Shown: positions 1-64,000 of the stretch, piece by piece | Position numbering within the stretch: the first letter of the stretch is position 1 | How the letters are laid out: each line of letters starts with the position of its first letter | Source of the DNA: Cytophagaceae bacterium | Lineage (GTDB): Bacteria; Bacteroidota; Bacteroidia; Cytophagales; Cytophagaceae | Assembly: GCA_025455005.1 (NCBI GenBank) | Contig: JALONH010000001.1 | Coordinates: forward strand, 62,001 to 126,000 | Reading direction: 5' to 3' | Length of the DNA: 64,000 nt | Program-made: the position numbers and the translations under genes | Notes under the pieces: model-generated | The model's database searches: none | What the model saw: the letters and a program-made list of their open reading frames with translations, nothing else | Told to the model about the DNA's origin: nothing

Positions 1-290
1 GACAAGACACTATCGCCAATAGAGAAAAGATAATTCGAGATAAACAACGAAACTATTTTGGGTACAATGGAATGTTGTATCTAAAACGACAAGAATTAAT
101 CAAGCCGGTACAAGACAAAGTGTTTGCAGCAGTAGAAAAAGTAGCAAAAGAAAAAAAATTAGCTATTGTATTTGATAAATCCAGCGCACTCATTATGGTA
201 TATACAGATCCGATTCATGATTACACCGATTTTGTCTTAGAAGCATTAGGCTTCGGAGATAAAAACGATACTATTCCAAGCAATAAATAA
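1..290 (+). CDS. OmpH/Skp-family periplasmic chaperone, C-terminal part (5' end outside window)
   Basis: The frame is open from base 3 to the stop at 288-290, giving 95 residues, so the gene starts left of the window; the ATG at 72 is internal. The visible part has the usual Skp/OmpH ending: a charged helical stretch, then a segment like IKPVQDKVFAAVEKVAKEKK, the strand LAIVFDKSSALIMVY, and a short tail. Skp proteins are periplasmic holdases for outer-membrane proteins. A second Skp-like gene follows 29 bases later on the same strand, so the two are probably co-transcribed; in Bacteroidota such pairs commonly lie downstream of bamA, which cannot be seen here. Family assignment is firm; the exact role is inferred. 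Confidence 0.85.
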   Translation, partial: QDTIANREKIIRDKQRNYFGYNGMLYLKRQELIKPVQDKVFAAVEKVAKEKKLAIVFDKSSALIMVYTDPIHDYTDFVLEALGFGDKNDTIPSNK

Positions 291-319
291 ACTATACAAT
301 TTCCCTTAATATCAATCCC

Positions 320-997
320 ATGAAAAAAACGATTTCTTCTATAGTGTTTGTAGTTTCTATACTACTATCTTATTGTGTTATGGCGCAGACCCATGATACA
401 CATATAAAAATTGGTTATACGAATGTTGAATATATTTTAAGCCGTTTACCGGAAGCAAAACAAATTGAAGCGGATTTAAAAGCATATGAAAAACTATTAG
501 AAACTCAGTTAGAATCCAAATATCAAGAGTATCAAAAAAAATTAGAAGACTATCAAGCTCAAGTTGCTAGTGGTTTGATGCCTCCTTCAGTTAAAGCGGA
601 TAAAGAGCGGGAGTTGCTGAATCTACAAACTTCAATCCGAGAGTTTGAACAAAATGCTGAACAAGACTTGCAAAACAAACAAGTAACTTTATTAGAACCT
701 GTATTGAAAAAAGTACAAGACGCGATAGATAAAGTAGCGGCCGCAAATAATTATACTTATATCTTTAGCTCACATACTGATTTCGGTGGATCCGCTATCA
801 TATTGTATGCTAAAAACAAAGAGAAGGACGACATTTCGGATACAGTATTAAAAGAGTTGGGTGTAGACGTTACCGCAACCGGCACCACTGGAACTACCAC
901 CACCGGTACTCCGACAACCGGTACCACTACAACTCCTAAGCCGACCACTACGGGCACTACCACTACGACGCCGTCATCTGGCATTCCAAAAAAATAA
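320..997 (+). CDS. OmpH/Skp-family periplasmic chaperone with Thr/Gly/Pro tail
   Basis: 225 residues. A signal peptide covers about residues 1-23 (charged start, hydrophobic core, cleavage after VMA before Q). The mature part starts with the Skp core strand (IGYTNVEYILSRLPEA), followed by a long charged helical arm (about 45-130) and the C-terminal strand (YTYIFSSHTDFGGSAIILYA). The last 40 or so residues are a low-complexity tail of Thr, Gly and Pro that is not part of the Skp fold and may be a flexible linker. It lies 29 bases after another Skp-like gene and ends at a hairpin terminator, so it closes that operon. Predicted role: periplasmic chaperone for outer-membrane proteins. Confidence 0.88.
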   Translation: MKKTISSIVFVVSILLSYCVMAQTHDTHIKIGYTNVEYILSRLPEAKQIEADLKAYEKLLETQLESKYQEYQKKLEDYQAQVASGLMPPSVKADKERELLNLQTSIREFEQNAEQDLQNKQVTLLEPVLKKVQDAIDKVAAANNYTYIFSSHTDFGGSAIILYAKNKEKDDISDTVLKELGVDVTATGTTGTTTTGTPTTGTTTTPKPTTTGTTTTTPSSGIPKK

Positions 998-1010
998 TTA
1001 ATTAAATGGA

Positions 1011-1034
1011 AGCCTCATAACATGAGGCTTTTTT
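1011..1034 (+). terminator. Rho-independent terminator after the Skp pair
   Basis: AGCCTCAT pairs with ATGAGGCT around a 3-base loop and is followed by a run of T. The T-run touches the next start codon, with only one base between it and the ATG at 1036. Confidence 0.85.
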
Positions 1035-1035
1035 T

Positions 1036-1902
1036 ATGAAAAAAAGAATTGCAGTAATTTCTCCTTCAGCCAAGCCGGAAAAAAAACGACTTTCACAAAA
1101 TATAAAAACACTACAACGTTTTTATGATATCACGTTAACGCGCCCTACAGATTCTGCCGTTTCCTATTTTAGCGCAAACGATTCGAGTCGTTTAGCAGAA
1201 TTACAAGCAGCTTGGGATTCGACTCTATATGATTTTATTTGGATGAGTAGAGGAGGGCATGGCATCACGAGGATTTTAGATGACCTAAACTGGAAAGCAT
1301 TTAAAAAACACCCTAAAGGATTTATCGGCTTTAGTGATGGAACTGCACTCCATATTGCACTTAATAACATGGGGTATTCTTCTGTTCATGCCCCTATGGT
1401 GGCACAACTTCACCAGCCCGAACTTCACTCATCCCTTACGGCATTACATTCTATTTTAGAAGGTAATACGATTACTTATCGCTTACCCAAATGTTCCTAT
1501 CAAAAGGAAGGCAAAGTGAAGGCCCCAATCGTTGGAGGAAATTTAACTTTAATAGTAGCATCTTTGGGTACAGAAACTGAAATCATTACAAAAGGAAAAA
1601 TATTATTTATAGAAGAAGTAGGTGAAGCAGCCTACAGAATCGACCGACTTATGGTTCAGTTGTCCAGAGCCGGCAAATTAAAGGGTTTAAAAGGCGTTTT
1701 AATAGGCTCTCTTACCGACTGTACGAATGAAAAGGAATTCGGCTCTACTGCTCTTGAGATTATATGGACGTATGTTAAAGACTTGAATGTTCCGGTGTAT
1801 AGCCAATTCCCTGCAGGTCATGGAGTGCCTAATGTGCCTTTAATTTTGGGAAGAACAGGACGTTTTCACGTCCGAAACAATGGGCTTGAAATGGAGTATT
1901 AG
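1036..1902 (+). CDS. LD-carboxypeptidase (peptidase family S66)
   Basis: 288 residues, a normal length for LdcA-type enzymes, which remove the terminal D-Ala from murein tetrapeptides in the cytoplasm during peptidoglycan recycling. The start IAVISPSAKP is the usual family opening. The Ser-Glu-His triad can be placed at Ser100 (GFSD), Glu193 (FIEEVGE) and His262 (PAGHGVPN); the conserved RGGHG (residues 72-76) and YRIDR (200-204) blocks are also present. The start ATG is two bases after the T-run of the preceding terminator and no separate promoter is obvious. The stop codon overlaps that of the convergent gene at 1899-2105. Confidence 0.92.
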   Translation: MKKRIAVISPSAKPEKKRLSQNIKTLQRFYDITLTRPTDSAVSYFSANDSSRLAELQAAWDSTLYDFIWMSRGGHGITRILDDLNWKAFKKHPKGFIGFSDGTALHIALNNMGYSSVHAPMVAQLHQPELHSSLTALHSILEGNTITYRLPKCSYQKEGKVKAPIVGGNLTLIVASLGTETEIITKGKILFIEEVGEAAYRIDRLMVQLSRAGKLKGLKGVLIGSLTDCTNEKEFGSTALEIIWTYVKDLNVPVYSQFPAGHGVPNVPLILGRTGRFHVRNNGLEMEY

Positions 1903-2105
1903 TCTTTCGTTTTTCGCGCTGCCTTTATAGAGTCAATATTTTTGAGCCCCAGGCGTTCGTTGTATTGCACTTTGTATTTACTTTTTACTTCAGAAGACCT
2001 TTTCTTCCATGGGGGAGTAGTAACCGACATGAAATAAACCGTAAAGCCTACCATCAAAAGTACAAAACTAATCGTAACCGTAATAAATACTTTATTGTTT
2101 GACAT
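1899..2105 (-). CDS. Small single-pass membrane protein, unknown function
   Basis: 68 residues from the ATG at 2105; a GTG twelve bases upstream would add four residues but overlaps kup, so I prefer the ATG, one base after the kup stop. One membrane helix (about residues 6-26) is followed by a basic stretch (WKKRSSEVKSKYK) and a soluble tail that would lie in the cytoplasm if the positive-inside rule holds. It is downstream of kup on the same strand and almost certainly co-transcribed. Its last four bases overlap the end of the convergent LD-carboxypeptidase gene. I do not recognise the family. Confidence 0.65.
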   Translation of the reverse strand: MSNNKVFITVTISFVLLMVGFTVYFMSVTTPPWKKRSSEVKSKYKVQYNERLGLKNIDSIKAARKTKD

Positions 2106-2106
2106 T

Positions 2107-4047
2107 TTAATACACACGTCTCATTTGATAACCTTCCATTGGACTAATGACCATTGGCACTTTTTCTACTGAAACAGAACTAGTATCCAAGCCAAAAGCA
2201 CTCGCTTCGGATAATGAAATATGCTTGAGTATAAAGTACCAATCCATTACAAATTGATCTTTTACACTTAAGTCATTATCATAGCTTAGGTGTTTTTCTA
2301 ACACTACAAATCGGAAATCACCTATAAGATTGCGTTTGTTTAAAGAGTTATAACGAGAAGTAAAATCAACCTCCTTATTCTTAACCATATCTTCTACCAC
2401 TTTTCTAAAGAATAAGTTAATACGATGTTCTACTCTAAAACCGAGTTTAAAATCAATACGAATGACGTCATCCGGTATAAACGTACGTACTTTATATTCC
2501 ATGGTATACGGTTCATCTACTACATCAATATGTAAGAACCAATAAATATCAGCACGTTTAGGTTGCTTTTGAAATATGGAATAAATGATTTTTGATTCGA
2601 TTGTTTTCACATTATCTGCACCGGTTAAATACACTAAATGTGTAGAATATTTTGGAATGGTTGTGTCGCTGCTAAGCTCTTGTATCATTGGATAGTAATC
2701 TTCTAAATTTACATATTCAGTTAAACGACGTTTGATTTTATGTGCACTATACCAGATAATCATGACAGAGCATAATAGACCACCTGCTATTAGCGTGAAA
2801 TAGCCTCCATGACTGAACTTTTCTAAATTCGCAATTAAAAAGCTGGATTCGATAACAATATAGGTGAAGAAGATAACGCTTACCCAAATGAAAGAGACTC
2901 TTTTAATCATGAAGAGATAGTAGGTAAGTAAGAGTGTCGTCATCATCATTGTAATGCTGATGGCTAAGCCATATGCGGCCTCCATAGCTTCAGCATGACG
3001 AAATACGAGAACAACAAAAATACAACCTAGAAGTAGTAAAATATTTGTACTAGGAATAAAGAGTTGCCCTTTTGTAACGGTAGGATATTTGATTCGTACT
3101 TTAGGCCACAAATTCAATCGAATGGCTTCACTAATTAACGTGTAAGATCCGCTAATCAACGCTTGAGAAGCTATGATGGCAGCCATAGTGGCAATCAGGA
3201 TACCCCATATCACAAACCAATCCGGCATTATTCCATAAAAAGGGTTTACATTCATCTTAACCCCGCTGTGGTGGGATAATATCCAAGCGCCTTGACCAAA
3301 ATAGTTTAACAATAAGGCAAGTTTTACAACAATCCAACTTACTCGAATATTAGATCTTCCACAGTGTCCTAAATCAGAATAGAGTGCTTCCGCACCTGTT
3401 GTACATAAGAACACAGCGCCTAAGAGCCAGAACCCTTTAGGGTAGTGTACTAACAAATTATATGCATAGGCAGGATTTAACGCTTTAATGACACTTAGGT
3501 CTTGAGTCAAATTGATTAAGCCTAAAATGGCTAACATACTAAACCAAATAAACATCACCGGACCAAAAAAACGACCTACTATACTTGTTCCAAATCGTTG
3601 AACTAAAAACAATAAAACAATGATGGAAATGACAATTGGAACGGTGTTGATTTCCGGTCGAAGTATTTGAAGCCCTTCAATCGCAGATGATACAGAGATC
3701 GGTGGTGTAATGATACCATCTGCTAAGAGAGCAGCTCCACCTATCATGGCCGGCCAAACTAAGTTAGGGTTTCTTCTACGTATAAGAGCAAATAATGAAA
3801 AAATACCACCTTCTCCTTTATTATCTGCACGTAATGTAATTAAAACATATTTAAGAGTTGTTTGTAATGTTAATGTCCAGAATACACAGGACAACCCACC
3901 TAATATTAGATCTTCAGATATAATTCGATCGCCGGCAATCGCTTTCATTACATACAATGGAGAGGTTCCTATATCTCCATATATGATACCAAGTGAAATT
4001 AATAAACCGGCAGCTGTTAATTTGTGACTAGAATGGTGATTGCCCAT
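2107..4047 (-). CDS. kup: Kup-family potassium uptake protein
   Basis: 646 residues, the usual Kup/HAK/KT size. The signature GDIGTSPLY is at about residues 24-32, followed by about twelve membrane helices up to residue 440 and a soluble C-terminal domain of roughly 200 residues. Kup proteins take up K+ with protons across the inner membrane. The residues DNKGEGGIFSLFALIRR after helix 2 and the acidic residues of the membrane core are in place. A 68-residue membrane protein follows one base downstream. The gene is divergent from the beta-CASP nuclease gene, with a 133-base shared upstream region. Confidence 0.95.
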   Translation of the reverse strand: MGNHHSSHKLTAAGLLISLGIIYGDIGTSPLYVMKAIAGDRIISEDLILGGLSCVFWTLTLQTTLKYVLITLRADNKGEGGIFSLFALIRRRNPNLVWPAMIGGAALLADGIITPPISVSSAIEGLQILRPEINTVPIVISIIVLLFLVQRFGTSIVGRFFGPVMFIWFSMLAILGLINLTQDLSVIKALNPAYAYNLLVHYPKGFWLLGAVFLCTTGAEALYSDLGHCGRSNIRVSWIVVKLALLLNYFGQGAWILSHHSGVKMNVNPFYGIMPDWFVIWGILIATMAAIIASQALISGSYTLISEAIRLNLWPKVRIKYPTVTKGQLFIPSTNILLLLGCIFVVLVFRHAEAMEAAYGLAISITMMMTTLLLTYYLFMIKRVSFIWVSVIFFTYIVIESSFLIANLEKFSHGGYFTLIAGGLLCSVMIIWYSAHKIKRRLTEYVNLEDYYPMIQELSSDTTIPKYSTHLVYLTGADNVKTIESKIIYSIFQKQPKRADIYWFLHIDVVDEPYTMEYKVRTFIPDDVIRIDFKLGFRVEHRINLFFRKVVEDMVKNKEVDFTSRYNSLNKRNLIGDFRFVVLEKHLSYDNDLSVKDQFVMDWYFILKHISLSEASAFGLDTSSVSVEKVPMVISPMEGYQMRRVY

Positions 4048-4079
4048 AGGACAGATTGATGGAAATGTAATTACCGGGT

Positions 4080-4109
4080 CAATTTAGTAATTCAATCGGA
4101 TTGCCCAAA
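4080..4109 (-). promoter_or_regulatory. Possible Bacteroidota-type promoter of kup
   Basis: Reading leftward there is TTTG at 4109-4106, a 19-base spacer, and TAAATTG at 4086-4080, one base short of the TAnnTTTG consensus. It would give a leader of about 25 bases. Confidence 0.35.
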
Positions 4110-4180
4110 GTCCTTTGACTTAATATTTATTCAGGGTAAACGAGGGCTTTTTCGTAATTTGTAAAAAATTTATAAAGTAA

Positions 4181-5533
4181 ATGAAGATTACCTTTTTGGG
4201 GGCTACTCGACAAGTTACCGGTAGTATGTTTCAATTAACTACAGAAGAGGGCTATTCGATACTGATAGATTGTGGTTCTGATTTTTCTGATCCTCAATAT
4301 TCGTATTCTCCGGCATTTCCTATCGACCCCTCTACGGTAAACGTAGTGCTATTAACCCATGCTCATATTGACCATTCGGGATATATTCCGGCGTTCATTC
4401 GAGCAGGATTTAAAGGTCAAGTATTAACTACTGCACCTACCGCAGCCTTAGCCGAATTATTATTCGAAGATAATGCGTCTATATTTAGAAGTCGGACGAA
4501 AATAAAAATCGATCCTGCAGAGGAAGCGGCTATGGCTGCAGACCGCATGGTTCCTATTAAACCCAACCAACCCTTTTCCATTCGAGAGGATATCAACGTC
4601 ACCTTCATACCGGTTGGCCACTTACTGGGAGCTTGTAGTATACATATAGAATGGGTATCAAAAGGGAATAAAAAGTCAATTTTGTTTTCAGGAGATATAG
4701 GTCGTAAAGACTATCCCTTACTCTCCAATCCATCCCCCATGCCGGATGCAGACTATATCGTATTGGAAACAACCTACGGAAATAGATTACATTCCGGGGA
4801 TGATTCAAGTGTTGAATTCATTGAACGTATTGTCAAAGAGACTTGTGTAGACCAACCCGGTAGATTGATAATACCCTCCTTTAGTTTAGGTCGTACTCAA
4901 TCCCTTCTATATACTCTCCAACAATTATCTTTACAACATCGATTACCTAAGATAAAAGTATTTGCAGATTCTACATTAGCAGCAGCCGGGACTCGAGTTT
5001 ACGAACGGTTTGTTTCTTGGTTGAATCCTCAAGCTCGAGCGTTGGCGTCTTCGGGGCATTCTCTTTTTGACTTTGATCAGTTGATTCCCATTCGAACGTA
5101 TAAAGACAGTAAACTTATTTCGAACTATAATGAGCCTTGTATTATTCTATCTTCTTCCGGTATGATTTCAGGTGGTAAAGTTCAACACCATATACGCCAA
5201 AATATTCAAAACCCATACTGCACTATATTATTGGTAGGATATTCTGTAGCCGGCACTATTGGGAATGACTTGTTAACCGGTAAAAAAGTTATTCAATTTA
5301 AACGAAAAAAAATTCCAGTAGACGCACGAATTGTTTATACCGATATCTATAGTGGACATGCGGATCAAAAGGGCTTGTTGGATTACATCGAACAATTCCC
5401 CAAACGTTCCAATAGAAAGGTATTTTTAGTACACGGAGAATGGCAAAGCATGCAAGACTTTGCGGCTATTTTAAATACAACGAATTCTTTGGACGTCCAT
5501 ATGCCGGAGAAAGGCAATACGTATGAATTATAA
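4181..5533 (+). CDS. MBL-fold beta-CASP ribonuclease/exonuclease
   Basis: 450 residues. The metallo-beta-lactamase zinc motif HAHIDH is at residues 60-65, followed by the His of the VGHLLGA segment and the DIGRKDYPLL block. The beta-CASP region follows (ETTYGNR; PSFSLGRTQSLLYTL; SSSGMISGGKVQHH), and the C-terminal motifs SGHADQKGLL and FLVHGE complete the active site. This is the CPSF-73/YSH1-like bacterial group that acts on RNA; these cytoplasmic enzymes are often annotated as RNA exonucleases, but substrate cannot be read from sequence. The last six bases overlap a convergent gene. Confidence 0.9.
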   Translation: MKITFLGATRQVTGSMFQLTTEEGYSILIDCGSDFSDPQYSYSPAFPIDPSTVNVVLLTHAHIDHSGYIPAFIRAGFKGQVLTTAPTAALAELLFEDNASIFRSRTKIKIDPAEEAAMAADRMVPIKPNQPFSIREDINVTFIPVGHLLGACSIHIEWVSKGNKKSILFSGDIGRKDYPLLSNPSPMPDADYIVLETTYGNRLHSGDDSSVEFIERIVKETCVDQPGRLIIPSFSLGRTQSLLYTLQQLSLQHRLPKIKVFADSTLAAAGTRVYERFVSWLNPQARALASSGHSLFDFDQLIPIRTYKDSKLISNYNEPCIILSSSGMISGGKVQHHIRQNIQNPYCTILLVGYSVAGTIGNDLLTGKKVIQFKRKKIPVDARIVYTDIYSGHADQKGLLDYIEQFPKRSNRKVFLVHGEWQSMQDFAAILNTTNSLDVHMPEKGNTYEL

Positions 5534-5770
5534 TCGATTTAAGGCTTCATTTAGTGATTTGTTCATTTCTTTAAAACGGTCTTTAATAGCCGCTAAGAAT
5601 TGTTCGTCCTCTACTAACTGTTTTATATCACCATCCCCAGTGACATCCATTTCACTTATTTTATACGTTTGTTCAAAAACGCCTTTTTCAATTTTAACTA
5701 AATATTTACCATTCCATGAAAAGATGGTAATTTTATGGTCTAAACCGGGATATTCAGCAACGATTCTCAT
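5528..5770 (-). CDS. Conserved small protein, unknown function
   Basis: 80 residues, no signal peptide or membrane helix. A beta-rich N-terminal half (KITIFSWNGKYLVKIEKG, then VFEQTYKI) precedes a helical, charged C-terminal half (QFLAAIKDRFKEMNKSLNEALNRL). The overall look is of the small conserved cytosolic proteins common in Bacteroidota, with no motif I can tie to an activity. It is a single gene, convergent with the beta-CASP nuclease and overlapping its end by six bases. The longer opposite-strand frame here (5523-5816) has no recognisable family features and is treated as a shadow. Confidence 0.7.
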   Translation of the reverse strand: MRIVAEYPGLDHKITIFSWNGKYLVKIEKGVFEQTYKISEMDVTGDGDIKQLVEDEQFLAAIKDRFKEMNKSLNEALNRL

Positions 5771-5891
5771 AAAGTGGAAAAATTTCTTTTATAAAGGTAC
5801 GAAATCCTTGTCATAGGTACCGCACCTGAACATAGGATTTACTATATATTTAGTATCTTGCGCTAATATCGTCTAAAAAACCGTTCACTAG

Positions 5892-7085
5892 ATGAAGAAA
5901 ATACGTCATCTTATTTTTCTTAAAGACGTATTTGTATTGTCTTTAACTTCTTTTGGAGGCCCGTCGGCGCACGTGGCTCTTTTCTTTAAGATTTTGGTTC
6001 AAAAACGTGCCTATTTATCGGAAGAAGAATTGTTGGAGTTAAATTCTTTTTGCCAAATACTTCCTGGTCCCGCTTCCACTCAAACGCTTACTGCTGTAGG
6101 GTTTAAAATTGGAGGTCCACGATTAGCGTTTTTAACATTAATTGTTTGGATATTGCCTGCCGCAGCCTTTATGACGTTTGCCGCTATTCTAGTCAGTAGT
6201 TTAAAAGGGGGCAGTATTAATTTATCTTTCCTTCAATACATGGCTCCAATGGCATTGGGATTTATTCTTTATGCAGCCTATAAAACGGTAGTTATTCTTC
6301 CTAAAAATAGATTGACCATTGCTATCCTTATAGTCAGTATGATCATTGCGTTGTTAATGGCCACTCCATGGATTTTCCCAATCATCTTATTATGTGCTGG
6401 TTTTCTAACATCTTGGCGATTCGAAAAACATGCCAAACAAGCAAAAACACCCTTTAAAGTAAGGTATGCTAATTTATTTCTGTATGCAGGTATTTTCGTT
6501 GGAGCGGCAATACTAGGATTGCTTTTAGACTCAAAACCTATTCGACTATTTGAGAATTTTTTTCGAAATGGCAGTTTGATCTTTGGTGGTGGACAAGCAC
6601 TGATTGGTTATTTTTATATTGAGTTTGTTCAATTTAAAAAGTTACTTTCTTCTGAAGAGTTTCTTACGGGTTTTGCCTTATTACAATCTTTACCCGGTCC
6701 TGTATTTACCTTTGCATCCTATGTAGGGGCATTATCGATGCGAGAGTTCGGACTCTTGGGAGAAGTGGCCGGAGGTTTAATTGGAAGCTTGGGTGTTTTT
6801 TTACCCGGAACCATTTTAATATTTTTTGTTGCCCCTATCTGGCAATACATTCAACAATACAGAGTCGTAAAAGCTTCTTTTGAGGGCATCAATGCCGGTA
6901 ATGCAGGAATCATCATCGCTACAGCATTCAACTTATTTCAACCTATGTTGCAATTATCCACTGGAACACTAACCTTATACATCGCTATTTTATTAACTAC
7001 TACAGGGATATTAATATTCACCAAGCTGCCGCATCCTATTTTAATTGTTTTAGGAGGTATTGCGGGATTGCTCATGACGTGGTAA
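5892..7085 (+). CDS. chrA: ChrA-family chromate transporter
   Basis: 397 residues with about ten to twelve membrane helices, in two homologous halves as in long-chain ChrA proteins. The signature occurs twice: SFGGPSAHVALF near residue 18 with LPGPASTQ at about 57, and IFGGGQALIGYF near 233 with LPGPVFTFASYVGA at about 265. ChrA proteins export chromate, or act as chromate/sulfate antiporters, in the inner membrane; the natural substrate in this organism is unknown. It is a single gene, and no chrB-type regulator is next to it. The stop lies two bases from the end of a convergent 56-codon gene. Confidence 0.92.
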   Translation: MKKIRHLIFLKDVFVLSLTSFGGPSAHVALFFKILVQKRAYLSEEELLELNSFCQILPGPASTQTLTAVGFKIGGPRLAFLTLIVWILPAAAFMTFAAILVSSLKGGSINLSFLQYMAPMALGFILYAAYKTVVILPKNRLTIAILIVSMIIALLMATPWIFPIILLCAGFLTSWRFEKHAKQAKTPFKVRYANLFLYAGIFVGAAILGLLLDSKPIRLFENFFRNGSLIFGGGQALIGYFYIEFVQFKKLLSSEEFLTGFALLQSLPGPVFTFASYVGALSMREFGLLGEVAGGLIGSLGVFLPGTILIFFVAPIWQYIQQYRVVKASFEGINAGNAGIIIATAFNLFQPMLQLSTGTLTLYIAILLTTTGILIFTKLPHPILIVLGGIAGLLMTW

Positions 7086-7087
7086 AC

Positions 7088-7258
7088 TTATTTGGTATAT
7101 CGACTATTGATAGTACCTTCTTCATCTTCTAAAGGTACCTTACCCTTTCTTATGGTAAAGCCTTCTTCCGAAGGTAGAGAACGACTCACCTTTTTTGTCC
7201 ATCGACGCAATCCACCTATAAGAATAAACAATACCAAAAGGGCGTAAATGCTATACAT
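7088..7258 (-). CDS. 56-residue single-pass membrane protein, unknown
   Basis: Short open frame from the ATG at 7258 to the TAA at 7088. One N-terminal helix (MYSIYALLVLFILIGGL) is followed by a basic stretch (RRWTKKV) and a polar tail with SLPSEEGF and PLEDEEGT, the pattern of a small membrane-anchored protein with a cytoplasmic tail. It begins four bases beyond the T-run of the infB terminator, so expression may depend on read-through. No family recognised. The composition (membrane helix, then basic, then acidic) argues against chance, but this is a modest-confidence call. Confidence 0.55.
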   Translation of the reverse strand: MYSIYALLVLFILIGGLRRWTKKVSRSLPSEEGFTIRKGKVPLEDEEGTINSRYTK

Positions 7259-7262
7259 AATC

Positions 7263-7294
7263 AAAAAAAAGAGCTTACGTAGTGTAAGCTCTTT
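7263..7294 (-). terminator. Rho-independent terminator of the rimP-nusA-infB operon
   Basis: On the minus strand AAAGAGCTTAC pairs with GTAAGCTCTTT around a short loop and ends in eight T. It lies directly after the infB stop. Confidence 0.9.
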
Positions 7295-7298
7295 CTAT

Positions 7299-10175
7299 TT
7301 ATAACGTTCGTTTCACTTCTTTTTCTTCAAAGGATTCGATGATATCGTATTCTTGAATATCATTAAAATTTCGAACACTTAAACCGCATTCGTAACCTGA
7401 TTTCACTTCACTAACGTCATCTTTAAAACGTTTTAAAGAATCCAGTTGACCAGTATGAATCACTATACCTTGACGTACTACACGAATTAAACTGTTGCGT
7501 TTAATCGTACCTTCTTGTACGTAACACCCTGCGATGGTGCCTACTTTAGAAATTTTGAAGACACTTCTTACTTCCATTGAACCTAATTCTACTTCCACTT
7601 TCTTAGGCTCTAACATACCTTCCATGGCATCTTTTACATCGTTGATTGCGTCATAGATGATAGAATACATGCGAATCTCGATTTGTTCTTGTTCGGCTAA
7701 CTTTTTAGCACTGGAAGAAGGTCGAACTTGGAAAGCAACTATGATGGCATCTGAAGCGGAGGCTAATAGTATGTCCGATTCAGAAATTTGTCCAACACCT
7801 TTATGAATAATACGAACTTGAATTTCGTCAGTAGAAAGTTTTAGTAAAGAATCGGATAAGGCCTCAACAGAACCATCCACATCCCCTTTAACGATGACGT
7901 TAAGTTCTTTGAAATTACCAATTGCCAATCGACGACCGATTTCATCCAACGTAATGTGTTTCTTCGTACGCAAGGATTGTTCACGAATTAACTGTTCGCG
8001 TTTGGTTGCGATCTCGCGAGCTTCCCGCTCCGTTTCCATTACTTGAAATTTATCTCCGGCTTGAGGTGCTCCGTTTAATCCTAATAATTGAACCGGCATA
8101 GAAGGACCTGCTGTTTTTAAGCGATTGCCTAAATGATCCAACATGGCTTTTACCTTACCAAAATGTGCTCCTGCCAGCACGATATCCCCAATGCTCAATG
8201 TACCGGCTTGGACTAAAATGTTTGCAGTAAATCCTCTTCCTTTATCTAATGAAGCTTCAATGACCGCACCAACAGCTTGTTTATCCGGATTGGCTTTAAG
8301 CTCTAATAATTCGGCTTCTAGTAATACTTTTTCCAATAACTCCGTAATACCGGTACCTTGTTTAGCAGAAATGGGTTGGCATTGGTATTTACCTCCCCAA
8401 TCTTCAACTAGAATATTTTCTTTAGATAATTCTTCTTTGATTCGATCGGTATTCGCTCCTGGCTTGTCTATTTTATTAATAGCAATGATAATAGGTACCC
8501 CGGCTACTCGAGCATGGTTAATGGCTTCTCTTGTTTGAGGCATCACCCCATCATCCGCAGCAACAACGATAATTACGATATCTGTTATTTTGGCTCCCCG
8601 TGCCCGCATGGCTGTAAAAGCTTCGTGACCCGGTGTATCTAAAAAAGTAATAGGCTTTCCGGAATCCGTCACAACATTGTAAGCTCCTACGTGCTGAGTG
8701 ATACCTCCGGCTTCACCGGCGGCAATTTTAGTGCGACGAATATAATCTAATAAAGAGGTTTTACCATGATCAACGTGTCCCATGATGGTCACAATAGGAG
8801 CGCGTTCAACCAGTGAATCCGGCTCATCCGCTTCCTCTTCTTGTGCATCTTCATCTTCTGTTACAGTTTGGAAGCTAACATCGTATCCAAATTCATCCGC
8901 AATAATGGTTATCGCTTCTGCATCCAAACGTTGGTTAATGGAAACGAACATTCCCATCATCAAACATTTTGAGATAACATCATTTACAGATACTTCCATT
9001 AGAGAAGCCAGATCACTTGCAGAAATAAATTCTGTTACTTTTAATATTCTAGCGTCTTCTTGTTCTTGAAGTAAACGTTCTTCTTCAGCTTCAGCAGCAG
9101 AGGAACGTTTGTCTTTTCTATATTTGGCTCTACTTACCGGGCTACTCTTTCCTGTTCCGGAAAGTTTTGCCATCGTCGCTTTAATTTTATCTTGAATTTC
9201 TTTGTCGCTCAGTTCTTGCTTTTCCTGTGGCTTCTTGAAATCTTTTTTGTTATTGTTATTTCTATTATCCGGTCTTGGACCTCTGTTCCCACTATGCTGT
9301 CCGCCCGTAGCGCCACCTGTATTGGGTTGAACCGGTACTGGTGTTCCACCACCGGAGGTCATTCGCTTACGTTTACGTTTATTCTTTTTATCCTTATCGT
9401 CAGATGAAGCTACACGAGTAGGCTCCTTTTTCTTCTCTGTTGGAAGTTCTATTTTACCTAATACTTTAAGACCTTGTAATTTATCTGCTTCCGCTTTGAT
9501 TACGGATTCTGGGACTACATCCTCAATAACGGGAGTACTTGGAGCAACTAGGATCTCTTCTTGTATAGGTGCAACCGGAGTAATTACTTCTTCAACTAAT
9601 GCTTTTGGCGTTTCTTCATTAGGTGTAGTATCTTTAATCGGCTTTTCTTTAGTCTCTACTTTTTCTGTAGGTTTAGTCTCTGTTGATTTTTTTGAACTCT
9701 TTGACTTATCAGCGGGCAATTCAATTTTGCCTAATACATTTAAACCTTGAAGTTTTACTTTTCCGGTAGCTTCTGGCGTTTCTTCCTGTACCGGTGTTTC
9801 TGGGACAATTACCGGCTCCGGGTCCGGAATCTCTGCCGGTTTTGATACCACAGGTTCCGCTACACTAGGTGCAACGTTTTTAATGATAATTTCTTCTTCC
9901 TCTTCAGCGTCTTTTTTGGTATCCACTTTAGTAGTATCGATGACTACGTCACCCATATGTTTTTTACCAATGGTAAGTCCGGAAGCTTTATTTTTTTCCT
10001 GAGCAAAGTTGTCAAACTCCTTAGATAAAATGGTTAACATTTCATCCGTTATCTTAGAATTCGGATTGCTTTCCACTTCAAAGCCTTTAGCAGATAAGTG
10101 TTCCACAATGCTAGTAATACCAACATTTAACTTACGAGCTACTTGACTTAATCGCATTAATTTTTCTTCAGCCAT
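7299..10175 (-). CDS. infB: Translation initiation factor IF-2
   Basis: 958 residues. The N-terminal IF2_N module (residues 1-50) is followed by a long charged linker, a second IF2_N-like module (about 377-430), and the GTPase domain with GHVDHGKT (466-473), DTPGHE and NKID, then the translation-factor and C-terminal fMet-tRNA-binding domains. IF-2 brings initiator tRNA to the 30S subunit and promotes subunit joining. The linker contains a duplicated element, [14 protein letters not shown] near 141 and [14 protein letters not shown] near 232, and a basic Gly/Asn-rich stretch (about 265-320). It is last in rimP-nusA-infB and ends at a strong terminator. Confidence 0.98.
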
Positions 10176-10232
10176 TGAATACTGCTTTTATTATTTCACC
10201 ACTAGTTTAGTTGTACTATCTCAGCAGTTATT

Positions 10233-11489
10233 TTATTCAAACTCTTGTTTTAATACTTGTAATAAATCTTCAACCGTCTCTTCTTCTAGTTCAGTTCTAC
10301 GAACTAAATCTTCTTTAGATAGTGCTAAAACACTCTTCGCTGTATCTAAACCGATACGTTTTAATTCTTCGATGATCCAATCTTCCAATTCGTCTGTGAA
10401 TTCGTATAAATCCACATCTTCTTCATCTTCTGTACCTGTTAGTTCACGGAAGACATCGATTTCTAAACCTACTAGCTTACTTGCCAATTTTATATTTTGG
10501 CCCCCTTTACCAATAGCTAATGATACTTGATCCGGTTTTAGAAATACAGAGGCTCTTCCTTTGTCGTTTTCCACTTTTATCGAACTGATTTTTGCAGGGC
10601 TTAGAGCACGAGAGATAAATAAATCTGTATTTTCAGTAAAATTGATAACGTCTATGTTTTCGTTTTCTAATTCACGAACTATGCTATGAATGCGAGAACC
10701 CTTCATACCTACACAAGCACCAACCGGGTCGATACGGTCGTCGTAAGATTCTACTGCTACTTTTGCTCTTTCGCCTGGTTCCCTTACAATTCTTCTTATA
10801 GAAATTAAACCGTCGTAAACTTCCGGAACTTCCATTTCAAATAAACGTTCTAAAAATTTAGGAGCTGTTCTGGATAAAATTATTTTAGGATTGCCATTGT
10901 GCATTTCTACACGATGAACAATAGCACGAATAGAATCCCCTTTGCGGAAGCGGTCTTTAGGTATTTGCTCTCCTTTAGGAAGAATTAATTCATTTCCTTC
11001 AGCATCTACTAATAATACTTCTTTGTTCATTACTTGGTAAACTTCACCGGTAATGATTTCCCCTACTATATCTTTATACTTTTGGAATAAATTATCTTTC
11101 TCTAAATCTTTAACTTTTTGAATTAGAGTTTGACGAGCGGTTTGTACCATTCTACGGCCAAAATCTTCCAATTTCACTTCCGAAGCAAACTCTTCCCCTT
11201 CTTCAAAATCCTTTTCTATTTTTTGTGCATCGGTAAGGGAAATATGTTTTACCGGATCATAATCAAAACTGTCTTCTGCAAAATCATCTGATACAATCTC
11301 CCGCATCCACCATACTTCCAAATCTCCTTTGTCTACGTTGATAATGATGTCAAAATTTTCATCTGTTCCAAATTTTTTACGCACCATAGTACGGAATACA
11401 TCTTCTACAATGCGCATCATTGTAGGGCGGTCGATGTTTTTGAATTTAGCAAATTCTGCAAACGATTCTATTAATGTAGCGGTATCCAT
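10233..11489 (-). CDS. nusA: Transcription termination/antitermination factor NusA
   Basis: 418 residues: the N-terminal RNA-polymerase-binding domain (1-130), S1 domain (about 133-200, VGEIITGEVYQVMNKEV), and two KH domains (about 205-345, with GMKGSRIHSIVREL and IGKGGQNIKLASKL), then a short acidic C-terminal segment with one helix-hairpin-helix-like repeat. It lacks the two full acidic repeats of the E. coli protein, as is common outside gammaproteobacteria. NusA binds RNA polymerase and modulates pausing, termination and antitermination. One base separates it from the upstream rimP gene, so the two are translationally close. Confidence 0.98.
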   Translation of the reverse strand: MDTATLIESFAEFAKFKNIDRPTMMRIVEDVFRTMVRKKFGTDENFDIIINVDKGDLEVWWMREIVSDDFAEDSFDYDPVKHISLTDAQKIEKDFEEGEEFASEVKLEDFGRRMVQTARQTLIQKVKDLEKDNLFQKYKDIVGEIITGEVYQVMNKEVLLVDAEGNELILPKGEQIPKDRFRKGDSIRAIVHRVEMHNGNPKIILSRTAPKFLERLFEMEVPEVYDGLISIRRIVREPGERAKVAVESYDDRIDPVGACVGMKGSRIHSIVRELENENIDVINFTENTDLFISRALSPAKISSIKVENDKGRASVFLKPDQVSLAIGKGGQNIKLASKLVGLEIDVFRELTGTEDEEDVDLYEFTDELEDWIIEELKRIGLDTAKSVLALSKEDLVRRTELEEETVEDLLQVLKQEFE

Positions 11490-11490
11490 T

Positions 11491-11985
11491 TTATTTAAAC
11501 GATACGATTAAGTGACATTTTTTTATTTCTGTATATGGAAGGGTAAACGTTTCAACAGGCCCTTCTTCCTGTTTTTTATTTGTTTTTTTTGAGACTACCG
11601 GTAAATTTTCTACCACGATACATTCCTCATACACTGCTTTAAGAACGACTTTGTGCTCCACTCCTGAGGTGGTCAAAAGATGTAAGCGTTGTCCTATTCT
11701 CCTTCGATATTGACGGACTACTTTTAACGAGCTATCCATACCAGGAGAGGACACTTCAATGGTGTAGGCACCGGAAAACAAAACTGCGGCTTCTATTTTT
11801 TCGTCTAGAGCCTGACTTATGATTCCGCATTCATCAATCGTGATACCGGTATCTTTATCTAAGAATAGAGTAATTTTCTTTCTATTTACCGGACCTGTAA
11901 GCGACAACTCTACTAAAAAGAACTCCGGACGTTCTGCCAGTAATTCTTCTACTATTTTCTCTAATGACTGCTCTTGATTTGACAT
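11491..11985 (-). CDS. rimP: Ribosome maturation factor RimP
   Basis: 164 residues from the ATG at 11985; a TTG two codons upstream is possible but the ATG is the better start. The N-terminal alpha/beta domain has KITLFLDKDTGITIDECG and the block YTIEVSSPGMDSSLK, which is the family signature ([IV]EVSSPG), followed by a small beta-barrel domain ending near residue 160. RimP helps late assembly of the 30S subunit. It is the first gene of rimP-nusA-infB, preceded by a hairpin and a promoter that match well. A lysine-rich insert (KKTNKKQEEG) in the barrel domain is lineage-specific. Confidence 0.95.
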   Translation of the reverse strand: MSNQEQSLEKIVEELLAERPEFFLVELSLTGPVNRKKITLFLDKDTGITIDECGIISQALDEKIEAAVLFSGAYTIEVSSPGMDSSLKVVRQYRRRIGQRLHLLTTSGVEHKVVLKAVYEECIVVENLPVVSKKTNKKQEEGPVETFTLPYTEIKKCHLIVSFK

Positions 11986-11997
11986 TTCCAATAAACA

Positions 11998-12022
11998 AAA
12001 GAGGGGACTCAGTCCCCTCTTT
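11998..12022 (-). promoter_or_regulatory. Leader hairpin before rimP, attenuator-like
   Basis: AAAGAGGGG and CCCCTCTTT enclose ACTCAGT (extendable to a near-perfect 12-base stem). On the minus strand it is followed by TTTTGTTTATT, then the rimP ATG 13 bases on. No gene lies upstream that it could terminate, and it is inside the predicted 5' leader of rimP-nusA-infB, so an attenuator or stability element is the natural reading. Confidence 0.6.
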
Positions 12023-12051
12023 CTATCGAATAATTCTTAAACTCAACAATG

Positions 12052-12083
12052 CAAATATAGAGATTGTAAAAGAATTAAACAAA
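12052..12083 (-). promoter_or_regulatory. Bacteroidota-type promoter of rimP-nusA-infB
   Basis: Leftward TTTG at 12083-12080, a 20-base spacer, and TATATTTG at 12059-12052: full agreement with the Bacteroidota consensus TTTG / TAnnTTTG. It predicts a leader of about 60 bases that contains the hairpin at 11998-12022. Confidence 0.75.
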
Positions 12084-12155
12084 TTTTAATAGGGGATTAA
12101 CATACTTAACCTATGAATAGTATAGGTACTCTATCCATTATTCCTGGCAGGTATG

Positions 12156-12163
12156 TATATTTG
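12156..12163 (+). promoter_or_regulatory. TAnnTTTG box directly upstream of the EEP gene
   Basis: TATATTTG fits the -7 consensus exactly, but no upstream TTG is at the right distance. The box ends seven bases before the ATG at 12171, so a transcript from it would have almost no leader. If real, it also rules out the upstream ATG at 12153. Confidence 0.4.
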
Positions 12164-12170
12164 CAGTCCC

Positions 12171-13256
12171 ATGTTGGTCCGTTGGTCTTTTTTATTTCGC
12201 CCTTGGAGTTGGTTTATCTTACTAAACGTCCTATTATACAGTAGTATAGAGGTACCGCCACATACTTTTTGGCCAATAGCATTTATTCCATTGGCTATTC
12301 CATTTCTAATTCTATTGAATATTCTATTATTTTTCTTTTTTTTAATGAAAAAGCAATGGTGGAAAGTAGGGGTGTTACTATTATTTTTACTATTCTCATT
12401 TTCCTTGATAAAAAGAATCCTTACGTGGCATAGCATGAGTGCTATGAATACGGATCAATTAAAGGTATTAAATTATAATGTTCGCGTATTTAATGTCTAT
12501 GATCATTTGGCAGATGAAGATTTTTCATCCAGCAAAGCCATTCTACAGTTTTTAAAAGAAAGTCCGGCAGATGTTATCTGTTTACAAGAGTTCTATAGCG
12601 ATCCTAAAGACAAATTGTTTAATACGTATAAGGCATTAAATAAAATATATCCTTATAGGGTAAAAGGAGATATGATGCAGAATGCAATAGGGGCGGATTT
12701 TGGTGTGATTCTTTTTAGTAAATTAAAAATAATAAGTTCCGGAAAAGTGACATTACCTACACCAAGAGGTGGAAATCAAATTATTTATGCTGATATACTT
12801 TTTCAAGGAGATACCATACGAATATATAATATACATCTTCAATCGATGAGTATCAACGATGAAGCGTTAGCAGAACACTCAGGGGATAGTCCTAAATTTC
12901 AATCCGAGTTAAAAACAGCCTTAAAGCAATTTAAGAAAGGTGCTATGTATAGAAGCAAACAAGTAGATGTATTATGTCAACACATACAGTCTACGTCATA
13001 TCCTGTAATAGTTACAGGGGACATTAACGATATTCCGCTTAGTTATACCTACGAGCAATTATCCGATATCTTAACGAATGCATTCGAGTCTAAAGGGAAA
13101 GGTTTAGGAATAACCTACAATGGCCCTATACCTTTTTTAAGAATTGATCATCAGTTTTATTCTGAATCCTTAAAAATTGAGTATTTTAACACCTTCAAAT
13201 CCGTTCGATATACGGATCACTTTCCTGTCTTAGCAGGATATGTAAAACAAAATTAG
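12171..13256 (+). CDS. Membrane-anchored endonuclease/exonuclease/phosphatase family protein
   Basis: 361 residues from the ATG at 12171; an in-frame ATG at 12153 would add six residues but falls inside a promoter-like box. Three membrane helices occupy residues 1-90. The rest is an EEP domain: [12 protein letters not shown] (start of fold, metal site), [10 protein letters not shown] (metal-binding Glu), [23 protein letters not shown] (catalytic Asp/Asn) and the final YTDHFPVLA (catalytic His). Members cleave phosphodiesters in nucleic acids, lipids or inositol phosphates; the substrate here is unknown. The domain would be extracytoplasmic or cytoplasmic depending on topology. It ends two bases before cysS, likely an operon. 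Confidence 0.85.
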
Positions 13257-13258
13257 AT

Positions 13259-14746
13259 ATGCCTATCCCATCCTTAACGGTCTATAATACACTAACCCGG
13301 TCCAAAGAAGAGTTCCAGCCAATCACTCCACCACACGTAGGAATGTATGTATGTGGACCTACGGTATATGGAGAGGCCCATCTAGGTCATGCGCGTGGAG
13401 CTATTACGTTTGATATTGTATTTCGCTTATTACAACATTTAGGATATAAAGTACGGTATGTCCGAAATATAACGGATGTTGGTCACCTTGAGCAAGATGC
13501 CGACGAGGGTGAAGATAAAATTGCGAAGAAAGCAAAATTAGAACGCTTAGAACCGATGGAGGTAGTCCAACGGTACACGGAATACTATAGACGTTGTATG
13601 CGGCAGCTGAATGTGTTGCCTCCCAGTATAGAACCTACTGCTTCCGGCCATATTCCGGAACAAATTCAATTGATTAAAAATATAGTCAAAGCAGGCTATG
13701 CGTATGAAAATAAAGGTTCTGTTTATTTCGATATAGAAAAGTTTTTGGCGGATAAACATGCTTATGGGCACCTATCCGGTAGAATTGTAGAGGATTTAAT
13801 GAGTGGATCCAGAGCCTTAGATGGTCAGGAGACCAAAAAAAATTCAGCCGATTTTGCATTGTGGAAACAAGCCGCACCGGAACATATTATGCAATGGCAA
13901 TCTCCTTGGGGAAATGGATTTCCGGGATGGCATTTAGAATGTACGGCGATGAGCACGAAATACTTGGGAGATACGTTTGATATTCACGGTGGCGGAATGG
14001 ATTTATTGTTCCCCCATCATGAATGCGAAATTGCTCAATCTAAAGCAGCTACTTCAAAAGAGCCCGCTAAGTATTGGTTACATAATAACATGATTACCAT
14101 CAATGGTCAAAAGATGGGTAAGTCCTTAGGTAATTATATTACCTTAGAGGAATTATTTTCCGGCAAGCATAATTTATTAGATCAAGGATATTCTCCCATG
14201 ACCATCCGATTTTTTATGCTTCAAGCGCATTATCGAAGTACACTCGATTTCTCTAACGATGCGTTGAAAGCCGCTTCCAAGGCCTATAAAAAAGTAATGA
14301 ATGGATTAAAAATGTTGCGGTCCCTCCAATACGAACCTTCTGAAATAGATACAGCGTTGGATGATGAAATCTCTAAGGCTGTAGATGATTTGTATAAAGG
14401 TTTATTAGACGATTTTAATACTGCGATTACCCTGGCTTCTTTTTTTCAATTACAGAAAAAAATAAATCTATTCTTCTTAAAACAAAAGTCGACAGGGGCT
14501 ATTCGAGAAGAAACATTCCATAAGCTAGTTAAACAAACGACTACTATTATTCAAGAGGTGTTAGGACTAATAGAGGAGGAAGACGTCAATGCAGAGGGCT
14601 TAATTCTGGCCTTGTTAGACTTATACAAAGAAGCTAAAGAAGCAAAAGAGTATGCAAAAGTAGATCAAATACGATTGTATTTTAAACAACAGGGATTAGC
14701 TATTAAAGACATGAAACATGGAATTGATTGGGCATATGAAGAGTAA
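13259..14746 (+). CDS. cysS: Cysteinyl-tRNA synthetase
   Basis: 495 residues, class I synthetase. The zinc ligands are seen in CGPTVYG (Cys 31), ECTAMS, and the HHECE block; the HIGH-type motif is AHLGHARG just after the first; the KMSKS motif is KMGKSLGN. The catalytic domain is followed by the helical anticodon-binding DALR-like domain. It charges tRNA-Cys in the cytoplasm. The gene starts two bases after the EEP gene and its last eleven bases overlap the start of the downstream glutaminyl-cyclase-like lipoprotein gene, so the three are likely one transcript. Nothing unusual in motifs or length. Confidence 0.98.
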
Positions 14747-15743
14747 TTGTATAGTGCTGATAAGTGGCGTATTCCTCTTGACGGCAGCTTGTTCTAAAGA
14801 AGTTAAAAAGCCGACAGAGAAAAATGTTGTGGAGGCAACCGAAGTTCGGAAAGTAGAGGTGCCTACGTTTAATGCCGATTCTGCCTATGCGTATATTCAG
14901 CGGCAAGTAGCCTTTGGGCCAAGAGTACCTAATACTTCAGCACACAAAAAGTGCGGGCAATATTTGGTTGATTTTTTCAATGCTCATGGATCTTGGACGT
15001 ACAAACAAGAATTTACAGCCAAGGCATTTGATGGAACGCAATTACAACTTAAAAATATCATTGCCTCCTATAATACAAAAGCAGCTAAACGTGTCATCGT
15101 AGCGGCACATTGGGATTCCAGGCCATTTGCTGACCAAGATTCGATTCATCCTAACAGACCAATAGACGGGGCTAATGATGGTGCAAGCGGCGTGGGCGTC
15201 ATTATGGAATTGGCACGCAGTTTACATACCGCTAAAATCCCACCGGATATAGGGGTAGATTTAATATTATTTGATGGAGAAGATTATGGCGAACCCTCTT
15301 TTCATGAAGGGACACGGTACGCTACCAGCTGGTGTTTAGGTTCGCAATATTGGAGTGATCGAAAACACATAGGTTCCTATAAAGCATATTATGGTATTTT
15401 ATTAGACATGGTAGGTGCTAAAGATGCTCAATTTGCAAAAGAGGGAACTTCCATGAAATACGCACCATCTGTAGTGGAGAGAGTCTGGTCCACAGCCGGT
15501 CGTTTGGGGTATTCGATGTATTTTGTTAATAAATTAAGTCCTGAAATAATAGACGACCATCATTTTGTAAATGAGAATGGGCACATCCCTATGATTGATA
15601 TTATACAATACGCTCCGGAAACAGGAGGGTATTTTGGAGCGTATTGGCACACCCATCAAGATGCTATACAAATCATAGACAAAAACACTCTAAAAGCAGT
15701 TGGCCAAACGGTACTCGAAGTATTATATCAAGAATTACCATAA
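14736..15743 (+). CDS. Glutaminyl-peptide cyclotransferase-like lipoprotein (M28 fold)
   Basis: 335 residues from the ATG at 14736, chosen because it gives a clean lipoprotein signal peptide with lipobox LTAAC (Cys19); the ATG at 14718 would put six polar residues in front. The zinc-enzyme core follows: [11 protein letters not shown] (zinc Asp), FDGEDYG (acid residues), [27 protein letters not shown], and the zinc His in YWHTHQD. These blocks match glutaminyl cyclases in order (compare the LLDLIGAP and WHT segments of the animal enzyme) better than aminopeptidases. Predicted role: forming N-terminal pyroglutamate on exported proteins at the cell envelope. A plain M28 aminopeptidase remains possible. 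Confidence 0.8.
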
Positions 15744-15856
15744 AAAAAACCGGTTTTAACTAGTTTTTTGTATCCATAATTTCTAATATTCGTACATTCA
15801 AATGTTTTGGTAGCTATTTTTAATAGACACCGCTTTCATTCTCTATTTTATCTAAT

Positions 15857-17791
15857 ATGTATAATATTTTACGTTCTGCTATAGCGTGCTTTTTAATAGT
15901 TTCTATAGCCTCTGCTCAAACGCCAAGCGACTCAAAAGTAAAAGCAGATAACATTAAGAAAAAATATCCGGATCAAGATGTTTATGTAGAAAACAGTTCT
16001 CAGGAAATTACTTATTCCGTTACGTCTTCTACGAAGTCAGGGGAACCTCAACTTTCGATTAAAAACAACCGAATAACAGATTACTTGTCTTTAATGAATT
16101 CTGTGGAGCATACCGAAATAGAATCGTATGATTCCTTTACTGAAATCGAGTCAATAGTTTTTTCTACAAAAACCGGAAAGAATTTTGTCACCAATTACAC
16201 GCCTGTGTACGATAAAGCCTATGAATCGGATGGGATTTTTCATAGTGATGTACGTTTAAAAATCGCTTCGTTTATTTTAAGAACAAAAGGGGATCAATTA
16301 AGATCAGAAATTAAAGAGTCCTACAAAGATCATACGTTTTTTGATGCGCTTTTTTTTCACAAACAACAGCCAACAGAGAAAAGTACGATAACTATTAAAG
16401 TTCCGGAAGGCGTGTCGATTGGTATTCATAAAATCAATTTTGATAAAGGTAAAGTATTGGAGTCTACTGTGACGGATCCTAAAACAAAAATGACAACCTA
16501 TACATTTACTATGGAAAATCTGCCTCCCGGTATTACAGTTGGATATGGCAGCACCGGTTATAGTATGAATTTTCCCCATTTAATATTAGTCGTAAAAAAA
16601 TACGCTTTTAAAGGAGTGAGTAAAAAAGGATTTGAAACGTTTGATGATTTTTATGCTTTTCTTCATCAACTCAATTCAGAAGTGGACAATGACGATACAC
16701 CTTTAAAACCAAAAGTAGAAGAAATCATTAAAGGTAAAACAAGTGATGAAGATAAAATAAAATCCATTTATTATTGGGTTCAAGATAACATACGCTATAT
16801 AGCATTTGAATACGGCATAGCCGGTTATAAGCCCATGTCAGCTCAAGAAGTATTAGAAAAGAAATATGGAGATTGTAAGGGAGTTGCCAATTTAGTCAGC
16901 AGAATGTTGCAATTGGCAGGGTATGAAGCCAAGTTTGTTTGGATTCACACCAATTTTAGTCCGTATGATTGTACCATTCCGTATTTAGGTAATTTTAACC
17001 ATGCCATTGCCTATTTAGAATTTAAAGGCAAAGAATATTTTTTAGATTGTACAGAATCGTACGCAGCATTTGGAGAGAATGCTTTTAGAATTCAAGGAAG
17101 AAAAGTACTGGTAGAAATGGGAGATACCTACAAAATCACTCAAATACCACTTGAAAAAGCCTCTACTTCTCGTTATGAAGAGGTTTCTCAACTTATTTTG
17201 AAAGAAAATAATTTGAACGGCACTACAAAGTTTGCAGCATATGGAGATATGAAAAATTATTATTTGAGAAGATACCATTATGCAAAATCAGAAGATCAAA
17301 AAGATTTTTTTAGAAAAATGTATAATAAATCAAATGCCAATTTAGATGTATTGAGTGCTTCTAATTCAGATTTAGAAAATAGAGAGATACCCTTAACGGT
17401 AAACGTTACCTACACACTCAGTAATCAAGTTATAACAGATGGTAAGGAATTATATATTAATCTAGAATACGATCCCTATTTTCATAAAGTTTTAAAAGAT
17501 ACTGTAGCGTATTTAGATATGACCTTTGACGAAACAGTAGATTATAGAATGACTACAAAGTTTACTGTGCCGAATGGATATAAAGTGAAAGAAATGCCGG
17601 AAACCTACGCTGTTCAAACCAGCTATTGTACTATTAAAATTGAATATAAATTAGTGAACAACACCATAGAATATACTAAAATATATGAGTTCCCTACCGG
17701 TATCATTCCTAAAGAAAATATAAAAGAATGGATAGCCATTCAAAAACAATTAAAAAGAGCCTATACGAATCAAATTATCCTTACAAAATAA
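15857..17791 (+). CDS. DUF3857 and transglutaminase-like secreted protein
   Basis: 644 residues. Signal peptide 1-20 (IVSIASA before Q). An N-terminal DUF3857-like beta domain covers about 30-250, then a transglutaminase-like papain-fold core with Cys340 (KYGDCKG), His382 (FNHAIA) and Asp397 (FLDCTES), so the catalytic triad is intact. A beta-rich C-terminal domain follows (about 430-640). Such proteins are common in Bacteroidota and are presumed periplasmic or surface-exposed; their activity (protease, amidase or crosslinking) is unproven. A paralogue that lacks the Cys follows 12 bases downstream, so the two are probably expressed together. Confidence 0.85.
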   Translation: MYNILRSAIACFLIVSIASAQTPSDSKVKADNIKKKYPDQDVYVENSSQEITYSVTSSTKSGEPQLSIKNNRITDYLSLMNSVEHTEIESYDSFTEIESIVFSTKTGKNFVTNYTPVYDKAYESDGIFHSDVRLKIASFILRTKGDQLRSEIKESYKDHTFFDALFFHKQQPTEKSTITIKVPEGVSIGIHKINFDKGKVLESTVTDPKTKMTTYTFTMENLPPGITVGYGSTGYSMNFPHLILVVKKYAFKGVSKKGFETFDDFYAFLHQLNSEVDNDDTPLKPKVEEIIKGKTSDEDKIKSIYYWVQDNIRYIAFEYGIAGYKPMSAQEVLEKKYGDCKGVANLVSRMLQLAGYEAKFVWIHTNFSPYDCTIPYLGNFNHAIAYLEFKGKEYFLDCTESYAAFGENAFRIQGRKVLVEMGDTYKITQIPLEKASTSRYEEVSQLILKENNLNGTTKFAAYGDMKNYYLRRYHYAKSEDQKDFFRKMYNKSNANLDVLSASNSDLENREIPLTVNVTYTLSNQVITDGKELYINLEYDPYFHKVLKDTVAYLDMTFDETVDYRMTTKFTVPNGYKVKEMPETYAVQTSYCTIKIEYKLVNNTIEYTKIYEFPTGIIPKENIKEWIAIQKQLKRAYTNQIILTK

Positions 17792-17803
17792 GACGTTTTT
17801 CCT

Positions 17804-19909
17804 ATGAGATTAGCAGTATCCCTTATTGTTTGTATTTTAAGTATACAAGCATCTTTCGCCCAGTCGAATTCTGTTCCAAAAGAATTTAAAGATGAATCTG
17901 TAGTTATTTTAGAATTATTAAATGAATATAGCTTTTCAGTATCCGGATCTAAATCTATTATTACAGAGAAGAAATTTTCCAGAATTTTTTTATCGGATAA
18001 AAATGCAGTGAATAAATACTCCACTTTTTATACTACAAAAAGTAGTGATAATGACGTGTTTGTTTTAAATATTATTAAGCCGGATAATTCAAAGAAAGTC
18101 TTTTCGTATTCGGATGGAATTGAAGAAAAGGAGAATGTTTCTATTCCCAATTATTTCCGTTCGAATATTTCATTTAACAGCAGCTACTATAAGTTCGCTT
18201 TACCGGATTTAGAACCCGGAGACATCATAGAATATACTACGATTAACCGATTTGAATATTATGGTACGGTAGCCCCTTTCACTCGTGTGTATATGAATGG
18301 TGATTTCCCTATTGTCATCAATAAGATTAGGATTAATGTAGAGAAAGAGAAATTTTATATTTACCATAATTCGGTTTTAGGTGCTCCAGCATTGAAGGTA
18401 GTACGGGAGGGCAATCTGGAAAAGGAGTACTATGTAAGTGATACATTATGTAAAAAAGTAGGATTCGATTGGAAGCTACAAAGGGAGTGTTTTATACCAC
18501 ATGTTAAGTTTGTAGTCTCCAACACTAAATCGTCTGTTCGTTATGTCATTCCACCAGCAGATGATTCGAAAAAAGAATTTGGCCCCGTTACGGAAAAAGA
18601 AATAAAAAAGTTATTTACGGAATTTAAAAACCAAGTAAATCTAGTTAAATACTCTAAGAAAACGGCTTCCATTATTATTTCTGAAGTAAAAGCGAAGAAC
18701 ACATCGTATGCTAAGGATCCGGACAAAATGATAGAATTATGCTGGTATTACCTTCGATATAAAACGATTAATGAAATTAATTATTCAATGTATGATTCTT
18801 ATGTTTCAACGGATGGAGACATATATTTTGTGATGGTCATGCACCACATCATTGCGTACTTTAAACAAAGCTCAGATATTTTTGTAACTTCTGACAATAA
18901 AAGTTTGCCTTTAACTGAAGCAATAAGCCCAAGAGAAATAAATTGGGGTATACGCTATAAAGATAACTACATGACCTTACCGGTTTATTATATGCAGTAT
19001 GGACAAGTAACCAATAGTTTTCAAGGTCAAAAAGGATATATGATTAAAAATTATACTACCAAGTTAAAACCGGAAGAATTAACTGTAAGTACGATTGAAC
19101 TACCTAAACGACATTATTTAGAAAATACGTTAAAAGAAAGTGTTTCTGTTACCATAGATTTAGAAGAGGAGCCGGTGATGACTTGTTCCCGTGTCTTAAC
19201 AAGTACCAATGGGTTTAACGCTCTTTTTATTCCGGATTACTATAACGTTTATTTCAACTTAGCTCAATTAGATTTTTTAAATATGAATACAATTGACTCT
19301 TCCACCATGTATAATGGCTATACAAAAGCGTATGCACAGGAAAAACGTCAAAAAGATAAGGAAGCCTTAGCTAAGTATTATAAAGGGCTACATGAACGGT
19401 ATGAGGAAGAATTGAAAAACAATTATGACAATGTAGAAGCGCTTAAGTCATGGAAAATTACACAAAATGGGATGATTCCTTCTATTCCTTCTTTTGAAAT
19501 TGAAGAATCGTTTATAATGGAAGATGCTATTAGTAAAGTGGGTAATGGTTATGTTGTTAAAATTGGTTTATTACTGGGCAATTATACCCGTTTTATTGAA
19601 GACCAAAGAATTAGAAGTTATGGAGGTATGTTAGACTTGGCATCCAACAAAACAATTCAAATTACATTTACTATTCCGGATGGTTATAAACTTGCTTCAA
19701 CGGAGGAGTTGAGTAAATACAATGTAACTTTTAGTAATGATTTTGTTGAATTGCAATCTACTTTAAAATATACAGGAAATACGGTAACTATTACGGTTGT
19801 ACGCAACTTTAAAAAACAGTCTTTTACAAAAGAAGAATTTGAAGGGGTACTTAAGTTTTATGACATGATGTTTGAATTGTCACAAGGCAAACTGATTATT
19901 AAAAAATAA
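17804..19909 (+). CDS. DUF3857 protein, degenerate transglutaminase-like paralogue
   Basis: 701 residues. Signal peptide 1-19 (ASFA before Q). The DUF3857 signature LPDLEPGDIIEYTTINRF is at about 133-150. The region corresponding to the transglutaminase core of the preceding gene is present, but the position of its catalytic Cys (GDCKG) reads GDIYF (residue 340 is Ile), and no matching NHA or LDCTE block is visible. A beta-rich C-terminal domain ends at 701. The protein therefore looks like a pseudo-enzyme or binding partner of its neighbour. It ends at a strong bidirectional terminator. Function unknown; envelope location is inferred from the signal peptide. Confidence 0.8.
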   Translation: MRLAVSLIVCILSIQASFAQSNSVPKEFKDESVVILELLNEYSFSVSGSKSIITEKKFSRIFLSDKNAVNKYSTFYTTKSSDNDVFVLNIIKPDNSKKVFSYSDGIEEKENVSIPNYFRSNISFNSSYYKFALPDLEPGDIIEYTTINRFEYYGTVAPFTRVYMNGDFPIVINKIRINVEKEKFYIYHNSVLGAPALKVVREGNLEKEYYVSDTLCKKVGFDWKLQRECFIPHVKFVVSNTKSSVRYVIPPADDSKKEFGPVTEKEIKKLFTEFKNQVNLVKYSKKTASIIISEVKAKNTSYAKDPDKMIELCWYYLRYKTINEINYSMYDSYVSTDGDIYFVMVMHHIIAYFKQSSDIFVTSDNKSLPLTEAISPREINWGIRYKDNYMTLPVYYMQYGQVTNSFQGQKGYMIKNYTTKLKPEELTVSTIELPKRHYLENTLKESVSVTIDLEEEPVMTCSRVLTSTNGFNALFIPDYYNVYFNLAQLDFLNMNTIDSSTMYNGYTKAYAQEKRQKDKEALAKYYKGLHERYEEELKNNYDNVEALKSWKITQNGMIPSIPSFEIEESFIMEDAISKVGNGYVVKIGLLLGNYTRFIEDQRIRSYGGMLDLASNKTIQITFTIPDGYKLASTEELSKYNVTFSNDFVELQSTLKYTGNTVTITVVRNFKKQSFTKEEFEGVLKFYDMMFELSQGKLIIKK

Positions 19910-19931
19910 ACGTAATCTTGGAATTAATGAG

Positions 19932-19963
19932 AAAAAAAGCCTTAGAAAACTAAGGCTTTTTTT
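19932..19963. terminator. Bidirectional terminator between convergent genes
   Basis: Fourteen bases (A7 then GCCTTAG) pair with CTAAGGC then T7 around AAAA. It serves the DUF3857 pair rightward and the FAD/Fe-S oxidase leftward, whose stop codon begins at its edge. Confidence 0.92.
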
Positions 19964-22893
19964 TATGTTAACGCTTCATATAAAATCTCCACAGTATGTT
20001 TGGCTACTCTACCGGTGCCGTCTTTAATTTGGTGACGACAACTGGTCCCCGGAGCGGCTAAAAGTGTTTCGGCATCCGCTTTTCGAACAGCCGGAAACAA
20101 AACAAGCTCTCCTATTTTTAACGATAGATCGTAATGTTCTTTTTCGTATCCAAAGGATCCTGCCATACCACAACATCCGGATGGTATCACTTCTACCTTA
20201 TAATTAGGAGGAAGACTTAACATCTTTTGAGAATGACTGATTGAAGACAAGGCTTTTTGATGGCAATGTCCATGTAATTTTACTTTTTTGTGTGCTCGGG
20301 TAAAATGTTCAGTGGTAATATTCCCTTTATCTATTTCTCTTGAAATGAATTCATCTATCAGTAGACAATCCTTAGCTAACTGCTCTGCAGCCGGTTTTAA
20401 TTCATCTCCTACTAACTTGGGATATTCATCTCTAAAACTCAAAATAGCGGAGGGCTCAATACCTATCAATGGTGTTGCATCTGAAATCAGGTCTTTTAAC
20501 AGCAGAACGTTTTGTTTGGCTATTTTTTGAGCAGCACGCACCAGGCCTTTAGACAAATAAGTACGAGCACTTTCTAAGTGTTGCGGAAGCACTACTTCAT
20601 AACCTAATCGTTCTAGTAAAAGAATGGTTTTCTGTCCTATATGAGCTTCATTATAGTTGGTATATTCATCACAGAATAAAAACACTTTACCTTTAATAGT
20701 AGAAGGGTCTTTTGGTTTTAATAATTCCGGATTTTTTGTCGCCCACTTCCGAAGTGTTTGAGGAGAAAGCGTTGGTAAAGGACGTTGAGGTGCAATACCT
20801 AACACTCTTTTTAATAGTCCACCTGTAAAAGGGTTCTCTGTTATGAAGTTAGCAATTCTAGGAATATGACTATTGATAGCATTCGCTTTAGCAAAGTTGG
20901 CAATTAATTTACTTCGGAAGGGAACTCCATTAGCATCATAATATTGTTGTAAGAACTCTGCTTTTAAAGTAGAAACATCAACGTTAGAAGGGCATTCAGC
21001 GGTACATCCTTTACAAGAAAGACACAAATCCATTACTTCATAAATTTCTTTATGATCAAATTTGTTGACTTTAGTTGAACGGGTTAAAAATTCACGTAAA
21101 ATATTGGCACGTGCACGTGTTGTATCTTTTTCATTTTTTGTAGCTTGAAAACTAGGACACATCGTTCCTCCAATGATGGAAGACTTTCTACAATCTCCGG
21201 CCCCATTACATTGTTCAGCCATACGTAAAATCCCTTGAGATTTACTAAAATCAAAGGTTGTTTTGAAAGCATTGGTTTGTTGACCGGAGTCATAACGTAA
21301 GCTTTCTAACATTGGGGGAGCATTTACTATTTTGTTGGGATTTAAGATGTCATTGGGATCCCATACTTTTTTTAATTCACAGATTAAATGGTAATTTTTT
21401 TCTCCAATCATTTTTTTCACAAATGGAGCGCGCACTCTTCCGTCACCATGTTCACCACTTAAAGAACCTCTGTATTTCTTAACTAAATCGGCTACCTCAT
21501 CGGTCATGGTAAACATCAACTGACGGTCTTTTTCCTCCTTTAGGTTCATCACAGGACGCAGGTGTAACTCTCCATCACCTATATGTGCATAAAACACACA
21601 TTCAGATTGATGCTTCTTAAGAATTTCTTGAAACTCATCTATGAAAGCCGGTTGGTCGTGTACATCAACGGCAGTATCTTCTATGCAGGCGGCTCCTTTC
21701 ATATCTCCCGGGATGTTACCGAGTAATCCAAGTCCGGCTTTGCGAATGGCCCAAACTTTATTGATATCATTCCCCCATAAAATGGGAAAGTGGTAACCGT
21801 AACCCGCAGCCCGCATATCTTTTTCCATTTGATGAGCGAGGTGCTCGATTTCCGCTCGGGTTTCCCTAGCCCATTCCACTATCAATAGAGCTCCCGGATC
21901 TCCTTGCACAAAGAATCTATTTTTTGAATGTTCGATGCTGCTTTTAGTGCATTGCAACACAATATCATCCAGTAATTCTACTGCACCGGGACGGTGTGAT
22001 AAAGCAATAAGGTTGGCACGAGTCGCTTCAGATATGCTATTTAGATGTACCGCTACTACCGCTTTTTCTTTAGGAGGTGCATCTACCAAATTAAGTTTCA
22101 GTTCTGTCATGAAACACAACGTACCTTCTGAACCGGCAATAAGTTTACACATATTGAATGCCGGTTTTCCTTCAGTAAAAGGAGCAGACTCTAAGAGAAC
22201 ATCGATGGCATAACCGGTGTTTCTACGATTAATACTAGGCTTAGGAAATTCTCTCCGAATTTCTTTTTGGTTCTCAGTATCTTTTAAAATTCGATCTAAG
22301 TATTGATAGATGTTGCCTTCTAACGTCGGAAGTTGTTGTTTCGCTAGATATTCGGTTTCAGATAAAGCATGGAAGTGAACCGGTGAGCCATCACTTAAAT
22401 AGCCTTTCACTTCTAAAAGATGATCTCTTGTAGTACCATAAATAACAGAATGAGAACCGCAAGAATTATTTCCAACCATACCACCGAGCATACAACGACT
22501 GGAAGTAGAGGTTTCCGGACCAAAAAATAAATTATAGGATGCTAAGTATTTATTTAATTCATCAAGAACAACACCGGGTTGAATACGAACCCATTTTTCT
22601 TCAATATTTACTTCTAAAATTTTATTCCAATATTTAGAAACATCTACGACAATACCTTTTCCCACTACTTGACCAGCAAGAGAAGTTCCTGCTGTTCTAG
22701 GAATGATGCCAACTTTATGTGTATTGGCAAATGAAATTAAAGTTTGAATATCTTTTTCAGAAGTAGGTATTGCTACTGCTAAAGGTAATTCTCGGTACAC
22801 TGAAGCATCTGTTGCGTATAAGGTACGCATGGTTACATCTACATGTAATGCTCCATCTAATTGTTTTTTCAACGCTTCTAACTTAGCCAGCAT
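19963..22893 (-). CDS. FAD-linked oxidase fused to Fe-S/CCG domain protein (D-2-hydroxyacid dehydrogenase type)
   Basis: 976 residues, the size of the YdiJ/GlcD-GlcF fusion group. The FAD-binding PCMH domain (about 40-270) has TAGTSLAGQVVGKG and GGMVGNNSCGSH; the FAD-oxidase C domain follows (about 280-530, GEHGDGR). Two Fe-S motifs come next: CNGAGDCRK with a later CP, and CLSCKGCTAECP. The C-terminal CCG-type domain has GHCHQKAL and SGCCGMAGSFGYE. Such enzymes oxidise D-lactate, D-2-hydroxyglutarate or glycolate at the inner face of the membrane and pass electrons to the quinone pool. The substrate cannot be told from sequence. Single gene, convergent with the DUF3857 pair. Confidence 0.92.
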   Translation of the reverse strand: MLAKLEALKKQLDGALHVDVTMRTLYATDASVYRELPLAVAIPTSEKDIQTLISFANTHKVGIIPRTAGTSLAGQVVGKGIVVDVSKYWNKILEVNIEEKWVRIQPGVVLDELNKYLASYNLFFGPETSTSSRCMLGGMVGNNSCGSHSVIYGTTRDHLLEVKGYLSDGSPVHFHALSETEYLAKQQLPTLEGNIYQYLDRILKDTENQKEIRREFPKPSINRRNTGYAIDVLLESAPFTEGKPAFNMCKLIAGSEGTLCFMTELKLNLVDAPPKEKAVVAVHLNSISEATRANLIALSHRPGAVELLDDIVLQCTKSSIEHSKNRFFVQGDPGALLIVEWARETRAEIEHLAHQMEKDMRAAGYGYHFPILWGNDINKVWAIRKAGLGLLGNIPGDMKGAACIEDTAVDVHDQPAFIDEFQEILKKHQSECVFYAHIGDGELHLRPVMNLKEEKDRQLMFTMTDEVADLVKKYRGSLSGEHGDGRVRAPFVKKMIGEKNYHLICELKKVWDPNDILNPNKIVNAPPMLESLRYDSGQQTNAFKTTFDFSKSQGILRMAEQCNGAGDCRKSSIIGGTMCPSFQATKNEKDTTRARANILREFLTRSTKVNKFDHKEIYEVMDLCLSCKGCTAECPSNVDVSTLKAEFLQQYYDANGVPFRSKLIANFAKANAINSHIPRIANFITENPFTGGLLKRVLGIAPQRPLPTLSPQTLRKWATKNPELLKPKDPSTIKGKVFLFCDEYTNYNEAHIGQKTILLLERLGYEVVLPQHLESARTYLSKGLVRAAQKIAKQNVLLLKDLISDATPLIGIEPSAILSFRDEYPKLVGDELKPAAEQLAKDCLLIDEFISREIDKGNITTEHFTRAHKKVKLHGHCHQKALSSISHSQKMLSLPPNYKVEVIPSGCCGMAGSFGYEKEHYDLSLKIGELVLFPAVRKADAETLLAAPGTSCRHQIKDGTGRVAKHTVEILYEALT

Positions 22894-22961
22894 GGATTCG
22901 GATGAGATTTTAGGCTCTAAATATCGTTAAAAAAACGATTATTTTCATCGGTTCACACATG

Positions 22962-22986
22962 AAAAAAGGGGGCTTTTGCCCCCTTT
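22962..22986 (-). terminator. Rho-independent terminator of the OmpA-family gene
   Basis: AAAGGGGGC and GCCCCCTTT flank a TTTT loop (plus-strand view); leftward the stem ends in six T. It lies just beyond the stop at 23016. Confidence 0.9.
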
Positions 22987-23015
22987 AGAATAGTTCTATA
23001 TTACAACGGACTATA

Positions 23016-23957
23016 TTAATAGCTCACCACAAATTCTACGCGGCGGTTTTTGGTTCTTCCTTCAGGAGTAGCATTGTCAGCAACGGGTTTATCCGGACCA
23101 AAACCTTGCACACTTATAATTCTTGCAGGATCTATACCTTTAGATACTAAATAATCTTTGGTGGCTTGGGCACGCGCTTTAGATAAAGCAACATTTTTGT
23201 CATAATTTCCAGTATTATCAGTATGTCCATTAATGGATATATCAAAACTAGAATCTTCTTTCATGGCTTTAACAACCGCATCTAACGTTGTATAAGAAGT
23301 TTTCTTGATGATAGCACTTCCGGTTTCGAATTGTACACCATATAACGCTTTCGTTAATGCTTTTTTAGTCGTCTCATTTACATTTGGACAACCTTTATTT
23401 TCCATCAAACCTGCAACATCCGGGCATTTATCCATGGAATCATATACACCATCGCCATCTTTATCCGATGGACAACCAGCTAATTCTTTTAGACCGGCTA
23501 GCTGAGGACATTTATCGTCAATGTCATAGACACCGTCTTTATCACTATCGGCAGGACAACCCATGTTATCTTTAACGCCGGCAACTTGAGGACAAGAATC
23601 GTCTGCATCATAGACACCATCCTTATCGGTATCGGCAGGACAACCCATGTTTTCTTTTACACCGGCTAATTGAGGACAAGTATCTTCCGAATCGTAAATG
23701 CCATCTTGGTCGGCATCCGCTGGACAACCTCCATTTTCAAGAACACCGGCTAAATCCGGACATTTGTCTTTTGCATTTGGTACGCCGTCTTTGTCTAAGT
23801 CAAGACAATCCGTCCCACTACCGCTTGTGGTTACAAAATTACCATTAGAGGTTACTACTAATGTTTCGTGAGTGGATTCGATAACGTTCCCACATTGGGC
23901 AAAACTAACACTCATCCCGAGTATTACAGCTGCTAGGCTACATAAAATTCGTTTCAT
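23016..23957 (-). CDS. OmpA-family outer-membrane protein with thrombospondin-3 repeats
   Basis: 313 residues. Signal peptide 1-20 (MSVSFA before Q). Five calcium-binding thrombospondin type 3 units (about 48-190), each with DxDxDGVxDxxDxCP followed by a GCPAD spacer, form a rod. The C-terminal OmpA domain (about 205-313) carries NGHTDNTGNYDKN and the NRRVEF end, which binds peptidoglycan. There is no N-terminal beta-barrel domain, so the protein is likely a periplasmic or outer-membrane-attached stalk that links murein to the envelope. Single gene with its own terminator. Repeat count is read by eye. Confidence 0.92.
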   Translation of the reverse strand: MKRILCSLAAVILGMSVSFAQCGNVIESTHETLVVTSNGNFVTTSGSGTDCLDLDKDGVPNAKDKCPDLAGVLENGGCPADADQDGIYDSEDTCPQLAGVKENMGCPADTDKDGVYDADDSCPQVAGVKDNMGCPADSDKDGVYDIDDKCPQLAGLKELAGCPSDKDGDGVYDSMDKCPDVAGLMENKGCPNVNETTKKALTKALYGVQFETGSAIIKKTSYTTLDAVVKAMKEDSSFDISINGHTDNTGNYDKNVALSKARAQATKDYLVSKGIDPARIISVQGFGPDKPVADNATPEGRTKNRRVEFVVSY

Positions 23958-23989
23958 AAAATTTCGTTAAGTTGTTGATAAGGTTAAAT

Positions 23990-24017
23990 CAAAGTACTCA
24001 ATGAAAAGTTATCAAAA
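23990..24017 (-). promoter_or_regulatory. Possible promoter of the OmpA-family gene
   Basis: Leftward TTTTG at 24017-24013, 16 bases, then TACTTTG at 23996-23990, which is one base shorter than TAnnTTTG. The leader would be about 25 bases. Confidence 0.35.
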
Positions 24018-24058
24018 CATTTATTTCGGCGAATGGTAATTTAAATTAGACGAATTTA

Positions 24059-24583
24059 TTAAAACATCCAACCACCAACATTATCCGTAATCCAACCAAT
24101 GATATAAAGTACGACTATTGCTATGGAGAATATTAATAGTCCACCAATAAGTATACGTGTGTATTTTTTAAATTTATGAAACTCATCTCGGGATTCATAT
24201 ACATCTAATAAGCGTTCTATCAAAAGTTCTGCTTTCACATGGGACAAATGATCCTTTACAAAATAATCATATGCACCGTGATGTAAGGTGTCCTTGATAA
24301 CTTCTACTGTTTCAAATCCGGTAAATAATACGACTTCTGTGCCGGGACTTGAAGCTTTTATTTTTTTTAAAATTTCGGTTGATTGATAACTTGTATCGTT
24401 GGGTTGTAATTCATAATCTAAAAATACCAATGCCGGTTTGACATGCATTTGGTTCAAACAATCTTCAGCGTTGGAATACAAATGAAAACGACATTGTTTG
24501 TGTGTATGCATATGGTCTCGTATAGAGGCCGCATGCGCGATGTCACGATCTACAATAAATACATCATATACATTATGTTCCAT
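24059..24583 (-). CDS. Response-regulator receiver domain with C-terminal membrane anchor
   Basis: 174 residues. Receiver fold at 1-125 with acidic pocket VDRD (12-14), phosphoacceptor Asp56 (FLDYE), Thr88 (LFTGF) and Lys110 (FVKDH), so it should be phosphorylatable. There is no DNA-binding or enzymatic output domain. Instead a basic linker (HKFKKYTR) leads to a membrane helix at about 144-165 and a short tail. The protein would hold a receiver on the cytoplasmic face of the inner membrane, possibly as a phosphate sink or to place a partner. No sensor kinase lies next to it. Single gene. Confidence 0.85.
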   Translation of the reverse strand: MEHNVYDVFIVDRDIAHAASIRDHMHTHKQCRFHLYSNAEDCLNQMHVKPALVFLDYELQPNDTSYQSTEILKKIKASSPGTEVVLFTGFETVEVIKDTLHHGAYDYFVKDHLSHVKAELLIERLLDVYESRDEFHKFKKYTRILIGGLLIFSIAIVVLYIIGWITDNVGGWMF

Positions 24584-24723
24584 ATTTAAATAGGTTAAAT
24601 GAAAGGTTAATATTAAAATAATCTCCTCTTCTATAAAACGACATATGTCAATATAAAAAATGTATTTTAAGCACTTTTTGAAGGAGAAGTTAAAAAAAGC
24701 AGTATTTATAGCTTAAATACTCG

Positions 24724-24731
24724 TATTTTTG
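24724..24731 (+). promoter_or_regulatory. Possible -7 box of the FKBP gene
   Basis: TATTTTTG fits TAnnTTTG exactly, 39 bases before the chosen ATG at 24771. No upstream TTG is at the proper distance. It lies across the alternative TTG start at 24729, which argues for the ATG. Confidence 0.4.
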
Positions 24732-24770
24732 TCCTATTGTCAACGGTTGGCAGTACATTATAAACTAAAT

Positions 24771-25271
24771 ATGACAACGATTACAAAAAACACAGTCGTT
24801 CGTATGACCTACGAATTAAGTTCCTCCGGAGAGACCATACAAATAGTAAAAGAAGACCATCCATTTACCTTCTTATATGGGGTTGGGGGCTTATTAGAAG
24901 AATTTGAACGCAATATAGAAAACCTTTCTGTGGGCGACACCTTCGACTTTAACATTTCGGCAGAAGATGGGTATGGATTATTGGATGAAGAGGCGATAGT
25001 ACCTATTCCTAAAGAAGCTTTTATGGTAGAAGGGAAAATACAAGATGATGTGTTGGAAATAGGAAATGTTTTACCGATGCGGGATAGCGATGGTAATATG
25101 TTAGAAGGGCGTGTTGTCCTGGTTGACGATACCACGGTAACTATGGATTTTAATCACCCATTAGCAGGCAAAGATTTGCATTTTACAGGAGCCATCCTTT
25201 CTATTCGTCCTGCAACTGAAGAAGAAATAGACCATGGTCATGTACATGGCGAAGGTGGACATCACCATTAA
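24771..25271 (+). CDS. slyD: FKBP-type peptidyl-prolyl isomerase, SlyD-like
   Basis: 166 residues from the ATG at 24771; an upstream TTG at 24729 would add 14 residues without family similarity. The FKBP core with an inserted flap domain is seen: KNTVVRMTYEL, FLYGVGGLLEEFERNIENLSVGD, AEDGYGLLDEEAIVPIP, and NHPLAGKDLHFTGAILSI. The tail EEIDHGHVHGEGGHHH is histidine-rich, as in SlyD, and should bind nickel or other metals. SlyD is a cytoplasmic chaperone and prolyl isomerase linked to metal insertion. It stands alone and ends in a clear terminator. Confidence 0.92.
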   Translation: MTTITKNTVVRMTYELSSSGETIQIVKEDHPFTFLYGVGGLLEEFERNIENLSVGDTFDFNISAEDGYGLLDEEAIVPIPKEAFMVEGKIQDDVLEIGNVLPMRDSDGNMLEGRVVLVDDTTVTMDFNHPLAGKDLHFTGAILSIRPATEEEIDHGHVHGEGGHHH

Positions 25272-25292
25272 GAGAGGGTATGAATTTGTAGT

Positions 25293-25323
25293 GGTTGGAG
25301 TGATATCATTCCAACCTTTTTTT
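25293..25323 (+). terminator. Rho-independent terminator of the FKBP gene
   Basis: GGTTGGA pairs with TCCAACC, the stem continuing through a G-T step into the palindrome TGATATCA, followed by seven T. Confidence 0.88.
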
Positions 25324-25357
25324 ATCCTTTTCGTACACCACAGAATGGTATAATGTT

Positions 25358-26215
25358 ATGAAAAAAAGTATTGTAGTATACATATTCTTGATAGCTTGTC
25401 TGCCCTTTACAACTAAGGCACAGCATAGCTTCGGAGCGGGTATCACACCCGGTTTAGGGTTTTTGCGATCTGGACAATTAAAACAAGCAGGTGCTGTCTT
25501 GAACGATCGTGATTCGGAAATTTTAAATTACGATTATTCTTCTAAAGCAGTATTCAACATGGGGTTTCATGGTGTAGCGCAGTATAGATTGTCGCATCAA
25601 TGGTCTGTGTTGGCTATGCCCGGAATACATTTTTTTAGAGCAACCAATAAAGGATATTTTAGAAGTACATTAGACGGCTCGAATGGAGATTATTATCAAT
25701 ACAAAATAGATGCTTTGGCTAAAATACGTAGTGTACAATTTGTCTTACCGATAATGGCAAAGTATTATATTATTCCTGATCGCCCCTATTTTGTTACCGG
25801 AGGGCTACAATTTACTCTAGCCGGTAAATCAAAACTAGTTTCAGAGGAAGATTCGATTACCTCCTACTACACATTAGGAGAGCTATATTCCAGCACTTCC
25901 AGAAACTACAGTTACGAACATAAATTAGAAAACTCTAAAATGTTTCAAATGCACTTGTCGTTAGGTGCAGGCGCTTCTATATTAACCGGTTATTTTCATA
26001 ATGTGGACATTCAATTGAATTGGTTAATTCCACTTACTTCCTCTTATTATTATACCTCTGATAATGCTATAAACGAGGCTACATTATTGAATTCAGTTTA
26101 TGGTGAACAAGGTAAACAAGCCATGGAAGTTACCACAGGCAAAGATTTGGATAAATTTAGAGCCGGAATACTACAATTATCTATTCGGTATTTATTTTAT
26201 AATCAAGTAAAGTAA
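25358..26215 (+). CDS. PorT-family outer-membrane beta-barrel protein
   Basis: 285 residues. Signal peptide 1-21 (FTTKA before Q). The rest is made of alternating amphipathic strands with aromatic edges (SFGAGITPGLGFLRSG, HQWSVLAMPGIHFF, YFVTGGLQFTLAG, LSLGAGASILTGYF), ending in the aromatic-rich LQLSIRYLF. That is the look of the small outer-membrane barrels of Bacteroidota (PorT / OMP_b-brl_2 group); PorT itself is part of gliding and type IX secretion, but this assignment is not specific enough to claim that. The stop codon is followed at once by the ATG of the next gene, with no gap. Confidence 0.75.
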   Translation: MKKSIVVYIFLIACLPFTTKAQHSFGAGITPGLGFLRSGQLKQAGAVLNDRDSEILNYDYSSKAVFNMGFHGVAQYRLSHQWSVLAMPGIHFFRATNKGYFRSTLDGSNGDYYQYKIDALAKIRSVQFVLPIMAKYYIIPDRPYFVTGGLQFTLAGKSKLVSEEDSITSYYTLGELYSSTSRNYSYEHKLENSKMFQMHLSLGAGASILTGYFHNVDIQLNWLIPLTSSYYYTSDNAINEATLLNSVYGEQGKQAMEVTTGKDLDKFRAGILQLSIRYLFYNQVK

Positions 26216-27016
26216 ATGATTCAGGTAGGTGGGGTTCCGGAGCATTTCAATCTGCCGTGGCATATTGCATTGGAAGAAGGGTATTTTGCTGCACAAGGAA
26301 TTGATATTCGTTGGACAGATGTGAGAGGGGGTACAGGAGCCATGTGTCAAGGTTTGGAGGAGGGCACTTTAGATATGGCTCTTTTGCTAAGTGAAGGAGC
26401 GGTTGCGGCAAAGCATAAAGGGGGCAACTTTTTTATACATTCTGTCTATGTACAATCCCCTTTACTATGGGGTATACATACCGGTAAACAGTCCACCGTT
26501 TCGGAAATCAGCAATCAGCATACCAACTACGCTATATCCCGCATGGGCAGTGGATCTCATTTAATGGCATTAGTAGACCGTTGGCAGCGACAACTTACGA
26601 CACCGGCATCGTTTCAGATTGTTCAACACTTAGATGGGGGCTTAGAAGCCTTAACAAAAGGTGAAAGCGATTATTTTTTATGGGAAAAGTTTACTACAGC
26701 TCCTTACATCACAAAAGGTATCATTAGAAGGGTTGGCGAAGTTCCTACCCCATGGCCTTGTTTTGTATTAGCTATAGCTAACACGTCATCCATTTCCTCT
26801 ACAACTATCGATAAAATAGTGTTAGCACTGCATCGATCCATCGCTTTAATACATCATCATGCTGACCCCATAGATTGGATAGCACAACGGTATCAATTAC
26901 AATTAGAAGATGTTCGTCAGTGGTATGCCACCATAGATTGGCAACCGGGAAGTGTATTTAGAAAAGAAACGGAAGAGGAAATCCTCTTTTATTTAAGGCA
27001 AGCGGGAATTTTGTAA
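26216..27016 (+). CDS. Periplasmic-binding-protein-like protein without signal peptide
   Basis: 266 residues. The SsuA/THI5-type type-2 binding fold is indicated by GVPEHFNLPWHIALEEGYFAA followed by the DVRGGTGAMCQGLEEGTLD pocket block, and later YAISRMGSGSHLMA. There is no signal peptide or lipobox, so it is predicted cytoplasmic, like the cytosolic binding-protein homologues found in yeasts and some bacteria (Ca3427 type), rather than an ABC-transporter subunit; no permease or ATPase gene is near. It is joined to the preceding barrel gene without any intergenic base. Ligand unknown; a pyrimidine-precursor or sulfonate-like small molecule is only a guess from the family. Confidence 0.75.
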   Translation: MIQVGGVPEHFNLPWHIALEEGYFAAQGIDIRWTDVRGGTGAMCQGLEEGTLDMALLLSEGAVAAKHKGGNFFIHSVYVQSPLLWGIHTGKQSTVSEISNQHTNYAISRMGSGSHLMALVDRWQRQLTTPASFQIVQHLDGGLEALTKGESDYFLWEKFTTAPYITKGIIRRVGEVPTPWPCFVLAIANTSSISSTTIDKIVLALHRSIALIHHHADPIDWIAQRYQLQLEDVRQWYATIDWQPGSVFRKETEEEILFYLRQAGIL

Positions 27017-27018
27017 AG

Positions 27019-27441
27019 TTATTCATAGTTCGTTAGCCCTAATTTTTTCCATTCTTCAAACCCACCAACCATGTAGGTGACTTCTGTATACCCTTCAGAC
27101 ATAAGAATATCTGCTACTTGTTTTGATAAGGCGCCATTCGAACAATAAATAAAGAGTACACTTTCTTTTGATTGATTGCGTAGCGTTTTTGCAATAGAGG
27201 ATGCGGATCCGGTTAAGGAAACAGCACGTCGAAGATGTCCGGCTTGATAACTCGCAAGATCTCTTAAATCAAAAACGAAAACGTCTTTTCTATGATCAAT
27301 GGCTTCTGTAAAAGTAGCCGCATCCATTTGTATTCCTTTAGCTTCCGGCGCACCGGGTTGTTGTGCGGAAATTAAGGTACTTCTCCAAATAAAGATAAGA
27401 AGTAGCAACAAAAGCGATGGATAAGTAGGTATTGATTTCAT
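27019..27441 (-). CDS. Rhodanese-like domain protein, exported
   Basis: 140 residues. Signal peptide 1-26 (long hydrophobic run, ISA before QQPG). A single rhodanese domain follows, with FVFDLRDLASYQAGHL and an active-site loop of the CSNGALS kind (Cys at about 101), so sulfur transfer is possible. The C-terminal VTYMVGGFEEWKKLGL is the usual family end. Single-domain exported rhodaneses are common in Bacteroidota; their sulfur acceptor is unknown. The gene converges on the preceding binding-protein-like gene, whose stop is two bases away. Confidence 0.88.
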   Translation of the reverse strand: MKSIPTYPSLLLLLLIFIWRSTLISAQQPGAPEAKGIQMDAATFTEAIDHRKDVFVFDLRDLASYQAGHLRRAVSLTGSASSIAKTLRNQSKESVLFIYCSNGALSKQVADILMSEGYTEVTYMVGGFEEWKKLGLTNYE

Positions 27442-27880
27442 TTGTTCTTATGTACGAAATTTATTTCAATGGGTTTATCTGTTCAGGTCGGTAAAAACCT
27501 TTAGAATACTATTTTAATTCAACATCCTATTGTCTTGATAGTATTGTATCATTTGAAGGTTAAGCAAAAATATATAATCCGTACTAAGAAGTAAGGTCCT
27601 TATTTATTTCTATAATTCTAATCGAACGTTTCATTTTTCGGTATTGTATTAATCCATGATTTACTTTGTTATTTTATAGATAGCCTCAAATTCAATCTAT
27701 TTTTAACACAAATATTACTTTTAGGCTTGTTATCTGACGAAATGCCATTAATTTTGAACCGGTTTTTCTAAAAACAATAGAGTTTTGTATAAATCATGTG
27801 TAAATAACCGTCCATGAATACGAAGTACCTAATGTAGATAAAACCAAACCTAAAACTAACCTTTTAACTATTAATCATTT
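27442..27880. other. 439-base intergenic region between divergent rhodanese and amt
   Basis: AT-rich and without an open frame of note. It must hold the promoters of the two divergent genes. A TACTTTG at 27662-27668 with a TTG at 27644-27646 resembles the Bacteroidota box but the spacer is only 15. No stable hairpin or recognised riboswitch was seen, though a long amt leader is possible. Confidence 0.5.
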
Positions 27881-29230
27881 ATGTTACAAAGATTTGCGCC
27901 ATTTGCAGTTCTCTTATTGGTCTGCGTTATTGCGATACTAATGCCAAATATTCCTTCAGCAGTTGTCACAGAAGGATTGGATAAAGCGGATATAGCTTGG
28001 ATGCTGACCGCATCTGCAATGGTATTGGTTATGACACCCGGACTAGCATTCTTTTACGGTGGTATGGTTAACCCTAAAAATATCATTTCCACGATGCTGC
28101 AAAGTTTTGTTTGTATGGGAATTATATCAGTGTTGTGGGTTACGGTTGGATTTTCTTTAGCATTCGGCAAAGACATCGGAGGTTTTATTGGAAACCCAAT
28201 GACGTTTGCTATGTTTAAGGGTGTGTTAGATGGACAACCTTGGTCCTTGGCACCTACCATTCCATTAGTGTTATTTGCGTTTTTCCAATTAAAATTTGCC
28301 GTGATTACACCAGCGTTGTTCACCGGTTCTTTTTCAGAACGTATACGATTCACTTCTTTAATATTATTTATGATATTATTTGCCCTTTTTATCTACGCGC
28401 CTATAGCACATTGGACGTGGCATCCGGAGGGGTTCTTATTTAAGATGGGAGTATTAGATTTTGCAGGAGGTACTGTAGTACACATATCTGCAGGTTGTGC
28501 AGCTTTAGCCGGGGCGTTCTACTTAGGAAAACGAAAAGAAAGAACACATACTACTATTAATAATATACCGTATGTTCTTATTGGTACAGGCTTATTGTGG
28601 TTTGGATGGTTTGGCTTCAACGCAGGTTCTGCTGTTGGTTCCGGAGGATTAGCCGCTACGGCATTTGCAACAACAAATGTGGCAGCTGCAGCAGCCGGTA
28701 TATGTTGGATGTTTTTAGAAGTTGCGAGAGGGAAAAAACCGTCTGCCATGGGCTTTTCTATCGGTGCTGTCGTAGGTTTAGTTGCTATTACACCTGCAGC
28801 AGGTTTTGTAACGATATCGCATGCATTAGTGATAGGTACGGTTGCCAGTACCATTTCTACTTTTGCCATTATCTTATTAACGAAAAAGACAGGCATTGAC
28901 GATACATTAGACGTGTTCCCTTGTCACGGTGTAGGAGGAATGACCGGTATGTTGTTAACAGGATTATTTGCTTCCCATGCCGTAAACAGTGTAGTATTAG
29001 AAGGGGAGCAAGGATGGACGGTTACCGGAGATCCTACTTTATTCATAAAACATCTTCAAGGCATGTTGATTGTCATTGCCTATTCGTTGGTAGGTTCTTA
29101 TATCTTGCTTTGGATAACGGATAAAGTAACTACTTTACGTGTAACAGAAGAAGAAGAAAAGCAAGGTTTAGATGTGACGCAGCACGATGAGAAATTTATA
29201 GTTGCCGATTTCTTTAATAAGAAAAATTAA
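27881..29230 (+). CDS. amt: Ammonium transporter, Amt family
   Basis: 449 residues with about eleven membrane helices. Family blocks are plain: ADIAWMLTASAMVLVMTPGL near 35-54, FFYGGMVNPKN, the DFAGGTVVHISAG signature (about 194-206), GWFGFNAGSA, and FPCHGVGGMTG with the pore His. Amt proteins conduct ammonium into the cell through the inner membrane. An N-terminal hydrophobic segment may be cleaved or be an extra helix. No glnK/PII gene accompanies it in this window, unlike the usual glnK-amt pair. A clean terminator follows. Confidence 0.95.
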   Translation: MLQRFAPFAVLLLVCVIAILMPNIPSAVVTEGLDKADIAWMLTASAMVLVMTPGLAFFYGGMVNPKNIISTMLQSFVCMGIISVLWVTVGFSLAFGKDIGGFIGNPMTFAMFKGVLDGQPWSLAPTIPLVLFAFFQLKFAVITPALFTGSFSERIRFTSLILFMILFALFIYAPIAHWTWHPEGFLFKMGVLDFAGGTVVHISAGCAALAGAFYLGKRKERTHTTINNIPYVLIGTGLLWFGWFGFNAGSAVGSGGLAATAFATTNVAAAAAGICWMFLEVARGKKPSAMGFSIGAVVGLVAITPAAGFVTISHALVIGTVASTISTFAIILLTKKTGIDDTLDVFPCHGVGGMTGMLLTGLFASHAVNSVVLEGEQGWTVTGDPTLFIKHLQGMLIVIAYSLVGSYILLWITDKVTTLRVTEEEEKQGLDVTQHDEKFIVADFFNKKN

Positions 29231-29253
29231 TACCTTTATTTTCTAAACATATG

Positions 29254-29277
29254 GACCCGCCAAGTGCGGGTCTTTTT
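29254..29277 (+). terminator. Rho-independent terminator of amt
   Basis: GACCCGC and GCGGGTC flank the CAAGT loop, followed by TTTTT. Confidence 0.9.
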
Positions 29278-29285
29278 ATAGGTAT

Positions 29286-30041
29286 ATGGAACATTGGTTG
29301 ATGGTAGGTACCGGAAATATGGCATGGCATTGGGCTCAGGCTTTCGAAAAACAATCGACAGTTCAATGGTATGTAGTAAGTAGAAATAATATATCGGAGC
29401 AAAATTTTATCGCTTTGTGTCCTCATGTTCTCCCTAATAATCGATTAACTCGAGCACCTGATGGAATTGCTTTTTTTGTTCCCGATACAGAAATAGAAAA
29501 TCAATCGAATAATTTCGCTCGACTATATCCCACAGCATGGCACCTGCATTCCAGTGGTGCGACTTCAATAGATCAATTGAAAGCGAAAAAAAAACATGTT
29601 GTATATCCCATTCAATCGTTGAGTAAAGGGATTGCAATAGATTGGGCTACGTTTCCTGTAGCCCTAGAGTCAAACACGGAATTACCCCATACTCTTAACA
29701 ATTGGATTCAGTCTACACCAATTACAACCCTAACGTGTACGTCAGAAGAACGATTAGCACTTCATACAGCGGCTGTCTTATCGTCTAATTTTATAACCCA
29801 CTTACTAACGCTAACGGCAAAAGTAGCCGAACAGTATTCTTTTCCTTTATCGATATTAGAGCCCTTAGTCCAACAGGCCATTGAAAAAGCATTTCAACAT
29901 GGACCCCAACAGACACAAACCGGGCCGGCTGTACGTAACGATCAAATTACTATAGATAAGCATTTAGAAGTTTTATCACCTTTTCCTGAAATTCTAAAAA
30001 TATACCGAATACTCACTGAAAGCATTCAGAAAAAGATGTAA
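29286..30041 (+). CDS. Rossmann-like / DUF2520 NAD(P)-binding oxidoreductase-like protein
   Basis: 251 residues. The N-terminal NAD(P)-binding fold begins at MVGTGNMAWHWAQAFE; a typical DUF2520 C-terminal helical domain follows (from about residue 125: ERLALHTAAVLSSNFITHLLTLTAKVA, then GPAVRNDQITIDKHLEVL). Architecture is like that of ProC/6-phosphogluconate dehydrogenases, but no substrate is known. It starts nine bases after the amt terminator and leads a tight run DUF2520-kdsC-UbiA, an order often seen in Bacteroidota, which suggests a shared envelope or quinone-related job but proves nothing. Cytoplasmic. Confidence 0.85.
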   Translation: MEHWLMVGTGNMAWHWAQAFEKQSTVQWYVVSRNNISEQNFIALCPHVLPNNRLTRAPDGIAFFVPDTEIENQSNNFARLYPTAWHLHSSGATSIDQLKAKKKHVVYPIQSLSKGIAIDWATFPVALESNTELPHTLNNWIQSTPITTLTCTSEERLALHTAAVLSSNFITHLLTLTAKVAEQYSFPLSILEPLVQQAIEKAFQHGPQQTQTGPAVRNDQITIDKHLEVLSPFPEILKIYRILTESIQKKM

Positions 30042-30063
30042 TTTGCTTTCAAATCTCTTAACT

Positions 30064-30564
30064 ATGGCAACGTTTGATCAGATTAGAACCTTTATTCTAG
30101 ATGTAGATGGAGTATTGACGGATGGCACATTACAAGCGTTTAGGACCGGAGAACAGGTACGTACATTTTATGTAAGAGATGGGTATGCTATAGAACGGGC
30201 GCTGAAAGCGGGGTATCATATTCTTGTGATTTCCGGTGGAAAGGATGAAAGTGTACGAACTCGATTAGCGTTTTTGGGAATCCAAGATGTTTTCTTAGGG
30301 GTAAAAGATAAAAAAGAGGTATTCGATTCTTATTGTCAAACACATCAATTGAATACATCTGAAATTTTATATATGGGGGATGATATTCCGGATTTACAAA
30401 TGTTGCGTTTAGTAGGAATGCCCACATGTCCCAAAGATGCAGCTGCGGATATTCTTCCGTATTGTACTTATATATCTCCGTATGAGGGTGGTCGTGGTGC
30501 GGTTCGGGATGTGATTGAAAAAGTGATGCGCGTTCAAGGAAAATGGACACCGGAGCTTTGGTAA
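30064..30564 (+). CDS. kdsC: KdsC-type HAD phosphatase (KDO-8-phosphate phosphatase)
   Basis: 166 residues from the ATG at 30064; a TTG at 30043 would lengthen it by seven residues without support. The HAD motifs are: I, FILDVDGVLTDG (nucleophile Asp13, acid Asp15); II, LVISGGKDE; III, Lys of GVKDKKEV; IV, YMGDDIPDLQML. With no cap domain, this is the C0 KdsC group, which removes phosphate from 3-deoxy-D-manno-octulosonate 8-phosphate in lipopolysaccharide core synthesis, acting in the cytoplasm. No other KDO genes are here. The neighbour genes are on the same strand with short gaps (22 and 6 bases). Confidence 0.9.
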   Translation: MATFDQIRTFILDVDGVLTDGTLQAFRTGEQVRTFYVRDGYAIERALKAGYHILVISGGKDESVRTRLAFLGIQDVFLGVKDKKEVFDSYCQTHQLNTSEILYMGDDIPDLQMLRLVGMPTCPKDAAADILPYCTYISPYEGGRGAVRDVIEKVMRVQGKWTPELW

Positions 30565-30570
30565 GTTGTT

Positions 30571-31452
30571 ATGATAACGGCTAAAAAACGAAATCGTTTT
30601 CTTCGAATAGGGATTGCCTATTGGACTTTAGTTCGAGGTCTAAATTTAGTAGTGCTCGCTTTTACAATGGGGATGGTTCGGAGTATGATTGTTACTCCTT
30701 CGCTTCAAAAGGAATCATTTTATTTACCGGAACCATCGTTTTGGTTCTTAACATTTGCAACTATTTTTACTGCTGCCGCAGGATATATAATTAATGACTA
30801 TTATGATGTTAAAATTGACTTGATTAACAAGCCCGGAAGAGTGGTCCTAGGTAGAATCATACATCGAAGGCTCGCTATTATTTTACATTTTACGTTTAAT
30901 TTTTTAGCCTTATTTTTAGCCTTTTGGGTAGACTGGAAACTATCTTTAATGGTTGCTGGAGTTCAAGTTGTCCTTTGGTATTATGCCAATAGGTTAAAAC
31001 GTATCGCTTTGATTGGAAATACTACTATTGCTATTCTCACCGGATGGACTATCTATCAATGGGTATGGTTGTATCCATCGGCTGCCGATTATTTGTTGCT
31101 ATATGCGTTATTTGCCTTTATTTTATCCTTAATTCGAGAAATTATTAAAGACATGGAAGACATTCGTGGAGATCAACAACATGGATGTAAAACATTACCT
31201 ATTGAAATTGGAATTCGAAATACTAAATATGTTTTGTTTGGATTATTGATAGGGTTTGGATGGTATCTGATCAAAGCTTTTTTTACCTTACAGCCCGCAT
31301 TAATTTGGTATTTTATTTTAGTGCTGGGTCCTGCACTACTCTTTTGGACGTATGGTTTATGGAAAGCTGAAACTGCTTCCGACTTTGGTCGATTAAGTGC
31401 GTTTTCTAAAGTGATGATGGTGATGGGGGTGTGGAGTATGGTCTTATTGTAG
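30571..31452 (+). CDS. UbiA-family prenyltransferase
   Basis: 293 residues with eight or nine membrane helices. The two Asp-rich motifs of the family are NDYYDVKIDLINKPGR (about residues 71-86) and IKDMEDIRGDQQHG (about 191-204), both intact and able to bind Mg-prenyl diphosphate. Members in Bacteroidota are often called geranylgeranylglycerol-phosphate geranylgeranyltransferase, but the acceptor here may be a menaquinone or other lipid precursor; sequence alone does not tell. Last of the DUF2520-kdsC-UbiA run, six bases after kdsC. Confidence 0.88.
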   Translation: MITAKKRNRFLRIGIAYWTLVRGLNLVVLAFTMGMVRSMIVTPSLQKESFYLPEPSFWFLTFATIFTAAAGYIINDYYDVKIDLINKPGRVVLGRIIHRRLAIILHFTFNFLALFLAFWVDWKLSLMVAGVQVVLWYYANRLKRIALIGNTTIAILTGWTIYQWVWLYPSAADYLLLYALFAFILSLIREIIKDMEDIRGDQQHGCKTLPIEIGIRNTKYVLFGLLIGFGWYLIKAFFTLQPALIWYFILVLGPALLFWTYGLWKAETASDFGRLSAFSKVMMVMGVWSMVLL

Positions 31453-31474
31453 TTTTTTCCACATATAGGCTTTC

Positions 31475-31491
31475 ATGGATTATTAATCCAT
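31475..31491. repeat. Perfect inverted repeat between UbiA gene and purN
   Basis: ATGGATTA and TAATCCAT around a single T. No T-run follows, so it is either an operator-like site or a weak end of the upstream transcript. A looser pair, TCAATT and AATTGA, lies about ten bases further on. Confidence 0.4.
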
Positions 31492-31561
31492 ACAAATTCA
31501 ATTAGTTACGAATTGATCTACGTTCTTTCATCAGAAATATAAATCTCCTCGGAAAAGTACC

Positions 31562-31592
31562 TTGGGAATCGTCTGAAAGCACTGTATATTTG
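31562..31592 (+). promoter_or_regulatory. Bacteroidota-type promoter of purN-purH
   Basis: TTG at 31562-31564, a 20-base spacer, and TATATTTG at 31585-31592, an exact -7 match. The purN ATG is 17 bases after the box, so the leader is short. Confidence 0.65.
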
Positions 31593-31609
31593 CCCCTTAA
31601 TTCAAGCAC

Positions 31610-32203
31610 ATGCAGGCCTCTGCAACCCAAAACATTGCTCTATTTGCTTCCGGTTCCGGTACTAATGTTCAAGCCATTGCTGAATATTTTAAGGATCGAA
31701 CGGACGTTCGAATTGTACTGATTGCTACTAATAATCCAAATGCATATGTAATCGAGCGAGCAAAAAATTTAAATATACCCTGTACGGTATTTACCCGAGC
31801 GGATTTTTATGATTCTTCCCTTTTAGTAGAGGAATTAAAACAGTTGAAGGTAGATTGGGTAATTTTAGCGGGCTTCTTATGGTTAATACCTTCTTATTTC
31901 GTTCAAGCATTCCCCAATATGTTGAATATTCATCCGGCCTTATTGCCATCGTTTGGTGGTAAAGGTATGTATGGAATGAAAGTACATGAAGCTGTAAAAG
32001 CTACCGGTGCTGTATCTACTGGGATTACGATACATCGCGTTAACGAACAATATGATGAAGGGGCAATCGTCTTTCAAGCCTCTTGTCCGGTAGCCCCGGA
32101 GGATACACCGGAAACCATAGCGGCTAAAGTACATGCATTGGAATATGCACACTACGCTCGCATTATAGACGAACAAATCCAACAATCACGTATATCCATT
32201 TAA
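31610..32203 (+). CDS. purN: Phosphoribosylglycinamide formyltransferase
   Basis: 197 residues. The GART fold is clear: IALFASGSGTNVQAI (phosphate site), WVILAGFLWLIP, NIHPALLPSFGGKGMYG (catalytic Asn/His), VSTGITIHRVNEQYDEGAIVFQ (catalytic Asp). It transfers a formyl group from 10-formyl-tetrahydrofolate to GAR in purine synthesis. It lies 17 bases before purH, which acts later in the same pathway and uses the same formyl donor, so the two form a small operon behind a good promoter. Cytoplasmic; standard length. Confidence 0.97.
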   Translation: MQASATQNIALFASGSGTNVQAIAEYFKDRTDVRIVLIATNNPNAYVIERAKNLNIPCTVFTRADFYDSSLLVEELKQLKVDWVILAGFLWLIPSYFVQAFPNMLNIHPALLPSFGGKGMYGMKVHEAVKATGAVSTGITIHRVNEQYDEGAIVFQASCPVAPEDTPETIAAKVHALEYAHYARIIDEQIQQSRISI

Positions 32204-32220
32204 TACTACAATAGCTTTCT

Positions 32221-33747
32221 ATGAGTTCAAAGAAAATCAAATCGGCATTAATTTCTGTTTTTTATAAAGATAAACTCGATGTTCTGGTAAAAACCTTGCA
32301 TGCACAAGGTGTAACCATTTACTCTACCGGTGGAACGCAACAATTTATGGAGAGTCTTGGTATTCCGGTTGTCGCAGTTGAAGATTTAACCGGTTATCCC
32401 TCGATCTTAGGTGGACGAGTGAAAACCTTACACCCGAAAGTATTTGGAGGTATTTTAAACCGCCGTTCTTTAGCACAAGACCAATCGGAGATAATGCAAT
32501 ATGAAATTCCGGAAATTGATTTGGTGATTGTTGACTTATATCCTTTCGAACAGACTGTAGCGTCGGGTGCAGAAGCGCAAGCGATTATTGAAAAAATAGA
32601 TATTGGTGGTGTTTCATTAATTCGTGCGGCTGCTAAAAATCATTCAGATGTTGTGATTCTAGCGAGTAAGAATCAATATGAGGTGTTGAATACTCTATTA
32701 CTCGAGAAAAATGGATGTACTGATTTAGCTGATAGATTTCAATTCGCAGCAGAAGCATTTGATATTACGTCGCATTACGATACCGCCATTTATCAGTGGT
32801 TTGCGCAAGGTAAAACAAAAGGATTCAAACAAAGCATTCAGTCAAAACAAACGCTTCGATATGGGGAAAATCCTCATCAAGAAGGAACATTTTATGGGAA
32901 TCTAGAAGAGTTGTTTGACAAATTAAATGGGAAAGAATTATCCTACAATAACTTGTTGGATATAGACGCTGCCGTTTCATTAATAGATGAGTTTAGTCAA
33001 GAAGGCCCTACATTTGCCATACTTAAACATAACAATGCATGTGGGGTGGCTATTGCGCCTTCAGCAAAAGAAGCCTACTTGAAAGCATTGGCGTGTGATC
33101 CGGTTTCAGCTTTTGGAGGGGTAATCATAACGAATGTTGCCATTGATTTACCTACGGCTCAAGAATTACATAAATTATTTTTTGAAGTAGTCATTGCACC
33201 TGCTTATGATGAAGCCGCTGTAACGCTATTAAAAGAAAAGAAAAATCGAATCGTGTTGGTACGTAAACCGATAGCCTTACCTTCTAAAACATTTAAAACA
33301 TTATTACACGGTGTAATCGAACAAGACAAAGATTTAAAGATAGAAAGTACAATAGATTTAACTTGTGTAACTAAAAAGCAAGTAACAGAAGCAGAGAAAA
33401 AAGCCCTTTTATTTGCCAATAAAATTTGCAAACACACCAAGTCTAATGCTATAGTGTTTGCAACAGAAGATCGCTTGATTTCAAGTGGAGTAGGTCAAAC
33501 GTCTAGGGTAGATGCCTTACGTCAAGCGATTGAAAAGGCAAAAAGTTTTGGTTTTGAATTGTCCGGAAGTGTGATGGCATCAGATGCCTTCTTCCCGTTT
33601 CCGGATTGTGTAGAATTAGCTAACCTAGCAGGAGTAAAAACCGTAATACAACCAGGAGGTTCCGTAAAAGACCAAGACTCTATTGACTATTGTGATGCGC
33701 ATGAAATGGCCATGGTATTTACCGGTCATCGTCACTTTAAACATTAA
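32221..33747 (+). CDS. purH: Bifunctional AICAR transformylase / IMP cyclohydrolase
   Basis: 508 residues. The N-terminal MGS-like IMP cyclohydrolase domain (1-150: ALISVFYKDKL, STGGTQQFMESLG, GGRVKTLHPKVFGGIL) is followed by the AICAR formyltransferase domain (about 190-508: LRYGENPHQEG, ILKHNNACGVA, the motif DPVSAFGGVI, SDAFFPFPDCVE, QPGGSVKDQDSIDYCD, GHRHFKH at the end). It carries out the last two steps to IMP in the cytoplasm. Seventeen bases after purN; no terminator is evident before mreB 80 bases downstream, so read-through into the shape operon is possible. Confidence 0.98.
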   Translation: MSSKKIKSALISVFYKDKLDVLVKTLHAQGVTIYSTGGTQQFMESLGIPVVAVEDLTGYPSILGGRVKTLHPKVFGGILNRRSLAQDQSEIMQYEIPEIDLVIVDLYPFEQTVASGAEAQAIIEKIDIGGVSLIRAAAKNHSDVVILASKNQYEVLNTLLLEKNGCTDLADRFQFAAEAFDITSHYDTAIYQWFAQGKTKGFKQSIQSKQTLRYGENPHQEGTFYGNLEELFDKLNGKELSYNNLLDIDAAVSLIDEFSQEGPTFAILKHNNACGVAIAPSAKEAYLKALACDPVSAFGGVIITNVAIDLPTAQELHKLFFEVVIAPAYDEAAVTLLKEKKNRIVLVRKPIALPSKTFKTLLHGVIEQDKDLKIESTIDLTCVTKKQVTEAEKKALLFANKICKHTKSNAIVFATEDRLISSGVGQTSRVDALRQAIEKAKSFGFELSGSVMASDAFFPFPDCVELANLAGVKTVIQPGGSVKDQDSIDYCDAHEMAMVFTGHRHFKH

Positions 33748-33827
33748 TTAAATTAGGGAAATTGGCGTTTATGCCTTAAATTGACCTTACACTTTACATG
33801 TAACACCTTTAAACCGAAATCTATATC

Positions 33828-34856
33828 ATGGGAATGTTTGATTTTTTCACCAGTGACATTGCGATTGACCTGGGGACAGCTAACATCTTAATCATTTATA
33901 AAGATCGAATTGTAGTAGACGAACCGTCGATCATTGCGTTGGATAAAGTGTCCGGCAAAGTTAAAGCACTCGGTAGAGAAGCGATGCAGATGCATGAGAA
34001 AACGCATGAAAACATAAAAACCATTCGTCCATTAAAAGATGGTGTGATTGCGGACTTCCACGCAGCGGAAGAAATGATTCGAGGAATGATTAAGTTAATC
34101 GATAAAGGTAAAAGTTTCTTAGCACCTCATTCTTACCGTATGTGTATTTGTATACCGTCCGGAATTACCGAGGTAGAAAAACGAGCCGTTCGAGATTCTG
34201 CAGAACATGCTGGAGCAAAAGAAGTATATATGATTTTTGAACCTATTGCTGCGGCTATCGGATTAGGTATAGATATAGAACAACCGGTAGGTTCTATGAT
34301 CGTTGACATAGGAGGAGGTACAACGGAGATAGCCGTAATAGCATTGTCCGGAATCGTATGCGAGCAGTCCATTCGTATTGCAGGTGATGTCTTTAATAAA
34401 GATATTTTAGATTATATGCGCCGTCAACATAACCTATTGATAGGAGAACGTTCAGCTGAACGTTTGAAAATAGAAGTTGGTTCGGCTTTAACGGAATTAG
34501 ATAATCCTCCGGAAGATTTTGAAATCCGTGGTCGAGATTTAATGACGGGTATTCCTAAAGTAATAAAAGTTTCTTACTCTGAAATTGCCTTTGCATTAGA
34601 TAAATCCGTTTCTAAAATAGAAGAAGCGGTTTTAAAAGCATTAGAAATTGCTCCACCCGAATTATCAGCGGATATATATGACAATGGTATTCATCTAACG
34701 GGTGGAGGAGCCTTATTGAGAGGATTAGACAAACGATTGTCCATGAAAACAAAATTACCTATCCATGTTGCGGAAGATCCATTACGCGCTGTGGCTAAAG
34801 GAACAGGTATTGCGATAAAAGATACTAAAAAGTACAGAGCGGTTTTATTGAACTAA
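33828..34856 (+). CDS. mreB: Rod-shape-determining actin homologue MreB
   Basis: 342 residues. Actin-fold phosphate motifs are present: IDLGTANILI (residues 10-19), the adenosine-site GGGTTEIAVIA and the GGGALLRGLD near the C terminus. The N-terminal MGMFDFFTSDI could be an amphipathic membrane-binding helix. MreB filaments on the inner membrane guide the elongation machinery. It heads mreB-mreC-mreD-mrdA-rodA, all on the same strand with gaps of nine bases or fewer or short overlaps, so the full elongasome is one operon and the cell is probably rod-shaped at least in part of its life cycle (inference). Confidence 0.98.
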   Translation: MGMFDFFTSDIAIDLGTANILIIYKDRIVVDEPSIIALDKVSGKVKALGREAMQMHEKTHENIKTIRPLKDGVIADFHAAEEMIRGMIKLIDKGKSFLAPHSYRMCICIPSGITEVEKRAVRDSAEHAGAKEVYMIFEPIAAAIGLGIDIEQPVGSMIVDIGGGTTEIAVIALSGIVCEQSIRIAGDVFNKDILDYMRRQHNLLIGERSAERLKIEVGSALTELDNPPEDFEIRGRDLMTGIPKVIKVSYSEIAFALDKSVSKIEEAVLKALEIAPPELSADIYDNGIHLTGGGALLRGLDKRLSMKTKLPIHVAEDPLRAVAKGTGIAIKDTKKYRAVLLN

Positions 34857-34865
34857 CCCTACTGC

Positions 34866-35711
34866 ATGTTTCGGTTACTGGAATTCATATACGCTATTCG
34901 TGTTTTCTTGGTTTTTGTCGCCATAGAAATTGTTTGTATTTGGATGTTAGTTCGATTCAATCCATATCATGGTGCGGCTTATTTTAGCACGTCATCTTCC
35001 ATTGCCGGATCGGTGTTGAGTATACAACGTGGGATTACAGAATACTTTGGGCTTCGAAAAACCAATTTGGAACTAGCAGAAGAAAATGCTCAATTGAAAG
35101 CTGCCTTATACCGAGCACAACAACGCAGTACGAAAGAAATTGATACGTCTATTGTTTTTATTCAAGAGAATAAATTCGATGTAAAAGTAGCACGCGTTAT
35201 CAATAACAACACATCTTTAGCTAATAATTTTTTCACGTTGAACAAAGGCGCACGACAAGGAGTAGAAGTAGGTATGGGGGTCTTATCTTCAAAAGGTGTA
35301 GCTGGACAAATCAAATCGGTAACCGATCATTATGCTACGGCTATATCTATTCTAAATGCCAAATGGTCAATTTCGGCAAAAGTCTTACGAATGGATGCGG
35401 ATGGGATTATTAAATGGGAAGATGATACAGATCCATTGCATGTATCTTTTACCGATGTAGCCAAGCACCATAAAGTAAAAGTAGGCGACACCGTTGTTAC
35501 TTCAGGCTATAAACAAGTGCTCTTCCCGAAAGGCATTCCCATAGGTATTGTTTCTGAGGTAAAAGACGAAGGGGGCTCTTTTTGGAATATAAAAGTGCGG
35601 TTAACTACGGACTTTACCGCGATGGATTATGTGTTCATCACAAAAAATAATTTGAAAGTAGAGCAAGATTCTGTAGAAGCGGAATTTACTAAAGAAAAAG
35701 TAAAACCATGA
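34866..35711 (+). CDS. mreC: Rod-shape-determining protein MreC
   Basis: 281 residues: a short cytoplasmic start, one membrane helix (about 10-30), a coiled coil (about 60-95, LELAEENAQLKAALYRAQQR), and a two-domain beta fold in the periplasm (from about 105, KVARVINNNTSLANNFFTLNKG then GMGVLSSKGVAGQIKSVT). MreC connects MreB/MreD with PBP2 and activates it. Its stop overlaps the mreD start (ATGA), which supports translational coupling. Length and layout are normal for Bacteroidota. Confidence 0.95.
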   Translation: MFRLLEFIYAIRVFLVFVAIEIVCIWMLVRFNPYHGAAYFSTSSSIAGSVLSIQRGITEYFGLRKTNLELAEENAQLKAALYRAQQRSTKEIDTSIVFIQENKFDVKVARVINNNTSLANNFFTLNKGARQGVEVGMGVLSSKGVAGQIKSVTDHYATAISILNAKWSISAKVLRMDADGIIKWEDDTDPLHVSFTDVAKHHKVKVGDTVVTSGYKQVLFPKGIPIGIVSEVKDEGGSFWNIKVRLTTDFTAMDYVFITKNNLKVEQDSVEAEFTKEKVKP

Positions 35712-36229
35712 ACATAACAGACGTATTAAAACAACTTATTCATGGTCTTATTATTCTATTGTTCCAAATAGTTCTATTTAGAACGTCTACACTATTCGGG
35801 GTCGCTTCTTGCTTTATTTACGTAGGTTTTTTAATACAATTACCTTTTTATATTTCTACGATTGGGTTGTTATGTATAACCTTTGGCTATACACTACTAA
35901 TCGATATATTTTACGATTCACCGGGCTTACATACTGCTGCTGCTGTTTTTATTATGTACATCAGAGCATCCATATTTAAATGGATGACGCCATCCGGCGG
36001 CTATGATAATAAAGAAAACACCAGCATATTTACGATGGGTTTTCAATGGCATTTAATTTATGCTTTTATACTCATCTTTTTACATACTTCTTTAGTCTTT
36101 GCTATAGAGTGGTTATCCATAGGTACTTTATGGTCTTCGCTTCTTAAAATTATTTCTACTACTTTATTTACCTTATTGGTAGTAATGTTGTATCAGTTTT
36201 TGTTTTTGTATAAACGATCAGGAAGATAA
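35708..36229 (+). CDS. mreD: Rod-shape-determining protein MreD-like
   Basis: 173 residues, five or six hydrophobic helices, no soluble domain. Sequence is poorly conserved in this family, so the call leans on size, membrane pattern and position between mreC and mrdA. It overlaps the end of mreC by four bases and sits seven bases before mrdA. MreD is an inner-membrane partner of MreC. The YDSPGLHTAAAVFIMYIR segment is the kind of conserved inner loop seen in Bacteroidota MreD. Confidence 0.88.
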   Translation: MNITDVLKQLIHGLIILLFQIVLFRTSTLFGVASCFIYVGFLIQLPFYISTIGLLCITFGYTLLIDIFYDSPGLHTAAAVFIMYIRASIFKWMTPSGGYDNKENTSIFTMGFQWHLIYAFILIFLHTSLVFAIEWLSIGTLWSSLLKIISTTLFTLLVVMLYQFLFLYKRSGR

Positions 36230-36236
36230 GAAAGTC

Positions 36237-38069
36237 ATGAAAGAGCGGTCTGTCGTTATTCAACTTATTATTGCAACTATCGCTCTTGTTTTTATAGTTC
36301 GTTTATTCTTTTTACAAGTTTTAGATTCATCCTATAAATTAGAAGCCGAAATGCTTGCTATTGAGCGGGTAGTAGATTACCCCTATCGTGGCGAAATGTA
36401 TGATAGAACCGGTAAACTAATGGTCTATAATGCACCTGTGTTTGATATCATGGTGGTGTTTCGAGAGTTTAAATTAAAAGATACCCTGACTTTTTGTAAT
36501 CGTTTTGGTCTTACAAAAGAAGAGTTCGTAAAAAAAGTAAAAGACTTAAAAGATAAATCGAAAAACATAGGCTACAGTGCCAATAAGCCTCAGCCTTTGT
36601 TTAAGCAGTTTTCGTTTGAAGACTTTGCCCATATACAAGATTATTTAGCCGATTATAAAGGGTTATATACTCAAGCACGTACCGTGCGTGCCTATAAATA
36701 TCCCAGTGCAGCCAATGCATTAGGTTATATCGCAGAGATTAGTCCAAACATGTTGGCTAAGCAAACGGATGGGTATTATAAACAGGGCGACTATATTGGA
36801 TTTAGTGGACTTGAACAATTTTACGAGGAAGAGTTGAGAGGGAAGCGGGGCGTACAATTTATAATGCGCGATGTAAAGGGTGTACGAAAGGGCCGTTATA
36901 GGAAAGGCGAATATGATACTTTATCCGTTAGTGGGAAAAGCTTGTATACGAGCTTAGATATAAAATTACAACAATATGGCGAGCAATTAATGCAAAATAA
37001 AATTGGCTCTGTTGTAGCTATTGAACCTAAAACAGGCGAAATATTAGCTTTCATCTCTGCGCCTTCTTATGACCCGAATATGTTGGCAGGACGAAAGTAT
37101 ATCCAAAATTATAAGTCTTTAGAATCGGATCCTCATAAGCCGTTGTTCAATCGCCCCTTAATGGCTATGTACCCTCCGGGATCCATTTTTAAATTAGCTC
37201 AAGCGTTGGTTGGTCTTCAAGAGAAAGTTATTACAGATCGAACCCAGTTCCCTTGTGATAAAAGTCAAGTGAATTGTCACCCACATCCTTCACCACAAGA
37301 TTTAAGAGGAGCGATACAATATTCTTGTAATCCCTATTTCTATATGGTTTACAAGAAGCTGTTAAATCAAGAAAAGAATCCCAATAAGTTTAAAGACACG
37401 GAAATAAATTTTGATGCCTGGAGAGAGCATATATTAAGTATGGGATTCGGTACAAAGTTGGCCGTAGACTTACCAAATGTTAAACGAGGCATCATTCCGA
37501 GTAATCAGTATTATGATAAAATATACGGTGATTTACATTGGAAATTTTCTACTATCTATTCTTTGAGTATTGGTCAAGGGGAGATTAGTGTTATCCCGTT
37601 ACAAATGGCAAATCTGGCAGCGCTCATTGCGAATAAAGGGTATTATTATCCTCCGCACTTTGTTCGATATATAGGGGAAGATAAAAAAGTGCCGGACGCC
37701 TATCGAAAACCGATTCGCACGTCCATCGATTCTTCTTATTTCAATCCGATTATTGAAGGGATGGAACGTGTTGTATTAGGAGGAACAGCCTATTGGTTAC
37801 AAATAAAAGGGATTACAATTTGTGGTAAAACCGGAACAGCAGAAAACCCTCATGGTGACGACCACTCTGTTTACATTGCATTTGCTCCTAAAGATAATCC
37901 AAAAATTGCTATAGCGGTTTATGCAGAAAATGCCGGATTCGGCGCGATGACAGCAGCTCCAATAGCGCACTTAATGATAGAAAAATATTTAAAGGACACG
38001 ATAACAAGAGCTCCTTTGGAAAAAATGATTTTAGAAAAAAATCTTTTACATAAAGTAAAAACAAAATAA
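36237..38069 (+). CDS. mrdA: Penicillin-binding protein 2 (elongation transpeptidase)
   Basis: 610 residues: N-terminal membrane helix (about 9-28), PBP dimerisation domain (about 45-210, with RGEMYDRTGKLM), and the transpeptidase domain with SIFK (active Ser316, Lys319), SCN (in YSCNPYF) and KTGTAEN. It crosslinks murein during cell elongation and pairs with RodA, whose gene follows with a one-base stop/start overlap (TAATG). The protein anchors in the inner membrane with the enzyme domain in the periplasm. No sign of decay or unusual insertion. Confidence 0.97.
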   Translation: MKERSVVIQLIIATIALVFIVRLFFLQVLDSSYKLEAEMLAIERVVDYPYRGEMYDRTGKLMVYNAPVFDIMVVFREFKLKDTLTFCNRFGLTKEEFVKKVKDLKDKSKNIGYSANKPQPLFKQFSFEDFAHIQDYLADYKGLYTQARTVRAYKYPSAANALGYIAEISPNMLAKQTDGYYKQGDYIGFSGLEQFYEEELRGKRGVQFIMRDVKGVRKGRYRKGEYDTLSVSGKSLYTSLDIKLQQYGEQLMQNKIGSVVAIEPKTGEILAFISAPSYDPNMLAGRKYIQNYKSLESDPHKPLFNRPLMAMYPPGSIFKLAQALVGLQEKVITDRTQFPCDKSQVNCHPHPSPQDLRGAIQYSCNPYFYMVYKKLLNQEKNPNKFKDTEINFDAWREHILSMGFGTKLAVDLPNVKRGIIPSNQYYDKIYGDLHWKFSTIYSLSIGQGEISVIPLQMANLAALIANKGYYYPPHFVRYIGEDKKVPDAYRKPIRTSIDSSYFNPIIEGMERVVLGGTAYWLQIKGITICGKTGTAENPHGDDHSVYIAFAPKDNPKIAIAVYAENAGFGAMTAAPIAHLMIEKYLKDTITRAPLEKMILEKNLLHKVKTK

Positions 38070-39367
38070 TGTTCCGCAGCGATGAGTATAATTTTAAACA
38101 AATAGATTGGATCAGCGTTTTGTTGTATCTATTGTTTGTTATGATAGGATGGTTCAACATCTATGCGGTGAGCTACGACCCGGAATTGGACAATAGTATT
38201 TTTGATTTCAGCATCAACTCCGGGAAACAATTATTATGGATTGGAGGCGCTTTAATTTTAATAATTTCCGTATTAGTTATTGATTATAAATTTTATACTG
38301 CCTTTTCTTATATCATTTACGTTGCCGCCCTACTTTTACTAATAGTCACCATATTTGCAGGAACGGATGTAAACGGTTCTAAGTCTTGGTTAGACTTAGG
38401 TTTTATTCGTGTGCAACCGGCAGAGTTTGCTAAATTCGGAACGGCATTGGTATTGGCAAGATATCTAAGCGAACAACAATTTATCGTGAACAGGCAACAA
38501 TGGGTTGTGTCTGTTATCCTAATAACCATACCGGCAATATTGATTTTAGCCCAAAAAGAAACCGGAGTCGCTTTAGTTTTTTCTGCATTTATATTAGTTA
38601 TTTATAGAGAAGGGATGACCTCTCTTATATTATTATTTGGTGTATATGCCGCTATTTTATTTGTATTGACATTGGGTGTGGGGGAGTTTCCTGTGTTGAT
38701 TGGAGTAGGAGTCATGTATGGTATTATCTTGTTGTACTTTTATCTTAATCGTCGCAGGTTTTATAAGAATGTTTTTCTTCGTCAAATCATAACAACAATT
38801 GTGTTCTTCGTTTTGAGTGTTGGGTTTGTAAAAGGGGTTCACTACATGTTTCATCAATTTTTACAAGAGCATCAACGTAATCGTATCATGGTTTTGTTTG
38901 ATACCGAACGAGATTTAAGAGGTAAGGGATACCATGTTCGTCAATCCAAAGTGGCTATTGGCTCTGGCGATTTATTTGGGAAAGGCTATAAACAAGGAAC
39001 CCAAACAAAGTTCGATTTTGTTCCGGAACAAAGTACGGATTTTATTTTTTGTACTATTGGAGAAGAACACGGTTGGGTAGGCAGTACTATAGTGATTATT
39101 TTATATAGTTTATTTATGATGCGATTGGTCTTTTTAGCTGACCGACAAAAAGATAAATTTTCCAGAGTATACGGCTACAGTGTTGTTTGTATTATACTCT
39201 TTCATTTCTTAGTTAATATTGGGATGACGATTGGGTTGTTTCCGGTAATAGGTATTCCATTACCATTTTTTAGTTATGGAGGATCCTCTCTTTGGTCCTT
39301 TACCTTGTTGTTATTTGTATTCTTGAAACTAGATGCACAACGGGTGCATGTACTGGCAGGGCACTAA
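38069..39367 (+). CDS. rodA: Peptidoglycan glycosyltransferase RodA (SEDS family)
   Basis: 432 residues, ten or more membrane helices. SEDS motifs include GSKSWLDLGFIRVQPAEFAKFG, QKETGVALVF, the long periplasmic loop ending in DFVPEQSTDFIFCTIGEEHG, and near the end PLPFFSYGGSS. RodA polymerises glycan strands with PBP2 as partner. At 432 residues it is longer than the E. coli enzyme (370); the extra length is mostly in the middle around 190-290. Last gene of the mreB operon; a convergent mscS-like gene begins two bases past its stop. Confidence 0.95.
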   Translation: MFRSDEYNFKQIDWISVLLYLLFVMIGWFNIYAVSYDPELDNSIFDFSINSGKQLLWIGGALILIISVLVIDYKFYTAFSYIIYVAALLLLIVTIFAGTDVNGSKSWLDLGFIRVQPAEFAKFGTALVLARYLSEQQFIVNRQQWVVSVILITIPAILILAQKETGVALVFSAFILVIYREGMTSLILLFGVYAAILFVLTLGVGEFPVLIGVGVMYGIILLYFYLNRRRFYKNVFLRQIITTIVFFVLSVGFVKGVHYMFHQFLQEHQRNRIMVLFDTERDLRGKGYHVRQSKVAIGSGDLFGKGYKQGTQTKFDFVPEQSTDFIFCTIGEEHGWVGSTIVIILYSLFMMRLVFLADRQKDKFSRVYGYSVVCIILFHFLVNIGMTIGLFPVIGIPLPFFSYGGSSLWSFTLLLFVFLKLDAQRVHVLAGH

Positions 39368-39369
39368 AA

Positions 39370-40395
39370 TTATTTTTGAATAATTGTACGAACTGGATAA
39401 GGGATTTCAATTTCGTTTTCTTTAAAACGTAAATGGATAAGCCGAATAAAGGCATCAGTCAATGCAAATTGATCGTTATAATGCCGCATAGGCACTATCG
39501 TTATAAGCTCAATACTACTCTCTCCAAAATTTCTAAAACGAACGGTAGGCTGTGTCTTACTTGGCTTACCATAAAAGTTCTCTAGTACCTCTATGGCTGC
39601 TTGAACACAAATGGAGTCCACGAGTTCTAAATTACTATGGTAAGCAACGCCAATCGGTATTCGCAAAAATAAGTCTTCTGTAGATAAGTCAAAGTTAGAG
39701 ATAATAGCAGTAGCTAATTTTTGATTGGGTACTATAATTCGATTGTTGTTGTTCTCTCGTATCATCGTACTACGCCAACTGATGTCTTCAATAATACCCT
39801 CTTCACCAGTGTTCAATCGAATATAATGACCGGGTCGTATCCGTTTGCCGGCTATGACACTGATACCCGCAAACAAGTTGCCAAGCGTATCCTGCAAGGC
39901 AAGTGCAACTGCTAAAGCTCCCACGCCTAAAGCTGTCAGTATTGGTGTTATAGAAATACCAAACTCATCCAATATCATTAATACAGCTATAGAGAACAGT
40001 ACGATACGTACAATGTTTTCAATTATAGAGGAAGAGGCATGTTTGTTTTCCTGAAAGGTGAGTTTTCGATACGATGAAACGATGACGTTGGCTAAAACGA
40101 TGAACCAAACGACTGTCAGCAATACCGTAGAGCACAAGAGACCATAGGAAATGGTCTCTTTACTAAATGGGGAATATGGGAAAGCAAATTTTAATCCGAT
40201 GAAAAAGGATAGCAAAACGATTTTACCTTGAAAGGAATCAATAAAAACGCCTTGCAATGGAGACTCCCACTGCAAAGCTAATTTTTTTAATCGAGGTAAA
40301 AGAAACCGATCCATCCCCCAACCAATGACAATGAAGACAAACCATACCAAAAGGGCATGAAGATAATCATAGCCGGGGATTTCGCTCCAACGCAT
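39370..40395 (-). CDS. MscS-family mechanosensitive channel
   Basis: 341 residues. Three or four helices in the first 170 residues end in the pore helix ALGVGALAVALALQDTLGNLFAG, which has the Gly/Ala pattern of TM3 in MscS. The beta domain follows (KRIRPGHYIRLNTGEEGIIEDISWRST) and an alpha/beta vestibule domain ends at 341. These channels release solutes on hypo-osmotic shock. The gene is the second of a pair with a Skp-like membrane-anchored protein upstream, whose stop shares a base with its ATG. It converges with rodA, two bases apart. Confidence 0.92.
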   Translation of the reverse strand: MRWSEIPGYDYLHALLVWFVFIVIGWGMDRFLLPRLKKLALQWESPLQGVFIDSFQGKIVLLSFFIGLKFAFPYSPFSKETISYGLLCSTVLLTVVWFIVLANVIVSSYRKLTFQENKHASSSIIENIVRIVLFSIAVLMILDEFGISITPILTALGVGALAVALALQDTLGNLFAGISVIAGKRIRPGHYIRLNTGEEGIIEDISWRSTMIRENNNNRIIVPNQKLATAIISNFDLSTEDLFLRIPIGVAYHSNLELVDSICVQAAIEVLENFYGKPSKTQPTVRFRNFGESSIELITIVPMRHYNDQFALTDAFIRLIHLRFKENEIEIPYPVRTIIQK

Positions 40396-41030
40396 TATTT
40401 CTTTTTATAAGATGAATTTAGAGCATTGACAACTGATGTTGTAATATTCAAACTATCATTGGCGTAAACGATGACGGTGGGCTCTCCTTTTGCATATAAG
40501 AAGATATAATCGTATCGTTTCTCTTTGCTTAATCCTTTTAAATAGTCATCGATGGACTTAATGTATCGATTATTATACGCTTCATATTTATCAGCAAACT
40601 CCTTTTCTAATTTCTCTCTATAGGCTAACAATTCGTCTCGTTCTGTCATTAATTCTTTTTCTCGAATAGCCCTGGTGTCAGCCGGTAAACTAGCCGCCAA
40701 CTGTTGGTAGGTTTTCATATTATTTTCCCAAGCCATCATTTTTTTATCTAAGTCTTTTTGACTTTTCTCATTTTCCCGTTTCAGTGTTGCTTCTGCATCC
40801 TTGAATAATAAATAATTTTTATCCAATTGTTCTTTATCAATAAATGCTATACCACCATTTTGAGTGATGATGGTGGGAAGAGCATTGGGAGAAATAGTAG
40901 AAATTGCGGTACTGTCCTCCACTGTTGCTGAGGTTGTAGAAGAACCGGTTTGTTTATAAAACAAGTATCCGACTGCCGCTATTAAAAGTGCATTGATACC
41001 TAAGGATAGATTTAATAGTTTAGTATTCAC
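40395..41030 (-). CDS. Membrane-anchored OmpH/Skp-like protein
   Basis: 211 residues from a GTG at 41030; there is no ATG in the frame between the upstream stop and this point. A hydrophobic helix at about 7-24 (LSLGINALLIAAVGYLFY) has no cleavage-like end, so it looks like an anchor rather than a signal peptide. A Ser/Thr-rich stretch (about 28-50) follows, then an OmpH core: IAFIDKEQLDKNYLLFKD, a long charged coiled coil (about 80-165), and YDYIFLYAKGEPTVIVYANDSLNITT. It is the third Skp-like gene in the window and precedes the mscS-like gene with a one-base overlap. A tethered periplasmic chaperone is inferred. Confidence 0.8.
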   Translation of the reverse strand: MNTKLLNLSLGINALLIAAVGYLFYKQTGSSTTSATVEDSTAISTISPNALPTIITQNGGIAFIDKEQLDKNYLLFKDAEATLKRENEKSQKDLDKKMMAWENNMKTYQQLAASLPADTRAIREKELMTERDELLAYREKLEKEFADKYEAYNNRYIKSIDDYLKGLSKEKRYDYIFLYAKGEPTVIVYANDSLNITTSVVNALNSSYKKK

Positions 41031-41101
41031 GTTGAATATAGGTTTTAATAACAGTTAAAATTGAGAATAATTCCCTAAAAATAAAAACGAATGACCTCTT
41101 A

Positions 41102-43081
41102 TTATAGTACTAAATGGAAATGGGTACCTTTTCCAATATTCGATTCTACTTGTATTTTCCCACCTATTTTTTCAACGGCAAGACGAACTAGGTACAAACC
41201 TAATCCACTGCCTTGAAGATGATCGTGTGCCTGAAAAAACATATCAAAAATCTTTTCTGTTAATTCCGGTTCTATTCCAATTCCATTGTCTTTAAATTCA
41301 ATGATGGTTCGTTTCTGTGTACTATCAATAGCAATTTCAATATGAGCATTCGATTTGGATGTATCTCTGTATTTAAATGCATTTTCAATTATATTTTGAA
41401 AAATAGAGTACATCATATTTTTATCTTGATAAAACTCTTGGTTTTGATTGATATTAACATATATGTTGAAATCGGAAAACCCATCCAAGTGTTGTAATGA
41501 TTCTTTAATATCTTGAATCATGCTACCAAAATCGATACGGTGCTGTTGAACTCTTGTTTGTTTTAATTTACTAATCTCTAATAAATCATGAACTAATAGA
41601 TCCAACCGTTGCGTACTTTTTTCGATGTGCTGAATGTATTCTAACGCTTTAGGATCGTAAATATCTATTTTACCCAGACGAGTTAACCCTAAAATTGATT
41701 TTAGGGGGCCTTTAATATCATGAGATGCTTTGTAAATAAATAAATCTAATTGTTGATTTTTATATTCCAGTTCTTTTGTTCGTTCTCTTACTTTTTCTTC
41801 TAATTCACGGTTTACTTTGTCTTTTAACATTTCTTTTTCTTTAAGCTGAACGATGAGTTCGTTTCGAGCGTCCATTACTTGATTATTCAAATAATACATT
41901 CGATCGGCTAAAGAAAGAGTAAATAAAATAATCTGAGCGATGCTTCCCCAGTTGAAGCTATAAAATCCAAATATAGTCCTGGGAATGTAACCGGCCACCA
42001 TGGCTTTGTTATAGAGAAAACCTAACAACAAACAGGTGAACGCTAACATGAAATAACGAGCCGGTTTGTATTCGTATTTCCAATAGGTATAGGCTCCTAC
42101 AATAAAAATGATGGCGAAAAGTATGATGTCAATAGGTTGCGTGAGCAGTATGGTGGAAGAATTCAATTCGATTAACCCCATAACAATTCTAAAACCGATT
42201 AATAAAACAAAGGTATAGGATAGTTTTTCATGGAATTTCGATAAGTTTAAAAAGGAACGAGTGTAGAGCAATAAGCTAGTCATGACAAACAACATTCCCA
42301 GTTTTCTTGTATAGCTATTCCAAATAGGACTATTGCCCCATAAATATTGATAACCTAATCCATCATTACTTAAATGTAATAATGCGAGCGCAAAGCAATA
42401 TAGAGAAACGTAAAAGTAACTTATTTGACGAAGGTGTAAATAGGTAAATAAGAAGCTTAAGCCTGCCGTCAATACTAATCCATAAAATATCGATAACAAA
42501 AAATATTCTTTATTAGAGTAATAGATAAAGTAGGAAGCATCCCGTACCGAACCCAACATACTAACTTCTTGTTGACTATGAATTCGTATATATAAATCCG
42601 TTACAGCGCCACTATCTATTTTTATTTGGTGTGCAAAGTTTTTATGCGCTATTTCTCTGCTAAAAAAGGATAAGGTATCTCCTCCTTTAAAATGGTATAC
42701 TACAGAATCTTGTTGAATAACATAGATATCGTAATCATCAATATGAAAATCGAACAATTCAATAATCCATTGTTTATTGGACGCTACGGCTGATTTAAGA
42801 ACGACATGCCCCCAATAGTCTTGATTAGGGTTATGAATCCAAAAGTCAATCCCTTTATTGGTATAAAAGTAATTTTGTTTTTGTAAGGATAAAATTGTGG
42901 AAAGTGTATCGATTTCTTTATGGTTTGATTTGTAGAGTTCAATGAATTTTTCACCCCATAAAAATTGTTGTTGACGGTATTTCTCCGTCAAAACTAATGT
43001 GTCTAAAGCTACCACATTGGACGATGTAAGAGCCAATAAACTGAGGAGAGTAAGCCGTACAAAAGAGAATAGACGGGACAT
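41102..43081 (-). CDS. Sensor histidine kinase with 7TMR-DISM module
   Basis: 659 residues: signal peptide (1-25), a periplasmic 7TMR-DISMED2-type jelly-roll domain (about 45-185), seven membrane helices (about 193-385), a coiled coil (about 395-440, KEKEMLKDKVNRELEEKVRERTK), HisKA with the phosphoacceptor in KASHDIKGPL, and HATPase with NIIENAFKYR (N box), DNGIGI (G1) and GSGLGLYLV (G2). The extracytoplasmic domain of this class may bind carbohydrates. No response regulator is adjacent, so the partner is unknown. Single gene in the inner membrane. Confidence 0.93.
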   Translation of the reverse strand: MSRLFSFVRLTLLSLLALTSSNVVALDTLVLTEKYRQQQFLWGEKFIELYKSNHKEIDTLSTILSLQKQNYFYTNKGIDFWIHNPNQDYWGHVVLKSAVASNKQWIIELFDFHIDDYDIYVIQQDSVVYHFKGGDTLSFFSREIAHKNFAHQIKIDSGAVTDLYIRIHSQQEVSMLGSVRDASYFIYYSNKEYFLLSIFYGLVLTAGLSFLFTYLHLRQISYFYVSLYCFALALLHLSNDGLGYQYLWGNSPIWNSYTRKLGMLFVMTSLLLYTRSFLNLSKFHEKLSYTFVLLIGFRIVMGLIELNSSTILLTQPIDIILFAIIFIVGAYTYWKYEYKPARYFMLAFTCLLLGFLYNKAMVAGYIPRTIFGFYSFNWGSIAQIILFTLSLADRMYYLNNQVMDARNELIVQLKEKEMLKDKVNRELEEKVRERTKELEYKNQQLDLFIYKASHDIKGPLKSILGLTRLGKIDIYDPKALEYIQHIEKSTQRLDLLVHDLLEISKLKQTRVQQHRIDFGSMIQDIKESLQHLDGFSDFNIYVNINQNQEFYQDKNMMYSIFQNIIENAFKYRDTSKSNAHIEIAIDSTQKRTIIEFKDNGIGIEPELTEKIFDMFFQAHDHLQGSGLGLYLVRLAVEKIGGKIQVESNIGKGTHFHLVL

Positions 43082-43133
43082 GTTGCACTCGTGTACGTTA
43101 AAACTATAAGAAAGTTGGAATCAGGTAGGAATA

Positions 43134-44708
43134 TTACGAAAAGATAATATTCTTATTTACTTTACCTAAATGAGGGCATTGCATTAAATCATGCATCGAT
43201 GTAAAAGGTACCGGTGTTTTAACATAATGGTACGCTTCGTCCAAAGGGATGGTTAGATTATTGTCCCCCATACTGATGTCTACATCATGCATAGTCATTT
43301 GACTAGGATGTTCGTATCCGCAGGCATGTGTAATTTCTAAAATTTCTTTTCGTAAGTTTCGAATATAATTGTTTACGCGGTCTGCTTTTAAAGGAACATC
43401 AATACCGGCTTGTAACCATTTATTTTGAGTAGCGACACCCGCCGGACACCGGTTAGTGTGACACACTTGTGCCTGAATACAACCAATGGACATCATGGCT
43501 TCGCGAGCTACATTGATTACATCTACCCCCATGGCAAACGCCATTAGAGAATTGGCCGGAAAGCCTAATTTGCCGGAACCTAAAAATACAACTCGATTTG
43601 TTAATCCTCTTTCAGCAAATATTTTATAGACACTACTAAAGGCATAAACAAACGGTAAGGAAACATGATCCGCAAACGCTGGTGGCGCAGCACCGGTTCC
43701 GCCTTCGCCGCCATCAATCGTGATAAAATCAGGTCCTATGTTTTCCTTTACCATGCGATCGGCTAATTCTTCCCACATTTCTAATCGTCCTACAGCCGAT
43801 TTGAAACCTACGGGTAGTCCGGTTTCATCTGCCATTTTTTCCATAAAGTCCAACAACTCCGGAACATTCGAAAAGGCACTGTGGTAGGCCGGTGACAAGG
43901 CATCTTGTCCCATTGGAATTCCTCGTATAGAAGAAATTTCGGAGGTGATTTTTGCTGCGGGTAACACGCCACCTTTACCGGGTTTTGCTCCTTGCGATAA
44001 CTTTAAATCTATCGCACGGATAAAGGTATTTTCTTGTACCAAATCTTTAAGTTTGGACATAGAAAAATTCCCTTTTTCATCTCGTACGCCAAAGTACCCG
44101 GTACCGAAATGGAACATGATGTCCGCACCATTTTTATGATAAAGGGATAAGGCGCCTTCTCCAGTATTTTGGTAACAACCCGACTTCAAGGCTCCTTTGT
44201 TTAATGAATCTACTGCTCGAGCAGAAAGCGAACCATAACTCATACCGGAAATGTTCACGACCGAATAAGGACGATAGGGCCGTTTTCGTTGGTTGTACTC
44301 TCCCATCACTTTCGCACAGGGTACAGCATCCGGTTCTTTTTTATTGGGGTGACCTTCTTTTACTGCGTAGGAAAATAGAGAAGGTTTGATAAATATAAAT
44401 CCCGGGCTATGTTGGTCTTGGTCGGTTCCAAAACTTTGGTAATTATTTTGTTTTTTTGATGAAGCATAAATCCAACTACGTTGAGAGCGGTTGAAAGGTA
44501 ATTCTTCTCTGTTATTGGATACGATATATTGACGTAATTCCGGACCTATTTTTTCCAATAAATATCGAATATGACCTACAACCGGAAAATTGTGTTTGAT
44601 GGTATGTTTACGATTAAAAAAGATATCTTTAATCGCTAAAATCAGAATACCTACAATGGGGTATACATACCAAGGCAGCGTACTAAAAAAGGCAATAAGA
44701 GCTTCCAT
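43134..44708 (-). CDS. FMN-binding glutamate-synthase-like membrane protein
   Basis: 524 residues. One or two membrane helices (about 8-28) precede a GltB/GltS central-type FMN TIM barrel (about 100-500), with LSQGAKPGKGGVLPA, ITIDGGEGGTGAAPP, FLGSGKLGFPANSLMAFAMG and the 3Fe-4S Cys cluster GCIQAQVCHTNRCPAGVATQ. There is no glutaminase domain, so it should not be a complete glutamate synthase; such stand-alone proteins are common and their substrate is not established. The gene follows the terminator that ends the upstream barrel gene and is therefore probably its own unit. Confidence 0.9.
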   Translation of the reverse strand: MEALIAFFSTLPWYVYPIVGILILAIKDIFFNRKHTIKHNFPVVGHIRYLLEKIGPELRQYIVSNNREELPFNRSQRSWIYASSKKQNNYQSFGTDQDQHSPGFIFIKPSLFSYAVKEGHPNKKEPDAVPCAKVMGEYNQRKRPYRPYSVVNISGMSYGSLSARAVDSLNKGALKSGCYQNTGEGALSLYHKNGADIMFHFGTGYFGVRDEKGNFSMSKLKDLVQENTFIRAIDLKLSQGAKPGKGGVLPAAKITSEISSIRGIPMGQDALSPAYHSAFSNVPELLDFMEKMADETGLPVGFKSAVGRLEMWEELADRMVKENIGPDFITIDGGEGGTGAAPPAFADHVSLPFVYAFSSVYKIFAERGLTNRVVFLGSGKLGFPANSLMAFAMGVDVINVAREAMMSIGCIQAQVCHTNRCPAGVATQNKWLQAGIDVPLKADRVNNYIRNLRKEILEITHACGYEHPSQMTMHDVDISMGDNNLTIPLDEAYHYVKTPVPFTSMHDLMQCPHLGKVNKNIIFS

Positions 44709-44735
44709 ATCATTTATCTAGTTGAAGGTTTGTAC

Positions 44736-44772
44736 GAAAAAAAACAATACCGGTTTTAATTCCCGGTACTGT
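44736..44772 (-). terminator. Terminator overlapping the end of the barrel gene at 44756-45712
   Basis: ACAATACCGG (44744-44753) pairs with CCGGTACTGT (44763-44772) with one G-T step; leftward a T7 run follows. The stop codon of the barrel gene lies in the loop, so the last codons are part of the hairpin. Confidence 0.82.
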
Positions 44773-45712
44773 TTTGAGGTGTTGGGGTAATATCCGGATT
44801 TTCTTCTTCAATGACCTCTTCTGTCTCCTCTGTAGTATCCGGATTGTCATCCGTCGATGGGATTTCGTAATTGTCTTGTGGAGGCGTACGTTTTTGTTCT
44901 TCTTGTTTACGTGTTTTCCAAGTACTGGTACCTTTAGGACCTGTGTAAGGTGCAGGAGGTGCTAGTGAGACCGGTTTTTTCTGTTTTGGTGCGGATGGTG
45001 CATATTGGAATTTAATCATGAGGGTTCCAAAGCCATCGTTTTTTGTTTCGCCAAACAAATTATCGATACCATCTAATTTATCTGTCATCATAAAGCGATA
45101 CGCGTATTCCGGACATACTGACATTCTGTTGTTAATGCGAAATTGTAAGCCAAATCCTACCGGAAACGCTGCTGCCAATCTTGGATATTTTATGGCTTCA
45201 ATTTCCCGACTAATAAGAACCGTTGGTTCATTTATAACGGCGGTACTGTTATAAAGTAACCCGTTAATACCTAAATGAATATAGGGTTTACAAAAGGATG
45301 CACTGCCCTCTTTTCTTTTATCCGGAGCTACACGAATCACTTCGTCTATTAAGTAAAAACGACCAAAGGCTCCCCATTCAAAACCCCAACCGGAAAAAGA
45401 TAAATTTCGAGCGGTATTAAAGTCGTTGGCACTAAAATTTAAATAGGATAATTCCGCCCCTACAACGATATGGGGCCATAGTTTGTAATGAGCGCCGGCA
45501 CTAATCCCAAAAGAAGAGCCTTGTAAACTAAATGTTTTAACTAAATCACCTCTATAATTCGTCATTCCTACTCCACCATAGTATGTAATCAACCCTCTTT
45601 GGTAATAGGTGTCGAAAAAACCGGAATATTCGCGTTTGGGCTTAATTTGTGACCAAGCGCTAAGGGCAGTGATACAACTTAATAAGAATAACAAATAGGC
45701 TTTCTGTAACAT
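44756..45712 (-). CDS. Outer-membrane beta-barrel protein with Pro/Glu-rich tail
   Basis: 318 residues. Signal peptide 1-21 (LSAWS before Q). Residues 25-235 are barrel-like: GLITYYGGVGMTNYRGDL, SFGISAGAHYKLWPHIVVGAELSYLNF, WGFEWGAFGRFYLIDE, YIHLGINGLLYNS and FGLQFRINNRMSVCPEYAYRF, in the style of Bacteroidota DUF6089/porin-like barrels. The last 75 residues are polar and rich in Pro, Lys, Thr and Glu, like a periplasmic or surface-exposed tail. Single gene. Substrate or partners unknown. Confidence 0.78.
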   Translation of the reverse strand: MLQKAYLLFLLSCITALSAWSQIKPKREYSGFFDTYYQRGLITYYGGVGMTNYRGDLVKTFSLQGSSFGISAGAHYKLWPHIVVGAELSYLNFSANDFNTARNLSFSGWGFEWGAFGRFYLIDEVIRVAPDKRKEGSASFCKPYIHLGINGLLYNSTAVINEPTVLISREIEAIKYPRLAAAFPVGFGLQFRINNRMSVCPEYAYRFMMTDKLDGIDNLFGETKNDGFGTLMIKFQYAPSAPKQKKPVSLAPPAPYTGPKGTSTWKTRKQEEQKRTPPQDNYEIPSTDDNPDTTEETEEVIEEENPDITPTPQNSTGN

Positions 45713-46021
45713 GAAAGAATTGAAATTTTGGACTTAATTAACTTAAGTCTTGAAATTACGACCAATTTTAAGTCATCGCAAGTTATAGGCTAAGAAAGGC
45801 GTTAAAAAAAGAACAAGGAGGAGCCCTGCATCCGATTATTACAGGATTTAAAAAGTGCTCTTATCGGAAAAGGGCAGATAGTCAAAAGCCTCACGGTCTC
45901 GTTAATCCGTATAAATAAAAATAAAAGCTTCCATTGGTGTTTTCCCTCAATTCTTTTACTTTTGTAGAAAGCTTTCATTAAGTTTAAACCTTTAAAAAAG
46001 TTAACATTAATTAATACTGGT
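45713..46021. other. 309-base intergenic region with repeats and possible structured RNA
   Basis: Near the barrel gene, GACTTAA (45731-45737) and TTAAGTC (45743-45749) form an inverted repeat, and TTAAGTC recurs at 45768-45774. Further right, GCCCT-gca-TCCGAT (45823-45836) can pair with ATCGGA-aa-AGGGC (45863-45875), enclosed by GAGG (45818-45821) and CCTC (45889-45892). The region is less AT-rich than other spacers here. The right end holds the promoter of the 68-residue protein. No open frame of note. Confidence 0.45.
45934..45964 (+). promoter_or_regulatory. Bacteroidota-type promoter of the 68-residue membrane protein
   Basis: TTG at 45934-45936, 20 bases, TACTTTTG at 45957-45964: exact fit to TAnnTTTG with the normal spacer. 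It would give a leader of about 50 bases containing the palindrome GAAAGCTTTC. Confidence 0.7.
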
Positions 46022-46228
46022 ATGATTGGAGTAGTTCTTATGGTCGTAGGTTTTATAGTCGGTAATGCTTGCGGTTATTTATTATCTAAACCCTCAGTGA
46101 TGAAACCGGATGGTGGAGAAGCAAGTAAGTCGAAACAAACGTTATATGCGACCGTTATTGCGGTTTCTGCAGTATTAATATTAGTAGGTCAGTTCATTTG
46201 GTCCGCCCCTCATAGTTACGTTAAGTAA
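46022..46228 (+). CDS. Small two-helix membrane protein, unknown function
   Basis: 68 residues with two membrane helices (about 2-21, MIGVVLMVVGFIVGNACGYL, and 40-60, TLYATVIAVSAVLILVGQFI) joined by a polar loop with Lys/Ser/Gly (VMKPDGGEASKSKQ). The gene has one of the best promoters in the window and its own terminator, so it is a monocistronic unit, likely well expressed. I do not recognise the family; the hairpin topology suggests a small inner-membrane protein. No close association with the ABC-F gene downstream is evident. Confidence 0.75.
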   Translation: MIGVVLMVVGFIVGNACGYLLSKPSVMKPDGGEASKSKQTLYATVIAVSAVLILVGQFIWSAPHSYVK

Positions 46229-46247
46229 TTGAAAATAATCCATTTCG

Positions 46248-46277
46248 AAACCCTTTCTTTTATCGAAGAAAGGGTTT
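46248..46277 (+). terminator. Rho-independent terminator of the 68-residue gene
   Basis: AAACCCTTTCTT pairs with AAGAAAGGGTTT around TTATCG and is followed by T. Confidence 0.9.
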
Positions 46278-46325
46278 TTATTTCCTACCGCATCCAGTTT
46301 ACGGGTATAGAATTCACATTAGTCT

Positions 46326-47939
46326 ATGATTAGTTGCTCCAATATTTCCTTAAAATTCGGTAAACGTACCTTATTTGAAGAGGTTAACATTCGATTTTCA
46401 GCCGGTAATTGTTATGGTTTAATCGGCGCGAATGGAGCCGGAAAATCTACCTTTTTGAAAATTATGGCAGGTGAAATAGATCCTACCACAGGTCAGGTAG
46501 AAATTACACCGGGAGAGCGGATGGCTGTGTTGAAACAGAATCAATTTGAATTCGACGATTATCCTGTTCTCGAAACGGTTATTATGGGGCATAAAAAACT
46601 CTATGCTATCATGAAAGAACGGGAAGCGATTTATGCTAATCCGGATTTTTCAGAAGAGGATGGTATTAAAGCTTCAGAATTAGAATCAGAGTTTGCAGAC
46701 CTAAACGGATGGAACGCAGATGCTGAAGCCGCTGAATTATTAAGCGGTTTGGGAGTGAAAGAAGAGTTTCATTATAGCATGATGGCTGACGTAGACCCAA
46801 CGATTAAAGTACGGGTTCTTTTGGCTCAAGCATTATTCGGCAATCCGGATATCTTATTATTGGATGAACCTACCAACAACTTGGATGTAGAATCTGTATT
46901 GTGGTTAGAAGAGTTTTTGGCTGAATTTAAAAATACGGTTATTGTAATCTCCCACGATCGACATTTCTTAGATCAGGTGTGTACACACGTTGCCGATTTA
47001 GACTTCAATAAAATACAATTGTTTACAGGGAATTATTCCTTTTGGTACGAATCTAGCCAATTGGCCCTAAAACAACGCTCGGATCAAAATAAAAAGATGG
47101 AGGATAAGCGAAAAGAATTGCAAGATTTTATTGAACGCTTTTCTGCCAATGCTTCTAAATCAAAACAAGCTACCTCCAGAAAAAAATTATTAGAAAAATT
47201 ACAGATTGATGAGATAAAACCTTCCAGTCGTCGTTATCCGGGAATTTTGTTCAAGTCGGATAGGGAAGCGGGAGATCAATTGTTAACCATAGAACAACTG
47301 ACGGCTATTGATGAAGAAGGAAATTATTTTTTCAAAGATGTAACATGTACAATCAACAAAAATGACAAAGTAGCCTTTGTCAGTAAAGAACCATTATCCT
47401 TAATGCAATTTTTTGATGTGTTGATGGGGAAAAAAGAAGCTCATGGAGGTCATTATAAATGGGGTGTGACTACCTCTCAATCCTATATTCCAAGAGAGAA
47501 TGGAGAGTATTTTGATTTAGAATATAATCTAATCGATTGGTTGCGCCAATATTCAAAAGATAAAGATGAAACGTTCATCCGTGGGTTTTTAGGGCGTATG
47601 TTATTCACAGGAGAAGAAACATTAAAGTCCTGTAAAGTATTGTCCGGTGGGGAAAAAGTGCGGTGTATGTTATCGAAAATGATGTTGGAATCAGCTAATG
47701 TATTAGTAATGGATGACCCTACCAACCATTTGGATTTGGAATCGATTACAGCACTCAACAATGCCATGAAAGAATTCAATGGTACTATTCTATTTTACTC
47801 TCACGATTACCAAATCATCAATACTGTTGCCAATCGTATCATTGAAATTGGTCCTAAAGGTTTTGTAGACAAATTAATGACCTACGATGAATACTTGGCG
47901 GATGAACGTGTGAAGCAACAACGAGAAGCAATCTATTAA
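46326..47939 (+). CDS. ABC-F family ATPase (YbiT-like)
   Basis: 537 residues, two ABC domains without membrane segments. Domain 1: Walker A GANGAGKST, then LLLDEPTNNLDVES; domain 2 has a degenerate Walker A region (VAFVSKEPLSLMQF in place of GxxGxGKS), but an intact signature (VLSGGEKVRCMLSKMM) and Walker B (VLVMDDPTNHLDLES). An inter-domain linker of about 80 charged residues (about 240-320) is the P-site tRNA interaction motif. ABC-F proteins act on the ribosome; the YbiT group is not linked to resistance. The gene stands alone between terminators. Confidence 0.93.
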   Translation: MISCSNISLKFGKRTLFEEVNIRFSAGNCYGLIGANGAGKSTFLKIMAGEIDPTTGQVEITPGERMAVLKQNQFEFDDYPVLETVIMGHKKLYAIMKEREAIYANPDFSEEDGIKASELESEFADLNGWNADAEAAELLSGLGVKEEFHYSMMADVDPTIKVRVLLAQALFGNPDILLLDEPTNNLDVESVLWLEEFLAEFKNTVIVISHDRHFLDQVCTHVADLDFNKIQLFTGNYSFWYESSQLALKQRSDQNKKMEDKRKELQDFIERFSANASKSKQATSRKKLLEKLQIDEIKPSSRRYPGILFKSDREAGDQLLTIEQLTAIDEEGNYFFKDVTCTINKNDKVAFVSKEPLSLMQFFDVLMGKKEAHGGHYKWGVTTSQSYIPRENGEYFDLEYNLIDWLRQYSKDKDETFIRGFLGRMLFTGEETLKSCKVLSGGEKVRCMLSKMMLESANVLVMDDPTNHLDLESITALNNAMKEFNGTILFYSHDYQIINTVANRIIEIGPKGFVDKLMTYDEYLADERVKQQREAIY

Positions 47940-47954
47940 AGATAAGCCATCCAT

Positions 47955-47994
47955 AAAAAAAAAGAGCCAATCTGTCTAGATTGGCTCTTTTTTT
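47955..47994. terminator. Bidirectional terminator between ABC-F and the coiled-coil gene
   Basis: A9 then GAGCCAATCT pairs with AGATTGGCTC then T7 around GTCT. It ends the ABC-F gene rightward and the 306-residue gene leftward. Confidence 0.93.
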
Positions 47995-48005
47995 ACAAGA
48001 TAAGT

Positions 48006-48926
48006 TTATTTCACGGTTACAGTACCTTGTCCGATGTAGTTGCCATCTTGGAAAAGTTTTACTGTATAGGTACCTACTTTAAATGTATAAGTTGGAGCTT
48101 TTTTATAGTAGAACGAAACGGTTTGATTCGTATTGGTGAAGTCAATAGTTTGCTTTTGCGTAAACGCTGTTTCTTTACCATCGCTCATTTTAAAATAACC
48201 ACCATCTAATTGTGAATCGAATAGAGGAGAGCCGCTAGGTTCGATAAGTTGAAGATAGATTACTTTTTTATCTTTAGGTGCTACTTTGTTGTCTGCTAGT
48301 TTGAAGGTAACTTTTAATTTATCAATGTTTTTTGCTCTGTATTCGTCAGCAATAAGTTCTTTCCCTTTATCGTTGATGGCAGTTACTGTTACCGCTTCTG
48401 CACGAAGAATAGAAGCTAACTCATATTTGGAATACAAATCTGCATTCGTACTGCTAAGACGCATGATACTGTCCGCTTTCTCTTTGTTGGCTACAGTCAA
48501 CCCTTTGTTTTCTTCTCTCAATTGAATGATCTCTTGTTCCATTTGAGCAATAGACGCTTTGTAAGATGCTATTTCTTCATTCAATTTTTTCAGATCGGCC
48601 GCGTTGCCTTTTTTAATTTTAGCAATCGTGTTTTGTAAGGAAGCAATACGTTGATTCAAAGAATCATTGCTTTGACCCATTTGAGCATACTGATGTTGTA
48701 AGCTCGTAAGTTGAAGAGAAACCTCTTCTAATTCTTTAACCTTAGCGTCTAGGCTGTCCGAAACTTCTCCTAAGTTTTCATTTAAAGATGTAATAGAATC
48801 GTTGTTTTCTTTGATGGTACTATCTTTCGACATGTTTCCCCAAATAAGGTAGCCGATAACAGCTAAAAGTGCTAGAATAATAATAACAAAAATTAAGTTA
48901 TTATTCTTTTGTTTTTGTTCAGACAT
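48006..48926 (-). CDS. Membrane-tethered coiled-coil protein, unknown function
   Basis: 306 residues. One helix at about 10-30 (NLIFVIIILALLAVIGYLIWG) with no cleavage site, then a long coiled coil (about 35-160, heptad-like with many Leu/Gln/Glu), then a beta-rich domain (about 175-306: AVTVTAINDKGKELIA, KKVIYLQLIEPSGSPLF, GTYTVKLFQDGNYIGQGTVTVK). It is a bitopic protein with most of the chain on one side of the membrane. Automatic tools may call it SMC-like because of the coil; that is not supported. It lies 66 bases downstream of the Anbu gene on the same strand and is the last gene before a terminator, so it may be part of that cluster. Confidence 0.7.
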   Translation of the reverse strand: MSEQKQKNNNLIFVIIILALLAVIGYLIWGNMSKDSTIKENNDSITSLNENLGEVSDSLDAKVKELEEVSLQLTSLQHQYAQMGQSNDSLNQRIASLQNTIAKIKKGNAADLKKLNEEIASYKASIAQMEQEIIQLREENKGLTVANKEKADSIMRLSSTNADLYSKYELASILRAEAVTVTAINDKGKELIADEYRAKNIDKLKVTFKLADNKVAPKDKKVIYLQLIEPSGSPLFDSQLDGGYFKMSDGKETAFTQKQTIDFTNTNQTVSFYYKKAPTYTFKVGTYTVKLFQDGNYIGQGTVTVK

Positions 48927-48954
48927 GAGTGTTTAGGTTTAAAGTAAAATGTTA

Positions 48955-48986
48955 GTAAAGTAAATCTAATTTAAATTTTAACAAAA
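48955..48986 (-). promoter_or_regulatory. Weak promoter-like site before the coiled-coil gene
   Basis: Leftward TTTTG at 48986-48982, 19 bases, TACTTTAC at 48962-48955 (last base of the -7 motif not matching). It might allow the gene to be expressed apart from the Anbu cluster. Confidence 0.3.
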
Positions 48987-48992
48987 GAGCAA

Positions 48993-49721
48993 TTAAATAC
49001 TTACTTTTTCGACAATAGGAAACATCCAACCTTCCGGGATGTTGGCTAAAGCGTTTTTTAATTGAGCATCCCAATAAGTAGAGATATCGGACATGTCTTT
49101 TTTCTCGAATCGATGTTCTACTACTTGTTTGCTGTCTTTATAATAAACCAAGACATCTAAAGGGAAATCAACATCATTAGCCGATACACGGGTTGAATCG
49201 AACGATAAAAAACCGGCTTTAAGAGCATTTTGGATGGAAGTTTTATAATTCACCGTTCTATTAAGAATGGGCTTACCATAACCGCTATTTCCTATAATCA
49301 TAAAGGGAGACGTTTCAGTGAGTTCGATCCAATTGCCTTCCGGATAGAGTAAAAACATTTTGGGTTCATCATCGTCTCGTAATTGACCGCCAACTAAAGT
49401 ATACAGATTAAAAAACAATCCGGAATCCGCAAGGGCTTGTCGATCCTCCTGCGCCACTCTACGCAGTTGGTCACCCAATGCATTCACAGCTTTATACATT
49501 TTATTTAGCGTATGCTGATCTTCGTCTAACGTTTCTTTAAAATACGTTAATGCTTTATCCCGAACGGAACGTAAACCACTGGTCATTAAAAACAAGAGTC
49601 CATTTTCACTTTGGTGAACAAACATTTTTTTAGCGGTAGTAGTGTCCGTACCGGAAGTGATGCGTGTGTCGGCTATAGCCAATAAGCCCGTTTCTAATTT
49701 AACCCCTAAACAATAGGTCAT
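48993..49721 (-). CDS. Anbu-type proteasome homologue (ancestral beta subunit)
   Basis: 242 residues. The start MTYCLGVKLETGLLAIADTR is diagnostic of Anbu: after removal of Met, Thr2 becomes the N-terminal nucleophile of the Ntn-hydrolase fold, with Lys and Asp of the active site following. Later blocks (FLMTSGLRSVRDKALTYF; PFMIIGNSGYGKPILNR) fit the family. Anbu forms large open-ring or helical assemblies in the cytoplasm and its peptidase activity is weak or unknown. It is the fourth gene of the ATP-grasp / alpha-E / transglutaminase / Anbu cluster, the classic context of this family. A 63-base gap separates it from the transglutaminase gene. Confidence 0.93.
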   Translation of the reverse strand: MTYCLGVKLETGLLAIADTRITSGTDTTTAKKMFVHQSENGLLFLMTSGLRSVRDKALTYFKETLDEDQHTLNKMYKAVNALGDQLRRVAQEDRQALADSGLFFNLYTLVGGQLRDDDEPKMFLLYPEGNWIELTETSPFMIIGNSGYGKPILNRTVNYKTSIQNALKAGFLSFDSTRVSANDVDFPLDVLVYYKDSKQVVEHRFEKKDMSDISTYWDAQLKNALANIPEGWMFPIVEKVSI

Positions 49722-49784
49722 AAGTATATACAGTAAATAGTTGGTAAAAATACGGATTTTTCAGGGATTCTCCATTCACCCTAT

Positions 49785-50633
49785 TTATTGAATGGTTATA
49801 GTTACGTTATGTTCTGTTTTTTGGTCTAAACTATTCGTTTTGATCACTCCTTTTAAAGGAGCACAATCTCTATAATCCACTCCATGTGCCACTTTTATAT
49901 AATTAATATCTGTTTTACACCGATTGGCAGCATCATAACCTACCCAACCATATCCAGGTATCAATGCTTCTAACCAAGCATGCATGGATTCGTCGTCGTG
50001 GTTCCCATGTGGATTATTTAAATAACCGGAAACATATCGAGCCGGAATTCCATTATATCGACACATGGCTAAAAACACATGGGTAAAATCTTGGCACACG
50101 CCCCCTTTAATATCTAAAACCTGATCGGCAGTGGTTTGAACGGTTGTGACCCCTTTTTGGTATTGAACTAAATCTTGGATATGGTCCATGAGTTCATGAA
50201 TAAAAGTAGAAATCGGCATCCCCTTTTCTTTTATCGGGATTAAGGAACGATGCCCATTAGTAATATTGGTATAGGTGGTTTTAGTTAAATACAAGTGATG
50301 ATCCAATTGAAAATCGGGTTGACTTAACATGTCATCTTCATCCGGCGATGCCGTTAGTTTTGTATGATTACTAATGGCATTTCGTTTACGTACTTTAATC
50401 TTTACTGAAAAATCTAAAGCATCAAATTTTTTATCGGTGCGTAATCGGGTAACATCAAATCCGTATACGTTTTTAAACTGAAACGCTTGTTCTTCCAACG
50501 AGTTGGAAAATTCAGTGGCGGTTACCACTTGAGAGTCGTCGTTACAAGGCAACACCATGAAATCGAAAATCCCTTCCGTCACTACTTCCGGATAGTGATT
50601 TTGAGCTTGATACGTGATTACATACTCATTCAT
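49785..50633 (-). CDS. Transglutaminase-like cysteine peptidase of the Anbu cluster
   Basis: 282 residues, no signal peptide. The N-terminal beta domain (1-120) is the one found in bacterial transglutaminase-like proteins. The papain-fold core shows Cys180 (GGVCQDF), His218 (SMHAW) and Asp234 (YDAANRC), an intact triad. Such proteins in this cluster are predicted to be cytoplasmic amidases or peptidases that act on the ligase product of the ATP-grasp/alpha-E pair. It lies 17 bases after the alpha-E gene. The reaction is not established. Confidence 0.92.
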   Translation of the reverse strand: MNEYVITYQAQNHYPEVVTEGIFDFMVLPCNDDSQVVTATEFSNSLEEQAFQFKNVYGFDVTRLRTDKKFDALDFSVKIKVRKRNAISNHTKLTASPDEDDMLSQPDFQLDHHLYLTKTTYTNITNGHRSLIPIKEKGMPISTFIHELMDHIQDLVQYQKGVTTVQTTADQVLDIKGGVCQDFTHVFLAMCRYNGIPARYVSGYLNNPHGNHDDESMHAWLEALIPGYGWVGYDAANRCKTDINYIKVAHGVDYRDCAPLKGVIKTNSLDQKTEHNVTITIQ

Positions 50634-50650
50634 ACGAAGTTGAATTTAGG

Positions 50651-51598
50651 TTAATAGGTCAAGTATTTTTTTTCTAATAAATCAGAAAGTTTATACAATT
50701 GATTTAAACATTCATAGTAGAAGGCTAAAGGGTTTTTCGCCACCTCTTCAATTGTAGTAAACGATAGGGTAGCTAACATTTTGTTGGCTTGAAATTCTAA
50801 AGAACCTTCTTTAACATTTTTATCATCACTGATAAAATCAATACAATCTTTTATTTGTTGCAAGTTATAAACGATGGATTTTGGACATTGAGCATTCAGG
50901 GTTAGAAATGCCAGTGTATAGGTAGCATTTGGGACATCTTTGTAAAATATTTTGCTCATATCATACGTTTCCGTGCTCTTCAAAAGGTTGACAATTTCAA
51001 AGAGTTGCAATGTTGAAGCCCAGTGATTATTAGGAATTCGATTTAAGTCCATGAGTTTGGTAACAATCATCCGCATGATTTGAACCGCGCGTTCGATGTG
51101 TTGCCCCAAATGAATAATCGACCATGTTTCATCGCGCAACAGAGATTGATCGATATAACCATTTACAATAGAACTGTATTGAAGAATGCGGTGGGTGTAT
51201 TCATACATTCCTTGTTCAGCAATATCCTCTGCTTGAATCGAATTGGTGTAATGATAATAGGTATTAATGGTTTCCCATAATTCAGTGGAGATGGAATCAC
51301 GTGCACCACGGGCATTTTCCCGCGCACGGGAGATAGAATATCGTACCGAAATAGGATTTAAATCGTCTAAGCCTATGAATTTTACCACTTGTGTTTCTTC
51401 CAATTCATCGTGCTTGTTGACATAATCTGTATATGCTCCGGCCATTTGCAAGACAGATTCTAACACACTTTCCCTTTTGATGCTCAGCGGAGCATCGATA
51501 CTGGAAAAGTAATGTACTTGAGCATACCGCGTGATGTGTTCGGAGCGTTCTAGATAACGCGCCATCCAAAATAAGTTATTGGCAATTCTTGCTAACAT
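50651..51598 (-). CDS. Alpha-E domain protein (DUF403)
   Basis: 315 residues, all-helical, no membrane segment. The family start is plain: MLARIANNLFWMARYLERSEH, followed by ARENARGARDSISTELWETINTYY and the conserved HLGQHIERAVQIMRMIVTKL. Alpha-E proteins occur next to circularly permuted ATP-grasp ligases and Anbu or transglutaminase genes; genome analyses (Iyer and colleagues) predict a role in making small peptides or peptide tags. The exact function is unknown. It is 20 bases downstream of the ATP-grasp gene and 17 bases before the transglutaminase gene. Confidence 0.93.
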   Translation of the reverse strand: MLARIANNLFWMARYLERSEHITRYAQVHYFSSIDAPLSIKRESVLESVLQMAGAYTDYVNKHDELEETQVVKFIGLDDLNPISVRYSISRARENARGARDSISTELWETINTYYHYTNSIQAEDIAEQGMYEYTHRILQYSSIVNGYIDQSLLRDETWSIIHLGQHIERAVQIMRMIVTKLMDLNRIPNNHWASTLQLFEIVNLLKSTETYDMSKIFYKDVPNATYTLAFLTLNAQCPKSIVYNLQQIKDCIDFISDDKNVKEGSLEFQANKMLATLSFTTIEEVAKNPLAFYYECLNQLYKLSDLLEKKYLTY

Positions 51599-51618
51599 AA
51601 TAATTTACCTGTATCCTT

Positions 51619-53097
51619 CTATTCGTGCTCTAATACCCAAGTATCCTTAGAGCCGCCTCCTTGAGAGGAATTAACGATTAAATTTCCTTTTGTAAGTGCA
51701 ACACGTGTCAAGCCGCCTTCTAATACATAGGTATTATCCTTGCCCATTAAGGCAAATGCGCGCAAGTCGATATGGCGAGGGTCGTAGCTGTTGTCGTTAT
51801 CGATAAAGGTAGATTGAACAGACAATGACATAATAGGTTGTGCAATGTATTTTCTAGGATTATCTAATATGAGTTTTTTATACTCTTCTATTTCTGCTTT
51901 AGTTTTCCTATTTCCTATAAACACTCCATACCCTCCCGATTCGTCTACCGGTTTCACCACCAATTCGTGCATGTGTTCTAAAACGTACTGTAGTTCATCT
52001 GCTCGTTCGCAGCGATAGGTAGGCACATTGAGTAAAATGGGGTCTTCGTCCAAGTAGTATTTAATAATTTCCGGAACGTACGTGTAAACGGCTTTGTCGT
52101 CTGCCACACCCGTGCCCGGCGCATTAATCAAGGTGACATTTCCGGCTCGGTAAGCACCCATAATTCCCGGTATACCTAATACAGACTCCGGACGAAAGAC
52201 AAGTGGATCTAAAAAGTCGTCGTCAATTCTTCTATAAATTACATCAACTCGTTTAGGACCGTGTATCGTTTTCATATAGACAAAGTTTTTGTCTACAAAC
52301 AAATCGCGTCCCTCTACTAAAGTTAATCCCATTACTTGAGCTAAGAAAGAGTGTTCAAAGTACGCCGAGTTATAAATCCCCGGAGTAAGCACAACACAAT
52401 TGGGTTTGTCAACCCCTTTGGGGGCTACCGATAAAATGGTAGACAAAAGTTTTTCCGGGTATTGAGTGACCGTCTTTACATGGTATTTGCTAAAGGCATG
52501 GTGCAACACTTTTTTCATGATGTCCCGATTAGATAAAACATAGGAGACACCGGAAGGACATCGAAGATTGTCTTCCAATACGTAATAACGTCCATCCGAA
52601 TGTTTAATGATATCTGTACCGGTCACATGAATGTAGACATTGGCCGGTGGTGTCAGGCCGATCATTTCTCGGTTATAAAAGGCAGATGAAAAAATTAAAT
52701 CTGCCGGTACTACTTTATCTCGAATAATTTTTTTGTCGTGGTATAAATCATATAAAAATAAGTTGATAGCATGGTTTCGTTGTATGATACCTTTTTCAAT
52801 AATTTCCCACTCTTTAGACGGTATTATTCGGGGCAAAAGATCGAAAGGAAAGATGCGCTCTACACCTTTGGATTTATCCGAATAGACATTAAAGGTTACC
52901 CCTTGGTTGAAAAAAGTTATCTTAGCTAATTCATCCCATTGTCGAAATTCTTCCACTTCTACTTCTTGAAACAGGGGAATTAATTTACGGTAGTGGGGAC
53001 GTAACTTACCATTGGTGTCCCAGATCTCATCAAAAAAACCTTCTCCTAATGGGACATGTTCCACTATCCGCTTCATTAAGGTTTTATCTACTGCCAT
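51619..53097 (-). CDS. Circularly permuted ATP-grasp ligase (type 2)
   Basis: 492 residues. Family blocks include SDKSKGVERIFPFDLLPRII, the YVLEDNLRCPSGVSYVLSNR stretch (about 172-191), NAPGTGVADDKAVYTYVPEI, and VVKPVDESGGYGVFIG, which carries the ATP-grasp Lys and glycine loop in the permuted order; RHIDLRAFALMG and SSQGGGSKDTWVLEHE close it. It should activate a carboxylate with ATP and join it to an amine. Head of the cluster ATP-grasp / alpha-E / transglutaminase / Anbu, with a likely promoter 27 bases upstream. Cytoplasmic. Confidence 0.93.
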   Translation of the reverse strand: MAVDKTLMKRIVEHVPLGEGFFDEIWDTNGKLRPHYRKLIPLFQEVEVEEFRQWDELAKITFFNQGVTFNVYSDKSKGVERIFPFDLLPRIIPSKEWEIIEKGIIQRNHAINLFLYDLYHDKKIIRDKVVPADLIFSSAFYNREMIGLTPPANVYIHVTGTDIIKHSDGRYYVLEDNLRCPSGVSYVLSNRDIMKKVLHHAFSKYHVKTVTQYPEKLLSTILSVAPKGVDKPNCVVLTPGIYNSAYFEHSFLAQVMGLTLVEGRDLFVDKNFVYMKTIHGPKRVDVIYRRIDDDFLDPLVFRPESVLGIPGIMGAYRAGNVTLINAPGTGVADDKAVYTYVPEIIKYYLDEDPILLNVPTYRCERADELQYVLEHMHELVVKPVDESGGYGVFIGNRKTKAEIEEYKKLILDNPRKYIAQPIMSLSVQSTFIDNDNSYDPRHIDLRAFALMGKDNTYVLEGGLTRVALTKGNLIVNSSQGGGSKDTWVLEHE

Positions 53098-53513
53098 TAA
53101 TTTTGTATTTTAATAATGTTATACAAAGTAGTACATTTATTAACAAATTGCAATAATAAAAGGTATTATTTGTTTAAGATGCTGTTTATATTGCATTATT
53201 TTAATATTTAGATGTCAAAGACACTACTTTAACTTTATCCTTATTTTAATAATTTGAAATATAAAGTACTTAAATTCAGGAAATTTCCAATTTAAAGTTT
53301 AAAAATAGGGTATATATTGATTAATATTAGTGATAAAAGTCATAACAGGCAGAAAAAAGAACTGTATAATGTATAAATAATATAAAAAAATAAAATATAG
53401 GTTAAAAAATGAACCATGATAGATCAAAGTATATTATTGGCTAGAGTTGATTGGCTTTACTGCTTATTTTTTGCAAATTACTCACTTGAAACGTTTATCG
53501 AAGAGTACAGAAT
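53098..53513. other. 416-base AT-rich intergenic region between divergent units
   Basis: It separates the Anbu cluster (leftward) from the Lpd-like gene (rightward). Very AT-rich, without an open frame or a stable hairpin. The leftward promoter candidate is listed separately. Toward the right end a TATTTTTTG lies near 53466, one base off the -7 consensus, and could serve the Lpd-like gene. Confidence 0.5.
53124..53153 (-). promoter_or_regulatory. Possible promoter of the ATP-grasp/Anbu cluster
   Basis: Leftward TTG at 53153-53151, 20 bases, TACTTTG at 53130-53124, one base shorter than the -7 consensus. Leader about 20 bases. Confidence 0.45.
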
Positions 53514-55007
53514 ATGGAATATGATGTTTGTGTGTTGGGAGGTGGCCCTGCCGGTTATGCCGCTGCCATGCGCGCCTTAGATTTAAAAAAGAAGGTAATA
53601 TTAATAGAACGTAATAAAGTAGGAGGTGCCGGTTTATACAACGGGGCACTTTCATCTAAAACGTTTTGGGAACTATCGAAGGATATTCTATCCACCCGTA
53701 AACGCTTACAGCACTATTCTCCCGACCAACACATACGAGTAGAATTCAAAGAAATTTTACGACAAGTTCGGGAAGGAATTGCACAACGTCGTTTCCACTT
53801 AGAAGGGCAATTAGAAACTTTACAAAATTTAAAAGATAATTCTATTCGTTTTGTAAAAGGTTCTGGAAAAATTCTTTCCTCTCAAGAGGTTGAAATAACC
53901 CTCGCAGATAGTACGACGGAGGTCATCCGTACACAAAACATTATCATAGCGACCGGTAGTAGTCCTAGAAAATTAGCCTCTATTCCCATCGACGAACGCA
54001 TCATTGTTACCAGCGACGGAGTAGAGAGTTTTGATCATTTTCCCAGAAGTATAGTAATCTTAGGAGCTGGTGTGATAGGTTGTGAGTGGGCGACCATTTT
54101 TTCAAATTTCGGCTATACGAAAGTCAATATAATTGATAAAGCGGATCGTATTTTACCGTTTGAAGATGATGATATCATTGAAACAGTAGAGGCTAACATG
54201 CAACGTCAAGGTATAACCATTCACAAAAATTCTACTTTAGTAAAAATGGATATCGTAGACGGGGAAGTAGAGTATGTTTTGGAATATACAGATGGGAGAC
54301 GGGAAATCCACCGCGTAGAAAAGGCCTTAGTCTCGATTGGGCGTGTACCTAACTCATCGGGTATTGGTTTAGAAAATGTAGGGCTATCGGTTTTACCTAA
54401 TGGCCAAATTGCAAATAACGACGGACAAACGAGCGTTTCGAATATATACGTAGTAGGGGACTTGTCTACCGATGTAGCCTTGGTTAATGTAGCGGAATTG
54501 GAAGGCCGACATGTTGTTGAAAAAATGTACGGTTTAACACATACACCCCTTGTGTATAATAACGTTTCTACGATCATGTTCGTCCAACCGGAAGTAGCGG
54601 GCGTGGGGATGAATGAGAAGCGAGCATTGAAAGAAAAGAAATCGTATAAATGTGTAAAGATTCGATACGATATGATTCCCAGAGCGATTGCCATGCGGAA
54701 TAATAATGGATTTTTTAAAATATTAGTTACCAATGACGATGCGATGACCATATTGGGCATGCGCGCAGTCGGTGTTCATGCCTCTAGTGCCATTCAAGCG
54801 GTTGCTTTATTAATTTCCATGAATAAAGGTGTAGAAGAGTTGGCCGACATGATTCATCCCCATCCATCTATAATCGAAGGAATTCAAGAATGTATTCGGA
54901 TGTTATTAGGCAAGTCCGTCCTTAAACCGGAAGTGTTTAAAGGAATGTTACAATGTAAATCCTGTGACGAAAACGGCTGTATCAACGAAATCGTTTACCT
55001 TCGTTAA
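53514..55007 (+). CDS. Lipoamide-dehydrogenase-like flavoprotein lacking the active-site cysteines
   Basis: 497 residues, class I pyridine-nucleotide-disulfide oxidoreductase fold: FAD site GGGPAGYAAA (9-18), NAD(P) site GAGVIGCEWA, second FAD block YVVGDL, and the C-terminal dimerisation domain with the His-Glu pair (His450, Glu455 in HPHPSIIE). At the redox site, where Lpd has GGTCLNxGCIPSK, this protein reads GGAGLYNGALSSK (37-49): both Cys are replaced, by Gly40 and Ala45. The C-terminal tail adds CKSCDENGC (Cys481, 484, 489). So it cannot work as lipoamide dehydrogenase; a transhydrogenase-like or tail-dependent reductase is possible. A 62-residue membrane protein gene follows after four bases. 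Confidence 0.88.
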   Translation: MEYDVCVLGGGPAGYAAAMRALDLKKKVILIERNKVGGAGLYNGALSSKTFWELSKDILSTRKRLQHYSPDQHIRVEFKEILRQVREGIAQRRFHLEGQLETLQNLKDNSIRFVKGSGKILSSQEVEITLADSTTEVIRTQNIIIATGSSPRKLASIPIDERIIVTSDGVESFDHFPRSIVILGAGVIGCEWATIFSNFGYTKVNIIDKADRILPFEDDDIIETVEANMQRQGITIHKNSTLVKMDIVDGEVEYVLEYTDGRREIHRVEKALVSIGRVPNSSGIGLENVGLSVLPNGQIANNDGQTSVSNIYVVGDLSTDVALVNVAELEGRHVVEKMYGLTHTPLVYNNVSTIMFVQPEVAGVGMNEKRALKEKKSYKCVKIRYDMIPRAIAMRNNNGFFKILVTNDDAMTILGMRAVGVHASSAIQAVALLISMNKGVEELADMIHPHPSIIEGIQECIRMLLGKSVLKPEVFKGMLQCKSCDENGCINEIVYLR

Positions 55008-55011
55008 GCGT

Positions 55012-55200
55012 ATGTTTCGTGTTCGAGATATTAATATTTTCACCGGAATCGTTCTGTGTGCCATTCTATTTACTCGTATTTCTATGTCAAAGCGACCTGA
55101 ATTGGAACCCATGACCCGTTCCTTAAATTTTCTCATAGTGGTCACCTTTGTTGTTTTGGGTGGGGTAAACCTATGGGCGTTTAAAAATAGAAAAAAGTAA
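55012..55200 (+). CDS. Small two-helix membrane protein, unknown function
   Basis: 62 residues from the ATG at 55012; longer forms that begin at a GTG inside the upstream gene are unlikely. Two helices (about 8-25, and 37-57) flank a short loop with SMSKRPELEP; the tail is basic (FKNRKK). It begins four bases after the stop of the Lpd-like gene, so it is probably co-translated with it, and may be a membrane partner. I do not recognise the family. No terminator is visible before the peroxiredoxin gene 87 bases downstream. Confidence 0.68.
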   Translation: MFRVRDINIFTGIVLCAILFTRISMSKRPELEPMTRSLNFLIVVTFVVLGGVNLWAFKNRKK

Positions 55201-55287
55201 AATAATATTTTGATATATGGATTATTTGTCTAATTTTACAAAATAATATTTTTAAAATTGCCGTTTAACATTAAAATATTCTGAATT

Positions 55288-55923
55288 ATGAGTTTACGAT
55301 TAGGCGATATCGCACCGGACTTCACAGCAGAAACGACAGAAGGCCGAATACAATTTCACTCTTGGTTAGGCGAGAGTTGGGGAGTATTATTCTCTCATCC
55401 GGCAGATTACACTCCGGTTTGTACGACAGAACTCGGCGTTACGGCTAAGCTCTCCGGTGAGTTTAAAAAAAGAAATGTTAAAGTCATAGCGGTAAGTGTG
55501 GATGATTTACCTTCCCACCAAGGTTGGGTGAAAGACATCAATGAAACCCAACAGTGTGAGGTGAACTTTCCTATCATTGCGGATGCAGATAAACAAGTAG
55601 CGACACTGTATGATATGATTCATCCTAATGCCAGTGATAAATTTACAGTTCGTTCTGTTTTTGTTATAGGTCCGGATAAAAAAATAAAATTGACCATCAC
55701 TTACCCGGCGTCAACGGGAAGAAATTTTGATGAGTTACTTCGAGTGATTGACTCTTTACAGTTAACGGCTAATTACAGCGTAGCTACTCCGGCTAATTGG
55801 AAAGATGGACAAGACGTAGTGATAGCTCCTGCAATTAAGGACGAAGATATTCCTCAAAAATTCCCTAAAGGTCATACGCGTATTAAGCCCTATTTACGTA
55901 CTACACCACAACCGAATAAATAA
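55288..55923 (+). CDS. 1-Cys peroxiredoxin (Prx6 type)
   Basis: 211 residues. The peroxidatic Cys is in SHPADYTPVCTTELG (PxxxT/C motif intact, Cys about 47); the long C-terminal arm (about 165-211) with TPANWKDGQDVVIAP is typical of the Prx6/1-Cys group; no resolving Cys is seen. It reduces hydrogen peroxide and alkyl hydroperoxides in the cytoplasm and needs an outside reductant. The Lpd-like flavoprotein with its C-terminal cysteines is two genes upstream on the same strand, so a redox link is conceivable, but only by position. It ends at a strong terminator. Confidence 0.95.
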   Translation: MSLRLGDIAPDFTAETTEGRIQFHSWLGESWGVLFSHPADYTPVCTTELGVTAKLSGEFKKRNVKVIAVSVDDLPSHQGWVKDINETQQCEVNFPIIADADKQVATLYDMIHPNASDKFTVRSVFVIGPDKKIKLTITYPASTGRNFDELLRVIDSLQLTANYSVATPANWKDGQDVVIAPAIKDEDIPQKFPKGHTRIKPYLRTTPQPNK

Positions 55924-55952
55924 AAAAAAGCGGAAGTGATTCCGCTTTTTTT
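55923..55952. terminator. Bidirectional terminator after the peroxiredoxin gene
   Basis: A7 then GCGGAA pairs with TTCCGC then T7 around GTGA. It begins in the peroxiredoxin stop and also ends the leftward TIGR03643 gene, whose stop it touches. Confidence 0.92.
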
Positions 55953-56235
55953 ATCGTTTACTAATTTTATTTCCGGAAATCGTTCGTTGCCGGTCACATT
56001 TAAATCGGTGGGTATCATTTCCGGATTTTTGTTCGTGTTTTGTTTTCCTTCCTTTCATACGCTCTCTCCATAAATCAAAACTACTTCGTTTCATATAATG
56101 TCGCATCAGTTGTATGACCGTTTGCTCACTGATGTTGAATTGCCGACCAATAGCGTCGAACGGGGTGCGATCTTCCCAGGCCATTTCAATGATTCGATCG
56201 ATATCGCCATCTGATAAATTATCCCATGCTTTCAT
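55951..56235 (-). CDS. TIGR03643-family (DUF2805) helix-turn-helix-like protein
   Basis: 94 residues. The family core is MAWEDRTPFDAIGRQFNISEQTVIQLMRHYMKRSSFDLWRERMKGRKTKH at about 17-66: a helix-turn-helix-like element (FDAIGRQFNISEQTVIQLMR) and a conserved basic stretch. The rest is rich in Lys, Arg and His (pI clearly high), so it probably binds nucleic acid. No experimental role is known to me. It lies downstream of the histidine kinase on the same strand, 32 bases past the stop the kinase would have if its frameshift were closed. Confidence 0.85.
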   Translation of the reverse strand: MKAWDNLSDGDIDRIIEMAWEDRTPFDAIGRQFNISEQTVIQLMRHYMKRSSFDLWRERMKGRKTKHEQKSGNDTHRFKCDRQRTISGNKISKR

Positions 56236-56266
56236 ATGGGTAAAACAAACGATAGTAAAAATTAGT

Positions 56267-56388
56267 TTAAAAAACAGAGTTAACTTTTTTCTCTAAGGCT
56301 TCGACTTGTAAGTGATCAACAGCAGAAGAGGTAATTTGGCCTTTCAAATTAGGAAGAAGTAGCGTAAAAGTGGTACCTACATTTTTTT
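56267..56388 (-). other. Out-of-frame C-terminal extension of the histidine kinase
   Basis: Starting at the A7 tract, the -1 frame reads NVGTTFTLLLPNLKGQ and further to a TAA at 56269-56267. GTTFTLLLP is the normal last strand of a HATPase domain. The segment has no start codon of its own and belongs to the kinase gene. Confidence 0.8.
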
Positions 56389-57612
56389 CGATTCTACTTC
56401 TATCGTTCCGAAAATTTTATTTACAGCTTCTTTTGTAATGTATAATCCTATCCCACTTCCTTTAGACTTCTCGTCTGTTTTAAAAAACATTAAAAATATT
56501 TTATCTAAATATTCGCTGTGTATCCCCACACCGTTATCTTGAATGACTAGTTTTAAATGTGTACCATCATACGAAGGTTTGATTTGTAGATATTTGGGTT
56601 GGGCTTCTTCCCGCGTGTATTTTAATGCATTGGAAATTAAATTATTCAAAATGATACGGATTCTATTTCGATCGGAATAATACCCATCACATATAATCTC
56701 CTCTACTTTTATATCTACACCTGAATTATGTAGTGCATTCATTTGTATGGCATGTTGTATCTCAGCTTGTATATCGATGGGTTCAATGGATAAATCCATT
56801 CGATTATTTTTTAAATAATTTAGGATATCAATGATAAAATTATCCAATCGTTTTAAGCTACTTTCTTTTAACGATTCGTAATAACGTAATTTTTCAGGAT
56901 CGCTCTCTAATCGGGAGACTTCAATTAAACCTAAAGCGGTAGCAATAGGAGCTCTTAGATCATGACTGATACTATACACCAAGTGATCTAACTCTTGATT
57001 GGACTTAGTTAAGGAATCGTTCCGCTGCTCTAACCGTTGTTTTGCCAGCATTAATAAACTTTGTGATTTAATGGTGTCTTGTATCATAGACCACATAAAG
57101 AATGCAGACATAAACAAGGCACATAACATGTTAATAGGGCCATTCATATCCGTAAACTCCAATGGAGGATTAATATGCAGGAAGACGTCTTCTATTATAA
57201 AAGAGGCTAAACAAAAAAACACTACATGTGCTAAGTGAAAAATAAATAAAACTTTCTTTTTAGTATCTAAAATAAAGGGAATCCCCGTTACTAAAGGTAA
57301 GTAATATACTTGTGTAAACGATGCAGTGCCCAGTTGAAGTGTTTGAACAAAAAGTAATAAACTCAAACTCAGTATGATTATGTTTGCCGCAATATCCGTT
57401 TGGTTTTCTTTGTTTAAATAATAAGCTACAGCGAAAATGACTAAGGTGATACCTATTAATAGGATACTTTCTACTATCCCATAATACAATTCAGGTATAG
57501 AGCTTAATAGAATCAATAACACAGCTACCTTAATCAGCTTACTTAATAATCGTTGGCGTTTTTTCTCACCTTCTAAATACGGCTCAACAGAAATCAAGGG
57601 CGTAGTTTCCAT
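56377..57612 (-). CDS. Sensor histidine kinase, C terminus cut by a frameshift
   Basis: 411 residues from the ATG at 57612 (a GTG two codons upstream is possible). Six or so membrane helices (about 25-190), coiled coil (about 195-215), HisKA with the phosphoacceptor in SISHDLRAP, then HATPase with NNLISNALKYT (N), DNGVGI (G1) and GSGIGLYIT (G2). The frame ends in VESKKM, without the usual final strand. In the -1 frame after the A7 tract at 56388-56382 the missing strand is present (VGTTFTLLLPN) and runs 38 codons to a stop at 56267. One added A would restore a 448-residue kinase. A sequencing error, a real mutation or slippage may explain it. Confidence 0.85.
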   Translation of the reverse strand: METTPLISVEPYLEGEKKRQRLLSKLIKVAVLLILLSSIPELYYGIVESILLIGITLVIFAVAYYLNKENQTDIAANIIILSLSLLLFVQTLQLGTASFTQVYYLPLVTGIPFILDTKKKVLFIFHLAHVVFFCLASFIIEDVFLHINPPLEFTDMNGPINMLCALFMSAFFMWSMIQDTIKSQSLLMLAKQRLEQRNDSLTKSNQELDHLVYSISHDLRAPIATALGLIEVSRLESDPEKLRYYESLKESSLKRLDNFIIDILNYLKNNRMDLSIEPIDIQAEIQHAIQMNALHNSGVDIKVEEIICDGYYSDRNRIRIILNNLISNALKYTREEAQPKYLQIKPSYDGTHLKLVIQDNGVGIHSEYLDKIFLMFFKTDEKSKGSGIGLYITKEAVNKIFGTIEVESKKM

Positions 57613-57647
57613 GTACACTAAAATTGAATCTTAATATAAAAAAAATA

Positions 57648-60600
57648 TTAGTTATTTAAAACCGGTGTAGGTATACTGTTATAGATTTCTTGTAATAGTT
57701 GATACGCTTGAGGAATAGATGCAATATCATCAGCAATAAAAAGTAATTTCTTTTGAATTTCTTTTAATCGAACGGTTTTCGGATGTTGTTGTACATATTG
57801 TAAAAATGTTCCAAACGTTTCAGACTCATAGTATTTGGTGCGTTCCGAAGGCAAAAACTGACCTTTCAATAATTTATTTTTCAAGGTGATTTTTTCAAAT
57901 CCTAAAGACTCCGCCATCCATCGTAATCGAACTGTTTGTATTAAATCGACCACTTCGGGAGGGTGTGGCCCAAACCGATCGCTGAGCTCGGCAGCAAATG
58001 CTTCCAACTCACTTTCTTTTTTACAATTGTCCAATTGGGAATAAAGGGACAAGCGTTCGGATATATTACTGACATACCGTTCCGGAATAAGAATACTTAA
58101 ATCTGTCTCGACTACACAATCCGCAACTAATGGTTGTAATGTAGCCGCTTGTAGTTCATGTGCAAAAAGTTCCGCAAACTCCGTTGCTTTTAATTCAGCA
58201 ATCGCCTCATCTAAAATTTTGTGATACATTTCAAACCCTATATCACTGATGAAACCACTTTGCTCGGCTCCTAATAAATTACCGGCTCCTCTTATATCTA
58301 AATCGCGCATCGCTACTTTAAACCCATCTCCTAAATCTGAAAACTCTTCTAATACGCTCAAGCGCTTTCGAGAATCGGTTGTAAGTGACGATGGAGGTGG
58401 TATAAACAAATAACAATAGGCTTTTTTATTACTTCTACCTACTCTTCCGCGCATTTGATGCAAATCGGATAAGCCAAACATATGTGCACCATTTATAATT
58501 ATGGTATTGGCATTGGGTATATCTAGTCCCGACTCGATGATATTCGTCGATACTAACACATCAAATTCATGTTCAACAAATTTTAACATGACTTCTTCCA
58601 ACTTATCCCCTTCCATTTGTCCGTGTGCTACGTTTACGCGAGCATCCGGTACCAAACGTTTTATTGTAGCAGCAATCGATTCTATATCTTTAATTCGATT
58701 ATGTACAATAAAGGCTTGTCCTCCCCGCTTCAATTCCAATACTATAGCATCTCGAACAATTTCTTCATTGAACACATGCACTTCAGTTGTTACCGGTTGC
58801 CTATTGGGTGGTGGGGTTGCTATAATAGATAAATCTCTAGCCCCCATTAAGGAAAAGTGAAGTGTCCTTGGAATCGGTGTAGCCGTCAAGGTTAAACTAT
58901 CCACATTTACTTTAAATTCTTTTAATTTATCTTTTACTTTAACACCGAATTTTTGCTCTTCATCTATAATCAACAAGCCTAAATTTTTAAAAGCAACATC
59001 TTTATTTATGATACGATGTGTACCAATCAAGATAGACGTTTTCCCTTCGGCTACGCGTTCGAGTGTTTCTTTGATTTGTTTAGTGGTTTTAAATCGATTA
59101 ATATATTCCACCATCACAGGAAACTTGGATAACCGTTCTTTAAACGTCTTATAATGTTGCATGGCTAAGATGGTGGTAGGAACCAGTACGGCTACTTGTT
59201 TTCCATCACACGCCGCTTTGAATGCTGCACGGACCGCTACTTCAGTCTTTCCAAATCCTACATCTCCGCAGACTAAGCGGTCCATGGGGTGTGCTTGTTC
59301 CATGTCTTTTTTTACATCAGCAGTGGCTTTGGCTTGATCCGGTGTGTCTTCGTAAATAAAGGAAGATTCTAATTCTACTTGTAAGAACGAGTCCGGACTG
59401 AAAGCAAATCCCGGTGCGGCTTTACGTTTCGCATAGAGTTGAATCAAGTCTTTCGCAATATCTTTAACTTGTTTCTTTACTTTACTTTTTTTCGCTTCCC
59501 AATCCCCTGAACCTAATTTACTCATGACGGGTGGTTCGCCGTCTTTCCCACTGAAGCGAGTGATTTTGTGTAAATTTTGAACAGAGAGTGTCATCAGGTC
59601 GTTATCCCGGAACACCAAGCGTATGTTCTCTTGAACCCGCTCGTTTGTTTCCATCCGCTCTAATCCTGCAAAACGAGCGACACCATAATCGATATGTGTA
59701 ACATAATCACCCGGCTGTAATGTTTTTAATTCTTTTAACGTGATCCCTTTTGATTTCGAATACCGTTCCTTGCTTTTATAGCGGTGAAACCGTTCGAAGA
59801 GTTGATGTTCGGTAAAACAAAGTATACGATGGGTGTGATCAATGAATCCCGAACGAAGAGAAAGTAAAAGTTCATCTACTCGGATATAGGGATCAAGTTC
59901 TTCGAGCAACGATCGCAGTCGGGCTATTTGTTGAAACGAATCCGATGCAAGTACTACTTGATACCCTTGGTTTTGACGAAGTTTTAATTCTTCTGCTACG
60001 AAAGAAAATTCCTTGTTAAACGATGGTTGTATGGATATGTCTACCGTAATCGTTTCGTTTACGGGTAAATGTGCTAATGCTCCCCATTCTATTCTATGGA
60101 AGGGAGTGAGTCGTTCTAAAAAAGAGCTTGCACTATCCACTAAATAATCCGGCGAACGAATAATACCATTTGCTCCAAGTGATTGTACAATGGCATCAAA
60201 TTGCTGTGTGACTTTGGTAAAGTTATGTTGAAAGAGATCTATCGTAGTAGAGGCATCTTGCATCCATAGTACGGTCGACTCCGGTAAGTAATGTAAAAGG
60301 CTATCGCGTTCTTCTTTCCAAAGTTTGGTTTGTGTATTGGGCGTAATGAGTAGAAGCGGCAGGGTATCGATAGATAATTGCGTTTCCGGATGAAAGGTAC
60401 GAATACTTTCTATTTCATCGCCGAAGAGTTCGATACGGTACGGCAACTCATTGGAGTAAGAATAGATGTCGATGATACCCCCACGGATGGCGTATTGGCC
60501 GGCTTCATAGACGAAGTCCGACTTTTCAAAATCGTAACTTTGGAGGAATTCTTCTAAAAACGCACGGTCTAATGTATCGCCTACACGAGCCGGAAAAGTA

Positions 60601-61034
60601 TGTTCAATAAGGGCTCTTTTGTTGATTACCTTTTCAGCCAGAGCTTGGGGGTATGTAACGATATAGGAAGGACGTGTTGTTCCGCCGGATAAAATGTATT
60701 GTAATGTTTCGGCGCGTTGAAGGATATTAGCGTTTTCTGTTTCTTCGTATTGGTATGCTTTTTTATAAGAGGCAGGAAACCAAAGTACTTCGGCGTTTTG
60801 ACCTATGAGTTGTTGTATGTCATATTTGAAATAAGCCGCTTCTTCTTTATCCGGAAGTATAAAAAGATGGCTATTGGAACTTTGAGAGATAAGCGCAGCG
60901 GCTATAATGGCATCGCTACTGCCTCTTGTACCTTTTAAGTGAAGGGCATAAGGTTCCCTGCTGCTCCATTTTTGAGGGAGTAGGGACAGTTCCGCTGAGG
61001 AGCAGTAGATATCCAACAACGCCGGTACCTTCAC
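57648..61034 (-). CDS. mfd: Transcription-repair coupling factor Mfd
   Basis: 1128 residues from a GTG at 61034; no in-frame ATG is available upstream and the frame begins with normal Mfd sequence. UvrB-like N-terminal region (1-330), RNA-polymerase interaction domain with LQPGDYVTHIDYGVARFAG, RecG-like translocase with GDVGFGKTEVAVRAAFKA (Walker A), DEEQKFGVKVK (DEEQ box), TATPIPRTL, GRVGRS (motif VI), then the TRCF C-terminal domain. Mfd removes stalled RNA polymerase and recruits UvrA. Normal length. A TAnnTTTG box ends five bases before the GTG. Confidence 0.97.
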   Translation of the reverse strand: MKVPALLDIYCSSAELSLLPQKWSSREPYALHLKGTRGSSDAIIAAALISQSSNSHLFILPDKEEAAYFKYDIQQLIGQNAEVLWFPASYKKAYQYEETENANILQRAETLQYILSGGTTRPSYIVTYPQALAEKVINKRALIEHTFPARVGDTLDRAFLEEFLQSYDFEKSDFVYEAGQYAIRGGIIDIYSYSNELPYRIELFGDEIESIRTFHPETQLSIDTLPLLLITPNTQTKLWKEERDSLLHYLPESTVLWMQDASTTIDLFQHNFTKVTQQFDAIVQSLGANGIIRSPDYLVDSASSFLERLTPFHRIEWGALAHLPVNETITVDISIQPSFNKEFSFVAEELKLRQNQGYQVVLASDSFQQIARLRSLLEELDPYIRVDELLLSLRSGFIDHTHRILCFTEHQLFERFHRYKSKERYSKSKGITLKELKTLQPGDYVTHIDYGVARFAGLERMETNERVQENIRLVFRDNDLMTLSVQNLHKITRFSGKDGEPPVMSKLGSGDWEAKKSKVKKQVKDIAKDLIQLYAKRKAAPGFAFSPDSFLQVELESSFIYEDTPDQAKATADVKKDMEQAHPMDRLVCGDVGFGKTEVAVRAAFKAACDGKQVAVLVPTTILAMQHYKTFKERLSKFPVMVEYINRFKTTKQIKETLERVAEGKTSILIGTHRIINKDVAFKNLGLLIIDEEQKFGVKVKDKLKEFKVNVDSLTLTATPIPRTLHFSLMGARDLSIIATPPPNRQPVTTEVHVFNEEIVRDAIVLELKRGGQAFIVHNRIKDIESIAATIKRLVPDARVNVAHGQMEGDKLEEVMLKFVEHEFDVLVSTNIIESGLDIPNANTIIINGAHMFGLSDLHQMRGRVGRSNKKAYCYLFIPPPSSLTTDSRKRLSVLEEFSDLGDGFKVAMRDLDIRGAGNLLGAEQSGFISDIGFEMYHKILDEAIAELKATEFAELFAHELQAATLQPLVADCVVETDLSILIPERYVSNISERLSLYSQLDNCKKESELEAFAAELSDRFGPHPPEVVDLIQTVRLRWMAESLGFEKITLKNKLLKGQFLPSERTKYYESETFGTFLQYVQQHPKTVRLKEIQKKLLFIADDIASIPQAYQLLQEIYNSIPTPVLNN

Positions 61035-61039
61035 AAGTG

Positions 61040-61047
61040 CAAAAGTA
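61040..61047 (-). promoter_or_regulatory. TAnnTTTG box directly upstream of mfd
   Basis: Leftward TACTTTTG fits the consensus exactly and ends five bases before the GTG start. No suitable TTG is found upstream. A transcript from it would be nearly leaderless. Confidence 0.4.
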
Positions 61048-61198
61048 CAAAAATGTAGTATATAATAAAGAAAAGTGCCTTTTACGAAGATTCCAGTAAA
61101 AGAGTTGTTACCTTTTATAGATTTAAAGTATAAATAAAGAGTCGTTATGAATTCTTTTTAATGGTATTATTGGATAAAATAATAGTATTAAAGGAAGA

Positions 61199-61265
61199 AA
61201 GTAGTGAAATTTTACTATTTTTACTACTTAAACTACTAGTACTGCTCAAATTCTACTGGTAGTTT
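61199..61265. repeat. Inverted-repeat cluster upstream of the GH8 gene
   Basis: AAACTACTAGTA (61230-61241) and TACTGGTAGTTT (61254-61265) are inverted with one mismatch over 12 bases around a 12-base loop. Just left of it AAGTAGT (61199-61205) and ACTACTT (61223-61229) form another. All four carry an AGTAG/CTACT core, so the site may be a multi-copy operator. Confidence 0.5.
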
Positions 61266-61343
61266 AATATAACATTCCTGCTGCCCGAATAAAATATTTT
61301 TATTAAACATGTCACTCTTTGGAAAGGAGAGTAAAATTATTCT

Positions 61344-64000
61344 ATGAAAAACAATTACTGTTGGAGTAGGTATATTTTCATTACACTTACGGTAAGTATC
61401 GGCTTACTAGTGGGAGAGGTATGGGCTCAAGTGCCCCCCAATATTAATTCCGGAAATCCGAATTTCCCTTTTCCACAGTTTTTAAGTTATAACAATAATA
61501 CACTTCATACACTTTCTCATTTTGACCATCACATGGATGGAGTTCCACACGCTGAGATTGAGCAACGAACTCGAGAGGCTTACCGGATTTTATGTAATAA
61601 TATGAGTTATTATCCGGGTGTTACTGTAGCGGGTGTACCCTATATCTATCCTACAGCTCCGAACCATTGTACTTGTGTAGAGGGAGATGGTTACTATTTA
61701 TTAGCTGCTGCCTATATGGGCGATAAACGGACATTTGACGGATATTATATGTGGGCGCACGATAGAGGATTTCATAGAGTCACAAGATTTGTGGATGGCG
61801 TTCAAAACTCACCGGGGTATTTATATTCTATTGGATTGTCTGCTGCCGGTAAAAAAGGTGCCGGTACTAATGTATTTGGTGGAGCGATTGGTGCTGGAGC
61901 TAATTCAGCTGCAGATGGTGACTTTGATGTAGCCTTAGCATTGTTAGTTGCTTACAGACAATGGGGAGAAAATTCAGGAATAATTCCTCCTGCAACAGGA
62001 GTTGAAATTAATTATAGAACTGAGGCGCTCAGATATATAAAAGGATTGGTAGATACCATGCGAAACGTGACTACCAATAATCCACAAAAATGGAATTCAG
62101 GTGATATTGGAATGGATGGATATGTAAAGGGTGGAGATACATGGAATGAATTAACGGATTGGGCAAATGTTGGTTATTTAGGGTTACTTCCTGAGTATTT
62201 TGGCCCTAGACAACAATACGTAGATTATAATGCGCCTGCCTATTTTAAAATTTTTGGTGATTTTATTCAATCTCAAGAACCTACTAATACCTGGTGTATC
62301 AATCAATTTAGAAGAGCGGAAGCTTCTTGTGATTGGGTATCTAAACAAATGGATAATCAAAATCTTTCGGGATTTGCAGGATGGATTAATATGTCGACAG
62401 GTTTACCCGTATTTAGTAGCTTCACGGATGGCGAAGATTTTAGAACACCATGGCGAACAACACTAAATCATATGTGGAATGGACCTTCAGAAGTAACTTG
62501 GAATCCTATTCTTCATCAATTTTCTAATACTTCAAATACATTTCAATTAGATTTTTCTCATCAAGTGATGTCTTTCTTTAAAGATCCTCAATCTTTTGGA
62601 AATACTCCTTACACATTACCAACCTTAAATCTACCCATTTGTGGTCCCTCTACTGTTACCGCTTACCATTCTCCTACAGGTGGAGGACAAACCAAAACAA
62701 CAACTACTGGAAGTGTTACCACATCCTCTAGTTATTTCCGTTTAAATTGGCCATATGGTTCATTTTCTCCTGCTGCTGTTAATGTACAAGATTTTGATAT
62801 TATGACCAAAATGTACAGGAAATGTGAAATCACTTGGGATGGTCAAGATATAGGACAACAATACTTAAATTCAAGACCTATCTATTTTCATGAATGGTTT
62901 CGATTATTGGGAATGTTAGTCTTAACAGGTAATTATCATGATCCCCAGCAAATGATTCCTACAGCAAATATGAAAATTTATAAAGAAGTAAATAAGACAT
63001 TTGCTTATGTAGGGGATACACTTCAATATACTATAACCTATCGCAACTACGGTAAACCAACGGCTACTGGGGTAGTAGTTACAGATGTATTACCTGCAGG
63101 ATTGCAATATATATCCTATACTTCTACAAAGCCCGGGGTAACATTTTCTTCTTCTGGTTCTACTCTTACGTGGTCCATAGGTTCTGTTGTAGGAACGAAT
63201 AATAACCTGCCGGCTAACTTATCTCTTACTATGGATACCTTACGTGTAAAGGTTCGTGTTTTAGCAGCCGCATCCGGAACCCGTGTTTGTAATCGAGCGG
63301 TCATTACGTGTACCAATGGTTCAGGATGGACAAGTAATGAATTCCCAAACCGAGTAACAGAGGTGATGCAACGCAATTGCGTAGACATATTGGGTGAAAG
63401 CCCATTAAAGATCACTAAAACGGCGTCTAAAGCGGCTGTTCAAGTAGGAGATTCTATTGCTTACACTATAGTAGTAAAAAATCAATCAGTTGCATTTTTA
63501 AATGGAGGAAGACCTGGGGTGATTTTATCTGTAGGGCACCAAGGATTAACCTCTACCAGTGAGTTAAAATTGAATTTTAGATTTTGGCATGGTGCGGATG
63601 AAGCATATATCAATACGAAAAACTATCGTATGTCATATTTCCTTCGTGAAGCGGGACCTCCCAATTGGTTAGTTGATATGAATACCTCTGAGGGTTTTGG
63701 AACCGTTCCACCAACAATCAATACTCAAGCGTTGGTGCCGGGCACAGGATATAATCATCGTTTCTTTCTAACCTTTCCGGACCAATTAGCCACTGTAACA
63801 CAACACTTAGCTGAGTATAATACGAATGACGATAAGATTCACAGAGGAGCAACACGTCCTCAGCGTATGGAAGTAAGGGTGTATACTAATCCTACCGGTG
63901 TATTTAATTTCACTGATGATTGGAGCGCAGACCCAACGTTACAAGTCGCCTCCGGAGACTTGTATTTTCCTGTTGCAAACGACTGGACGGATCCGAATAA
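61344..64000 (+). CDS. Secreted glycoside hydrolase family 8 protein with DUF11 domains (3' end outside window)
   Basis: 885 codons seen, open to the right edge. Signal peptide 1-28 (GEVWA before Q). The GH8 (alpha/alpha)6 domain covers roughly 35-540: catalytic acid Glu113 in CVEGDGYYLLAAAYMGD, and AADGDFDVALALLVAYRQW (189-207), which fits the GH8 signature pattern at nearly all positions. Residues about 543-680 are a DUF11-type beta domain (YVGDTLQYTITYRNYG, VTDVLPAGLQY); a second DUF11 start (PLKITKTASKAAVQVGDSIAYTIVVKNQ) is at about 687, followed by an insertion. GH8 enzymes cut beta-1,4-glucans, xylans or chitosan; substrate not decided here. Export, perhaps by type IX secretion, would be settled by the missing C terminus. 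Confidence 0.92.
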   Translation, partial: MKNNYCWSRYIFITLTVSIGLLVGEVWAQVPPNINSGNPNFPFPQFLSYNNNTLHTLSHFDHHMDGVPHAEIEQRTREAYRILCNNMSYYPGVTVAGVPYIYPTAPNHCTCVEGDGYYLLAAAYMGDKRTFDGYYMWAHDRGFHRVTRFVDGVQNSPGYLYSIGLSAAGKKGAGTNVFGGAIGAGANSAADGDFDVALALLVAYRQWGENSGIIPPATGVEINYRTEALRYIKGLVDTMRNVTTNNPQKWNSGDIGMDGYVKGGDTWNELTDWANVGYLGLLPEYFGPRQQYVDYNAPAYFKIFGDFIQSQEPTNTWCINQFRRAEASCDWVSKQMDNQNLSGFAGWINMSTGLPVFSSFTDGEDFRTPWRTTLNHMWNGPSEVTWNPILHQFSNTSNTFQLDFSHQVMSFFKDPQSFGNTPYTLPTLNLPICGPSTVTAYHSPTGGGQTKTTTTGSVTTSSSYFRLNWPYGSFSPAAVNVQDFDIMTKMYRKCEITWDGQDIGQQYLNSRPIYFHEWFRLLGMLVLTGNYHDPQQMIPTANMKIYKEVNKTFAYVGDTLQYTITYRNYGKPTATGVVVTDVLPAGLQYISYTSTKPGVTFSSSGSTLTWSIGSVVGTNNNLPANLSLTMDTLRVKVRVLAAASGTRVCNRAVITCTNGSGWTSNEFPNRVTEVMQRNCVDILGESPLKITKTASKAAVQVGDSIAYTIVVKNQSVAFLNGGRPGVILSVGHQGLTSTSELKLNFRFWHGADEAYINTKNYRMSYFLREAGPPNWLVDMNTSEGFGTVPPTINTQALVPGTGYNHRFFLTFPDQLATVTQHLAEYNTNDDKIHRGATRPQRMEVRVYTNPTGVFNFTDDWSADPTLQVASGDLYFPVANDWTDPN

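Follow-up and report, generated by a model that had tools for sequence, protein, structure and literature searches.

What role is left to the flavoprotein disulfide reductase fold once its disulfide is gone and its acid-base dyad is kept? A gene in the window (the whole 64,000-nucleotide stretch of DNA analysed here) offers a natural test of that question; Irc15p of yeast is the one worked example that we found. It encodes a flavoprotein resembling dihydrolipoyl dehydrogenase (Lpd), and it belongs to a subfamily that is well conserved but unnamed. The gene and its parts are listed below. Counts are out of the 108 members of the subfamily that were read, namely the window protein, 47 loci and 60 further loci from the class sample.

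53514..55007, + strand: Lpd-like flavoprotein without the redox cysteines, 497 aa; read as an open reading frame with its stop at 55007, and matched by Pfam and NCBIfam models
53538..53555, + strand: N-terminal FAD motif GxGxxG, residues 9-14; G9, G11 and G14 invariant in a 48-row alignment
53622..53672, + strand: former redox loop, residues 37-53 (GGAGLYNGALSSKTFWE); G40 and A45 in place of both cysteines; S48, K49, W52 and E53 invariant in 108 rows
54063..54080, + strand: NAD(P) motif GxGxxG, residues 184-189; from the sequence and alignments
54135..54140, + strand: D208-K209, where the second NAD-domain strand ends; D or E at 208 in 97/108
54456..54461, + strand: second FAD motif G315-D316; D316 in 108/108
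54861..54878, + strand: His450-Glu455 dyad segment; each of the two residues in 108/108
54924..55004, + strand: C-terminal tail, residues 471-497; lacking in same-family Lpds and almost gone in 7/108
54954..54980, + strand: tail cysteines CKSCDENGC, residues 481-489; C481 in 88/108, C484 in 35/108, C489 in 10/108

The Former Redox Site

Pfam recognises the fold over nearly the full length of the protein (Pyr_redox_2, E 1.1e-48; dimerisation domain, E 3.5e-23). The FAD and NAD(P) sites and the His450-Glu455 pair, which an earlier note on this DNA had read as kept, are all present with their motifs intact. The same note had read Gly and Ala in place of the redox CxxxxC. An alignment set the protein beside the E. 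coli proteins Lpd, SthA, Gor and RclA and 11 Lpds encoded by members of the host's bacterial family (11 of 14 paralogue loci). The loop G37-G38-A39-G40...G44-A45-L46-S47-S48-K49 aligns with the CxxxxC of E. coli Lpd, Gor and RclA and of the host's own two Lpds. The two positions are Cys/Cys in Lpd, Gor and RclA and Cys/Thr in SthA, and in the same alignment the column of the dyad His holds H450 in the flavoprotein and Tyr in SthA. The reading of G40/A45 holds well beyond the window, and the change is no accident: cysteine is at neither position in 108/108 members, versus at both in 11/11 Lpds of the same bacterial family. Position 40 is Gly in 92 members, Ala in 15 and Ser in one, and position 45 is Ala in 104 and Val in four.

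The sequence that stands in place of the cysteines is itself fixed. In addition to the four loop residues listed above, G37, G38 and G44 are identical in all 108 members, as are P451 and G456 beside the two dyad residues. A cysteine loop swapped for a fixed sequence, with the acid-base pair retained, is what one expects of a functioning enzyme whose chemistry is different. The conserved loop is also a clear signature by which members of the subfamily can be found and assayed. The compared Lpds carry Glu where the flavoprotein has D208, and the acidic residue kept there in most members suggests NADH rather than NADPH as the donor. Outside the loop, cysteine is kept in nearly every member at C190 (107/108) and C460 (100/108), the latter ten residues past the dyad His. 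We considered these as a new redox pair and set the idea aside; the two are distant in the sequence and belong to separate domains, and SthA also has Cys190.

Distribution of the Cysteine-Free Subfamily

The flavoprotein gene is single-copy in the host genome, where a search also gave two partial matches and two full-length relatives that are 29% identical. The two full-length relatives are ordinary CxxxxC Lpds, and the flavoprotein thus coexists with true Lpds. It is found in 17 of the 19 genomes of the host's bacterial family, counting the host; the other 16 copies are at 58-75% identity, and the gene is absent from two of the 19 genomes searched (G013 and G014). A profile of own-family members at a strict threshold matched 44/291 genomes in the order sample and 8/395 in the phylum sample, four of these eight outside the class. 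With a 48-row profile, 79/295 genomes of the class sample matched, spread over 43 of 156 genera. Four of these 79 were in the earlier set, and of the other 75, 60 were read; the 15 class matches outside the 108 are G732, G871, G712, G730, G868, G844, G820, G768, G889, G909, G828, G678, G874, G910 and G869. One copy that was read (L203, in G890) has an in-frame stop and, being taken from a start inside the gene, has a shortened N-terminus. The 108 members are 39-75% identical to the window protein.

The earlier note had proposed a distinct subfamily, and the trees agree. In one of 63 rows with 48 members, and in another of 39 rows with 29 of the 108, the subfamily forms one side of a 100/100 branch, apart from Lpd, SthA, Gor and RclA. 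This clade, together with the loop and dyad fixed across 108 members, gives the proposal its substance. The point where the subfamily attaches relative to Lpd or SthA is not fixed by the trees because the reference branches are very long.

Outside the phylum the analysis covered plasmids, viral contigs and one narrow scan of genome contigs. The best 5000 plasmid records were all below 60% identity, and the 40 rows listed ran from 29.5 to 33.3%, 38 of them over genes annotated lpdA. Among viral contigs, 18 stretches fit a pattern, none of them encoding a relative. A scan of genome contigs with six short peptides gave one 36-residue match, which lies in a 305-aa protein that, judged by eye, looks like a thioredoxin reductase and does not belong to the subfamily.

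Neighbouring Genes

The genes on either side of the flavoprotein gene are as follows.

48993-53097, - strand: compact cluster, divergent from the flavoprotein gene, of 242-aa, 282-aa and 315-aa proteins and a circularly permuted ATP-grasp protein (PF14403)
55012..55200, + strand: 62-aa protein with two hydrophobic stretches, starting 4 bases past the flavoprotein stop
55288..55923, + strand: 1-Cys-type peroxiredoxin, 211 aa; PF00578 and PF10417; NF009668 at 214.7 bits, cut-off 211
55951-56235, - strand: DUF2805 / TIGR03643 small protein, just past the peroxiredoxin

The divergent cluster looks like an Anbu (ancestral proteasome-like) operon, and some of its genes have counterparts near the flavoprotein gene in L070, L071 and L112. 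The small membrane protein described earlier as four bases on is there, with a possible start at 55012, 62 residues and two hydrophobic stretches; there is also a longer frame over it, with a GTG start at 54964. It has no Pfam or NCBIfam match. The 68-69 aa protein found in a like position in L070-L072 has no detectable similarity to it (best E 0.98).

Neighbours were counted within three genes on either side at the 108 loci, 17 of them from the host's own bacterial family and 15 of those with more than 1.9 kb of downstream sequence. The link to the 1-Cys peroxiredoxin that the earlier note saw following the flavoprotein is real in the window's own bacterial family, in 10/15 loci; elsewhere it is rare, with peroxiredoxins in 2/91 loci and those of other kinds. 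A protein of the peroxiredoxin cluster is thus near the flavoprotein gene in 12/108 loci, the ten in the own family being downstream on the same strand. Cys45 of the window's peroxiredoxin is the only cysteine common to the neighbours' copies and the sole one in L070-L074; an extra cysteine is found in the window (at 90) and also in L076, L077, L114 and L115. The adjacent peroxiredoxin was rejected as the general partner of the subfamily, 10 of its 12 occurrences being in the window's own bacterial family.

Other lineages have other neighbours. A di-haem cytochrome c peroxidase (CCP_MauG) is present in 14/108 loci (L158, L159, L163, L165, L179, L184, L188-L191 and L193-L196), always as the next gene downstream and on the opposite strand. 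An OsmC protein is nearby in 5/108 loci. PntA, a subunit of the proton-translocating membrane transhydrogenase PntAB, is also nearby in 5/108; the PntAB genes are downstream on the same strand in L147, L152, L156 and L161 and convergent in L148, and these five genomes represent four families. A CxxCxxCC protein (PF03692) recurs within eight genes in nine loci, L156 among them, and in most cases it lies upstream. In one other bacterial family the flavoprotein gene is near genes for a nitroreductase and for an aromatic amino acid hydroxylase, in a stretch that also holds what are presumably histidine biosynthesis genes. The hydroxylase (PF00351), which would imply a part in biopterin recycling, was considered as a partner, being within eight genes in eight loci, six of them from one family. 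It was dropped because the presumed histidine biosynthesis genes share the stretch, the gene order varies and other loci are without the hydroxylase. No neighbour is common to the whole subfamily among the 108 loci. As a weak hint, the peroxiredoxin, OsmC, di-haem peroxidase and PntAB neighbours point to redox balance or peroxide handling, and they vary by lineage.

Proposed Function and Alternatives

With no dithiol, the reduced flavin must hand its electrons on directly, and three precedents bear on where they may go. Irc15p is an NADH diaphorase: NADH reduces it at 250 per s, its potential is -313 mV, it turns over well with ferricyanide, DCPIP, MTT and menadione, and it makes H2O2. It gave no turnover with cystine, glutathione or lipoamide, and the disulfides tested were all left unreduced, according to the part of PMC6296175 used here. 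The mycobacterial LpdA, in which one cysteine is missing along with the dyad, uses quinones as acceptors but does not reduce disulfides (same part of PMC6296175). In SthA C45A, where the remaining loop cysteine is removed, 37% of the NADH electrons end in H2O2, compared with 2% reacting with oxygen in the wild type (PMC9460512, in the part consulted). On these precedents we favour an NADH flavoenzyme with a quinone-like or other small non-disulfide acceptor. Our confidence is evenly divided as to whether the protein is an NADH-dependent FAD enzyme of this kind, whose flavin would hand electrons straight to some small molecule; a quinone-like compound is our best guess. The wider suggestion in the earlier note, of an NAD(P)H function other than disulfide reduction, is likely to be right.

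The reaction may be pictured as follows. The protein would be an FAD enzyme, probably dimeric, with the disulfide reductase fold and the dithiol step dropped. NAD(P)H, probably NADH, would reduce the FAD on its usual face. On the other face of the flavin, Gly/Ala (or Ala/Ala) would fill the place of the cysteines, and a putative cavity there would make room for the acceptor. The acceptor would then take electrons straight from the flavin, with His450-Glu455 of the partner subunit acting as acid/base. Oxygen would serve as a side acceptor, giving H2O2.

Some points weigh against an NADH enzyme of this type. The authors of the Irc15p study suggest that the dyad may mean a retained reaction resembling thiol exchange (PMC6296175, in the part used), and dyad retention in the subfamily could likewise be a sign of continued thiol-type catalysis. 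The neighbouring genes do not point to any one acceptor, and PntAB in five loci fits a transhydrogenase at least as well. Irc15p itself, which is 40% identical to yeast Lpd1p (PMC6296175, in part), serves as an analogue and not an established orthologue. With rather less than even confidence, we suppose that this is a widespread Bacteroidota family with a reaction of its own, in which a thiol-free Lpd fold is kept and the dyad and the S48-K49-W52-E53 loop may handle a specific acceptor, not a disulfide, with a link to NAD(P)H balance or to defence against peroxide.

A second type of soluble NADH/NADP+ transhydrogenase, in which FAD takes hydride from one nucleotide and gives it to the other, would need no cysteine at all. 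The SthA model (NF003585) is the second-best NCBIfam match at 278 bits, Cys190 in the motif GVIGCE is common to SthA and missing from the compared Lpds, and the pntA/pntB neighbours described above are in keeping with such a role. We still consider it unlikely. The score is far under the SthA cut-off of 465 bits, and both motifs by which the soluble transhydrogenases are defined, CxxxxT and YxxxxE (PMC9460512, in the part consulted), are absent: C at 40 or C/T at 45 is found in 0/108 members, and the dyad residue is an invariant His and not Tyr. SthA C45A also loses transhydrogenase activity about 10-fold (same part of PMC9460512).

Alternatively, the protein could be a redox sensor or a structural NAD(P)H-binding protein, for which conformation matters and not turnover. 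Irc15p is microtubule-associated and changes shape upon NADH-dependent H2O2 formation (PMC6296175, in the part used). The invariant His-Glu dyad and W52-E53 beside the loop (108/108) point instead to selected chemistry, and we think a sensor quite improbable.

The earlier note had proposed that the tail cysteines take over from the lost pair. The tail extends about 27 residues beyond the end of the same-family Lpds, and the stretch CKSCDENGC reported there is present in the window protein, with cysteines at 481, 484 and 489. In such a relay C481 and C484, and sometimes C489, would stand in for the lost dithiol and carry electrons from FAD to a partner, for instance the 1-Cys peroxiredoxin encoded next to it. 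C481 is present in most members, 85/108 have a tail of 20-34 residues counted from residue 468, and all ten own-family loci with a downstream peroxiredoxin have C481-x-x-C484. The spacing from the dyad His to the tail cysteines, 31-39 residues, is also of the order found in mammalian thioredoxin reductase. Against this, the tail cluster is a local feature. The 481/484 pair, which would have to be conserved in a protein of the high-Mr thioredoxin reductase/MerA type, is present in 31/108 members and missing from 77/108, and all three cysteines are present in 10/108. Thirteen of the 108 have no tail cysteine at all and retain the cysteine-free loop and dyad, and in family f111 (seven rows, L197-L203) only about ten residues follow from position 468 on while loop and dyad persist. 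Homologues of just this kind were what the earlier note had said would refute the relay. L079, L081, L084, L085, L087-L089 and L097 have the pair and no peroxiredoxin within three genes. We know of no direct route from flavin to a tail without loop cysteines. A single-sequence structure model of the window protein had a mean pLDDT of 34, too low for the geometry of C481 and FAD. As a mechanism for the whole subfamily the tail relay is rejected because its cysteines are poorly conserved across the 108 members, and we hold out little hope for it even as a candidate; a tail role restricted to the window's lineage, where the related species are not independent, is possible on the sequence.

We give practically no credence to a degenerate, non-functional Lpd copy, which for the subfamily as a whole is refuted by conservation and stop counts: both catalytic cysteines are gone and 6/79 class matches have one in-frame stop each (G732, G871, G712, G890, G910 and G869), but members at 39-75% identity from many families share the same loop and dyad, and 73/79 class and 44/44 order matches have no internal stop.

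Comparison with Known Flavoproteins

No title or abstract opening naming this cysteine-free subfamily was found in the openly licensed literature, and the group is not described in the part consulted of PMC1847454, which sets out the motif classes of the wider disulfide reductase family. Judged by its motifs or by curated cut-offs, the flavoprotein is not an Lpd, a soluble transhydrogenase or an LpdA; it falls below the curated cut-off of every NCBIfam model among the matches listed (25 of 59).

Lpd (E3) shares with the flavoprotein the whole fold, the FAD and NAD sites and the dyad, and is also the best PDB sequence match. The best NCBIfam match is likewise the Lpd model (TIGR01350), at 352.5 bits against a cut-off of 408.8, and the 47 further rows of the 48-member alignment match it with a best E of 3.1e-114. 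An automatic pipeline could therefore easily misname the flavoprotein. It differs from Lpd in the loss of CxxxxC, in the C-terminal extension and in Asn325 by the second FAD motif (105/108), where 11/11 compared Lpds have His.

High-Mr thioredoxin reductase and MerA share with some members of the subfamily a C-terminal extension with cysteines. In those enzymes the loop CxxxxC is also present and the tail cysteines define the family, neither of which is true here. SthA is alike in having lost the dithiol and in the Cys190 of its NAD motif; the flavoprotein differs in lacking the two transhydrogenase motifs and keeping the dyad His. LpdA (Rv3303c, PDB 1xdi), an NAD(P)H-quinone reductase, has a broken disulfide centre as here, but with one cysteine gone and the dyad missing (PMC6296175, in the part used), versus both cysteines gone and an invariant dyad in the subfamily. 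The match to the LpdA model (NF005883) is 261 bits against a cut-off of 479, and the presence of the dyad makes a simple enzyme of the LpdA type less likely.

The nearest characterised protein that we found in active-site layout is Irc15p of Saccharomyces cerevisiae, compared here by its published description. It is eukaryotic and microtubule-associated, and is an analogue of the flavoprotein. In both proteins the two loop cysteines are replaced (Tyr/Ala in Irc15p, Gly/Ala here), the dyad is kept and a true Lpd is encoded in the same genome.
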